Assembly: GCA_945889445.1 (NCBI GenBank)
Contig: CAMDBX010000029.1
Span: forward strand, 1-41,898
Length of the DNA: 41,898 nucleotides
Reading direction: 5' to 3'
Origin: Rhizobium sp. Q54
GTDB lineage: Bacteria; Pseudomonadota; Alphaproteobacteria; Rhizobiales; Aestuariivirgaceae
Part shown: piece after piece, positions 1 to 41,898 of the stretch
Layout: each line of letters opens with the position of its first letter
Numbering within the stretch: position 1 is the first letter of the stretch
Position numbers and translations under genes: made by a program
The notes under the pieces: model-generated
Database searches by the model: none
Told to the model about the DNA's origin: nothing
What the model saw: the letters and a program-made list of their open reading frames with translations, nothing else

Positions 1-318
1 CAGCCGCACATTCTCGATGTGTCCAACAAAATTGTTCAGGAGCATTACGCGCTGGTGAAGCAGCGGCTGGATGGAATTCCGGCTGCGCTCATGGTGCTGA
101 TGCTCTTGTGGCTGGTCCTGCTGTTCGCAAGCTTCGGCCTATTCGCTCCTTGGCATCTGACGAGCTTCATCGTGCTCCTGCTGTCGTCGGGTGCCGCATC
201 GGGTGCGGTTCTCCTGATCCTCGAGTTGGAGACGCCAAGTCGCGGCTTCGTCAATCTGTCGCCTGCCCCGTTGCAACACGCCATCGAGGTGATGGACAAG
301 CACACGACGGCAGACTGA
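1..318 (+). CDS. DUF4239-like membrane protein, C-terminal part (5' end outside window)
   Basis: The frame is open from base 1, so this is the tail of a gene that starts upstream; the GTG at base 19 is only an internal codon. The visible part has a short amphipathic region, two hydrophobic stretches (about residues 24-45 and 48-70 counted from that GTG) and then a 'LELETPSRGFVNLSPAPL' segment. Two final membrane helices followed by an acidic ELxxPxxG and a conserved SPAPL-type tail is the layout I know from DUF4239 (bestrophin-like) proteins of Rhizobiales. Function in that family is unknown. The family assignment is from memory and based on about 100 residues, so it is moderate. Confidence 0.6.
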   Translation, partial: QPHILDVSNKIVQEHYALVKQRLDGIPAALMVLMLLWLVLLFASFGLFAPWHLTSFIVLLLSSGAASGAVLLILELETPSRGFVNLSPAPLQHAIEVMDKHTTAD

Positions 319-431
319 AGGGCGGCATCGACGGCACTCGCCACGGCAGGGGGCGCACTTGCCGGAGTGCCATCTTCCGATATCCATTAAACAGTTTTAA
401 GTTGCGATAACGCGCAGCTGACGTGTAATCT

Positions 432-449
432 TTGCCCAACCTTGGGCAA
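432..449. promoter_or_regulatory. Perfect 8-bp inverted repeat, candidate operator of the Crp/Fnr gene
   Basis: TTGCCCAA-CC-TTGGGCAA is a perfect palindrome with a 2-base centre just upstream of the Crp/Fnr-type regulator. Two-fold symmetry of about 18 bp suits a dimeric HTH regulator; autoregulation is inferred. It overlaps the most upstream possible start codon of that gene (TTG), which argues for the later GTG start. Confidence 0.5.
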
Positions 450-482
450 TCATCTTCCCCAAGGCCGCCAAATTCGACCATC

Positions 483-1187
483 GTGAACCGGGTAACGGGA
501 GACGATACGCGACTTCTGGTGATGGTGGGTTGGCTCAGCCTCTGCGAGCCCACCTTCGCGGAGGTTGTGCTGGGCAAGACCCGCATCCAGGTTCTGGAAG
601 CGGGTGATCCGCTGTTTCATCCCGGAGATCAGTCGACGGGAATTTTCGGACTTCTTTCCGGCGCCGTCGCCGTCTCCTTCGTCGTGCCGGAGTTTGGTCC
701 CAGCGTGTCGCACATCCTGCAGCCGGGCGCATGGTTCGGCGAGATGGCCTATGTGCGCAAACCCCATGCCATCGGGGCCCATGCCACGCGGCCGACCCGC
801 GCCGTGTTCCTTGCGGCACGGGACATCGAGGCACTGGTCGCTGAAGAGCCGCGCCGCTGGACGGAGTTCACGCAGCTCGCCATCCTCAATGCCCAGCTCG
901 CCATGGGCACCGTCTATGACCTCATGCTGCGCGATCCGCTGCACCGCTGTGCGGCCACCTTGCTGCGGCTGGCGGGCCTCCGCCATGGGCCGCCGCTTGC
1001 CGTCAGCGTGCCCGTCGAACTCGACATCACCCAGGCCGACCTGGCGCACATGACGAACCTGTCACGCAACTCGGTTGGCGCCATCCTGAGGGTCCTGCGG
1101 GAAAAGCGCTGTGTCGATGTGGATTATGGCCAGCTCCATATCACCGACCCGGCGATGCTGAAGACGCTGCTCGATCCCGAGCGCTGA
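483..1187 (+). CDS. Crp/Fnr family transcriptional regulator
   Basis: A cyclic-nucleotide-binding-like beta-roll domain comes first ('FHPGD...GIFGLLSGAVAVS...PGAWFGE'), then a dimerisation helix and a C-terminal winged helix-turn-helix ('ITQADLAHMTNLSRNSVGAILRVL', recognition helix near the end). The ligand pocket lacks the canonical cAMP-contacting RxS/T pair of E. coli CRP, and there is no N-terminal cysteine cluster as in FNR, so the signal cannot be named. The frame opens at a TTG at 432, but a perfect palindrome covers that codon, so I prefer the GTG at 483 (234 residues); a start at 522 is also possible and no good ribosome site separates them. It is convergent with mlaF and stands alone, so its targets are not evident beyond possible autoregulation. 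Confidence 0.85.
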   Translation: MNRVTGDDTRLLVMVGWLSLCEPTFAEVVLGKTRIQVLEAGDPLFHPGDQSTGIFGLLSGAVAVSFVVPEFGPSVSHILQPGAWFGEMAYVRKPHAIGAHATRPTRAVFLAARDIEALVAEEPRRWTEFTQLAILNAQLAMGTVYDLMLRDPLHRCAATLLRLAGLRHGPPLAVSVPVELDITQADLAHMTNLSRNSVGAILRVLREKRCVDVDYGQLHITDPAMLKTLLDPER

Positions 1188-1201
1188 CCGGCCGGGTCAC
1201 C

Positions 1202-1975
1202 TCAGGGCTTCAGCACGTCCATCTGGATGGGTCCCTCGGCGCGGCCGTGGATGAACTGGTCGACGTAGGGGTTGCCGCTTTGGTCGATTGTCCTCGCCGG
1301 TCCCTGCCAGATGATCTCGCCCTTGAAGATCATCGCGATGTCGTCGGCGATCTTGCGGGCCGATGCCATGTCGTGGGTGATCGACACCGTTGTGGCGCCC
1401 AGCCGCTTCACGCAGTCGACGATCAGGTTGTTGATCACGTCCGCCATGATCGGGTCCAGCCCCGTCGTTGGCTCGTCGAAGAAGATGATCTCGGGGTCCG
1501 CCGCTATGGCGCGGGCAAGCCCCACACGCTTCTGCATGCCGCCCGAAAGCTCCGCCGGATAGAGGTTGCCCACTTCCGGCGTGAGTCCCACTTGCCCCAA
1601 CTTCTCGAAGGCGATGTCGCGGGCCTTGGCGCGCGCCATGTGCCGGCCCTGGATCAGTCCGAAGGCGACATTCTCCCAAACCGCAAGAGAGTCGAACAGC
1701 GCCGCGCCCTGGAACAGCATGCCGAAGCGTGAGAGATAGGCATCGCGCGCCTTGCCCTTGAGGCCGACGACCTCTTCTCCGGCAATCCTGATCGATCCTG
1801 AGTCCGGCTGAAGCAGTCCAAGGACGCATTTCAGCATCACCGACTTGCCAGTGCCCGAGCCGCCGATCACCACCAGCGAATGGCCTTTCGGCACCGACAG
1901 CGTCACGCCGTTCAGAACATGCTTCGGCCCGAAGCTCTTCTTGACGTTGCTGAGTTCGATGTATCCCTCGGCCAT
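1202..1975 (-). CDS. mlaF: MlaF-type phospholipid ABC transporter ATP-binding protein
   Basis: This is a complete ABC ATPase: Walker A 'GGSGTGKS' near residue 43, Q-loop, signature 'LSGGMQKRVGLARAI', Walker B 'IIFFDEPTTGLDP' and the switch histidine in 'VSITHDM'. The signature with M-Q-K after LSGG and the 'TTGLDPI' Walker B are typical of the Mla/Ttg2A branch, which moves phospholipids or related lipids between the membranes to keep the outer membrane asymmetric. It follows mlaE immediately: the mlaE stop lies a few bases before this ATG, which makes the two translationally coupled. The frame extends to 1990, but the ATG giving MAEGYIELSN fits family members better. It is the last gene of an alr-mlaE-mlaF unit. 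Confidence 0.88.
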   Translation of the reverse strand: MAEGYIELSNVKKSFGPKHVLNGVTLSVPKGHSLVVIGGSGTGKSVMLKCVLGLLQPDSGSIRIAGEEVVGLKGKARDAYLSRFGMLFQGAALFDSLAVWENVAFGLIQGRHMARAKARDIAFEKLGQVGLTPEVGNLYPAELSGGMQKRVGLARAIAADPEIIFFDEPTTGLDPIMADVINNLIVDCVKRLGATTVSITHDMASARKIADDIAMIFKGEIIWQGPARTIDQSGNPYVDQFIHGRAEGPIQMDVLKP

Positions 1976-1979
1976 CACA

Positions 1980-2753
1980 TCACTCCGCAAACAGCAGCGA
2001 GGTGAGGGCGAAGTTGGCGGCGAGGATCAGGATCGCCGACGAAACCACCGCATTGGTGGTGGCCCGGCCCACGCCCTGCGCGCCGCCCTTGGAGTTGAAG
2101 CCATGGTAGCAGCCCATCACCGCGATGATGAAGCCGAAGACGGCGGCCTTGATCAGGCCCGAGGTCACGTCGTCGAATTCCAGGAAGTCCGCGGTGTTGC
2201 GGATATAGGCATAGCCGTTGAGGCCGATGGAGCGCGTGCCGACGATGTAGCCGCCCATGATGCCGATCACGTCGGCGATGCCGACGAGGATTGGCAGCGT
2301 CACAACCGCGGCGATGATGCGCGGGCCCACGAGATATTTGAACGGGTTGGTGGCCAGCGTCACCAGCGCGTCGATCTGCTCGGTCACCCGCATGGTGCCG
2401 AGTTCGGCGGCGATGGACGCGCCGACGCGGCCCGCCACCATCAGCCCGGCAAGAACCGGTCCCAACTCTCGCGTGATGCCAAGCGCGACGATCGAGGCCA
2501 CAAGGCTTTCGGCATTGAAGCGCGACGAGCCGAGATAGATCTGCAAGGCGAGTGCGCCGCCGGTGAAGAAGGCCGTGAGGCCGACCACGGGAAGCGAGAA
2601 ATAGCCGATCCGCATCATCTGCTCGAGGATCTGCCGCACGAAGATCTTCGGGGTGAGCCCCTGCAGCAGCGCGTCCTTCAGGAACAGCGCAACCCGGCCC
2701 ACTTCCGCGAGCAGGGCCAGCGTGGCGCGGCCGATATGGGCGAATATGTTCAA
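1980..2753 (-). CDS. mlaE: MlaE family lipid ABC transporter permease
   Basis: The 257-residue protein has an amphipathic N-terminal helix followed by about five to six hydrophobic segments. It carries the MlaE hallmark 'GITRELGPVLAGLMVAGRVGASIAAELGTMRVTEQIDAL', which contains the coupling-helix E-x-G-T-M-x-x-T-E-Q-IDAL motif that docks on the ATPase. It is known to form the inner-membrane part of lipid transporters with MlaF, MlaB and the substrate-binding MlaD. Its start overlaps the alr stop by four bases and its stop abuts mlaF, so the three genes are one transcript. No mlaD follows, because mlaF is next to the convergent Crp/Fnr gene; the MlaD partner must be encoded elsewhere. Confidence 0.88.
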   Translation of the reverse strand: MNIFAHIGRATLALLAEVGRVALFLKDALLQGLTPKIFVRQILEQMMRIGYFSLPVVGLTAFFTGGALALQIYLGSSRFNAESLVASIVALGITRELGPVLAGLMVAGRVGASIAAELGTMRVTEQIDALVTLATNPFKYLVGPRIIAAVVTLPILVGIADVIGIMGGYIVGTRSIGLNGYAYIRNTADFLEFDDVTSGLIKAAVFGFIIAVMGCYHGFNSKGGAQGVGRATTNAVVSSAILILAANFALTSLLFAE

Positions 2754-3889
2754 GCTGTGCGGTCCGATTCGAGTCCGGTGTAGAGCCTTGCATAGCGGCT
2801 GCCCAGCCTCGTCAGCAACTCATAGGAGATTGTGCCCGCCCAGTTGGCCGCCTCGTCGATGCCGATGTGCCGCCCGAGGATCTCCGCCCGCGTGCCCCGC
2901 TTCACGGTGCCCTCTGGCAGGTCGGTGATGTCGATTCCCATCATGTCCATGGAAACGCGCCCGATAACTGGGCAGCGCCGCCCGTTGATGAAGACTTGGG
3001 CAGGGCCATGCGGCTCCTTGGAGGAGAGGGCGCGCGGCACCCCGTCCTTGTAGCCCGCCCCCAGGATGGCGATGCGGGTCGGGCGGTCGGCTGTCCACGT
3101 TGCGCCGTAGCCAACCGTGTCGCCGACAGCAACATTGCGCAGTTGCATGACGGCACCCTCCAAAATGGCAACGGGCAGCATCGGATTCGCAACATTCTGC
3201 ATCGGATTTCCGCCATACAGGGCAATGCCGGGGCGCACCAGATCATGCGTGAAGCCATCGCCGAGGAACACGCCGGACGAGTTGGCAAGGCTTGCCGCCA
3301 CGCCCGGCAGCTTCGCCCGGACCGCAGCGAAAGCCACGCGCTGGTGCTGGTTCAGCGGGTGAGGGGGGGTATCCGCGCAGGCAAGGTGGCTCATCAGCAG
3401 GGTGACGTTGAGCCCCTCCATAGTAAAGTTGTCGGCCAGCAGCGCGTCGAATTCCGGCATCGCGAATCCGAGCCGGTTGATACCCGTGTCGACGTGGATG
3501 GCGCATGGCAGCTTGCGCCCGTAAACCCTTCCAAACGCTGCCCATTCTTGTGCTTCCCCAATCGAGATGAGGGCCGGGCAGAGGTTGAGCTTGGCATAGA
3601 ATTCTGCCTGTCCGGCGAACAGTCCGTCGAGGATGTAGATCGTTGCGTCGGGCAGAAGTCCGCGCAGTTCCTCGCCTTCCTTGGGCCGGGCGACGAAGAA
3701 CGATCGGCAACCGGCCTCCCATAGCGCCCGGGCGACCGGTTCGATTCCCAGCCCATAGGCGTTGCCTTTCACCGCGGCGCCACATTCTGCCTTTCCGGCC
3801 CGTGTGTTAAGCCGTCGCCAGTTTTCCTTGAGTGCCACCAGGTCAATGGTCAGCACCGCTCCGGCCAGGTCCTCGGGCGTGGGGGTCAT
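2750..3889 (-). CDS. alr: Alanine racemase
   Basis: This PLP enzyme interconverts L- and D-alanine and supplies D-Ala for peptidoglycan. The PLP lysine is K41 in 'AAVKGNAYGLG', and the second catalytic base is Y261 in 'VGYGATW'. The TIM-barrel core contains 'HVDTGINRLGF' (residues about 137-147) and 'SSGVFLG...DLVRPGIALYGGNP', and the C-terminal beta domain has 'GRVSMDMMGIDIT'. The length of 379 is usual. It overlaps mlaE by four bases. In many alphaproteobacteria alr follows dnaB directly; here a regulator and a small orphan gene lie between them. A sigma-70-like promoter can be placed about 30-55 bases upstream. Confidence 0.95.
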   Translation of the reverse strand: MTPTPEDLAGAVLTIDLVALKENWRRLNTRAGKAECGAAVKGNAYGLGIEPVARALWEAGCRSFFVARPKEGEELRGLLPDATIYILDGLFAGQAEFYAKLNLCPALISIGEAQEWAAFGRVYGRKLPCAIHVDTGINRLGFAMPEFDALLADNFTMEGLNVTLLMSHLACADTPPHPLNQHQRVAFAAVRAKLPGVAASLANSSGVFLGDGFTHDLVRPGIALYGGNPMQNVANPMLPVAILEGAVMQLRNVAVGDTVGYGATWTADRPTRIAILGAGYKDGVPRALSSKEPHGPAQVFINGRRCPVIGRVSMDMMGIDITDLPEGTVKRGTRAEILGRHIGIDEAANWAGTISYELLTRLGSRYARLYTGLESDRTA

Positions 3890-3915
3890 CGGCTGCGCAA
3901 GTCCTTTCAGGTGTT

Positions 3916-3944
3916 GGCTTAGAGTCCGTGCGGCCGGGGATCAA
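3916..3944 (-). promoter_or_regulatory. Candidate promoter of alr-mlaE-mlaF
   Basis: On the minus strand TTGATC is followed after 17 bases by TAAGCC, a fair match to the alphaproteobacterial housekeeping promoter, with the -10 about 27 bases before the alr ATG. Sequence match only. Confidence 0.4.
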
Positions 3945-3994
3945 GCCTTCCCCTGAGCAAGCTCAAAAAGCGCCCGGCGCTCACCTTTCGCGCG

Positions 3995-4016
3995 CAGAGC
4001 GAAATCAGAGCGAAAT
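3995..4016 (+). repeat. Perfect 11-bp tandem duplication upstream of the small basic-protein gene
   Basis: CAGAGCGAAAT occurs twice head to tail with no gap, a period of one helical turn. It ends at the -35 region of the candidate promoter of the following gene, a position suited to an activator or repressor array. Its role is inferred. Confidence 0.5.
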
Positions 4017-4048
4017 TGCTCAACTGCAAGCGATTGCATAATTTGCAA
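4016..4048 (+). promoter_or_regulatory. Candidate promoter with overlapping palindrome for the small basic-protein gene
   Basis: TTGCTC, a 17-base spacer and TAATTT form a plausible sigma-70 promoter about 60 bases before the ATG of the next gene. An inverted repeat TTGCA-N5-TGCAA (4034-4048) covers the -10, and a 10-bp palindrome CAACTAGTTG follows at 4046-4055. The stretch is AT-rich compared with its surroundings. Dense symmetry over the promoter suggests tight repression; the regulator is unknown. Confidence 0.4.
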
Positions 4049-4103
4049 CTAGTTGAACGTAACCGTGTTGCGTTCGCCAGTCCAGCCCCGGGGGAGACAT
4101 CAC

Positions 4104-4442
4104 ATGGATGGAACGCAGGCCACGCTGCAAGCGCCGCGCGAAGTGAAGCGCGCCGCCCGCCCGGCTCCCAAGATCGACAACAAGGAGCTCCGCCGTGTGC
4201 TACGCTCCGTCAAGAAGATGGCGCGTGGTGATGGCAACGCCTTATGGCAACCGATTGCACCAGGCGGTCCTACCCGTTACGACCAGTTTCAAGAAATCCT
4301 TCTTGAGGCATTCAAGGACCAGATGGCCGGATCGATCCGTCGCTTGAAGGCATCGAAACCGATTGCTGTAAAGACGCGTAAAGTCGTCGCCGCCATGCTG
4401 ACCTTGAACAAATACGCCCCGGAAAACCTCTCACCCGTCTAG
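4104..4442 (+). CDS. Small basic protein of unknown function
   Basis: I do not recognise this 112-residue protein. It is rich in Lys, Arg and Ala. The N-terminus is probably disordered (to about residue 22), followed by a helical basic segment 'KELRRVLRSVKKMARGDG', a short 'WQPIAPGGPTRYDQFQEILLEAF' region and another basic helix with 'TRKVVAAMLTLNKYAP'. There is no signal peptide or membrane segment. The ATG was chosen because GGGGGAGA lies six bases upstream; the frame extends to a TTG at 4053, inside the promoter-like region. It is convergent with the XRE-type regulator, with only ten bases between the stops. The basic composition would suit nucleic-acid binding, but that is inference. Confidence 0.65.
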   Translation: MDGTQATLQAPREVKRAARPAPKIDNKELRRVLRSVKKMARGDGNALWQPIAPGGPTRYDQFQEILLEAFKDQMAGSIRRLKASKPIAVKTRKVVAAMLTLNKYAPENLSPV

Positions 4443-4452
4443 GACAGGGACG

Positions 4453-5298
4453 TCACGCCTTTGGCAGGCCGTCAAGCAGGCTGAAGGCCTCGAGATGGGC
4501 CCCCGGGCTCTTCAGCGTTAGCGACTGCCTCACCTCATCTGGGATGGACGGATCGCACAGCGGCAGTACGCCCGCTTCGCGTATCGTTCGACGCAGCACG
4601 TCCGAACAGCCGCAGAATCTGAGCGTTGCACGCGAGGCCTGAGGCGTTCCCGATGGTGCCATGACCAGCGCCACTCCGCTCAGAAGGCCCTGAGATTGTG
4701 CGTTTTCGGAGCCGATCGACACCAGGCTCACTTCGCCGCATCCCTTTCGGTTCAGCGACAGCAGGAAGCGGGCCTTGTCTTGCTCGAGCACGATGCCATC
4801 ATGCCGCCCGCTCAGATAGTACTGCTGACCCTGGCCCACCGCGCGGTACTTGGTGAAGCGAGTGAACACCGTTGCGCCGGCCTTCTTGTGAATGAACAAA
4901 GCCTCTCGCAGGCATTTCGACTCGTCACGCGGCCACAGGCTGTAGAAGTGGTAGCATCCGGCGCGCAGGCTCGTTGGTTGCATCCCAGCGAAGGCATTGG
5001 CGACAAAACCAAGACCGTGCAGTGCAAGACCGTTAGGCAGTTGCAGTTCGCTTCTTGGTGGTGACAGGAGGTTTGCTGGATTCTGGAACAGACTTTCGGA
5101 TTCGATGTGAAAGAACCCGCAGAGTTTCTCAAGAGTTGCGACGTTGGGAAGGGTCGAGCCGGAGAGATATTTGTTGAACTGCTGCCGGTTCATACCGAGC
5201 GCGCGGCAGACGGCGGCGATGGACCCATGCCGCGTGCACAACGCTCGCAGATTGTCCGCGAAGTTGCGGTGCGGTGAAAAGGGGGCGCTTTCGTTCAC
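4453..5298 (-). CDS. XRE-type helix-turn-helix regulator with a large C-terminal sensory domain
   Basis: About 281 residues. Residues about 10-75 form a lambda-repressor-like HTH ('LRALCTRHGSIAAVCRALGMNRQQFNKYLSGSTLPN', then 'LCGFFHIESESLF'). The remaining 200 residues look like a mixed alpha/beta domain with 'GCYHFYSLWPRDESKCLREALFIHKK' and 'YYLSGRHDGIVLEQDKARFLLSLNRKG', which I recognise only as the C-terminus commonly attached to this HTH type in alphaproteobacteria; ligand unknown. The frame opens at a TTG at 5325, but the GTG at 5298 has CGGAGA nine bases upstream and is preferred. Two copies of TTGCCCAG spaced 21 bp apart lie upstream. It sits between dnaB and alr on the same strand and faces the small basic-protein gene. 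Confidence 0.78.
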   Translation of the reverse strand: MNESAPFSPHRNFADNLRALCTRHGSIAAVCRALGMNRQQFNKYLSGSTLPNVATLEKLCGFFHIESESLFQNPANLLSPPRSELQLPNGLALHGLGFVANAFAGMQPTSLRAGCYHFYSLWPRDESKCLREALFIHKKAGATVFTRFTKYRAVGQGQQYYLSGRHDGIVLEQDKARFLLSLNRKGCGEVSLVSIGSENAQSQGLLSGVALVMAPSGTPQASRATLRFCGCSDVLRRTIREAGVLPLCDPSIPDEVRQSLTLKSPGAHLEAFSLLDGLPKA

Positions 5299-5437
5299 CG
5301 GCAACGTCTCCGAGGTGGCGCGCAAGTCGCTGCGCCGGCCTTCGGGATCTGTGTCATGCTCATTCGGCCCCGCCGTTTACCGTCTCGAACCAGACTGGCG
5401 TATAGTGCACCAGCTGCGCGTAGATGGTAATCGTATT

Positions 5438-5466
5438 CTGGGCAAATTGAGTAAAACGCTGGGCAA
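5438..5466 (-). promoter_or_regulatory. Two direct TTGCCCAG half-sites upstream of the XRE-type regulator
   Basis: CTGGGCAA (plus strand) occurs at 5438-5445 and 5459-5466, exactly 21 bp apart, about two helical turns, in the gap between dnaB and the regulator. The core TGGGCAA is the same half-site that forms the perfect palindrome in front of the Crp/Fnr gene at 432-449. Confidence 0.4.
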
Positions 5467-5504
5467 TTACGGCGGCTTGCACATCCAAAAGTAGTGCCGG
5501 GTTG

Positions 5505-7004
5505 CTATTCGAAGCGTTCCGGCAGGTAATCCGTGCGGATCAGGTTCTGGAACTTGGTCAGGCTCGCCTCGAACTGCAGCTCGACGATGCCGGTGGGGCC
5601 GTGGCGCTGCTTGCCGATGATGACTTCTGCAACACCGTTCACGCGGTTCATCTGCTCCTGCCAGTCGAAGTGCTCCTGGGTGTTGGGTCGGGGCTCCTTG
5701 CGGGCAAGATAATATTCCTCGCGGTAGACGAACAGCACCACGTCGGCGTCCTGCTCGATCGAGCCTGACTCTCGAAGGTCGGCAAGTTGCGGGCGCTTGT
5801 CGTCGCGGTTCTCGACCTGGCGGGAGAGCTGCGAGAGTGCGACGACCGGTACCGAGAGTTCCTTGGCCAGCGCCTTGAGTCCCACGGTGATCTCGGAGAC
5901 CTCCTGCACGCGACCTTCAGATGCACGGCGCGATGAGCCGGAGAGAAGCTGCAGGTAGTCAACCACCAGCAGGCCGAGTCCGCGCTGGCGCTTCAGGCGG
6001 CGCGCACGTGCGGCCACCTGCGCAATGGTGATGCCGCCCGTCGCGTCGATGTAGAGCGGCAGCGCCTGCATCTCGCGCGTCACCTCGACGATCTTCGCGA
6101 ACTCCTCTTCGGTGATCTTGCCGCGGCGGATACGCTCGGAAGGGATCATCGCCTGCTCGGAAATGATACGCGTGGCCAGCTGCTCGGCAGACATTTCAAG
6201 CGAGAAGAAGGCCACCACACCGCCATCTGTCACCTTCACCGAACCATCGGCGGAATGCTCCGCCTTATAGGCCTTGGCGATGTTGTAAGCGATGTTGGTG
6301 GCAAGCGATGTCTTGCCCATGGCGGGGCGTCCGGCAAGGATGATGAGGTCGGATGACTGCAATCCCCCCATCTTCTCGTCGAGGTCCTTGAGGCCGGTTG
6401 AAATGCCCGAGAGGCCGCCATCGCGCTGGTAGGCGCTGGCGGCCATGTCCACCGCATCGGTCAGCGCCCGCGCGAAGGGCTGAAATCCCTGGCCGTACTT
6501 GCCCATCTCGGCCATCGAATAGAGCGTCTGCTCGGCGCGCTCGATCAGCTCGCGCGAACCGTCCTCGATGTCGGGGTCGAAGGCCTCGTTGACGAGGTCT
6601 GTGCCAACCCCGATGAGCTTCCTGCGCTGGGCCAGCTCGTAAATGGTGCGACCATATTCTTCGGCATTGATGATGGTCGTTGCGCTGGCCGCCAGCCGTG
6701 CGAGGTAGGCCGTGCCGCCCAGTTCCTTGAGCGTTGCGTCGTTATCGAAGTGGCTCTTGAGGGTGATCGGACTCGCCAGCTTGCCAATCTTGATGAGTGT
6801 GGAGGCCGCCTCGAAGATTCGCGCATGCAGCGTATCGAAGAAGTGTTCGGGAAGCAGAAACGCAGTAACCTTGTCACAGGCTTCGTTGTTGATCAGGATA
6901 GCACCCAGCAGCGCTTGTTCCGCCTCGATGTTGTGTGGCGGGGCGCGGAAGCTGTCATCGTCCGGAGCAGGATCGACGGTGCGAAGGGACGGGCTCTGGT
7001 TCAT
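5505..7004 (-). CDS. dnaB: Replicative DNA helicase DnaB
   Basis: This hexameric helicase unwinds the replication fork and recruits DnaG primase, whose gene is also in this window. The N-terminal collar domain starts at 'PPHNIEAEQALLGAILINNEAC'. The RecA-like motor has Walker A 'GRPAMGKTS' (lysine about residue 231 from this start), Walker B 'LLVVDYLQLL', 'DLRESGSIEQDADVV' and the arginine-finger region 'GKQRHGPTG' near the C-terminus. Length about 499 is usual and no intein is present. The frame runs up to an ATG at 7043, but the candidate promoter -10 lies at 7043-7048, so the ATG at 7004 is favoured. It lies downstream of cfa and the ribosomal genes. Confidence 0.95.
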   Translation of the reverse strand: MNQSPSLRTVDPAPDDDSFRAPPHNIEAEQALLGAILINNEACDKVTAFLLPEHFFDTLHARIFEAASTLIKIGKLASPITLKSHFDNDATLKELGGTAYLARLAASATTIINAEEYGRTIYELAQRRKLIGVGTDLVNEAFDPDIEDGSRELIERAEQTLYSMAEMGKYGQGFQPFARALTDAVDMAASAYQRDGGLSGISTGLKDLDEKMGGLQSSDLIILAGRPAMGKTSLATNIAYNIAKAYKAEHSADGSVKVTDGGVVAFFSLEMSAEQLATRIISEQAMIPSERIRRGKITEEEFAKIVEVTREMQALPLYIDATGGITIAQVAARARRLKRQRGLGLLVVDYLQLLSGSSRRASEGRVQEVSEITVGLKALAKELSVPVVALSQLSRQVENRDDKRPQLADLRESGSIEQDADVVLFVYREEYYLARKEPRPNTQEHFDWQEQMNRVNGVAEVIIGKQRHGPTGIVELQFEASLTKFQNLIRTDYLPERFE

Positions 7005-7042
7005 CGGGTGACCGTAGGCACATGCGGAACTTTTGCGGCGCA

Positions 7043-7071
7043 TTTATGCGCCTTATGCCCGTTATCCACAA
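7043..7071 (-). promoter_or_regulatory. Candidate dnaB promoter overlapped by a consensus DnaA box
   Basis: On the minus strand TTGTGG, 17 bases, CATAAA forms a plausible promoter about 40 bases before the dnaB ATG. The plus-strand nonamer TTATCCACA at 7062-7070, a perfect match to the DnaA-box consensus, covers the -35 hexamer. DnaA bound there would compete with RNA polymerase; control by DnaA is inferred. Confidence 0.55.
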
Positions 7072-7119
7072 TCGCTGCCCGGAACTTGCCGGGAGGAGGG
7101 GGCGTAAGGCCCCTTCTCC

Positions 7120-8379
7120 CTACTCGGCTGGAACCGACTTGAAGCGCGGCAACCTGGAGTCGATCTCCCGCAGTCTGTCTTCTTCCGCGACCATGTAGTT
7201 GCGCGTCAGAGGCAGGGCATTCTGGTTCTTCACGAACTGGATCTGGAAATTGTTCATGCCGACGTAGCGGAAGGCGCACTCTGATACGGCGAGATAGAAC
7301 TCCCACATGCGGCAGAAGCGCTCGTCATAGAGTTCCTTGGCGCGCTCGCGGTGGTCGGCGAAGCGCAGGTACCATTCGCGCAGCGTCCTGGCGTAGTGCA
7401 GTCGCAGGATCTCGATGTCGGTGACATAGAGCCCTGACTTCTCGATATAGGGAAGCACTTCCGAGAGGGCCGGGATGTAGCCACCCGGGAAGATGTATTT
7501 CTTGATCCAGGCGGACGTTGCGTCAGGGCCTGCCGAGCGGTTGATCGAATGCAGCACGGCCACGCCGTCGTCCTTGAGGAGGGAGTTCACCTTGGTGAAG
7601 AACTCCTTGAAGTGGCCCACGCCCACATGCTCGAACATGCCGACCGAGACGATGCGGTCGAACCTGGTGTCGAGATGGCGATAGTCCTTCAGCAGGAACT
7701 GCACGCGGTCGGAGACGCCGCGCTGCTCGGCCCGCTCGTTCGACAGCTTGTACTGTTCCTCCGACAGGGTGACGCCGGTGACTTCGGCGCCGCAGATTTC
7801 CGCGATGTAGAGGCCAAGCCCGCCCCAGCCGGAGCCGATGTCCAGAACCTTCATGCCGGGCTTGATGTCGAGTTTTGCTGCCAGATGGCGCTTCTTGGCC
7901 AGCTGCGCATCTTCCAGCGAGCCGTCGTCGGTTTCGAAATAGGCGCAGGAATACTGCCGGTCGCGGTCGAGGAAGAGATCGTAGAGCGCGCCCGAAAGGT
8001 CATAGTGGTGCGCGACGTTGTTCTTGGCCTTGCCCACGGGGTTGTACTGGTCCACGCGCTTCAGCGCGATGCGCACGGCGTTGGCCGCCTTGGCGATCTT
8101 CGGCATCTTGTGGGCTTGCGCATTGTCGGCGAGAAGTGCGAGCGCATCATAGATGGTGGTGCCGCCGGACACGTCCAGCGAGCCCTCCATGTAGCACTCA
8201 CCGAGATAGAGATCGGCATCGGCGGCGATCTTGGTCGCGGCGAGCGGTGTCTTGATGGTGATGTTCACCGGCGTTCCGCTGCCGTCGCCATAGTCCCGCA
8301 CCTTTCCGTCCGGCCCGGTCACGCGCAGCGTGCCCTTTTCCATGACCGTTTTCAGTGCCCGATCCAGAAGTGCGTACAT
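7120..8379 (-). CDS. cfa: Cyclopropane-fatty-acyl-phospholipid synthase
   Basis: The enzyme transfers a methylene group from S-adenosylmethionine to the double bond of unsaturated phospholipid acyl chains at the inner membrane, usually on entry to stationary phase or under acid stress. A family-typical N-terminal lipid-binding domain (to about residue 130) precedes 'YDLSGALYDLFLDRDRQYSCAYF', where the conserved YSCxYF cysteine is present. The SAM site is 'VLDIGSGWGGLGLYIA', followed by 'GVTLSEEQ' and 'DRIVSVGMFEHVG'. Length 419 is usual. A clear AAGGAG lies before the ATG. It sits between rplI (separated by a terminator) and dnaB, an arrangement I recall from other Rhizobiales. Confidence 0.93.
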   Translation of the reverse strand: MYALLDRALKTVMEKGTLRVTGPDGKVRDYGDGSGTPVNITIKTPLAATKIAADADLYLGECYMEGSLDVSGGTTIYDALALLADNAQAHKMPKIAKAANAVRIALKRVDQYNPVGKAKNNVAHHYDLSGALYDLFLDRDRQYSCAYFETDDGSLEDAQLAKKRHLAAKLDIKPGMKVLDIGSGWGGLGLYIAEICGAEVTGVTLSEEQYKLSNERAEQRGVSDRVQFLLKDYRHLDTRFDRIVSVGMFEHVGVGHFKEFFTKVNSLLKDDGVAVLHSINRSAGPDATSAWIKKYIFPGGYIPALSEVLPYIEKSGLYVTDIEILRLHYARTLREWYLRFADHRERAKELYDERFCRMWEFYLAVSECAFRYVGMNNFQIQFVKNQNALPLTRNYMVAEEDRLREIDSRLPRFKSVPAE

Positions 8380-8554
8380 GAGTCCTGGCTCCTTACCCCT
8401 TCGCCGCGGTAACGGCGTGCGGCACTTCCCCCTGGTGCCGGCGACATTAACAAAAGTTTAATATTGGGATCGGGCACTGCGCAAGAGGTTGAATGCACAA
8501 GGGTTAATGGCCTTTTTTGCACGCCGTGCGGGAGCCCGTTGCAATCTCGGAATG

Positions 8555-8582
8555 AAAAAAGGGCCGCCCCGAGGGGCGGCCC
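8555..8582 (-). terminator. Intrinsic terminator of the rpsF-rpsR-rplI operon
   Basis: A perfect 10-bp GC-rich stem (GGGCCGCCCC with GGGGCGGCCC, two-base centre) is followed on the minus strand by six Ts. It lies about 25 bases beyond the rplI stop and ends the ribosomal operon before cfa. Confidence 0.9.
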
Positions 8583-8606
8583 TGTTCGATGTCGGTGGAA
8601 GATCGC

Positions 8607-9182
8607 TTACGCGTTGTCTTCCGCGGCGGCTTCGGCCTGGGCTTCCTCGAAGAGGGCCTCGGCGGCAGCGCGGATTTCGGCGCGGTCGGAGGTCGGTCCC
8701 TTGAGGTCTTCGCCGCGGGCCTGTGCGGCGGCTTCCTCGGGCGAGCGGGCAACGTTCACCGTCACCTTGACCTCGACTTCCGGATGCGGAGACACGATCA
8801 CCTCGTGCAGACCGATGGTCTTGATCGGCGCGGTCAGCTGGATGTGGCCACGGTCGACGGTGACGCCCATGGCAGCAGCGGCATCCGCGATATCACGCGG
8901 GCTGACGGAACCGTAAAGCTGGCCCGATTCGCCGGCCTGGCGGATGAGCGTGAAGCTCTTGCCGTCCAGCGACTTGGCTTCCTCGCCGGCGGCCGCACGG
9001 CGTTCGGCGTTGCGGGCCTCGAGGGCCGCGCGGTCGCGCTCGAACTTGGCCTTGTTGGCTTCGGTGGCGCGCAGCGCCTTGCCTTCGCGGAGAAGGAAGT
9101 TACGGGCATAGCCGTCCTTGACCTTCACCACTTCGCCCATGTGGCCAAGCTTGGCAACGCGCTCGAGAAGAATGACGTCCAT
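8607..9182 (-). CDS. rplI: 50S ribosomal protein L9
   Basis: The N-terminal domain carries the L9 signature '[20 protein letters not shown]' that binds 23S rRNA, followed by the long connecting helix (about residues 41-75) and the C-terminal domain with '[13 protein letters not shown]' and '[10 protein letters not shown]'. At 191 residues it is longer than E. coli L9 (149) because of an acidic, alanine-rich tail, as is usual in alphaproteobacteria. An AAGGAG site precedes the ATG. It is the last gene of rpsF-rpsR-rplI and is followed by a strong terminator. The DUF2232 membrane-protein gene that I recall between rpsR and rplI in some relatives is absent: only 12 bases separate them. Confidence 0.97.
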
Positions 9183-9194
9183 CTGGGCTACTCC

Positions 9195-9434
9195 TTACTT
9201 CAGCACGTAGGGCAGCAGGCCCAGGAAGCGGGAACGCTTGATGGCCTTGGCCAGTTCGCGCTGCTTCTTGGCGCACACCGCGGTGATGCGGCTCGGCACG
9301 ATCTTGCCGCGCTCGGAAACGTAGCGCTGCAGAAGGCGCACGTCCTTGTAGTCGATCTTCGGGGCGTTCTCGCCGGTGAAGGGGCAGCTCTTCTTGCGAC
9401 GGAAGAAGGGGCGGCGGGCTTGCGGAGCGGACAT
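9195..9434 (-). CDS. rpsR: 30S ribosomal protein S18
   Basis: A 79-residue basic protein with the S18 core '[43 protein letters not shown]'. S18 binds the 30S platform as a heterodimer with S6, encoded just upstream. The N-terminal '[10 protein letters not shown]' keeps one zinc-ligand-like cysteine but not a full ribbon. Start and rpsF stop overlap by one base (TAATG), and GAGGAGAG near the end of rpsF serves as ribosome site, so translation is coupled and the two partners are made in equal amounts. Confidence 0.97.
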
Positions 9435-9808
9435 TAGTTGCTCTCCTCGGTGGCTTCGACACGGTCATCGCGGCGGTCACGGTCCTCGCGGCGGCGCATC
9501 TGGGCCGACGGACCATCCTCAAGGGCTTCGACCTTGACGGTCATGAAGCGGATCACGTCTTCCGAGATCGACATCTGGCGCTCCATCTCCTGCACGGCGG
9601 CAGAGGGGGCGTCGATGTTGAAGAGCGTGTAATGCGCCTTGCGATTCTTCTTGATGCGATAGGTGAGGGACTTGAGGCCCCAGTATTCGGTCTTGGTCAC
9701 CTTGCCGCCATTCGCGGCCAAAAGGGCCTTGTACTGCTCCGTCAGGGCATCGACCTGAGTGGGCGCAGCGTCCTGACGGGTCAGGAACACGTGCTCATAG
9801 AGAGCCAT
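9434..9808 (-). CDS. rpsF: 30S ribosomal protein S6
   Basis: The ferredoxin-like S6 fold is visible from '[14 protein letters not shown]' through '[28 protein letters not shown]', which contains the S18-contacting strand, to '[13 protein letters not shown]'. The C-terminal tail after about residue 95 is charged and Arg/Asp/Glu-rich, as in other alphaproteobacterial S6 proteins; in E. coli the corresponding tail is glutamylated, which is not implied here. It is the first gene of the operon, preceded by an AAAGG ribosome site and a leader of about 180 bases that is rich in inverted repeats. Confidence 0.96.
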
Positions 9809-10003
9809 ATTGATTTTGCCTTTCGTTACGTTTCAACAGCCTAAGTCATCCGGCGCAGAGCCTCTTTCGAACCCAGAAAGGCTCGAAAGACCGGTCAAAC
9901 GAAAGAGCGGAGACACGGGAAGACGGGGTTTGACCCCTGGCCACTTCATAATGGCCCTTCCGTTCAGCCCCCAGCCGGGTGCCTTACAGCGAGGCGGCTT
10001 ATG
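9809..10003 (-). promoter_or_regulatory. Promoter-proximal leader of rpsF with several hairpins
   Basis: A promoter can be placed with TTGCAT (minus strand, at 10021-10026), 17 bases and CATAAG (9998-10003). The transcript would then carry about 180 untranslated bases with hairpins GGCCA/TGGCC (9939-9956), GGGGT/ACCCC (9925-9937) and an 8-bp inverted repeat TCTTTCGA-N12-TCGAAAGA (9863-9890), close to the start codon. The S6:S18 dimer is known to repress its own operon through mRNA leaders in several phyla; whether this leader is such a site is inference. From 10027 to 10182 I see no gene. Confidence 0.4.
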
Positions 10004-10026
10004 GCGGAAAAGCCCGGGTGATGCAA
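9998..10026 (-). promoter_or_regulatory. Candidate rpsF operon promoter
   Basis: TTGCAT, 17-base spacer, CATAAG on the minus strand. The first hexamer is close to the alphaproteobacterial -35 and the spacing is ideal. Sequence match only. Confidence 0.4.
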
Positions 10027-10182
10027 GGGCTGGGACGCGGATGACGCGAGGCCAGCGTGCCGCCCCCCTTCGCCGTGCAATCTGAGGTGGATTGCCCACC
10101 TTCGCTGGACGCGCCAGCAGATGATTTTAACCCTTGAGCTACATTCCCGCCCGCGTCCGACAACTCGAAATGGGAGGAGTTT

Positions 10183-10784
10183 GTGATTGGCGCACGCGGA
10201 GCTGCGCCGGGGTATGTCATGGGTGCGGAGGGTGCGACCGGTGCCAGTGGCAGTCTTGCCTTCTTGACCTCATCTACCGCCACGGGTTCGGCGGGAACGA
10301 CATACATTGCTGCCGGGACTTCTGTGACGATCCGAACGGTGCGAACGGAGACTTGATGTTGTGGTGCTGATTAGTGGGGCTTTACGCTTCGAGCAACCAC
10401 TCGCAAACATGCACGCTCGCAATGAACGTGGGTGCCGGCGGCAGCGTCTCGCCACCGGCCAGCGGCAATACGTTGATTACGAACGTATCAAGGATAAGCA
10501 GTTCCAACGTTCAGTCGGGAAGCGGGTTTGGCTCGGTGCTGTCTTCCAGTCTGACGGCAAATGCGGACGACACCTTCCAACTCTCCTATAAGTCTAGCTC
10601 TAACTCGAGAACCTGCTCCATCAGTGGCGTGAACTTCGTGATCATGGCTCAGCAACCAGGCTGCAAGGCGCTCTCTTCGTGTGTGTTGCCTGGACATCCG
10701 GCCTCCGCCCCTGCCCGGGCGGACTCGTTTTGTGCCCGGTTGGCAGCTTGTTCAGGGCTGGTTTACCTTGCCCACGGAGCATAG
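10183..10784 (+). pseudogene. Decayed tail-fibre/collagen-like protein gene
   Basis: A GTG preceded by GGGAGGAG opens a 57-residue frame containing short collagen-type Gly-x-y repeats ('GAEGATGASGS') followed by 'LAFLTSSTATGSAGTTYIAAGTSVTI', which ends in TGA at 10354. In another frame, from about 10374, the similarly styled text 'LYASSNHSQTCTLAMNVGAGGSVSPPASGNTLITN' continues to 'DTFQLSYKSSSNSRTCSISGVNFVI' (about 10644); the last 45 codons of that frame resemble nothing. Ser/Thr/Gly-rich beta-strand text after Gly-x-y repeats is typical of phage tail fibres and secreted collagen-like proteins. The frame change plus stops between the halves suggests a remnant, though a sequencing error joining them cannot be excluded. 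Confidence 0.45.
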
Positions 10785-10840
10785 TTTGCGGGTGTCCGTC
10801 GGAATTGAATACATCGCACCAGTTGCATGGGTAAACTCCG

Positions 10841-11233
10841 ATGGTTCAGTCGAATTGTAGCGCGGGTCCGGTCATTCAAACCGTGTGCCTGTGCATGATC
10901 GTCAAGAACGAGGCACCGGTGATCGCGCGGTGTCTGGAAAACGCGCGGCCGCTCATCAGCCATTGGGCGATCGTCGACACGGGCTCGACGGACGGCACGC
11001 AGGACATCATCCGCAAGCAACTGGCCGATCTTCCCGGCAAGCTCTGCGAGCGGCCGTGGAAGGACTTTGCGCACAACCGCTCCGACGCCCTGAAGCCTGC
11101 CCGCCCGCATGGCGCTTATGTGCTGATCATTGACGCCGAAGTAGCGCTGGAACTGCAGCCCGACCTCCTGATGCCTCTGCTGAGTGAGGGCTGCTATAAC
11201 GTCGACTTCCGCGACGGGGCAGGCGACCGCTGA
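10841..11233 (+). pseudogene. Truncated family 2 glycosyltransferase
   Basis: The 130-residue frame begins like a GT-A fold glycosyltransferase: 'TVCLCMIVKNEAPVIARCLENARPLISHWAIVDTGSTDGTQDIIRK' (nucleotide-sugar-binding first half), then 'ERPWKDFAHNRSDAL' and 'YVLIIDAEVALEL'. In full-length relatives the last motif reads IIDADD and is followed by 200 or more residues. Here the second metal-binding Asp is replaced (DAEV) and the protein stops about 35 residues later, so the acceptor half is missing. It is almost certainly inactive. It lies directly beyond another broken gene and before the polyamine transporter. I cannot tell whether it was cut by deletion or by mutation. Confidence 0.6.
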
Positions 11234-11267
11234 CCCTGGCGCGGGACCCCCGCCTCGCCGGGCCAGG

Positions 11268-11296
11268 TTGACAATCTCCCGTCGCTGTCCGAACCT
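11268..11296 (+). promoter_or_regulatory. Candidate promoter of the polyamine transporter operon
   Basis: A perfect TTGACA -35 is followed after 17 bases by GAACCT, a weak -10, about 28 bases before the GTG of the ATPase gene. The -35 is convincing, the -10 is not. Confidence 0.35.
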
Positions 11297-11324
11297 TTAG
11301 GAAATATGCTTTCCCCTGGGTAAC

Positions 11325-12350
11325 GTGAACGAATCCCCATACGTCATCGAATTCCGTACGGTCACCAAGCGCTTCGGCGATGTCGTTGCCGTGGCCGACA
11401 ATGACTTGGCCGTGAAGGCGGGTGAATTCCTCTCCATTCTCGGGCCATCCGGTTGCGGCAAGACCACGTCGCTCCGCATGATGGCGGGTTTTGAGCAGCC
11501 GACGACCGGCGAAGTCTTCATCCGCGGCGAGAATGTCACCGGCGTCCCGGCCTATCGCCGCCCGGTCAACATGGTGTTCCAGCATTACGCGCTGTTCCCG
11601 CACCTCTCGGTGGCCGACAACGTGTCCTACGGTCTGCGCCAGCGCAGCCCCAAGCCTGCCAAGGCCGAGATTGACCGCGCGGTCGACGAGGCACTCGCCA
11701 TGGTCCGCCTTGACGGCTTCGGCAAGCGCCGCAGCTATGAGCTTTCGGGTGGCCAGCAGCAGCGCGTGGCGCTGGCCCGCGCCCTGATCAACCGGCCGGC
11801 CGTGCTGCTGCTCGACGAACCGCTGGCAGCGCTTGACCGCAAGCTCCGCCGCGACATGCAGATCGAGTTGCAGAACCTGCAGCGCGATGTCGGCATCACC
11901 TTCCTGCTCGTCACCCACGACCAGGAGGAGGCGCTCTCCATGTCGGACCGGGTCTGCGTCATGCGTGACGGCCGCATCGTGCAGACGGGTTCCCCCCGTG
12001 AGCTTTATGACCAGCCAGTGAACCGCTACGTCGCCGACTTTGTCGGCAAGACCAATTTCTTCGAAGGACCGTCAAGCACGGAGGTGCTGAGCGTCAGGCC
12101 GGAGCAGATCGAAATCGCGGCCAGCGTCAACGCGCTGCCGGAAGGCCTCTCGGCACGTCTGCCGGTCAAGGTATTGAACCGCATCTTCCTCGGCGAGCAT
12201 ACCGAATATGTGGTGGCGAGCGAGGCGCTTGGCGCGTTCATGGTAATGGCCCCGCGGAAATCGGAGCGCGACGCGGGCGTCTACGACATCGGCGACATGA
12301 TCGCCGCGGGATGGCGCGCCGAGGCAGAGCGTATCCTGCCGAATACGTGA
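11325..12350 (+). CDS. potA: Spermidine/putrescine-type ABC transporter ATP-binding protein
   Basis: The nucleotide-binding domain has Walker A 'LGPSGCGKTT' near residue 43, 'FQHYALFPHLSVADNV' after the Q-loop, signature 'LSGGQQQRVALARAL', Walker B 'VLLLDEPLAALD' and the His-switch 'VTHDQEEAL'. A C-terminal TOBE domain (about residues 245-340) regulates uptake in this family. This form energises import of polyamines or related cations by the PotABCD class. The start is a GTG with a weak ribosome site. A substrate-binding protein and two permeases follow on the same strand, so the transporter is complete. The exact substrate (putrescine, spermidine or an opine/amine) cannot be read from the sequence. 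Confidence 0.88.
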   Translation: MNESPYVIEFRTVTKRFGDVVAVADNDLAVKAGEFLSILGPSGCGKTTSLRMMAGFEQPTTGEVFIRGENVTGVPAYRRPVNMVFQHYALFPHLSVADNVSYGLRQRSPKPAKAEIDRAVDEALAMVRLDGFGKRRSYELSGGQQQRVALARALINRPAVLLLDEPLAALDRKLRRDMQIELQNLQRDVGITFLLVTHDQEEALSMSDRVCVMRDGRIVQTGSPRELYDQPVNRYVADFVGKTNFFEGPSSTEVLSVRPEQIEIAASVNALPEGLSARLPVKVLNRIFLGEHTEYVVASEALGAFMVMAPRKSERDAGVYDIGDMIAAGWRAEAERILPNT

Positions 12351-12382
12351 CGACATAACAAAACACACAGGGAGAAGACACC

Positions 12383-13534
12383 ATGACCAAGCATCCGGAC
12401 CACATCTCGGCCAGCAAATTCCTCGACGAACTCCGCCGCTTCCAGAAGGGCAGCGTCACCCGCCGTCACTTCCTCGGTGTCACGGGCCTCGGCCTTGCCA
12501 CCGCCGTGCTCAGCACCGCCATGCCGGGCCTGCGTCCCCGCAAGGCCTATGCCGGCCTCTCGGGCACGCTGAACGTTACCACCTGGCCCAACTACTTCTC
12601 GCAGGAGAACTACGACAACTTCACCAAGCAGACGGGCGTCAACATCAACGTCAACGTCTTCGGTTCTAACGAGGAAATGCTGGCCAAGCTGCAGGCAGGC
12701 TCCACCGGCTGGGACGTGCTGGTGCCGACCAACTACACGATTTCCACCTACAAGAACCTCGACCTGATCGAGCCCCTCGACCTCAAGCTGTTCCCCAGCT
12801 ACGACCCGGCCGCCCAGGACCCGCGCTTCCTCGGGCCGGGCACCATCGACGGCGTCACTTACGCCGTGCCGAAGGACTGGGGCACCACGGGCTTCATCGT
12901 CAACACCAAGATGACGACCGAGAACCCCACCAGCTGGAAGGAGTTCTTCGCGCTCACCCAGGGCCCGCTCTCCGGCAAGGCCACGGTGCAGGACTATCAG
13001 CTCACCACCATCGGCAGCGCGGCCAAGGCGCTGGGCTACGGCTTCAACACCGTGGACAAGGCTGAACTGGCGGAAGTTGAAAAGCTGCTGGTCGCCACCA
13101 AGCCGCATCTCTTCGCCATCACCTCCGACTACCAGCCGCCGATGCGCAACGGCGACGCGGCCATGGCCATGTGCTGGACCACTGACGCCGCCCAGCTCAA
13201 CCGCGACATGCCGGAGATGAGCTATCGCCTGGGCACGGACGGCGGCGAGATCTGGGTTGACCATTACGCCGTCATCAAGGGTGCGCCCAACCGTGACGCG
13301 GCCTATGCCTTCCTCGACTTCATCCTGACGCCGGACATCAACGCCAAGGAAATCGAGGCCCACGGCACGCCGACCACCGACGCGCGCGTTCTCAAGCTGC
13401 TGCCCGAGAGCATCCTCAAGAACCCGATCCTCTATCCGGCGGCAGACCAGCTGTCGGCACTTGAGTACGGTGCCGCCGAAACCCTCACCAATCCGGACCG
13501 CGCCGAGCTGATGGCGCGCTTCAAGTCGGCGTGA
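12383..13534 (+). CDS. potD: Polyamine-type ABC transporter substrate-binding protein with a Tat signal
   Basis: A 383-residue periplasmic binding protein of the PotD/PotF fold: 'LNVTTWPNYFSQENYDNFTKQTGVNINVNVFGSNEEMLAKL' starts the first lobe and 'WDVLVPTNYTI' follows. The long N-terminus carries a twin-arginine motif 'TRRHFLG' at about residues 26-32, then a hydrophobic stretch and a cleavage-like 'KAYAG', so export folded through Tat is likely. A strong AGGGAGAA lies before the ATG. The gene lies between the ATPase and the permeases. In known polyamine binders acidic and aromatic residues line the cleft; W and D residues occur at several fitting places ('TTWP', 'KDW', 'CWTTD'), but I cannot align them safely. 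Confidence 0.88.
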   Translation: MTKHPDHISASKFLDELRRFQKGSVTRRHFLGVTGLGLATAVLSTAMPGLRPRKAYAGLSGTLNVTTWPNYFSQENYDNFTKQTGVNINVNVFGSNEEMLAKLQAGSTGWDVLVPTNYTISTYKNLDLIEPLDLKLFPSYDPAAQDPRFLGPGTIDGVTYAVPKDWGTTGFIVNTKMTTENPTSWKEFFALTQGPLSGKATVQDYQLTTIGSAAKALGYGFNTVDKAELAEVEKLLVATKPHLFAITSDYQPPMRNGDAAMAMCWTTDAAQLNRDMPEMSYRLGTDGGEIWVDHYAVIKGAPNRDAAYAFLDFILTPDINAKEIEAHGTPTTDARVLKLLPESILKNPILYPAADQLSALEYGAAETLTNPDRAELMARFKSA

Positions 13535-13559
13535 GGCGTTTCTTCCACACACATTCATC

Positions 13560-13627
13560 ATGGCCGGGCTTGTCCCGGCCATCCTTTTCGCCCGCGGACA
13601 AAGGATGCGCGGGTCAAGCCCGCGCAT
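13560..13627. repeat. Rhizobial-type palindromic intergenic element
   Basis: Two perfect 9-bp stem hairpins lie in tandem: ATGGCCGGG/CCCGGCCAT (13560-13582) and ATGCGCGGG/CCCGCGCAT (13605-13627). They are joined by CATCCTTT/AAAGGATG, itself an inverted repeat. Mistranslated, the element begins MAGLVPAI, a well-known artefact in Rhizobiales annotations. It lies between the binding-protein and permease genes of the transporter operon, where such hairpins may stabilise upstream mRNA. Confidence 0.8.
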
Positions 13628-13640
13628 GATGGCCTTGTCC

Positions 13641-14501
13641 ATGACCAAAACCACCCGCCCGAAACTGGTGACGGCCCTGCTGCTCGCACCAGCAGCGCTG
13701 TTCTTCGTGTTCCTGCTGCTGGTGCCGCTCACGGTCGTGCTCATCTTCTCCTTTGGCGAGCGCGCGCCGGCGGGGGGCTATCTTCCGGCTTTCACGCTGC
13801 AGAACTACATGGACCTGCCAGCGCGCGGCAAAGCCTTCTTCAACACGCTGACGCTGGCGCCACTGGGCACGCTGCTCACCGCCATCTTCGCCTTCCCCAT
13901 GGCCTATTTCCTTGCGGTGAAGGTAAGCCCCAGATGGCGCGTGGCGATGCTCATCCTCGTCATGGCCCCGTTCTGGACCAGCCAGTTGCTGCGCTACTAC
14001 GCCTGGATGATCATTCTCGGCAACAAGGGCCTTCCGAGCTGGCTCGCCATTGTTGGCATCACCGATGTCCGCATCATCAACACGCCATGGGCCGTGCTGA
14101 TTGGTGCGGTTTATGGTTTTCTGCCGCTCATGGTGCCGCCGATCTATGTGTCGCTCGAAAAGCTCGACAAACGCCTGCTGGAAGCTTCCGCTGACCTTGG
14201 CGCAACGCCCACCCGAACCTTCTTCCAGGTCACGCTGCCCTTGGCGCTGCCCGGCGTGGCGACGGGTTCGATGCTGGTCTTCATTCTGCTGATGGGCGAC
14301 TACATCCTGCCGCAGTTCCTTGGTGGCGGTAAGGTGTTCTTCATTGGCAATGCGCTGGTCGACCTCTTCCTGCAGTCCAGGAACTGGCCCTTCGGCGCGG
14401 CGGTCTCGGTTGCGCTGGTCGCCATCATGTTCGTCACCATCTATTTCTACATGCGCTTCGTGCTGTCGAAGACCGACACGCGCCGCGCGGCGCTGGTATG
14501 A
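13641..14501 (+). CDS. potB: Polyamine-type ABC transporter permease, PotB-like
   Basis: An inner-membrane permease with about six hydrophobic segments and the binding-protein-dependent permease loop 'LLEASADLGATPTRTFFQVTLPLALPGV' (EAA motif), which contacts the ATPase. 'FWTSQLLRYYAWMIILGNKG' is the conserved PotB/PotC-type segment after helix 3. The frame runs up to an ATG at 13560, but its first 22 codons are a palindromic repeat element, so the ATG at 13641 (MTKTTRP) is the likely start, giving 286 residues, normal for the family. The next permease starts nine bases after this stop. Confidence 0.88.
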   Translation: MTKTTRPKLVTALLLAPAALFFVFLLLVPLTVVLIFSFGERAPAGGYLPAFTLQNYMDLPARGKAFFNTLTLAPLGTLLTAIFAFPMAYFLAVKVSPRWRVAMLILVMAPFWTSQLLRYYAWMIILGNKGLPSWLAIVGITDVRIINTPWAVLIGAVYGFLPLMVPPIYVSLEKLDKRLLEASADLGATPTRTFFQVTLPLALPGVATGSMLVFILLMGDYILPQFLGGGKVFFIGNALVDLFLQSRNWPFGAAVSVALVAIMFVTIYFYMRFVLSKTDTRRAALV

Positions 14502-14510
14502 GGTGACCTG

Positions 14511-15317
14511 ATGCTCCGCGCCTACGCCATCTGCATCTACATCTTCCTCTACCTGCCGATCTCGTTGATCGTGTTCTTCTCCTTCAACGCCGGCAAATAT
14601 GCCATGTCGTGGGAAGGGTTCTCCATCTACTGGTACGGCAAGGCCTTCTCCAATCCGCTGATCATGGAGGCGCTGCGCACCTCGGTCATCATCGCGCTCT
14701 CAACGGCCGTGCTCTCTGCCATCATCGGCACGCTCACCGCACTGGGCCTCGAGCGCCTCAAGGGCTGGCTGCGCGTCACCTTCGATGCGCTGATCTATGT
14801 CGCCATCATGGTGCCCGGCATTGTGATCGGCATTTCGACGCTCATTGCCTTCGTTTCGGTCTTCGACCTTGTCAATCCGTCGCTCGCAGGCTTTGGCATC
14901 AAGCTGCAGATGGGCACCTGGGCGGTGATCGCCGCGCATGTGCTGTTCAACATCGCGGTCGTCGCACTCCTTGTCAGGGCCCGGCTGCAGGGCATGGATC
15001 GCAGCCTGGTAGATGCCTCCGAGGATCTCTATGCCACGCCGCTCGGCACCTTCCGCCAGGTGGTTCTGCCGCTGCTGGCCCCCTCCATCCTCGCCGGCTT
15101 CCTGCTGGCTTTCACCTTTTCCTTCGAGGACTTCATCATCGCCTACTTCGTGTCGGGGCCTGACACGACATTGCCGATCTACATCTTCTCCTCCATCCGC
15201 CGCGGTGTCACGCCGGAGATCAACGCCGTGGGCTCGGTGGTGCTTCTCAGTTCCTTCGTGCTGCTCATCATCGCGCAGGCGGTGCTGCGGCGGGGTGAGC
15301 GCACGTCGCGGGCATAG
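14511..15317 (+). CDS. potC: Polyamine-type ABC transporter permease, PotC-like
   Basis: The second permease of the transporter, 268 residues with about six hydrophobic helices. The EAA-type coupling loop is 'LVDASEDLYATPLGTFRQVVLPLLAPSI', and PotC hallmarks 'SFEDFIIAYFVSGP' and 'TLPIYIFSSIRRGVTPEINA' are present. A GAGGTGA ribosome site straddles the preceding gene's stop, so translation is coupled. It is followed by a hairpin terminator shared with the convergent phytase-like gene. Confidence 0.9.
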   Translation: MLRAYAICIYIFLYLPISLIVFFSFNAGKYAMSWEGFSIYWYGKAFSNPLIMEALRTSVIIALSTAVLSAIIGTLTALGLERLKGWLRVTFDALIYVAIMVPGIVIGISTLIAFVSVFDLVNPSLAGFGIKLQMGTWAVIAAHVLFNIAVVALLVRARLQGMDRSLVDASEDLYATPLGTFRQVVLPLLAPSILAGFLLAFTFSFEDFIIAYFVSGPDTTLPIYIFSSIRRGVTPEINAVGSVVLLSSFVLLIIAQAVLRRGERTSRA

Positions 15318-15321
15318 AAAA

Positions 15322-15354
15322 GGGCCCCGGTCAGCGACCGGAGCCCCACGTTTT
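15322..15354. terminator. Bidirectional intrinsic terminator between potC and the phytase-like gene
   Basis: A GGGC-C-CCGGT / ACCGG-A-GCCC stem with a five-base loop has TTTT on the plus-strand side and TTTTC on the minus-strand side, so it can stop transcription from both converging genes. Confidence 0.8.
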
Positions 15355-15369
15355 GTCGAGGATGACGGC

Positions 15370-16671
15370 TTACTGCAGCATCGGCGAACCGAAGGTCACG
15401 CGCAGGACCTTGTTGCCGTCGCCTTCAATGCCGAAATCGGAGTCATTGAACACGATCATCTCGGTGGGGCTGATCACCGCGATGCCCTCGACCTTCTTGG
15501 GCATTCCTTCGACATCATCCGAGTCGAGGACGAGCGTCTTCACCAGCGGCTTGATGCCCTTGGCCTCGAGGTCGGCGGCGCTCAGCTGCTCAAGCGAGGG
15601 CGACGTCGCAGCGTCGTCCCAGCTCGCGTCAAGCGATGTCGCGGAGGCGAGGTCGACGGCATAGAACTTCGAGGTCTTGCCGATGCGCTCGAGGATCAGC
15701 AGCTTGTCGTTGCCGAGGAACACCATCTCGCTCATGCGCACGGCGTTCTGCTTCTGCGGCTCCTTCTTGTTGTCAGACCGGAAGGTGGTCGCATCGTCCA
15801 TCATGTAGACGTACTCGCCCAGCAGCTTGCCGGTGGCGCGGTCGAGCTTCCACAGGCGCGTATTGGCGCTCTTCTTGTAGGCATCGCTGTCCGGGTTGGC
15901 GAGCGGGTTCTGCATCAGCACATAGACTGTCGCGCCATCGGGCGAGACCGCCACATTCTCGATGCCGCGGTTCAGGTAGCGCTTGGCCATCATGGCAGGA
16001 AGCGTGCCCACGACCTCGACGTCGTCATTCTTGAAGACGCCTTCGAGGCCGGCCGGAACGTGGCGCTTCAGCACCGTGCCGTCGGCCGCTACCTCGACGA
16101 GCGAAGGAGCATACTCTTCGCCGATCAGGAAGCTGCCGTCGGGCAGGCGGGCCAGCGTTTCAGTGTCGAGGCCGTTGACGTCGATCGGCAGCAGCTTGCC
16201 ATCAACGCCATAGGCGGCCTCGCTCTTGAAGCCTTCCGCCGAGAAGGGCAGTCCGCCCACCGGCTTGCCAGACTTGGTCTTGAGCGCGATGGTCTCGGTC
16301 ACCTTGGCGGTGTTGTCGGCGCCGGTTTCGACCTTCTGGATGGTGATGTTGTATCCCGGCTGCGGGAAGTTCTTGGCCTTGTCGTCGCCGGCGCACAGGC
16401 TGTCGATGCCAAGCCCGGTCAGTTCCTCGATGCCTTCGCAGTCAAGGTTGGGGCCGCGGTCGGTGATCGTCCAGACCACGCCGGCCGGGTCCTTCGGGTC
16501 GCGGAAGGCGGCGGAGCCGATGCCGCGGTTCAGGGCAATCGTCTTGCCGCCCGGATAGACCGCTTCGCCCATCGGCATGTCGGGGATCTTGATCTCGGTG
16601 ACGGTCACGTCGCCCGCCAGGGCAGCGGTGGCCGAAAAAGCGAAGACAGTGCTGAGCAGGAAGGCGCGCAT
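15370..16671 (-). CDS. Exported phytase-like esterase-family protein
   Basis: About 433 residues with a cleavable signal peptide 'MRAFLLSTVFAFSATAALA' (cut before GDV) and then a beta-propeller-like body: 'WTITDRGPNLDCEG', 'EGFKSEAAYGVDGKLLPI', 'LPDGSFLIGEEYAPSLVEVAADG', 'GIENVAVSPDGATVYVLMQNPL' and 'EGIAVISPTEMIVFNDSDFG'. This pattern matches the 'esterase-like activity of phytase' family (PF13449), periplasmic propellers whose substrates are mostly unproven. Two cysteines in the 'DCEG...SLCAG' stretch may form a disulphide. The frame extends upstream to 16737, but AAGGAG precedes the chosen ATG and the signal peptide starts there. It ends the minus-strand run aldolase-kinase-carboxypeptidase-phytase, although a link in function is not evident. 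Confidence 0.85.
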   Translation of the reverse strand: MRAFLLSTVFAFSATAALAGDVTVTEIKIPDMPMGEAVYPGGKTIALNRGIGSAAFRDPKDPAGVVWTITDRGPNLDCEGIEELTGLGIDSLCAGDDKAKNFPQPGYNITIQKVETGADNTAKVTETIALKTKSGKPVGGLPFSAEGFKSEAAYGVDGKLLPIDVNGLDTETLARLPDGSFLIGEEYAPSLVEVAADGTVLKRHVPAGLEGVFKNDDVEVVGTLPAMMAKRYLNRGIENVAVSPDGATVYVLMQNPLANPDSDAYKKSANTRLWKLDRATGKLLGEYVYMMDDATTFRSDNKKEPQKQNAVRMSEMVFLGNDKLLILERIGKTSKFYAVDLASATSLDASWDDAATSPSLEQLSAADLEAKGIKPLVKTLVLDSDDVEGMPKKVEGIAVISPTEMIVFNDSDFGIEGDGNKVLRVTFGSPMLQ

Positions 16672-16744
16672 CGGAATCTCCTTGGTAAAAGCTGAGATTG
16701 AAGCGCGTAGGTCCGCGATCTGACAGTTGTGTGACAACCCTTTG

Positions 16745-18232
16745 TCAGCCGAGGTAGCGCGCCCTCAGATGCTGCTCGAAGTATTTCGCATTGAGCGGCT
16801 CACCTGTTGCCTGCCGCATGATTTCGGGGGTCGAGAACATCGACGCCTTCGACCAGATGTTCGCGTTGCGCCACGCGTTGATGCCTGAGAAATCGCCTTT
16901 GGCGATCTGTCCGGCAGCTCCCGGCACGCTTCGCTCCACCGCTGCCCATTGCTGGGCTGCCATCATGGCGCCCAGCGTATAGCTCGGGAAATAACCGAAT
17001 GCGCCGGACGGCCAGTGCACGTCCTGCATCGGTCCGTCCCTGAAGTTGCCGGCCGTCGAGAGGCCCAGGTATTCCTGCATCTTCGCGTCCCAGGCTTCAG
17101 GCACATCGCTGGCGGCCAGTTTCCCTGTCACCAGTTCCTGCTCCAGCTCGAAGCGCAGGATCACGTGCAGCGGGTAAGTTGCCTCGTCGGCATCGACCCT
17201 GATGAAGCCGCGCTCCACCCGGTGCACATGGGCGAGCAGGTCCTCGATGGTCACGTCATTGAGCCCGAGAATGTCGCGCGCCTTCGGCAGTGCGAATTCC
17301 CAGAACTCCGGTCGCCGCGACAGCTGCATTTCCTGGAACAGGCTCTGGCTTTCATGCATCGCCATGCCGCGCGCCTTCATCGAGGGCCAGTGAGAGAGGT
17401 CATGCGGCAGGTTCTGTTCGTAAAGCCCATGCCCGGTCTCGTGCAGCATGCCCATGAGGGAGGAGAGGAACTCGTCCGTCCGGTAGCGCGTGGTCATGCG
17501 CACGTCGGAGGGAACCCCGCCGCAGAACGGGTGGTGCGAAATGTCGAGGCGACCGTGGTGGAAATTGAAGCCCACGGCCTTCATCAACTCGAGGCCCAGC
17601 GCCTTCTGCCTTTCGATGGGGAAGGGGCCGGCGAAGGCCTTGAGCGGGAGCCTTTCCCGCCGCCTCGCCTGAGCCTCCAGCGCCTCCGGAATGAAGGTCT
17701 TGAGGAAACCCTTGAGGTCGGCGAAGACGCGGGCGATCTCGGCAGAACGGCTGCCAGGATCATACTGCTCCACCAGCGCATCATAGGGCGAGAGCTTCAG
17801 AACGTCGGCCCGGCGTGCTGCCTCTTCCTGCGCCAGAAGCACGATGTTCTCAAAGGACGGGAGAAAGTCCTTCCAGTCGTTCTTGGCCCTCAGCTGTCGC
17901 CACAGCTGCTCGCAGCGCATTGCCGCGTTCACCTGCCGCGCAACGAAGTCGGAGGACAGGCAGGTGCGGTTGATGTAGCTGCGCTTGAACTCGACCACCG
18001 CCGCCCTCTGTGCGGCGTCGAGGTCTTCCGTCTCCGCCTTGTCGATCCAGTCGGCAATGTGCGGTGCCGTTGCCATTTCATGCGCCATGGAGGCCAGCAC
18101 GCTCATCGCCTCGGCGCGCTTCTCGGCGCCTCCATCCGGCATGTTCACGGCCTCGTCCACGCCCAGCATGGCCTGGGCATGGCCCAAGGCTTCCAGGCGG
18201 CGGCAGAGATGGTCGAGTTCGGCGAATGACAT
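16745..18232 (-). CDS. M32 family metallocarboxypeptidase (carboxypeptidase Taq)
   Basis: A cytoplasmic zinc carboxypeptidase of 495 residues that removes C-terminal residues from peptides with broad specificity. The zinc site is H264-E265-T-G-H268, followed by the third ligand E294 in the family-specific 'HESQS' motif. The N-terminal 'LDHLCRRLEALGHAQAMLGVDEAVNMPDGG' and 'FCGGVPSDVRMTTRY' are also typical of M32. No signal peptide is present. GAGGAA lies before the ATG. It is on the same strand as the FGGY kinase 50 bases upstream and the phytase-like gene downstream. Confidence 0.92.
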   Translation of the reverse strand: MSFAELDHLCRRLEALGHAQAMLGVDEAVNMPDGGAEKRAEAMSVLASMAHEMATAPHIADWIDKAETEDLDAAQRAAVVEFKRSYINRTCLSSDFVARQVNAAMRCEQLWRQLRAKNDWKDFLPSFENIVLLAQEEAARRADVLKLSPYDALVEQYDPGSRSAEIARVFADLKGFLKTFIPEALEAQARRRERLPLKAFAGPFPIERQKALGLELMKAVGFNFHHGRLDISHHPFCGGVPSDVRMTTRYRTDEFLSSLMGMLHETGHGLYEQNLPHDLSHWPSMKARGMAMHESQSLFQEMQLSRRPEFWEFALPKARDILGLNDVTIEDLLAHVHRVERGFIRVDADEATYPLHVILRFELEQELVTGKLAASDVPEAWDAKMQEYLGLSTAGNFRDGPMQDVHWPSGAFGYFPSYTLGAMMAAQQWAAVERSVPGAAGQIAKGDFSGINAWRNANIWSKASMFSTPEIMRQATGEPLNAKYFEQHLRARYLG

Positions 18233-18283
18233 GGGGATTCCTCAAATCACGGAAGATGGAGATTTATGGTGCCGGGCGGCGGC

Positions 18284-19567
18284 TCACAAGCCCGCATAGG
18301 CTTCCGACCAGCGCCCGAGCGGGTCGATCACCTGCAGGCCGCGTGTGCTCAAGCGGGCTGCCGCGCCGGTTGCGGCCTCAAGCGCCAGCAGTGCCGCCCC
18401 GAGGCCGACGAGTTCCGGCTCGTCCACCACGGTGATCGGCTCGCGGAATGCCGAAGCACGCAGTTCCATCAGTGCAGTGGAACGTGCCCAGCCACCGGTG
18501 GCATAGATCGTGCCGCGCGGCACGCCTGCGCGGTCGAAGCAGCGCAGGAAGTTGCGCCCGCGCAGCGCCATCTCTTCCAGCACGCGGCGGACGCGCGAGG
18601 CCTCGTCATCGCCCTGCGGGTCGGGCGCACCCGGCAGTCGGGGCAGGGCCAGCTGCGCGCGCACCGCCTCACGGCTGAAGTGCTTGTCCAGCGTCAGCGT
18701 GAACTCGGTGACACCCACCACCGCAAGCCCCGGCCCGCACATGGCAGGGATGGTGGTCTCGAGGCTGTCGTCGATCATCGGGTGGTGAGCGCGCGTCTCG
18801 CCATAGATGGCGTTGGCCGTGCCGAGTGAGTCAATCCGCGCCTGGTCGTTCAGGCGCAGGATGGCCGAGGAGGCGATGGGGTGGTCATGCCCGCCGGCGA
18901 CGATGAGGGTGTTCGATGAAACCACGCCTGCCCCGCGCAGCCGGCCGGGTCCGGCCGTCCCCGCAATCTCGCCGGTCTTCAGCAGGCGCGGCAGCGGCGG
19001 CGCTCCGGCGAAGGCGAGGGCTTCATCGCTCCAGCGCCGGTTGACGAGGTCATAGCAGCCGGTGCGCGCGGCCAAAGTCTCGCTCATGAAAGGCTGGCCG
19101 CACCACAGCGCTGCCGGATAGTCTGCAAGTGCGATCCAGTGCCTGGCGATGCCAATCTCGGCCGCGCGATGCTGGCGCATCCACATCCACTTGCCGGCCG
19201 TCGAGTGGAAGTCGACGCGCGTGAAGTTGAAGCGCTCGCGGAAGCGCGCCACCTCGGCCAGCGCCCGCTTGTCATGCCACGCGATGACGAGGCCCAGCGA
19301 CTGCATGTTGTCACCCGCGCAGACACCATCTTCGCCCACGCCTGCCGATGAGATCGCCACCAGCGGCTCGGCTACGCCCACTTCGCGCCAACCCTCGATC
19401 ACGAGGTCTTCCAGCAGTTCCATCAGCACGGTGGCGTCGGTCGTGACGCCGAGACCGTCATTCAAATGCGGCGCTGGCACCGACTTTAACCACAGCGTGC
19501 GTCCGGCCTCGTCCGCCAGCACCACCTTGAGATTGGTGCTCCCGATATCGAGGCCGCAGACGATCAT
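18284..19567 (-). CDS. FGGY-family carbohydrate kinase
   Basis: An actin-like sugar kinase of 427 residues. The first phosphate loop is 'GLDIGSTNLKVVLADEAG' and the second domain has 'VAGGHDHPIASSAI' and 'IYATGGWARSTALMELRASAF', the ATP-binding part. The family phosphorylates pentoses, hexoses, glycerol, erythritol or the signal autoinducer-2 (LsrK); the substrate is not readable here. It begins four bases after a class I aldolase, so a kinase plus aldolase pathway (phosphorylate, then cleave) is likely. At 427 residues it is shorter than many FGGY kinases (about 490-510). Confidence 0.85.
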   Translation of the reverse strand: MIVCGLDIGSTNLKVVLADEAGRTLWLKSVPAPHLNDGLGVTTDATVLMELLEDLVIEGWREVGVAEPLVAISSAGVGEDGVCAGDNMQSLGLVIAWHDKRALAEVARFRERFNFTRVDFHSTAGKWMWMRQHRAAEIGIARHWIALADYPAALWCGQPFMSETLAARTGCYDLVNRRWSDEALAFAGAPPLPRLLKTGEIAGTAGPGRLRGAGVVSSNTLIVAGGHDHPIASSAILRLNDQARIDSLGTANAIYGETRAHHPMIDDSLETTIPAMCGPGLAVVGVTEFTLTLDKHFSREAVRAQLALPRLPGAPDPQGDDEASRVRRVLEEMALRGRNFLRCFDRAGVPRGTIYATGGWARSTALMELRASAFREPITVVDEPELVGLGAALLALEAATGAAARLSTRGLQVIDPLGRWSEAYAGL

Positions 19568-19571
19568 GCGA

Positions 19572-20336
19572 TTACCAGCGGCGCGTGAAGGCCTGGCGCG
19601 TGGCCTTGGCCATTTCGCCGATCAGCCACTTGGTCTCGTCCTCCGGCCGCTGCCACACCTTGCGGCCGACCACGACACCTTGCGCACCCGCCGCGATGGC
19701 GTCGGTCACGTCCTTCAGCGTCGACCTGGCATCACCGCTCAAGGGGCCGCCCGCAACCACTACCGGAATGTCCAGTTCGGCGCAAAGCTTCGCCGTGGCA
19801 TCCGGGCCAGGGAAGGTGATCTTGATGATGTCGGCGCCAAGGTCATAGGCAACGCGTGCGACCTCGAGTTCGGCCTCCACGATTTCAGGACTGCGCGGTG
19901 TATTGAGGAAGACTGGCTCCACCATCACCGGCATCTGCCACTTGGCGGCTTCCGACACGACCGTGCCGATGCGCTGGCAATAGAGCACCTTCTCGGCATC
20001 ATTCACGTTCCATGGCAGCAGCAGCTTCACGCAGTCCACGCCCAGGCGCACCGCATCTTCCACGCTCGCCACCAGCGTGCCAGTGCCCGTTGCGGGTGCT
20101 GATGTTGGCCAGAAGGCGTCGATCGCCAGGATGCGCGCCATCTGCGGGGCCGCCGCCATCTCGACTTCAGAGGCTTTGACGATGCCGGTCGACACCATGA
20201 AGCCCGTCACGTCCTCCTTCAGGAAGCGCTTCATCACCTGAACCGGCGCTTCCAGCTGCTTGACGCGCCCCCACACCAGCCCGTGGTCGATCGGCACCAC
20301 GAGCGCCGCCCGGTCCGGGCGGAACACACGGTTCAT
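19572..20336 (-). CDS. DeoC/FbaB/LsrF-type class I aldolase
   Basis: A TIM-barrel Schiff-base aldolase: 'ALVVPIDHGLVWG' (strand 1), 'GVDCVKLLLPWN', 'PVMVEPVFLN', 'YDLGADIIKITFPG' with the probable Schiff-base lysine, then 'PVVVAGGPLSGDARSTLKDVTDAIAAGAQGVVVGRKVWQ', the phosphate-binding end. The same architecture occurs in archaeal-type fructose-bisphosphate aldolase and in LsrF. The frame extends to 20519, but its upstream part is a palindromic repeat (20409-20453) and cannot be coding. I chose the ATG at 20336; a TTG at 20363 preceded by GGGAGA is an alternative. An FGGY kinase follows after four bases. Confidence 0.85.
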   Translation of the reverse strand: MNRVFRPDRAALVVPIDHGLVWGRVKQLEAPVQVMKRFLKEDVTGFMVSTGIVKASEVEMAAAPQMARILAIDAFWPTSAPATGTGTLVASVEDAVRLGVDCVKLLLPWNVNDAEKVLYCQRIGTVVSEAAKWQMPVMVEPVFLNTPRSPEIVEAELEVARVAYDLGADIIKITFPGPDATAKLCAELDIPVVVAGGPLSGDARSTLKDVTDAIAAGAQGVVVGRKVWQRPEDETKWLIGEMAKATRQAFTRRW

Positions 20337-20408
20337 GCGGTAGTTGGTGGAATAGCGTCCCAAGTTGGTCTCCCAAGCGATGCGGTGGAAGGAGACTACA
20401 CCCAATGT

Positions 20409-20453
20409 CCTCTCCCGCAAGGCGGGAGAGGAAGGGGACCCAACGAAGTTGGG
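20409..20453. repeat. Intergenic palindromic element (two hairpins)
   Basis: CCTCTCCCGC/GCGGGAGAGG with a three-base loop (20409-20431) is followed by CCCAAC-GAA-GTTGGG (20439-20453). This pair is a common type of intergenic repeat in Rhizobiales. It lies upstream of the aldolase start. Confidence 0.7.
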
Positions 20454-20535
20454 GGAGGTGAGGGGAAGCATATTTTGAATCAAGTATAGTGCATGTTTCT
20501 CCTCATCTCCCTGTTGCACGTTGCAACGGGGCTCT

Positions 20536-20564
20536 TCTTCTCCCGTTGAAAGAGCGGGAGAAGA
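20536..20564. repeat. Hairpin between carA and the aldolase gene
   Basis: TCTTCTCCCG/CGGGAGAAGA, a 10-bp stem with a nine-base loop, is related in sequence to the element at 20409. It lies ten bases beyond the carA stop and may end or protect the carA mRNA; there is no T-run. Confidence 0.6.
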
Positions 20565-20573
20565 CGTAAGGTG

Positions 20574-21794
20574 TCAGCGCTTCGCCTTTTCCATGTAACC
20601 CACGAAGCGCTTGAACAGGTAGTGGCTGTCCTGCGGCCCTGGCGAGGCTTCCGGGTGGTGCTGCACCGAGAACACCGGCTTGCCCTTCAGTGCGATGCCT
20701 GCGTTGGAACCGTCGAACAGCGAGATGTGCGTTTCCACGACGTTGGCCGGAAGCGAGTTACGGTCCACCGCGAAGCCGTGGTTCATGGACACGATCTCCA
20801 CCTTGTTGGTGGTGTAGTCCTTCACCGGGTGATTGGCGCCGTGGTGGCCCTGGTGCATCTTCACGGTCTTCGCACCCAGCGCGATGCCGAGCATCTGGTG
20901 GCCGAGGCAGATGCCGAAGACGGGCTTGCCTGACTGGATGAGCTTCTTGATTTCAGGCACCGCATATTCGCCCGTCGCAGCCGGATCGCCCGGGCCGTTG
21001 GACAGGAACACGCCATCGGGGTTCATGGCGAGGATGTCCTCGGCCTTGGTCGTGGAGGGAACAACGGTCACGTCGCAGCCCGCTGACGTCAGGCAACGCA
21101 GGATGTTGCGCTTCAGGCCATAGTCCACGGCCACCACCTTCCAGGGTGATGAGGTGGCGGTCTGGTAGCCGTCCTTCCAGTCCCACAGCAGCTCGTCCCA
21201 GTGCATGCGCTGGGTGAGGGAAACCTCCTTGGCGAGGTCGAGTCCGACGAGGCCGTGCCAGTCGGCGGCCATCTTCTTCAGCTTCTTGAGGTCGAACTTG
21301 CCCTTGGCATTGTGGGCGATCACGCCGTTGGGCATGCCCTTCTCGCGGATGCGCGCGGTGAGCGCGCGGGTATCGATGCCGGAGAGGCCGATGATGTTGC
21401 GGGCCTTCAGCCACTTGTCGAAGTGCTTGGCCGAGCGGTAGTTGGCGGGCTCGGTGATAGGCTCCTTGACGATGCAGCCAACGACGCCCGCGTGCGCGGC
21501 GAGGTTGGTCGTCTCGATGTCCTCGTCATTGGTCCCGACATTGCCAATATGCGGAAAGGTGAAGGTCACGATCTGGCCGGCATAGGAGGGGTCTGTCAGC
21601 ACCTCCTGGTAGCCGGTCATGGCGGTGTTGAAGCAGACTTCGCCCACCGCATCGCCCTCGGCCCCGACGCCGAAACCCTCGATCACCGTTCCATCGGCCA
21701 GTACCAGAAGGGCCGTGACGCGCGGGGCGTCCCAGTCGCCGAACTGGGGGCGTGCGGGCTTCTTGGCCTTGGCAGGCTTCTTTGGGCTAGGCAT
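20574..21794 (-). CDS. carA: Carbamoyl-phosphate synthase small subunit
   Basis: The glutamine amidotransferase subunit releases ammonia from glutamine for CarB, feeding arginine and pyrimidine synthesis. An N-terminal CarA domain ('[45 protein letters not shown]') precedes a class I GATase domain with the nucleophile C296 ('[10 protein letters not shown]') and catalytic H380/E382 ('HHPEASPGP'). The N-terminal 25 residues are Lys/Pro-rich and extra to the E. coli protein. It diverges from yqeY, with back-to-back promoter candidates between them. carB is not in the window. Confidence 0.97.
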
Positions 21795-21817
21795 GACGGG
21801 CTCCAGGGATTTGACGC

Positions 21818-21846
21818 TGGTTAGGGGAAGGGGGGCGGGGCGTCAA
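21818..21846 (-). promoter_or_regulatory. Candidate carA promoter
   Basis: Minus strand TTGACG, 17-base spacer, TAACCA, ending about 24 bases before the carA ATG. The -35 is five-sixths consensus. Confidence 0.5.
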
Positions 21847-21848
21847 GG

Positions 21849-21877
21849 TTGCGGTGCAGCGTTATCCGCCCTACATG
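21849..21877 (+). promoter_or_regulatory. Candidate yqeY promoter
   Basis: TTGCGG, 17-base spacer, TACATG on the plus strand, 37 bases before the ATG. Its -35 lies two bases from that of carA, so the two polymerases would compete for the same site. Confidence 0.45.
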
Positions 21878-21914
21878 ATGCCGATACCCTGCATTTTCGA
21901 GAGGAAGCGGCAAA

Positions 21915-22376
21915 ATGGCCCTGCGCGACGAAATTATGGCGGCAGTCAAGGAAGCAATGAAGTCGGGCGACAAGAAGCGTCTGGGCACGCTGCGCCTGAT
22001 GCAGGCCGCCATCAAGGACAAGGACATCAACTCCCGCACCGATGGCCATGATTCGGCGCTCACCCCCGACTCAGGCATTTCAGAGCTCTTCGCCAAGATG
22101 GTGAAGCAGCGCCAGGACTCGGTCGCTGCCTACGAGCAGGGCAACCGCCCGGAACTGGCGCAGGCGGAACGTGACGAGATCACCGTCATCCAGTCCTTCA
22201 TGCCCAAGCAGATGTCCGACGAGGAGGCCAAGGCCGCCGTGGCGGGCGTCATCGCTGCCGTCGGTGCCACCTCGGTCAAGGACATGGGCAAGGTCATGGC
22301 CGAGCTCAAGGCCAAGTTTGCCGGCCAGATGGACATGGGCAAGGCCGGCGGCATCGTGAAAGCGCTGCTGGGCTAG
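21915..22376 (+). CDS. GatB/YqeY domain protein
   Basis: This 153-residue protein is a stand-alone version of the C-terminal tRNA-interacting domain of GatB: 'ALRDEIMAAVKEAMKSGDKKRLGTLRLMQAAIKDKDIN' then 'KMVKQRQDSVAAYEQGNRPELAQAERDEITVIQSFMPKQM' and 'DMGKVMAELKAKFAGQMDMGKAGGIVKALLG'. The family is all-helical and cytoplasmic, presumed to act in tRNA or amidotransferase metabolism, with no firm role. GAGGAAG precedes the ATG. It is convergent with the AAA fusion gene; the two stop codons overlap in the tetranucleotide CTAG. In many alphaproteobacteria dnaG follows yqeY directly; here it is 7.4 kb away. Confidence 0.92.
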   Translation: MALRDEIMAAVKEAMKSGDKKRLGTLRLMQAAIKDKDINSRTDGHDSALTPDSGISELFAKMVKQRQDSVAAYEQGNRPELAQAERDEITVIQSFMPKQMSDEEAKAAVAGVIAAVGATSVKDMGKVMAELKAKFAGQMDMGKAGGIVKALLG

Positions 22377-24094
22377 GGAACGGCTGCTCCGAGCAGGCGG
22401 GCGTTCAGCTTGCCGCCTGAGAATAGCATGTCGTCAATGGCATGCTGGACGTCAGTCGGAGTGATGGAGCCGTCGCTCCGGTTTAGCGTGGCCTGCGCAA
22501 TGCGCCGCATCAGTTCCTTGATGAAGGCGGCACTCATCCCTCCTGTCCTTGCAGCGGCTTCAGCAACCACCGCATTGCTGAGCTCCAGATTGCCACCATA
22601 AAGCCGGACGAGCCTTTGCCTGCAGTCCATGTCTGGAAGGGGGACTTCGATTGCCTGATCGACCCGTCCCGGGCGTCCGCCAAGTGCCTCTTCCAGTTGC
22701 TCGGGCCGGTTGGTGGTAAGCACGAAGATGATGTCGGCGTCACCCTTCAGCCCGTCCATTTCGTTTAGCAACTCGTTGAGCATTGACTCTTCGCACGGTC
22801 CTTTCATGTCTTCACGCTGGCGAGCGATCAGGTCAACATCTTCAATTACCAGCATGGAAGGCTGTAGCAGGCGCGCAAGGAGTACATACTGATCGAGCTT
22901 TGCCACCTGCTGCGCAGTGATCAGCAGCGTCGTGTGGTGGGGCAGATTGTGCGCGAGGTAGCGGATAGTGTGAGTCTTTCCGGTGCCGGGCGGCCCGTAG
23001 AGCAGGATGCCCTTGCGCGTCGGTTGTCCGAGCGCCCGCAGCTTCTCGCGGCTTTCCACGAAGTCGATGATGTTGCGATCAAGCAACGAGAGCGTCTCCT
23101 GCGGCGAGATCACGTCATCACGTGACACAGGTGGCAGGCGATGCACCATCATGCCGCCCGACTGCCCGCGATACTTGCCGTTCGCTTCGAAGGACAAGAC
23201 CTTGCCCCTATAGCTGCGTGCCACTTCCACCTCATTTTCCAGAAACTGGAAACAGCGTGCAGTCAGTTGCTGGCCTTGATCGCCCATGGGAGTCGCGATC
23301 TCGATGCGGATCTGCAGTTCTGTGTTGAACTCGCGGTGTTCCGACAGCACCACGGCATATGGCATGTCGCCCTCGCGCAATAGCCACAGCCCGTTTCTGA
23401 GGCATTTCACGGGCGCAGCGCCGCCGACGTCGAGATCCTCGTATTCTGCCTGTGCGATGATGCAGGGTGAGCGGCCTTGCGATATGAACTTTGCGAATGT
23501 GAGGGTCTCGTAGCGATATTCCTCATGCACGCCGTAGAGAACATTGCCCTCCGCTGAAAAAACCGCACTCGCTGCCGCCTGAACGTCGGCGCGCATATGC
23601 CCGGGAAAGTTGCGCGCAGTAGAGGCGATCATGTACTTCGGAATGCCGGCAAAATGCCATGCTAGGGCCTCGAAGGCGTGTCCGAAATTGGGGCGGGCTC
23701 CGTCTTCGCTCTGGAACTGCGCAAGTCCTGCGGCGAGACAATTGTGGCAGATCGCCGCCTTGCGCTGACTGTAGCGCCGCTGCCCGGCGTCCATGGTATT
23801 CTCGCAAAAGGCGCAGCGCTGAAGTTCATCATTGTCACCCAATATGCGAATCTGGAGTTTATGCGGTCCCGTAACCTCCACGGCTGCAGCCAGTAGCGCC
23901 TCCGCCACGCGGGTAGGATAGGGGCCAATCTTGGCGAACCCATCGCTGTGCACCTTGCGTGTCATGGCCTCCGCTTCCTCCGGCTGCAAGGCGAAGACAT
24001 TGCGGAGCATGCCCACGACCACGTCCCAAGGTGTGTCAGCATCGTTGCTGAGGAGGAGGGTGCGATTGTCGGCGTTTGAAGTGGGCGCCAGCAT
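22373..24094 (-). CDS. ClpS domain / ClpX-type zinc finger / AAA ATPase fusion protein
   Basis: 573 residues in four parts. Residues about 11-71 are a ClpS domain, the adaptor that recognises N-degrons: 'LLLSNDADTP' aligns with the E. coli NDDYTP pocket, N17 and D18 are kept and H49 in 'KVHSDG' matches H66, while the gatekeeper Met is W23 and the second Asp is A19. Residues 94-119 are a C4 zinc finger, C-x2-C-x18-C-x2-C, the exact ClpX spacing. Residues about 125-335 are unrecognised, probably beta-rich. The rest is a classical AAA module: Walker A 367-374 (GPPGTGKT), Walker B with E418, sensor 1 'LTTNRPEQLEEAL', 'GRPGRVD' arginine finger and a C-terminal helical lid. There is no protease motif or membrane segment and no ClpP-binding IGF/L loop. 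Likely an N-degron-guided unfoldase; partners unknown. Confidence 0.88.
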   Translation of the reverse strand: MLAPTSNADNRTLLLSNDADTPWDVVVGMLRNVFALQPEEAEAMTRKVHSDGFAKIGPYPTRVAEALLAAAVEVTGPHKLQIRILGDNDELQRCAFCENTMDAGQRRYSQRKAAICHNCLAAGLAQFQSEDGARPNFGHAFEALAWHFAGIPKYMIASTARNFPGHMRADVQAAASAVFSAEGNVLYGVHEEYRYETLTFAKFISQGRSPCIIAQAEYEDLDVGGAAPVKCLRNGLWLLREGDMPYAVVLSEHREFNTELQIRIEIATPMGDQGQQLTARCFQFLENEVEVARSYRGKVLSFEANGKYRGQSGGMMVHRLPPVSRDDVISPQETLSLLDRNIIDFVESREKLRALGQPTRKGILLYGPPGTGKTHTIRYLAHNLPHHTTLLITAQQVAKLDQYVLLARLLQPSMLVIEDVDLIARQREDMKGPCEESMLNELLNEMDGLKGDADIIFVLTTNRPEQLEEALGGRPGRVDQAIEVPLPDMDCRQRLVRLYGGNLELSNAVVAEAAARTGGMSAAFIKELMRRIAQATLNRSDGSITPTDVQHAIDDMLFSGGKLNARLLGAAVP

Positions 24095-24102
24095 GATGTG
24101 TC

Positions 24103-24164
24103 TCTATATGGTTAAAAAATCAACTTTCAATTGTCCAATTACCGTGAGGGAAATCTCCTGTCAA
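24103..24164 (-). promoter_or_regulatory. Candidate promoters of the ClpS-AAA fusion gene
   Basis: On the minus strand TTGACA (24159-24164), 17 bases, TAATTG (24136-24141) is one of the best sigma-70 matches in the window. A second set, TTGAAA (24125-24130), 16 bases, TATAGA (24103-24108), lies closer to the ATG and would give an almost leaderless mRNA. The stretch is AT-rich relative to its neighbours. Confidence 0.5.
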
Positions 24165-24210
24165 AGGGACCCCCGCCTAGGCTTGTGACCGCTTTGCCGC
24201 GGGCTGAACT

Positions 24211-24250
24211 CCCGAATCTGGACCCCGGTCTTCACCGGGATGACGGCCAT
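24211..24250. repeat. Remnant of a palindromic intergenic element
   Basis: A GGACCCCGGT...ACCGGGATGACGG block contains the stem CCCGGT-CTTC-ACCGGG (24224-24239). It resembles the common rhizobial intergenic repeats whose consensus ends GGGATGACG. It lies between the AAA fusion gene and the HAD gene; the rest of that 262-base gap holds the promoters described for the fusion gene and nothing else I recognise. Confidence 0.5.
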
Positions 24251-24356
24251 GGACGGGATGGGGCCGGACGTAACAGATTCACGATGTCAATCAGCAGAAG
24301 ATACTCAGCCGGACATATACCCCATTTTAGGAAAAAAGTCAATAGCAGGCGAGGAA

Positions 24357-25073
24357 TTATTTCCCCATGTCAACTGCATCCGCCAGTTCGACAAGACTGC
24401 CGAAGTGGTAGTCCGGTATGGCCACTTTCTGCACAGTCGGCGTGGCGCCGGTGCCCTGCTTGCCCTTGCGGCGCTCGATCCAGCAGGTGTGGTAGCCGAG
24501 GCGGCGGGCCACGGCGATGTCGTGGTACTGGCTCTGTGCCACATGCAGGATGTCGCCGAAGGCGAAGCCCTTGGTCGAGAGCCGGCCGCGCGTGAAAGCG
24601 AAGACCTGCGGGTCAGGCTTGTTCCAACCCACCATCTCGGCGGTGACGAGGTCGTCGAAGGGATTGTCCAGCGTCTTGGCGAAGTGTGAAAGCGCCCAGT
24701 TGTCCGAGTTCGTCATGGCGACGAGGTTGAAGCGGCGCTTCAGGCGTTTCAGGGCAGCAACAGAATCCGCGAAGGCGGGCCAGCGCGGAATCGAGAGGCG
24801 GAAGTCCTCGGCGTCAGAATTGGAATCCGGCAAGCCCAGCACCTCCGCCATCTCGCGGTACATGGGCGCCATCATGGAGGGGAAGGGCAGGCGCGGCGTC
24901 AGGTGGTGTTGCCGGTCCTCGGCCACCGCATAGGCCTCGAGGATGGCGCCATCAGTGAGCGTCACGCCGGCGCTCAGCGCCCGGGCGTGGACATAGTCGA
25001 GGATGCCGGTCTCGAAGTCGATGAGTGTTCCCACCACGTCGAATGTCATAGCCTTGCGGTCGGTCAGCGCCAT
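24357..25073 (-). CDS. Haloacid dehalogenase type II family hydrolase
   Basis: A cytoplasmic HAD hydrolase of 238 residues. The nucleophile D12 lies in 'MTFDVVGTLIDFE', motif II is 'VAMTNSDN', motif III lysine is in 'VGWNKPDP' and motif IV is 'DILHVAQSQYHDIAVARRLG'. The HVAQSxxHD signature fits the type II 2-haloacid dehalogenase branch rather than phosphatases with a DD pair, but real substrates of such paralogues are often unknown. GGAGG precedes the ATG. It is followed on the same strand by the ClpS-AAA fusion gene, which has its own promoter. Confidence 0.88.
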   Translation of the reverse strand: MALTDRKAMTFDVVGTLIDFETGILDYVHARALSAGVTLTDGAILEAYAVAEDRQHHLTPRLPFPSMMAPMYREMAEVLGLPDSNSDAEDFRLSIPRWPAFADSVAALKRLKRRFNLVAMTNSDNWALSHFAKTLDNPFDDLVTAEMVGWNKPDPQVFAFTRGRLSTKGFAFGDILHVAQSQYHDIAVARRLGYHTCWIERRKGKQGTGATPTVQKVAIPDYHFGSLVELADAVDMGK

Positions 25074-25130
25074 GTCGGGTCCTCCAGTGTCACGTGAGGC
25101 TAGGTCGCGGCTCAGGACGCGTCACGCATG

Positions 25131-25160
25131 AAAAATGCGGGGCCGCCATGCAGCCCCGCA
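25131..25160 (-). terminator. Intrinsic terminator of ohr
   Basis: An 8-bp stem TGCGGGGC/GCCCCGCA is followed on the minus strand by TTTTT, 24 bases past the ohr stop. Confidence 0.85.
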
Positions 25161-25183
25161 ATTCACTCCGCTGAGTTTGGAAC

Positions 25184-25603
25184 TCAGACGATGCGGGTGG
25201 TCACCTTGATGTTGCCCCTGGTGGCGTGGGAATAAGGGCACACCACATGGGCCTTGGCGGCGATGTCCTCGGCCACGGCCTTGTCGACGCCGGGCAGGTG
25301 CACGTCGAGCGCCACCTCGAGGCCGAAGCCGCCGCCATCCTCGCGCATTCCTACGCCCACGTGGGCCGTGACGGAGGCATCCGGCGTGACGACAACCTTT
25401 TCCTTGCCAGCGACGAAGCGGACGGCGCCGAGGTAGCAGCCAGAGTAGCCGACGGCGAAGAGCTGTTCGGGGTTGGTTCCCTTGCCGTCGCCGCCCATTT
25501 CCTTGGGCAGCGAAAGCTTGACGTCGAGCTTGCCGTCATCCGTCCGGCCATGGCCGTCGCGGCCCCCGGTGGAGGTGGCGTTTGCAGTATAGGCGATGGG
25601 CAT
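25184..25603 (-). CDS. ohr: Organic hydroperoxide resistance protein Ohr
   Basis: An OsmC/Ohr-fold thiol peroxidase of 139 residues that reduces organic hydroperoxides using two cysteines: C56 in 'GYSGCYLGAV' (peroxidatic) and C122 in 'HVVCPYSHATRGN' (resolving). The substrate-pocket residues of 'NPEQLFAVGYSGC' and the ending 'RGNIKVTTRIV' are typical of true Ohr. It functions with lipoylated proteins as reductant in known cases. AAGGAG precedes the ATG and a palindrome GCATT-TTG-AATGC lies 40-53 bases upstream. No ohrR regulator gene is nearby. It has its own terminator, so it is a single-gene unit. Confidence 0.94.
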   Translation of the reverse strand: MPIAYTANATSTGGRDGHGRTDDGKLDVKLSLPKEMGGDGKGTNPEQLFAVGYSGCYLGAVRFVAGKEKVVVTPDASVTAHVGVGMREDGGGFGLEVALDVHLPGVDKAVAEDIAAKAHVVCPYSHATRGNIKVTTRIV

Positions 25604-25643
25604 GGTCGTCTCCTTGGAAAGTCAGTTGTCTATGTTCCCCAAT

Positions 25644-25656
25644 GCATTTTGAATGC
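25644..25656. promoter_or_regulatory. Short palindrome in the ohr upstream region
   Basis: GCATT-TTG-AATGC has perfect 5-bp arms and lies in the 75 bases between ohr and the EamA gene. OhrR (MarR family) binds AT-rich palindromes there in other bacteria; this site is not a close match to the published boxes, so the link is tentative. Confidence 0.25.
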
Positions 25657-25678
25657 GATGGAGTGAAGTATCAAGCCT

Positions 25679-26560
25679 TCATCGCCGGGCCAGCATCACG
25701 CCTGCGGCAGCCAGCGCGAAGCCCACCCAGCCGAGCGGTGGCATTTCCTCGCCCAGCAACGGCCACGCCATCAGTGCCGAGATCGGCGGCACGAGGTAGA
25801 ACAGCGATGAGACGCGGCTCACCTCGCCGGCCCTGATCATCGCCAGCAGCAGCGACATTGCGACCAGCGAATTGCCGATGACGAGATAGGCGAGAGCGCC
25901 CACGAAAGGCAGGCTCCAGGTGAACTGGAAACTCTCGAAGATCATGGCCACCGGCAGCACGCCGGCCAATCCTGCGAGATACTGCACGGCATTGGATACC
26001 ACCGGATGGTGGCTCTTGCCGAAGCGCTTCTCCCATAATGTTCCGGCGGTGATCGCGAAGAGCGCGCCCACCGCGGCCAGCACTCCGATGGGGTGCTCGA
26101 GTTCGACGCTGGAGCGCGACATGATGACGGTTGCCGCCCCCGCCATGCCGAGCGCGAGGCCCGCCCAGCGCAGCAGGCTCACCGTCTCGCCGGTGAAGCG
26201 CGGAGCGATGAGGCCGACGAGGATCGGCTGCAGGCAAACGATGATGGCAAGACCCCCGGCGGACACGCCCGCCTTGAAGCCGATGTAGGAGAGGCCAAAG
26301 TACAGCGTCTGGATCAGGAAGCCGACGATTGCGATGTGCACCCAGTCCATGGTCTTTTGTGGCAGCGGCGGCCGCATGATGATGACCAGCGGCGCGAGCA
26401 GCGCACAGACACAGGCATAGCGCACCGAGAGGAAGCTCAAGGGTTCCGCATGGCTGATGCCGAGCTTGGCCACCGAGAAGCCGCCGGACCACAGCAGCAG
26501 GAAGATCACTGGTGCAACCAGCAGCCAGATGGGTTTGTTGGACGTCATCATTCGGACCAT
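25679..26560 (-). CDS. EamA/DMT family transporter
   Basis: A drug/metabolite-type exporter of about 290 residues with two EamA repeats, ten hydrophobic helices in all. 'SGGFSVAKLGISHAEPLSFLSVRYACVCALLAPL' is the classic start of repeat 1 and 'YLVIGNSLVAMSLLLAMIRAGEVSRVSSLFYLVPPISALMAWPLLGEEMPPLGWVGFALAAAGVML' closes repeat 2. Known members export amino acids, purines or other metabolites; the substrate is not evident. The start is uncertain among three nearby Met codons (26560, 26551, 26548) and none has a strong ribosome site. Confidence 0.88.
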   Translation of the reverse strand: MVRMMTSNKPIWLLVAPVIFLLLWSGGFSVAKLGISHAEPLSFLSVRYACVCALLAPLVIIMRPPLPQKTMDWVHIAIVGFLIQTLYFGLSYIGFKAGVSAGGLAIIVCLQPILVGLIAPRFTGETVSLLRWAGLALGMAGAATVIMSRSSVELEHPIGVLAAVGALFAITAGTLWEKRFGKSHHPVVSNAVQYLAGLAGVLPVAMIFESFQFTWSLPFVGALAYLVIGNSLVAMSLLLAMIRAGEVSRVSSLFYLVPPISALMAWPLLGEEMPPLGWVGFALAAAGVMLARR

Positions 26561-26623
26561 AGCGTTGAACCGTGCCGCTGGCAGCGGCGGCGCGCGGGGG
26601 CCGTCATGCCGCTGGCGAATGCC

Positions 26624-27439
26624 TCAGGCGAGTTCAAGCCACACCGGTTGATGGTCGGAGCCGTCCGCTGCCTCGTCGATCCAGCCACGGCGGAAGCGTG
26701 AGGAAAGCGTGGGGCTGAGGAACACGTGGTCGAGCCTCAGCGGTGGGGTGCTGCCGGGAAAGGTGACGCCCCGATGCGCGCCGAGCCCTGCCAGTTCCAG
26801 CGCATCGGCGAAGCCTGCCGCGCGAACGGCCCGGTAGGTGGGCGAACCCGGCACGCAATTGAAGTCGCCGAGCAGGATGGCAGGCTCCGGCATTGTGGGC
26901 AGCTTGCCGTCAGGCAGCACGATCCACTCATCCTCGGGACCCAGGGATGCAACCCCGGGCGCCGTTACCGGCCCGCCGCGCTCGGGCGCTTCGGCGATCA
27001 GTGCCAGCAGGCGCTGCGCCTGGTCGAGGCGCTGGTCCTCGCCGAGATAGTTGAGATGAGTGTTGTAAATGCGAAGACCGTCCACCACCGCCTCGACCAT
27101 CGCCTGCTGGTCGTTGACGAAGCCATCGACGGGCCGCGCGGGCAGGGGCAGGGTTCGGGTGGATTCGATGGCGCTGCGCGAAAGAACCATATTGCCAATC
27201 TGGCGGCGGCGGCCCGGCCCGGCGTGCAGGTCGACTGCCGGGGCGTAAACCCAGTCGTATCCGGGCAGCAGTTCGGCCAGCCGAAGCGCCTGGTCGGGGA
27301 AGTCCTGCTCCCGCCAGTTCCGTTCCACCTCCTGCAGCGCGATGACGTCGGCGCCTGCGACGGTGCGTGCGATGCGGTCAAGGTCGATCCGCCGGTCGCG
27401 GCCCATGCCCCATTGGATGTTGTAAGTTACAATCAGCAT
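26624..27439 (-). CDS. Endonuclease/exonuclease/phosphatase family protein
   Basis: A 271-residue metal-dependent hydrolase of the DNase I-like fold: 'VTYNIQWGMG' (metal-site N), 'DVIALQEVE' (catalytic Glu), 'IYNTHLNYLGEDQR' (catalytic His), 'ILLGDFNCVPGSPTYRAV' (DxN), 'LDHVFLSP' and 'GSDHQPVWLEL' (final SDH). Family members cut DNA, or remove phosphates from lipids or sugars; the absence of a signal peptide points to a cytoplasmic role, and nothing more can be said. It diverges from the amino-acid transporter genes. Confidence 0.88.
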   Translation of the reverse strand: MLIVTYNIQWGMGRDRRIDLDRIARTVAGADVIALQEVERNWREQDFPDQALRLAELLPGYDWVYAPAVDLHAGPGRRRQIGNMVLSRSAIESTRTLPLPARPVDGFVNDQQAMVEAVVDGLRIYNTHLNYLGEDQRLDQAQRLLALIAEAPERGGPVTAPGVASLGPEDEWIVLPDGKLPTMPEPAILLGDFNCVPGSPTYRAVRAAGFADALELAGLGAHRGVTFPGSTPPLRLDHVFLSPTLSSRFRRGWIDEAADGSDHQPVWLELA

Positions 27440-27523
27440 GCCCCTTCATGGCGCAATTCCGGGCTCTGGACAAACTGTCACAATCGGTGCCTAACTTTCC
27501 TGCGTCACACACGGGGAATACAC

Positions 27524-28315
27524 ATGAAACTGTTGAAGATCGCCGCCGTCGCACTGTCGCTGGCCATGCTGGCCGGGCCGTCCATGGCCGAGCAGAAGAA
27601 GCTGATCATCGCCACCGAGGGCGCCTATCCTCCCTATAATTTCGTCGCCTCCGACGGCAGCCTGCAGGGCTTCGACGTTGACTTCGCCAACGCACTCTGC
27701 GCCAAGCTCGATGCCAGCTGCGAGATCATCAAGCAGGACTGGGACGGCATGATCCCCGGCCTCATCGCCAAGAAGTATGATGTGATCGTCGCCTCCATGG
27801 GCATCCTGCCGGAGCGCGAGGAGAAGATCGACTTCTCGACCCCCTATTACCAGAGCCCGACGGGCCTCGTGGCCAACAAGGCCTCCGGCATCACGGCCGG
27901 TGCCGATGGCTATGTCGACCCGGCGACGCTCGCCGGCAAGAAGATTGGCGTGCAGCGTTCGACGGGTTACGAGAGCTATGCTCGGAAGACCTGGCCGCAG
28001 GCCGAGGTCGTGGTCTATGACACTTCCGAGAGCGCCGACCTGGATGCTACGGCTGGCCGCGTGGATGCGCGCTTCGACGACTTCATCCTGCTCAAGAATG
28101 GCCTGCTCGCGGGTGACTCGAAGGATGACTTCGCACGTGTCGGCAACACCTGGCCCGAGACTGCCTTCGGCTCCAAGGGCGAGGGCATCGGCGTGCGCAA
28201 GGGCGAGAAGGAGCTGCTCGAGGCCATCAACAAGGCGATCCTCGATATGCGTGCCGATGGCACCTACAAGCAGATCAACGACAAGTATTTCGACTTCGAC
28301 ATCTACGGCGGCTGA
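27524..28315 (+). CDS. Basic amino-acid-type ABC transporter substrate-binding protein
   Basis: A 263-residue periplasmic binding protein (family 3, like HisJ/ArgT/LAO). The Sec signal 'MKLLKIAAVALSLAMLAGPSMA' is followed by 'KKLIIATEGAYPPYNFVASDGSLQGFDVDFANALCAKL', with the conserved aromatic/acidic ligand contacts, and the later 'DVIVASMGILPEREEKIDFSTPYYQSPTGLVA' and 'IGVQRSTGYESY'. Two cysteines (in 'LCAKLDASCE') can form the disulphide seen in lysine/arginine/ornithine binders. The frame extends far upstream, but GGGGAA and the signal peptide fix the ATG used here. Two permeases follow directly. Confidence 0.92.
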   Translation: MKLLKIAAVALSLAMLAGPSMAEQKKLIIATEGAYPPYNFVASDGSLQGFDVDFANALCAKLDASCEIIKQDWDGMIPGLIAKKYDVIVASMGILPEREEKIDFSTPYYQSPTGLVANKASGITAGADGYVDPATLAGKKIGVQRSTGYESYARKTWPQAEVVVYDTSESADLDATAGRVDARFDDFILLKNGLLAGDSKDDFARVGNTWPETAFGSKGEGIGVRKGEKELLEAINKAILDMRADGTYKQINDKYFDFDIYGG

Positions 28316-28318
28316 TCC

Positions 28319-29023
28319 TTGGCCTGGCCGGCCTTCCTTGACCTCAAGGGCTATGGCCACCTGCTGATCGACGGGGCGCTCATCACCCTGTCGGTCGGCA
28401 TGGCGGCCATGGTCGTGGCCCTCACACTCGGTATCCTCGGCGCACTGGCGCGGTTGTCCAAGAACCCGGTGCTTCGCGGCGTTGGCTCTACCTATGCCAC
28501 GGTCATCCGGGGGATCCCGGAACTCGTGCTCATGCTGCTCGTCTACTACGGTGGCACAGTGCTGCTGCAGTGGCTCTTGTCGCTGGGCGGTGGCGACGTG
28601 CGGGTGGACATCAACGCTTTCATGGCGGGCACCCTGGTCGTGGGCTTCGTCTATGGCGCCTATGCCACCGAGATCTTCCGCGGTGCATTCCTCGCCGTAC
28701 CGAAGGGACAAAGCGAGGCGGGGCAGGCCTATGGCATGTCGAGCGCGCAGGTGTTCCTGAGGATCGAACTACCGCAGGCCTGGCGGCTGGCCATTCCGGG
28801 ACTCGGCAACCTGTGGCTCACGCTGCTCAAGGCCACATCCATCACCTCGGTGATCGGCCTCACGGAACTTGCCCGCCAGGCGGACCTCATCAAGGCGCCG
28901 ACCAAGATGCCCTTCACGGTGTTCTTCATGGCCTGCCTGCTCTACCTCGCCATGACGGCGGTGTCCGACGTGCTGCGCATCCGCGCCGAGCGCTGGGCCT
29001 CGTCGGGCTTCCGCCGGAGTTGA
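28319..29023 (+). CDS. Amino-acid ABC transporter permease (HisQ/ArtQ-type)
   Basis: 234 residues, about five hydrophobic segments. 'IDGALITLSVGMAAMVVALTLGILGALARLS' and 'YATVIRGIPELVLMLLVYYGG' are typical of the polar amino-acid permease N-terminus, and 'GAFLAVPKGQSEAGQAYGMSSAQVFLRIELPQAWRLAIPGLGN' contains the EAA coupling loop. The only start close to the binding-protein stop is a TTG three bases after it, so coupled translation is likely. The next permease begins five bases after its stop. Confidence 0.88.
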   Translation: MAWPAFLDLKGYGHLLIDGALITLSVGMAAMVVALTLGILGALARLSKNPVLRGVGSTYATVIRGIPELVLMLLVYYGGTVLLQWLLSLGGGDVRVDINAFMAGTLVVGFVYGAYATEIFRGAFLAVPKGQSEAGQAYGMSSAQVFLRIELPQAWRLAIPGLGNLWLTLLKATSITSVIGLTELARQADLIKAPTKMPFTVFFMACLLYLAMTAVSDVLRIRAERWASSGFRRS

Positions 29024-29027
29024 GGCG

Positions 29028-29759
29028 ATGCTGGGCCCGCTCGACCTGCACCTCATCTGGAACAGTCTGCCGGACCTGTTCTCTGGCCTCGTGGTCACGC
29101 TGCAGCTTACCGTCATGACGGTGGTTGGCGGCATTCTCCTGTCGGTGCCGCTGGGCGTGCTACGCACCTCGCCCAACAGAGTCATCAGCGGGCCGATCTG
29201 GGCCTACACCTATTTCTTCCGCGGCACGCCGATGCTGATCCAGCTGTTCCTGATCTATTATGGCCTCGCCCAGTTCAAGGCGGTGCGCTCGTCCGGCCTG
29301 TGGTTCATCCTGCGCGAGGGCTACTGGTGCTGCCTCGGCGCCTTCACGCTCAACACGGCGGCCTACACCATCGAGATCATCGCAGGGGCCCTCAGAAATG
29401 TGCCGCTGGGCGACATCGAGGCGGCGCGGGCCATGGGCATGAGCCCCTTCACCATCCTGCGCCGCATCAAGTTCCCGATCGCCACGCGCATCCTGTTCCC
29501 GGCCTACACCAACGAGGTGGTATTCATCCTGCAGTCCACCTCGCTCGCCAGTCTCGTCACCGTGATGGACCTGACGGGGGCCGCCCGCGTCGTCATCGCC
29601 CGCACCTTCGCGCCCTATGAGATGTTCATCACCATCGGGATCATCTATCTGATCCTCACATACCTCACCCTGTGGGGCTTCCGCAGGATCGAGGGCCACC
29701 TGTACCGCCACCTGAGGAGCCGCAAGGAAGTGGTGTCCGAGGTGCCGGTGCTGCGCTAG
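29028..29759 (+). CDS. Amino-acid ABC transporter permease (HisM/ArtM-type)
   Basis: The partner permease, 243 residues. 'DLFSGLVVTLQLTVMTVVGG' starts the core, 'YFFRGTPMLIQLFLIYYGLAQF' is family-typical and the EAA loop is 'NVPLGDIEAARAMGMSPFTILRRIKFPIATRI'. The extended 'VRSSGLWFILREGYWCCLGAFTLNTAAYTIEIIAGAL' also fits HisM. Together with HisQ-type and binding-protein genes it makes an importer of basic or polar amino acids. No ATP-binding protein gene follows; dnaG is next, so the ATPase must be shared or located elsewhere. Confidence 0.88.
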   Translation: MLGPLDLHLIWNSLPDLFSGLVVTLQLTVMTVVGGILLSVPLGVLRTSPNRVISGPIWAYTYFFRGTPMLIQLFLIYYGLAQFKAVRSSGLWFILREGYWCCLGAFTLNTAAYTIEIIAGALRNVPLGDIEAARAMGMSPFTILRRIKFPIATRILFPAYTNEVVFILQSTSLASLVTVMDLTGAARVVIARTFAPYEMFITIGIIYLILTYLTLWGFRRIEGHLYRHLRSRKEVVSEVPVLR

Positions 29760-29813
29760 GCCGTCTCACCCCCGCGCTTGAACTCAGCCTCCAAACGGCG
29801 CACATGATCCTTC

Positions 29814-31757
29814 ATGCGCGTTCCCCCTTCATTCCTTGAGGACATCCGTGGCCGGGTGACAATTTCCGCCGTGGTCGGCCGCAAGGTGGCGTGGGACCGA
29901 CGCAAATCGAACCCGGGGAAGGGTGATTTCTGGGCCTGCTGCCCGTTCCATGGCGAGAAGTCGCCGTCCTTCCATGTGGATGACCGCAAGGGGCGCTACC
30001 ACTGCTTCGGTTGCAAGGCGTCAGGCGACATTTTCACATTTCTTGTGGAAAAGGAGGGGCTGAGCTTCCCCGAGGCGGTGGAACGGCTGGCGCAGGAAGC
30101 CGGGCTGCCCATGCCGGTGGTTTCCGAGGCTGACCGCGAGCGCGAGGTGCAGCGGGCGAGCCTTTATGACGTCATGGAACTGGCGGCCAAGTTCTTCGAG
30201 GCCGAATTGCAGGCTGCGCGCGGTTCCCGCGCCAGGGGCTATCTGGCCGACCGGCAGCTTCCGCCCGCCATTCAGAAGGAGTTCCGGCTGGGCTATGCCC
30301 CGGACGACCGCTCGGCGCTCAGGAGCCATCTGGCTGACAAGGGCATCGCGGTGGAGCAGATGGCCGAGGCGGGGCTGGTGATTTCCGGCGATGACATTCC
30401 CGTTGCCTATGACCGTTTCCGCGACCGCGTGATCTTCCCGATCCGCGACCCCCGGGGCCGGGTGATCGCCTTCGGCGGACGGGCGCTGTCGAAGGACGTT
30501 CCGGCCAAATACCTGAACTCGCCTGAGACGCCGCTCTTCCACAAGGGCAACGTGCTCTACAACCTCGACAAGGCACGGGGGCCGGCCCACGAGAAGGGCC
30601 AGATCATCGCGGTCGAGGGCTATGTCGATGTGATCGCCATGCACCGCGCTGGATTGCCGCAGGCCGTGGCCCCGCTCGGCACTGCCCTGACCGAGGACCA
30701 GCTCCGGATATTATGGAAACAGACGGCCGAGCCGATCCTGTGCTTCGACGGCGACAACGCCGGCCTGAAGGCCGCCTACCGGGCTCTGGACCTGGCACTT
30801 CCGCTGCTCGAACCCGGCCATTCGCTGCGCTTTGCGCTGTTGCCCGAGGGGCAGGACCCGGACGACCTGCTGAAGGCGCAGGGACCCGAGGCGGTGCGTG
30901 CCGTGGTTGAAGGCGCACAGCCGCTGTCCGACGTTTTGTGGCAGCGGGCACTCGCCCAGAACGACCGTTCCACGCCCGAGCGCCGGGCCCAGTTCGAGAA
31001 GGATTTGCGGATTCTTCTCAGCGACATAGGCGATGAAGCTGTGAAAAAGCATTATCTGGCCGAATTTGGCGAGCGGCTGCGGGCATTGTTCCAGCCGATG
31101 GGCGGAAACCGGGGTGCCGGGGTCCGCCGCCAGCCCTTTGCCCGGGCGGGCGGCAACCGTTCCTTCAAGCCCAATTTGCGGCCGTGGGACCTCCAGCAGC
31201 CCCCAACGGCGGGGCTGAAGCGGCTTGCGGGCCAGTCCAGCATCCAGGCCGGGGCGGAGCGGCGGGAGCGGATGATCGTGCTCACGCTGGTCAACCACCC
31301 GGAGCTCGTGCATGAGTTCCTGGATGAGATCTCCAGCCTGGAAATGGCCGTTCCCGAGCTTGACTCGCTCCGTACACAAATCATAGATAGTGCGGCCCTC
31401 GGATCCGCTCTTGACGGAACGGACCTGCGGGACCACTTGTCAAAGATGGGTTCGGGTCCCCTGTTGGACCGACTTGAAGCCCAGGCGAAACGACTGAATG
31501 AATGGTTCCTTGGGAGCGGGGCAGCGCAAGATGACGCCCGCACAGGCCTTCGTCAGATGATCGCCCTGCACCGTAAAGCCATCACCCTCGAGCGGGAGCT
31601 CCGGGCGGCGGAAGCCGCTTTTGCCCTCGACCCGACGGAGGAGAAGCTCAACGCCCTCAAGGCGGTGCGCGAGCAATTGTCGTCCCATGCGGGGTCGGAA
31701 GCCCAGATCGAGGGTTTTGGCGCCGCTTCGGGCCGTTCGGTTGACGCCATCAACTGA
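29814..31757 (+). CDS. dnaG: DNA primase
   Basis: Primase makes RNA primers for replication and acts with DnaB. The N-terminal zinc-binding domain shows 'CCPFHGEKSPSFHVDDRKGRYHCFGCKASGD' (C-x2-H ... C-x2-C). The RNA-polymerase/TOPRIM core has 'FGYAP'-like 'GYAPDD', 'VIFPIRDPRGRVIAFGGR', 'VEGYVDVIAMHRAG' (catalytic Glu) and 'LCFDGDNAGLKAA' (DxD). The C-terminal helicase-interaction part (about residues 480-640) is all helical. 647 residues is usual. It precedes rpoD, a remnant of the macromolecular-synthesis operon; rpsU, its first gene in E. coli, is absent here. Confidence 0.96.
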   Translation: MRVPPSFLEDIRGRVTISAVVGRKVAWDRRKSNPGKGDFWACCPFHGEKSPSFHVDDRKGRYHCFGCKASGDIFTFLVEKEGLSFPEAVERLAQEAGLPMPVVSEADREREVQRASLYDVMELAAKFFEAELQAARGSRARGYLADRQLPPAIQKEFRLGYAPDDRSALRSHLADKGIAVEQMAEAGLVISGDDIPVAYDRFRDRVIFPIRDPRGRVIAFGGRALSKDVPAKYLNSPETPLFHKGNVLYNLDKARGPAHEKGQIIAVEGYVDVIAMHRAGLPQAVAPLGTALTEDQLRILWKQTAEPILCFDGDNAGLKAAYRALDLALPLLEPGHSLRFALLPEGQDPDDLLKAQGPEAVRAVVEGAQPLSDVLWQRALAQNDRSTPERRAQFEKDLRILLSDIGDEAVKKHYLAEFGERLRALFQPMGGNRGAGVRRQPFARAGGNRSFKPNLRPWDLQQPPTAGLKRLAGQSSIQAGAERRERMIVLTLVNHPELVHEFLDEISSLEMAVPELDSLRTQIIDSAALGSALDGTDLRDHLSKMGSGPLLDRLEAQAKRLNEWFLGSGAAQDDARTGLRQMIALHRKAITLERELRAAEAAFALDPTEEKLNALKAVREQLSSHAGSEAQIEGFGAASGRSVDAIN

Positions 31758-31825
31758 GGGTGAATGGAACCGGGTTCGGATTCAATCTCTGGGTTAATCG
31801 GCGCTTAAGGCGAAGGTTCCTAGCT

Positions 31826-31854
31826 TTGACCCCGAATCACAATGTTGCTATGGC
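31826..31854 (+). promoter_or_regulatory. Candidate rpoD promoter
   Basis: TTGACC, 17-base spacer, TATGGC lies in the 130-base gap between dnaG and rpoD and would give rpoD its own transcript. A GGCGGG-TTCC-CCCGCC hairpin (31852-31867) would lie at the very 5' end of the RNA. Confidence 0.5.
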
Positions 31855-31887
31855 GGGTTCCCCCGCCTGAATTCCAAGGACTTTTTC

Positions 31888-33990
<2,103 letters not shown>

Positions 33991-34018
33991 TCGCGGTTTC
34001 TGATCCCTGACCATCATC

Positions 34019-34045
34019 ACACCCGGCCTCGTGCCGGGTGTTTTG
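34019..34045 (+). terminator. Intrinsic terminator of rpoD
   Basis: A perfect 9-bp stem ACACCCGGC/GCCGGGTGT with a five-base loop is followed by TTTT, 28 bases beyond the rpoD stop. Confidence 0.9.
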
Positions 34046-34153
34046 CTGTGAGCGCCACCCCCACACGGCGCCCCCCAGGCCTTCGCCGGAATGACGGCAT
34101 CGGAGGGCGAGCGTTCCGTGCTATTCCCGCTTTCTTACCGGAGGCCACACCCC

Positions 34154-34942
34154 ATGTCCGAACAGAACCAGATCCGCTTCGAAGACGGTGCCGCCTATGA
34201 GACCTACATGGGCATCTGGAGCCGCAAGGTGGGGGAGGAGTTCCTTGCCTGGCTCAAGCCACCGCGTGATCTTTCCTGGCTCGATGTCGGCTGCGGCAAC
34301 GGCGCCTTCACCGCACTGCTGGCGGAGCGGGCGAAGCCCTTGTCCATCATCGGCGTCGATCCATCTCCCGCGCAGCTCGACTTCGCGCGTACCCGCCCTG
34401 GCGTCTCGATCGCGCGGTTCGAGGCGGGGCATGCGATGGAGTTGCCTGCCGCCGATGACAGTGTCGATGCCGCCGTGATGGCGCTGGTCATCGCCTTCGT
34501 ACCCGATCCCGCGAAGGGCATGGCCGAGATGGCGCGCGTGGTGAAGCCGGGAGGCCTCGTCTCTGCCTATATGTGGGACTGGCCCGAGGGCTTTCCCTTC
34601 CACCACTCCCACAAGATCATCGAGGACCGGGGATTGCCGGCAATTGCACCTCCCTCGTGGGAGGCCTCGCGCGAGGCGCGTTTGGTCGAGTTGTGGCAGG
34701 GCGCTGGCCTTGCCGATGTCGAGAGCCGCGTCATCACCGTGGAGCGGACCTTCCCCGATTTCGAAACGCTGTGGGCCATCACGCTGACCGGCCCGCGCGT
34801 GGCGACGCTCGCCACCACGCTGTCGCCCGAGGTGAAGGCCGAGATCCGGAAGGAGCTGAAAGACAGGCTGGGGGTGGAGGAAGGCAGGCCCGTCACCCTC
34901 AAGGCCACGGCCAATGCGGTGAAGGGCAGGGTGCCGGGCTGA
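34154..34942 (+). CDS. Class I SAM-dependent methyltransferase
   Basis: About 262 residues with the Rossmann-fold SAM site 'WLDVGCGNGAFTALLAE' (motif I), 'IIGVDPSPAQLDFAR' (motif II acidic Asp), 'GHAMELPAADDSVDAAVMALVIAF' (motif IV) and 'EMARVVKPGGLVSAYMWDW'. The pattern is that of UbiE/Methyltransf_11 enzymes; the methyl acceptor is unknown. The frame runs upstream to 34091 through what appears to be another piece of intergenic repeat, so the ATG preceded by GGAGG is preferred. It stands between rpoD's terminator and hlyU. Confidence 0.88.
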   Translation: MSEQNQIRFEDGAAYETYMGIWSRKVGEEFLAWLKPPRDLSWLDVGCGNGAFTALLAERAKPLSIIGVDPSPAQLDFARTRPGVSIARFEAGHAMELPAADDSVDAAVMALVIAFVPDPAKGMAEMARVVKPGGLVSAYMWDWPEGFPFHHSHKIIEDRGLPAIAPPSWEASREARLVELWQGAGLADVESRVITVERTFPDFETLWAITLTGPRVATLATTLSPEVKAEIRKELKDRLGVEEGRPVTLKATANAVKGRVPG

Positions 34943-35006
34943 GGTTGATCTCACGGCAAGCGCCCGTTAGGGTTCGCCACATGTCGATCTGTGGAGTTGT
35001 GCCGTC

Positions 35007-35291
35007 ATGTCATTCCTGAAGAAGCTGTTCGGCGGTGGTTCGAAAGAGCATGCCCCGGCAGGCCCCAAGCGCCAGCTTGAGTACAATGGCTTCGTGATCG
35101 CCGCCACGCCCTACAAGGAGGGCGGCCAGTGGCAGACCTGCGGAACGGTGAGCAAGACAGTGGACGGCGAGGCGAAGCAGCATCGCTTCATTCGCGCCGA
35201 CCGCTTCTCCGACGAGGATGCCGCCGCCGACCACGCCATTCTCAAGGGCCAGCAGATCATCGACCAGCTGGGCGAGCGTGTGTTCAGCTGA
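35007..35291 (+). CDS. HlyU family protein
   Basis: A 94-residue small alpha/beta protein: 'FLKKLFGGG' N-terminus, then 'LEYNGFVIAATPYKEGGQWQTCGTVSKTVDGEAKQHRFIRADRFSDEDAAADHAILKGQQIIDQLG'. This matches the alphaproteobacterial 'HlyU' family (PF10115), named after an activator of haemolysin in Vibrio but unrelated to its ArsR-type HlyU fold; no HTH is visible, so a regulatory role should not be assumed. The ATG has GGAG upstream. Its stop abuts the stop of the convergent oxygenase-like gene. Confidence 0.85.
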   Translation: MSFLKKLFGGGSKEHAPAGPKRQLEYNGFVIAATPYKEGGQWQTCGTVSKTVDGEAKQHRFIRADRFSDEDAAADHAILKGQQIIDQLGERVFS

Positions 35292-35945
35292 TCAGGCCAG
35301 CACGTAGTTGAAGCTCACGCTGATGCGGTTGCCTTCGGCACGGTTGAGCGGCACCTCGTGGCGGAGCCAGCTTTCCCACAGCATGAGCGTTCCCACTTCC
35401 GGCTTGAAGGACACATGCTGCTTCAGGTTCTGTGGCAGCTTGGCCTGCTGCTTCGGCGGGGCTGCCATCATCAACCCGAGGCGCGGATCCTCGTAGACGA
35501 TGGGACCCGCACCCTGCGGCACTGCCACGTAGAAGGTTCCGCTGATCACCGAGTTCGGGTGGATGTGCGAGGTGTGGTGGCCGCCCTCGGGCAGCACGTT
35601 CACCCACAGCGAGTCACACCTGGGCTTGGTGCCGCGCAGGTCCCAGTGCAGTTCCCTGGCATAGGCCAGGCAATGCTTGTCGATGACCTTCACCAGCCTG
35701 GCGAATTCCGGGAAGCGCCAGGGCAGGTCGTTCAGCGAGGCATATGAGGTGTAGCCCGCATAGCCAAATTTGTCGGCCCACTTGTGGCCCGCCGCATCAT
35801 CCATCGCCAGCGACATGGACAGCGCCTCGATGGCGTTGGTGAGCTTCTCGGGCACGATCCTGTCCGCCCGGTAAAGCCGGGTGACGAACAGGTCGTGGGT
35901 TTTCGCAGCGGGGGTGGCGGTCTTGGTGCTGGACTTTGTGCTCAT
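35292..35945 (-). CDS. 2OG-Fe(II) oxygenase-like protein (TIGR02466 type)
   Basis: 217 residues. The double-stranded beta-helix core shows 'SLWVNVLPEGGHHTSHIHPNSVISGTFYVAVPQGAGPIVYEDPR' and 'VGTLMLWESWLRHEVPLNRAEGNRISVSFNYVL', in which H-x-H and a later H-x(n)-R fit the iron and 2-oxoglutarate ligands of this putative dioxygenase family. The substrate is unknown; many members occur in phages and marine bacteria. The N-terminal 25 residues are Lys/Thr-rich and probably disordered. Its stop directly follows the hlyU-like stop on the other strand. Confidence 0.8.
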   Translation of the reverse strand: MSTKSSTKTATPAAKTHDLFVTRLYRADRIVPEKLTNAIEALSMSLAMDDAAGHKWADKFGYAGYTSYASLNDLPWRFPEFARLVKVIDKHCLAYARELHWDLRGTKPRCDSLWVNVLPEGGHHTSHIHPNSVISGTFYVAVPQGAGPIVYEDPRLGLMMAAPPKQQAKLPQNLKQHVSFKPEVGTLMLWESWLRHEVPLNRAEGNRISVSFNYVLA

Positions 35946-35966
35946 GGCGTCCCGTTAGCCGAGGCC

Positions 35967-36422
35967 TCAGTCGCCTTCAAGCGCCTTGACGACGCTGTCG
36001 GCGATGGCAGAGGCATGCTGTTTAGTGAGGTCCTTGGTGATTTCCTTGAGGGTGGCCTTGGCGAGTTGCGGCGTCACCGCCTTGCGCCAGACGCCCATGG
36101 CCACGGGCGGGGCCACCACGATGATCTCGCTGAAGGCTCCGGCGGTGAGGTCCTTCGCCATGTCGGCGGCAATGCCCTTGACGAAGCGGTCCTCGGTCAT
36201 CTGGTGATAGTCAGGCTGTTCGGCCGTCGAGCGGCCAAAGCCCACGCTTTCCATGACGCGGGAGGGCTTGTCGGTTGCCTGCTCGTGGTTGGGCGGATTG
36301 TCCTGATGGTAGTGCATCACGGACTGCAGGTCCGGCTTGCCGACATCCCCGGCATTGCGGAAGACAGTGGCCCGGCCGCCGTCGGTGACGAGTACGCGGG
36401 CATTGTGGTTCAGTCGCTTCAT
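35967..36422 (-). CDS. Host attachment family protein
   Basis: About 151 residues: 'NARVLVTDGGRATVFRNAG' N-terminus, 'GRSTAEQPDYHQMTEDRFVKGIAADMAKDLTAGAFSEIIVVAPPVAMGVWRKAV', 'LKEITKDLTKQ'. This is the 'protein required for attachment to host cells' family (PF10116), first linked to plant attachment of Agrobacterium (AtsE), with an eRF1-like or baeRF fold; ribosome-related roles have been proposed for relatives. GGAGG precedes the ATG used here; the frame itself extends to 36488. It diverges from the two-TM protein gene. Confidence 0.86.
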   Translation of the reverse strand: MKRLNHNARVLVTDGGRATVFRNAGDVGKPDLQSVMHYHQDNPPNHEQATDKPSRVMESVGFGRSTAEQPDYHQMTEDRFVKGIAADMAKDLTAGAFSEIIVVAPPVAMGVWRKAVTPQLAKATLKEITKDLTKQHASAIADSVVKALEGD

Positions 36423-36522
36423 GTCGATACCTCCATGACTTGGCCGAGAGAACACCCTGCAGCGGCTTGCCGCCTTGCGAAAGATCAAAATTCGGGCGAG
36501 ACAGGGCAGGGGAGGACCTGCA

Positions 36523-36906
36523 ATGCGGCGGCTTTTTCAGTTTGAGACCCGGAAGCAGCCGGTGGCGAGCCAGAACGTGTTCGTCAGCCGGCTCACCCGC
36601 AACGCCATTTCTTCGGCGGCGATCGTGGCCGTGTCGCTGGTGGTGGGCACCTGCGGTTACGTTTACTTCGAGAACATGCGAACCGTCGACGCCTTTGCCA
36701 ACGCCTCGATGATCCTTGCCAGCATGGGCCCGCTCAACCCGTTGCTGACCGACGGCGGCAAGATCTTCGCTGCGCTCTATGCCATTTTTTCCGGCTTCCT
36801 GCTGATCGGCATCTCGACGCTGATGCTGGCGCCGATCTTTCATCGCATCCTGCACCGGTTCCATGTCGACGAGCATGACGCGGACCCGCCGCAACGCAGG
36901 CACTAG
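36523..36906 (+). CDS. Small two-helix membrane protein, conserved in Rhizobiales
   Basis: About 127 residues. Two hydrophobic helices flank a short re-entrant-like stretch: helix 1 at about residues 30-52, then 'ASMILASMGPLNPLLTDGGKIFAALYAIFSGFLLIGISTLMLAPIFHRILHRFH'. The layout (TM, loop with a MGPL stretch, TM with GKIFAALYAIFSG) resembles a two-TM potassium-channel pore module, but the TVGYG-type selectivity filter is absent. I know similar unnamed proteins from Rhizobiales. GGGGAGG precedes the ATG. Its stop overlaps that of the convergent ATP-grasp-like gene (CTAG). Confidence 0.7.
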   Translation: MRRLFQFETRKQPVASQNVFVSRLTRNAISSAAIVAVSLVVGTCGYVYFENMRTVDAFANASMILASMGPLNPLLTDGGKIFAALYAIFSGFLLIGISTLMLAPIFHRILHRFHVDEHDADPPQRRH

Positions 36907-37826
36907 TCCTGGGACAGGAGCAGACTGGGCTCCCATGCATCCGCCAGGCGCCGCCGCGCCGCCCTTGCGCCGTCCAGTGACGTTGCGTTGATCACCACCA
37001 GACGGAAGCCGCCGGGCGGCATGGCATGGTCATCCGGCGGCTTGCCCTCATGGAACGTCACCTGCAGGCTCTTCACATGCGGCATCGCCCTGATCTCCGT
37101 CTGCAGACTGACCGGTGGGTGGTGGAAGACGCCGCCATGGCGGGCGAAGAGGGGCATGGAGAACCCATCCTGCCGGCGCTCATCATCGAAAAGCCAGCGG
37201 CCCTTGTCGTAGAGTCGAACCAGGGCCTCCACCCAGCCCGCGCCATAGAGGTCACACCACTGGTCGGCAAAGCGCAGATGCGCCTCGATGATGACGCCCC
37301 CGATGGTCTCGAAGTTCATCATGCCGGTGTAGCCGCGCATGCGCGATACCACCCAGGCCGAGAGGCTTTCTTCCAGCTCCGGGAGCCGCCGCGCATGCAC
37401 CGTCCAGTAGCGGAACATGCCCTCGTCCCACGGCACACCCCTTGCGTGGCGTATCCACGCGATGCGGCCATCCTCCACGGCGCAGTCGGTCGAGACATGA
37501 TCGCCCGTCAGCAGCGGCATCCAGAAATGGCCGGGCTGGTAGTGATGCTCCATCTCGGCGGCGGATCGGATGATGCGGCTGCCGATGCCCATGCCCTTGA
37601 GGTTGGTGATCGGCTTGGAGAATACGGGAAAGGAATCCGGCACCACGCCATGCGGGCCTGCATCAAGCCCCTGCGCCTGTGCCACCTTCAGCTTGTCATA
37701 AACCCAGCGGTGGGCCGGCGAGAGAATCCAGCAGTCCGGGTCGTCCGTGGGAATAGCAACATGCTCCGGACACGGAACATGCTGGAAATACTGGAGGCGC
37801 CACGGGTCGCGTTCGAGAACCGGCAT
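36903..37826 (-). CDS. Conserved hypothetical protein, possible ATP-grasp-like fold
   Basis: 307 residues, no signal peptide. 'VFSKPITNLKGMGIGSRIIRSAAEMEHHYQPGHFWMPLLTGDHVSTDCAVEDGRIAWIRHARG' has the order lysine-containing strand, Gly-rich loop, then acidic 'STDCAVEDG', which resembles the central part of ATP-grasp ligases; later 'GGVIIEAHLRFADQWCDLYG' carries an E-x-H that could serve as a metal ligand. The assignment is inference from pattern, not a recognised family. The C-terminal region is about 90 residues with 'MPPGGFRLVVINATSLDGARAARRRLADAW'. Confidence 0.65.
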   Translation of the reverse strand: MPVLERDPWRLQYFQHVPCPEHVAIPTDDPDCWILSPAHRWVYDKLKVAQAQGLDAGPHGVVPDSFPVFSKPITNLKGMGIGSRIIRSAAEMEHHYQPGHFWMPLLTGDHVSTDCAVEDGRIAWIRHARGVPWDEGMFRYWTVHARRLPELEESLSAWVVSRMRGYTGMMNFETIGGVIIEAHLRFADQWCDLYGAGWVEALVRLYDKGRWLFDDERRQDGFSMPLFARHGGVFHHPPVSLQTEIRAMPHVKSLQVTFHEGKPPDDHAMPPGGFRLVVINATSLDGARAARRRLADAWEPSLLLSQD

Positions 37827-37863
37827 GGGAGCAGATTATCACGCCCATGCCGGGCTGCAATCA

Positions 37864-38577
37864 TCAGGGCTGCTTGATTTCCCAGATCACGTTCACGTCC
37901 ACTGCAAGCGTCTGCTCACCCGCTGCCATCGGCACGGGAGGTGCGGCATCGACCTTCATCATGGTGCTGCGGACCATCGGCATGGGCGGCTGGGCGGCGC
38001 TTCCTTCGCTCACCTGCATCACGTTGCCGAGTTCGATGCTCATGGCCTTGGCATAGACCTTTGCCTTGCGGGTGGCGTCCTCGGTGGCGAGCTTGCGCGC
38101 CTCGTCCATCGCGTCGTCGGGCTTCGAGACGTCGAAGCTGATGCCGCTGATCTGGTTCGAGCCGGACTGCACCATCCTGTCGAGCAGGGCGCCAAGCGTG
38201 TCGACCTTCCTGAGCGTCACGGTCACGTTGTTGGACACGTCATAGCCCACCATCTTCGGCGCCTGGTTGTTCGAGAAGTTGTAGCGCGGCTGGACGGAGA
38301 AGTTCGAGGTCTGGACGTCCCTGTCCTCGATGCCGGAGTCCTTCAGCGCGGCGAACAGGTCGGTCATGGCCTTGGTGTTGGCGGCCAGCGCCTCGGCCGC
38401 AGTGGCGCCCTGCGTCACCACGCCGGATGTCACATAGGCGATGTCGGGCGTGGCGCGCACTTCGCCGTGGCCGGAGAGCGAAATGATACGGGGCATCTTG
38501 CCTCCTTCGGCAAAGGCGGGGGAAATGGCGGCCAGAAGGCCGATCACGGCGGCGGCGGCGAAACTCAGACGTTGCAT
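37864..38577 (-). CDS. SIMPL domain (DUF541) periplasmic protein
   Basis: About 237 residues. The signal peptide 'MQRLSFAAAAVIGLLAAISPAFA' is followed by 'ISLSGHGEVRATPDIAYVTSGVVTQGATAAEALAANTKAMTDLFAALKDSGIEDRDVQTSNFSVQPRY' and 'YDVSNNVTVTLRKVDTLGALLDRMVQSGSNQISGISFDVS', the two halves of the SIMPL/BP26 fold. Homologues include Brucella BP26/Omp28, an immunodominant periplasmic protein forming channel-like oligomers. AAGGAG precedes the ATG. It lies 57 bases downstream of AMP nucleosidase on the same strand. Confidence 0.88.
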   Translation of the reverse strand: MQRLSFAAAAVIGLLAAISPAFAEGGKMPRIISLSGHGEVRATPDIAYVTSGVVTQGATAAEALAANTKAMTDLFAALKDSGIEDRDVQTSNFSVQPRYNFSNNQAPKMVGYDVSNNVTVTLRKVDTLGALLDRMVQSGSNQISGISFDVSKPDDAMDEARKLATEDATRKAKVYAKAMSIELGNVMQVSEGSAAQPPMPMVRSTMMKVDAAPPVPMAAGEQTLAVDVNVIWEIKQP

Positions 38578-38633
38578 GCTGTTCTCCTTCGGGGTGTCAC
38601 TGGATGGGCAGAGATTGCGGCGCCAGTTGGGCA

Positions 38634-40088
38634 TCACCGGAAGGGTGGCTCGTCGAAGCTCCGGAGCTTGCGGGAGTGGAGCTGGCCCACGTTGCCGCGC
38701 AGCTGCTCGATGGTCTCCAGCCCGATCAGCAGGTGCTCGCCCACCGCCCGGTCGTAGAAGGCGTTGGCCGCGCCCGGCAACTTGATTTCACCATGCAGCG
38801 GCTTGTCGGAGACGCAGAGCAGCGTGCCGTAGGGTACGCGGAAGCGATAGCCCTGGGCGGCCAGCGTGCCGGATTCCATGTCCACCGCGATGGCGCGGGA
38901 GAGATTGATGCGGCGCAGCTCCTGCGTCCAGCGGAGCTCCCAGTTGCGGTCGTCGTTGGTGACCACGGTGCCGGTGCGCAGCCTTTCCTTCAGCGCATCC
39001 CCGCGCTCGCCCGTCACGCGTGCCGCCGCCTCCTGCAGCGCCACCTGCACCTCGGCCAGGGCGGGAATGGGGATCTCCGGCGGCACCAGCTCATCAAGGA
39101 TGTGATCCTGTCGCAGATATCCGTGTGCCAGTACATAGTCGCCGATGCGCTGGCTCTGGCGCAGGCCACCGCAATGGCCCACCATCAGCCAGCAGTGCGG
39201 GCGCAACACTGCAAGATGATCGGTGATGTTCTTGGCGTTGGACGGCCCGACGCCGATGTTGACCAGCGTCACGCCACCGTGCCCGTCACCGCGTGACAGG
39301 TGATAGGCGGGCATCTGGAACCGGTGCCACTGTGAACTGGAGATGATGGCCTCCGCATCCGCCCGTGCCATGCCGCGCGTGATCTTGCCGCCGCCTGGCA
39401 GGTAGAGCACCGAATATGGGCTGTCCTTGGTCAGCTGCTCCAACCCCCACTTCACGAACTGATCGACATAGCGGTGATAGTTGGTGAGCAGGATCCACGG
39501 CTGCACGGCGCGCCAGTTGGTGCCGGTATAGTGCTGCAGGCGCTTCAGCGAATAGTCGACGCGGACCGCATCGAACAGGGCGAGCGGCAGCGGGTGGCCC
39601 GGCCTGTGCGTCCAGTCGCCGTCCGGCACTTCGTCGCCCACCTGGGCGAGCTTTGGGGCAGGGAAGTGCAGGGTGAGTTCCGCCGCGGTCACGTCATTGC
39701 GGCCGAGGTCGTCGCCCTGGTCCAGCACGTAGGGGTAGGGGATTTCCTGGTCCGAGTCCTGGACAGTGATCGCCGCGCCATAGTCCTTCACCAGGTAGCG
39801 CAGCTGCTCGATCAGGTATCGGCTGAAGTGTTCCGGGTTGGTGACGGTCGTGGCATAGGTGCCAGGCCCCTGGAACTTGGCGTAGGCGCGGGCGATTCGC
39901 GGCTGCACGTCGCCGGAGCGGTATTCAACGCGAAGTTCGGGGTAGGTGAAGCCGCGGCGCTCCTCGCTGGTGGGCGGCTCGCGCGTGTCGAAATAGCGCT
40001 CGAGACAGTCCTTCAGCCGCGTCGTGGACTGGCGGTAAAGGTCGATCAGCCGCTCCACGGCGGCTTCTGGCGTCAGGTCATGGCTCAT
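38634..40088 (-). CDS. amn: AMP nucleosidase
   Basis: 484 residues. The N-terminal domain (to about 190) contains 'SRYLIEQLRYLVKDYGAAITV', and the C-terminal nucleoside-phosphorylase fold has 'HLSRGDGHGGVTLVNIGVGPSNAKNITDHLAVLRPHCWLMVGHCGGLRQSQRIGDYVLAHGYLRQDHILDE' and 'AVDMESGTLAAQGYRFRVPYGTLLCVSDKPLHGEIK'. The enzyme cleaves AMP to adenine and ribose 5-phosphate in the cytoplasm and balances adenylate pools. Length matches the E. coli enzyme. It is the first gene of a pair with the SIMPL protein and lies next to the tRNA gene. Confidence 0.94.
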   Translation of the reverse strand: MSHDLTPEAAVERLIDLYRQSTTRLKDCLERYFDTREPPTSEERRGFTYPELRVEYRSGDVQPRIARAYAKFQGPGTYATTVTNPEHFSRYLIEQLRYLVKDYGAAITVQDSDQEIPYPYVLDQGDDLGRNDVTAAELTLHFPAPKLAQVGDEVPDGDWTHRPGHPLPLALFDAVRVDYSLKRLQHYTGTNWRAVQPWILLTNYHRYVDQFVKWGLEQLTKDSPYSVLYLPGGGKITRGMARADAEAIISSSQWHRFQMPAYHLSRGDGHGGVTLVNIGVGPSNAKNITDHLAVLRPHCWLMVGHCGGLRQSQRIGDYVLAHGYLRQDHILDELVPPEIPIPALAEVQVALQEAAARVTGERGDALKERLRTGTVVTNDDRNWELRWTQELRRINLSRAIAVDMESGTLAAQGYRFRVPYGTLLCVSDKPLHGEIKLPGAANAFYDRAVGEHLLIGLETIEQLRGNVGQLHSRKLRSFDEPPFR

Positions 40089-40142
40089 CCCCGGAATCTA
40101 TAGCATGACGTCGCGAATTGCTGTAGCCATCCCGATCCGTGG

Positions 40143-40218
40143 GGGCCCATAGCTCAATGGTTAGAGCTGACGGCTCATAACCGTCTGGTTCCAGGTTCGA
40201 GTCCTGGTGGGCCCACCA
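40143..40218 (+). tRNA. tRNA with CAU anticodon, probably tRNA-Ile2 (lysidine type)
   Basis: The cloverleaf is complete: acceptor GGGCCCA/TGGGCCC, D stem GCTC/GAGC, anticodon stem GACGG/CCGTC with loop CTCATAA, T stem CCAGG/CCTGG with loop TTCGAGT, discriminator A and encoded CCA. The anticodon arm is identical to that of the B. subtilis tRNA-Ile2 as I remember it, and the body resembles tRNA-Ile2 more than elongator tRNA-Met; it lacks the unpaired first base of initiator tRNA. Lysidine modification by TilS would let it read AUA. Elongator tRNA-Met is the alternative. Its 3' end faces an integrase gene, so it is the likely attachment site. Confidence 0.85.
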
Positions 40219-40311
40219 CGCATTTGGAACACCTTTGATATCACAAGGTTTTTCGGCCTGATTCCCGCACCTGCTCCAAGGTGCGGGAGGAATCTGTCCA
40301 CTATCCGTTCT

Positions 40312-41349
40312 CTAGGTGTTTTCGGAGAGCCTCTGCGCCGCGCGCTGCGCCAGCGTTCTCTTGTTGGCCGTCCGGGTATAACGCTGCGACTGCGAACCGG
40401 TCCTCCAGCCGAACAGCGCCTGCAACTCGTGTTCCGAGCCGCCGCGGTCAGCGACGAGGGTGGCAGCGAGCTTGCGCAGCCCATGCGCTGAGGCATCCAC
40501 CATCGCCTCCTTGCAGGCCGCCTTGAACCAGTTCCCAAAGCCCTCCTTGGTCATGGGCCGCCCATGCGCGGTGACGATGAAGGTCAGGTCACCCACGGGG
40601 CCCGCCTCGATGGCGGCCTTGAGGTCGGGCAGGATGGGGATGAACAACTGTGCCGTGGTCTTCTCCGCGCTCATCTCGATGACCCCGTTCTTGACGTGCT
40701 GCCGACCCAGCCGGGCGGCGTCGCCGCGCCGGAGCCCGGTGTTGAGCAGCACCTCCATGGCGACCCGCTCGCGTGTGCCGAGGGGCCAGCGCTTGCGATA
40801 GCGCCCGACGTCATCCATCGTCCAAGGTGTGAATCCTTCGGTCCTGACACGGATGAACTTCACCGACTGGGTCGGGTCGGTCTCGACCAGTTCCATCTCG
40901 ACCGCCCAGCGGAACATGGCCCGCATTGTCTTGAGGAAGTTGTTGGCGGCGAACGGGGTCTTGGCGCGGCGGTCGCGCCCCTCGAGGATATGTCGCCTCG
41001 TGATGGATTCGACGGGAACCGAGCCGCCCTTCTCGACCACGTGAAGGAGAATGTTCTCGCGCTGCTTTCTTGTCGCTGATGATTGCAGCGCCCAATCCGC
41101 GGAGGCGTGCCACTGGTCGACCAGCCACTTCAGGGTCCCGACGCTGCCGCGCTTCTTGCTGCCCTTGACCAGCATCTTCATGCCAGTGACCGCCGCATGG
41201 TAGGCGGCCATGAATTCGGGCGAGCCGTACTCGCCCGTGATCCGGATCCGCTTGCCGCGCTCCTTGCGGACGAACCACTTGAACAGACCGTGCCGGGTCC
41301 GCTCGTGTTGCAGGAAGGGGAGGCGGCGCTTTGTCATGTCCGCATTCAC
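40312..41349 (-). CDS. Tyrosine recombinase/integrase
   Basis: 345 residues. The N-terminal SAM-like core-binding domain (about 70-170) precedes a catalytic domain with R207 ('NTGLRRGDAARL'), lysine-containing beta hairpin, H289-x-x-R292 ('HGLRKLAAT'), W315 in the His/Trp position ('FGWRTGSQ') and nucleophile Y324 ('RYTR'), so the active site is intact. It points toward the 3' end of the adjacent tRNA gene, the usual arrangement for tRNA-targeted prophages and genomic islands. It overlaps the small gene upstream by four bases (ATGA). Confidence 0.93.
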   Translation of the reverse strand: MNADMTKRRLPFLQHERTRHGLFKWFVRKERGKRIRITGEYGSPEFMAAYHAAVTGMKMLVKGSKKRGSVGTLKWLVDQWHASADWALQSSATRKQRENILLHVVEKGGSVPVESITRRHILEGRDRRAKTPFAANNFLKTMRAMFRWAVEMELVETDPTQSVKFIRVRTEGFTPWTMDDVGRYRKRWPLGTRERVAMEVLLNTGLRRGDAARLGRQHVKNGVIEMSAEKTTAQLFIPILPDLKAAIEAGPVGDLTFIVTAHGRPMTKEGFGNWFKAACKEAMVDASAHGLRKLAATLVADRGGSEHELQALFGWRTGSQSQRYTRTANKRTLAQRAAQRLSENT

Positions 41350-41531
41350 AGGTTTATGTCCCCGTCGAAGTCAACTCGAGCTTTCCCCGGCGCGGCGGCC
41401 GCTCCCTTCTGGACGATGCGGATCTCGCCATCGCCGGAGATCACGATCTCCATGTTGGCGCCGGACTGCTTTACCGCCCTGATCACCCGCGCCACATCGG
41501 CCTGCGTGAACCGTGAAGCCTTCATGCCCAT
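41346..41531 (-). CDS. Small integrase-linked protein
   Basis: 61 residues: 'MKASRFTQADVARVIRAVKQSGANMEIVISGDGEIRIV', then a Lys/Ala tail. A helix-turn-like first half followed by two short beta strands is typical of small proteins of rhizobial prophages and islands next to integrases; I recall relatives but no assigned function. Excisionase or regulator of integration is the obvious guess, unproven. The stop overlaps the integrase start (ATGA), so the two are translationally coupled. A second ATG two codons on is an equally good start. Confidence 0.65.
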   Translation of the reverse strand: MGMKASRFTQADVARVIRAVKQSGANMEIVISGDGEIRIVQKGAAAAPGKARVDFDGDINL

Positions 41532-41574
41532 GTCCGGATGACCGCCTTTCCTCTTGGGTCGAACATCTCACGAG

Positions 41575-41898
41575 CTATTTCTTCTCCGCCGCCATCTCCT
41601 CGTCGCGGGCGCGCCAGCCGTCGGCCCAGGCATCGGCGAAGGTCTGGAACTCTGGCGTGCGCCACTCCGGCGGCACGGCCCTCAGCGCCTTGCCCGCGCT
41701 ACGAGCCTCGTGGCCGAACTGCCACGCATCGGCGGCGCTCGGACCTTCGGCGGGGTCTTCATCCGCATGCGGTGCCTCGCCCGGGATTTCGCCGGCGGCG
41801 GGATCGACGATCCCGGCGGCGGAATCCATGCTTTGGGCCGCTGCCGGTGCCGGCGCCGCGGGCTCGGCGGGCGCGAAGTCCGACATCTGCGGCCGCAT
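41575..41898 (-). CDS. Hypothetical protein with an Rmf-like C-terminal motif (may continue past the window)
   Basis: The frame begins with an ATG exactly at the last bases of the window, so the true start may lie outside; MSDFAPAE at 41886 is another possibility. The first 60 residues are Ala/Pro/Glu-rich and look disordered. The end 'AWQFGHEARSAGKALRAVPPEWRTPEFQTFADAWADGWRARDEE' has the G-x-x-A-x-x-x-G ... W-x-x-G-W spacing of ribosome-modulation-factor/CrpP-like small proteins, which occur in rhizobial prophages. That match is by eye. It is on the same strand as the integrase and belongs to the integrated element. Confidence 0.6.
   Translation of the reverse strand: MRPQMSDFAPAEPAAPAPAAAQSMDSAAGIVDPAAGEIPGEAPHADEDPAEGPSAADAWQFGHEARSAGKALRAVPPEWRTPEFQTFADAWADGWRARDEEMAAEKK

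Follow-up and report, generated by a model that had tools for sequence, protein, structure and literature searches.

An altered ClpS domain joined to an AAA motor with a shortened pore-loop-1 segment in a patchily distributed protein family with an optional ClpX-type finger

ClpS folds (PF02617) are known as adaptors that dock on Clp motors, ClpS itself serving as the N-degron adaptor of ClpAP, while the zinc-binding domain of ClpX (PF06689) is a C4 finger with a spacing of 18. A different kind of motor is found in FtsH, CDC48 and PAN, where the PF00004 module carries Walker A, sensor 1 and two arginines. Bcs1, which has its own N-terminal domains, acts at the membrane. According to excerpted text of PMC11143374, it is without a conserved pore-loop and moves the folded Rieske protein in a concerted manner, without threading; the excerpted part of PMC12219900 adds that the Bcs1 loop at the pore-loop-1 position still touches the folded client. 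Our search of the open-access literature found no paper on an architecture of ClpS, finger and AAA motor, and the nearest report, as far as its excerpt goes, describes unrelated vWA proteins into which L12/ClpS domains are inserted (PMC7159879).

Here we analyzed a gene in a stretch of 41,898 nucleotides from Rhizobium sp. Q54 (the window) whose product joins a ClpS domain, a ClpX-type finger and a classical AAA module in a single chain, an observation of the earlier note that we can confirm. In contrast to the ClpS adaptor, its ClpS domain is covalently attached to an unrelated motor and both working surfaces are changed, which makes the fused protein a natural experiment on the capabilities of the ClpS fold. 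The finger shares the C4 pattern and the spacing of 18 with ClpX, but it follows ClpS, precedes a classical AAA module rather than a ClpX motor, and is optional in the family. The motor has the PF00004 module, Walker A, sensor 1 and the two arginines in common with FtsH, CDC48 and PAN, from which it differs by the deletion of pore loop 1, by a Walker B motif ending in ED and by the absence of a protease motif. With Bcs1 it shares the lack of a conserved pore-loop (PMC11143374, excerpt), and we regard Bcs1 as a mechanistic precedent, claiming no kinship; unlike Bcs1, which sits at the membrane, the window protein contains no transmembrane stretch (top 19-residue hydropathy 1.21). With moderate confidence we propose that the protein remodels clients that are folded or being assembled, driven by ATP and with the ClpS and finger modules as recruitment domains, and that it is not a partner of ClpP. 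It would thus represent an accessory soluble AAA ATPase, probably acting as a ring, of an alphaproteobacterial family from the rhizobial order.

Module layout of the window protein

The modules and motifs are collected in Table 1. Three architectures occur in the family, namely ClpS, finger, middle domain and AAA; ClpS, middle domain and AAA; and middle domain with AAA, and the constant core consists of the middle domain and AAA. No Pfam family scored above its cut-off in the middle domain when the window protein and its relatives were scanned. Of the NCBIfam models listed for the motor, all scored far below their cut-offs, and the PADLOC hits to IetA, TRIP13 and mad8 were rejected as generic AAA matches. 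A whole-chain AlphaFold model, built from two sequences, reached a mean pLDDT of 36.5 and was useless outside the ClpS part (ten-residue means of 36–43 in the finger region). Median omega values, calculated without column L112, were 0.30 for ClpS, 0.49 for the finger, 0.19 for the middle domain and 0.15 for AAA.

Table 1. Coordinates of the gene, its modules and its motifs in the window
Feature	Position	Strand	Remarks
Gene for the 573-aa ClpS / C4-finger / middle-domain / AAA protein	22373..24094	(-)	stop codon within span
ClpS-fold domain, residues 11-84	23843..24064	(-)	
ClpX-type C4 finger (putative zinc finger), C94-C119	23738..23815	(-)	C-x2-C-x18-C-x2-C; E 3.3e-9 when the family profile is compared with the ClpX finger
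Middle domain, residues about 137-320	23135..23686	(-)	conserved; common to all three architectures; no Pfam match
Classical AAA module, residues 321-556	22427..23134	(-)	PF00004 E 1.8e-21
Walker A GPPGTGKT, residues 367-374	22973..22996	(-)	
Site of the 9-residue deletion taking out pore loop 1, around residues 396-402	22889..22909	(-)	alignment with 9 FtsH; Walker spacing
Walker B LVIEDVD, residues 415-421	22832..22852	(-)	order ED, not DE
Arginine fingers R474 and R477 (RPGR)	22664..22675	(-)	

Two absences claimed by the earlier note also held. A protease domain is missing from the window protein, which has no HExxH motif, and no ClpP-docking loop is visible, as there is neither an IGF-type triplet in the motor nor an HbYX tail; the only [ILVMF]G[FLM] triplet lies at residue 27, inside the ClpS part. 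Since no docking loop was seen, clients are presumably not handed over to ClpP.

Rebuilt surfaces of the ClpS domain

The ClpS part of the window protein scored 36.0 bits against PF02617 (curated cut-off 23) and four relatives reached 52–58 bits, supporting the earlier proposal that these residues form a real ClpS domain. For the comparison of individual positions we used the pocket and ClpA-contact residues named in the excerpted text of PMC12493166, a reference set of 25 standalone ClpS sequences from the same order, and a family alignment of 51 rows, which stand for 50 genes as rows L090 and L111 are one gene. N17, D18 and H49 are all present in the window protein, and to this extent the pocket is kept as had been claimed; as a family trait it is not, for the triad occurs in one of the 51 rows and in one of 121 ClpS-bearing members, the window protein being the sole bearer, versus 25/25 standalone ClpS. 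The standalone set is likewise invariant at N17 (35/51 family rows), at D18 (50/51 rows and 110/121 members) and for the second Asp at position 19 (24/51 rows; A19 in the window). His at position 49 was found in 1/51 rows and 1/121 members versus 25/25 standalone sequences, and the Met gatekeeper at position 23 in none of the 51 rows or 121 members versus 24/25. Position 23, a Trp in the window, accommodates at least ten different residues across the family, so the combination of W23 and A19 rather reflects drift than the special altered pocket that had been suggested. Since H49 is kept in the window protein alone, it does not count as evidence for a conserved N-degron reader. These counts bear on a reading in which the protein is an N-degron-guided unfoldase or disaggregase, its ClpS part binding bulky N-terminal residues and its motor threading the bound protein: the genuine ClpS fold and the triad of the window protein speak for it, the single His49 and the missing gatekeeper against it.

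Position 49 is acidic in 92 of the 121 members (E 82, D 10), and the pattern persisted after near-copies had been thinned to 25 clusters at 80% (E 12, D 6, H 1); the 76%-identical relative of the window protein has D at this position. T21 is present in 50/51 rows, and position 16 is His in 104/121 members. Two observations speak for a ClpS domain that is still in use, namely its median omega below 1 and the new conservation of His16 and of the acidic residue 49. Judged by its residues D18, acidic 49 and T21, the pocket could still accept an N-terminal or cationic ligand of some kind. In a further reading, the ClpS domain is a re-specified reader whose rebuilt alpha-amino site (acidic 49, family-specific His16) recognizes another N-terminus, a lysine or another cationic mark on folded clients. 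The frequencies of acidic 49, His16, D18 and T21 together with the ClpS omega of 0.30 are in line with it, but the window protein and its nearest relative carry S16, and positions 23 and 45 vary freely; we regard this reading as rather unlikely.

The ClpA-facing surface is changed as well. Glu at position 62 was found in 2/51 rows versus 25/25 standalone sequences, and the docking Lys at position 67 in none of the 121 members, 105 of which have Leu (51 rows: K 0, L 44; standalone: K 25/25). In terms of the ClpA-contact residues E79, E82 and K84, the window protein has R62, E65 and L67, with E, E and K retained in 2, 15 and 0 of the 51 rows. Helix alpha3, the carrier of these contacts, has turned from charged to hydrophobic at positions 66–67 and looks as if it were packed in cis. 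At the sequence level, the family has thus rebuilt the N-degron triad as well as the ClpA-docking helix, the two surfaces by which a functional ClpS is defined. The ClpA-contact counts also weigh against the idea that the protein regulates the cell's own ClpAP/ClpXP by poaching clients or capping a partner chaperone. That both modules derive from Clp partners, and that the genome of the window additionally encodes a standalone ClpS (127.6 bits) and a separate ClpX-finger protein, would fit such a role, which we nevertheless deem highly improbable.

The finger matches the ClpX type in its C4 spacing and in profile similarity. PF06689 was listed for a single relative (L050), with 22.4 bits and hence below its cut-off of 27. 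Separately, a second protein with a ClpX-type finger above the cut-off was noticed in L184 (G003:C27:1039-1140), in a 383-aa frame and in addition to the principal ClpX match of its genome.

Alternatively, the ClpS fold and the finger could be structural relics or oligomerization pieces without a recognition role, on their way out. With median omega values of 0.30 and 0.49 they evolve faster than the other modules, they were lost several times, and the hydrophobic residues 66–67 of helix alpha3 give the impression of inward packing. However, both omega medians are still below 1, 92 of the 126 copies in one genus still have the finger, and the ClpS fold residues are kept across the 25 clusters, which makes this explanation unlikely. 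In the reading that we prefer, the ClpS fold and the ClpX-type finger would have been adopted from the Clp system for recruitment or docking, as dispensable modules that tune the choice of client or partner.

A classical AAA motor with a shortened pore-loop-1 segment

Walker A, Walker B, sensor 1 and both arginines are retained, so the aligned motor evidently keeps the motifs for ATP hydrolysis; the Walker B motif of the family reads VIEDVD versus IIFIDEID. When eleven family rows were aligned with nine FtsH sequences from related genomes, nine residues were missing at the FtsH pore-loop-1 segment in ten of the rows and six in the eleventh, that of S. garamanticum. The remote relative L097 was among the rows with the shortened segment, and a wider family of AAA proteins with a shortened loop may thus exist. 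The spacing between Walker A and Walker B, measured in the 65 of 67 rows caught by the pattern, agreed with the deletion: it was 39 in 63 rows and 38 and 42 in the other two, versus 47 in all nine FtsH. Taken together, the alignment and the Walker spacing point clearly to the loss of pore loop 1 from the motor.

The shortened pore loop 1 makes a threading unfoldase unlikely, and the unfoldase activity proposed in the earlier note fits poorly with a segment that is 6–9 residues shorter than in FtsH. For the N-degron reading introduced above, the AAA module with its ATPase motifs remains a supporting point. Against it stand the loop shortened across the family, the motor without a ClpP-docking triplet and the chain without HExxH, so that together with the pocket counts we judge this reading decidedly unlikely. 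The shortened loop and the precedent of Bcs1 rather lead us to infer that the motor works on folded or assembling clients. It would most likely push, hold or release such a client in a concerted, Bcs1-like manner instead of threading it, although the short loop of the present motor may still grip the client, given that the Bcs1 loop touches its own. With a classical AAA motor that is intact except for its pore loop, the family is a soluble bacterial candidate for the short list of AAA machines that possibly act on folded proteins.

Distribution, module loss and the nitrogen-fixation setting

A search of 61 genomes, including that of the window, revealed two near relatives with 76% and 54% identity, the former of which matches an Aestuariivirga MAG. 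In a wider search with an 11-row alignment (E 1e-50), the family was detected in 3/385 genomes of the class and 7/398 of the phylum, its own genome counted, and all of these matches fell into the same order save for one remote relative. Within the window's own family, 8/69 genomes were positive, including two remote relatives whose matches cover nothing before model position 196 or 210, and in a Bradyrhizobium-like genus the family occurred in 117/242 genomes. Three remote relatives (L121, L122 and L123, from G1270, G1267 and G414) have the motor and a portion of the middle domain in common with the family but differ in their N-terminus. Residues 200–573 matched 47 of 72,556 plasmid records at E 1e-25, all of them from Rhizobium, Sinorhizobium, Mesorhizobium or Paraburkholderia. 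These rhizobial plasmid proteins share the middle domain and the motor (38–43% identity), lack ClpS and finger, and are annotated merely as ATP-binding protein or AAA family ATPase. In viral contigs we found at least 20 loci with generic AAA matches, among the matches listed at most 39% identical and none extending into the ClpS part; the best 20 of 104 phage records match only from residue 272 on. On the whole, the family is real and patchy in its distribution, and it combines an altered ClpS, fused in the same chain, with an optional ClpX finger and an AAA motor devoid of pore loop 1.

The Bradyrhizobium-like genus contributed 126 copies, of which 92 have the finger, 23 have ClpS without the finger and 11 are short, two of the latter being open frames of just 234 and 313 residues. 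Split or fragment copies of seven genomes (G1032, G1039, G1072, G1103, G1163, G1234 and the second copy of G1248) are excluded from these counts. In four cases the split gene lies in two adjacent pieces (G1032:C1:717970-719690, G1248:C1:8795226-8796940, G1103:C7:121119-122842 and G1234:C89:16944-18658); such copies look as if they were decaying, which fits an accessory role. In a tree of 64 rows (L014, L097 and L117 left out; L022 and L138 cut upstream), the plasmid short forms are set apart by a long branch from the clade with ClpS; L021, L132, L077 and L096 all carry ClpS. This topology is compatible with a gain of ClpS in the one or its loss in the other. Within the ClpS-bearing clade, the finger is missing in L003, L125 and one 12-member clade, while both modules are missing in a five-member clade and in L137, the start of which is broken. 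Since short forms of this clade share their neighbourhood with full forms, these absences are best read as losses, and several such losses would indicate that finger and ClpS are dispensable.

We also scanned for an upstream -24/-12 element matching at 10 or more of 12 positions. In the Bradyrhizobium-like genus, the element preceded, within 500 bases, 14/23 finger-less copies, 1/92 finger-bearing and 0/11 short ones; at 9 or more positions the numbers were 19/23, 2/92 and 1/11. The element-bearing finger-less copies are close relatives and therefore reflect few independent events. In a set of 57 loci, 12 had the element versus 2.1 expected, with no finger-bearing locus among the 12 and a TGT-N10-ACA site upstream of the element in nine of them. 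The bearers in this set include plasmid forms of Mesorhizobium, S. garamanticum (read twice), R. binae, R. bangladeshense and R. leguminosarum.

The gene nifH scored over its cut-off in 20/23 genomes with finger-less ClpS copies versus 146/242 overall (p 0.006, kinship ignored), the exceptions being G1107, G1253 and G1255. It was also present in all 11 genomes with a short copy and in 62/92 finger-bearing ones, and the family as a whole showed a weak link to nifH (82/117 with the family, 64/125 without; p 0.004). In the six genomes compared, finger-less copy and nifH share a contig, at distances of 18–32 kb in four, 261 kb in one and 2.5 Mb round the circle in another. Seventeen other copies, chosen where both places were listed, lie 0.68–3.4 Mb from nifH (median 2.0 Mb), and three ClpS-less short forms of the genus 1.0–2.0 Mb. 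Among the plasmid copies, the short form stands ahead of fixAB-like genes in R. binae and ahead of fixAB-like genes together with nifA in R. bangladeshense and R. leguminosarum, is located between nifK and nifE in P. sprentiae, and lies near fdxB in Mesorhizobium. Within 20 kb of the S. garamanticum gene lie fixLJ and genes for a cbb3 oxidase, but no nif gene. Around five further plasmid copies no nif gene was listed (5 kb on each side for two, 20 kb for three) in gene tables that are incomplete. The Paraburkholderia sprentiae copy (L014 4965-6372) is annotated as two overlapping frames and is probably broken.

The sigma54/NifA-type promoters and the nif/fix neighbours suggest that the symbiotic branch was drawn towards the nitrogen-fixation setting and probably serves a client needed in nitrogen-fixing cells. 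Against this speak the two finger-less copies far from nifH, the short forms of the Bradyrhizobium-like genus, which are distant from nifH in the three measured and have no element at 10 or more positions, and the five plasmid copies with no nif gene in the stretch read. Under the remodeller reading, this branch would have shed the finger or both modules, many members standing behind such promoters and some beside nif/fix genes. A bolder version is speculative: a non-threading AAA class whose rebuilt ClpS pocket (acidic 49, His16, D18) reads a different terminus or cationic mark on folded clients would have been drafted by rhizobia into the NifA regulon and, its reader domains shed, would service the nitrogen-fixation apparatus. 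The promoters and neighbours of this one branch make a role in nitrogen-fixing bacteria directly testable in nodule bacteria.

A conserved operon partner was not found in the Bradyrhizobium-like genus, where the gene occupies several unrelated neighbourhoods. A gene pair that we take to be emrAB-like lies about 110–220 bp ahead of one group and is missing at the same site in others. In one locus (L111 6536-9976, G1104), an EmrB-like transporter and the family member run through a single 1146-aa open frame; the stretch between them resembles an out-of-frame tail, so this is probably a frameshift and not a true fusion. The plasmid short form of two Rhizobium species has TIR-domain and caspase-family genes in its vicinity (L018 1-2238 and L160 14621-16990), which look like a defence or conflict cassette.
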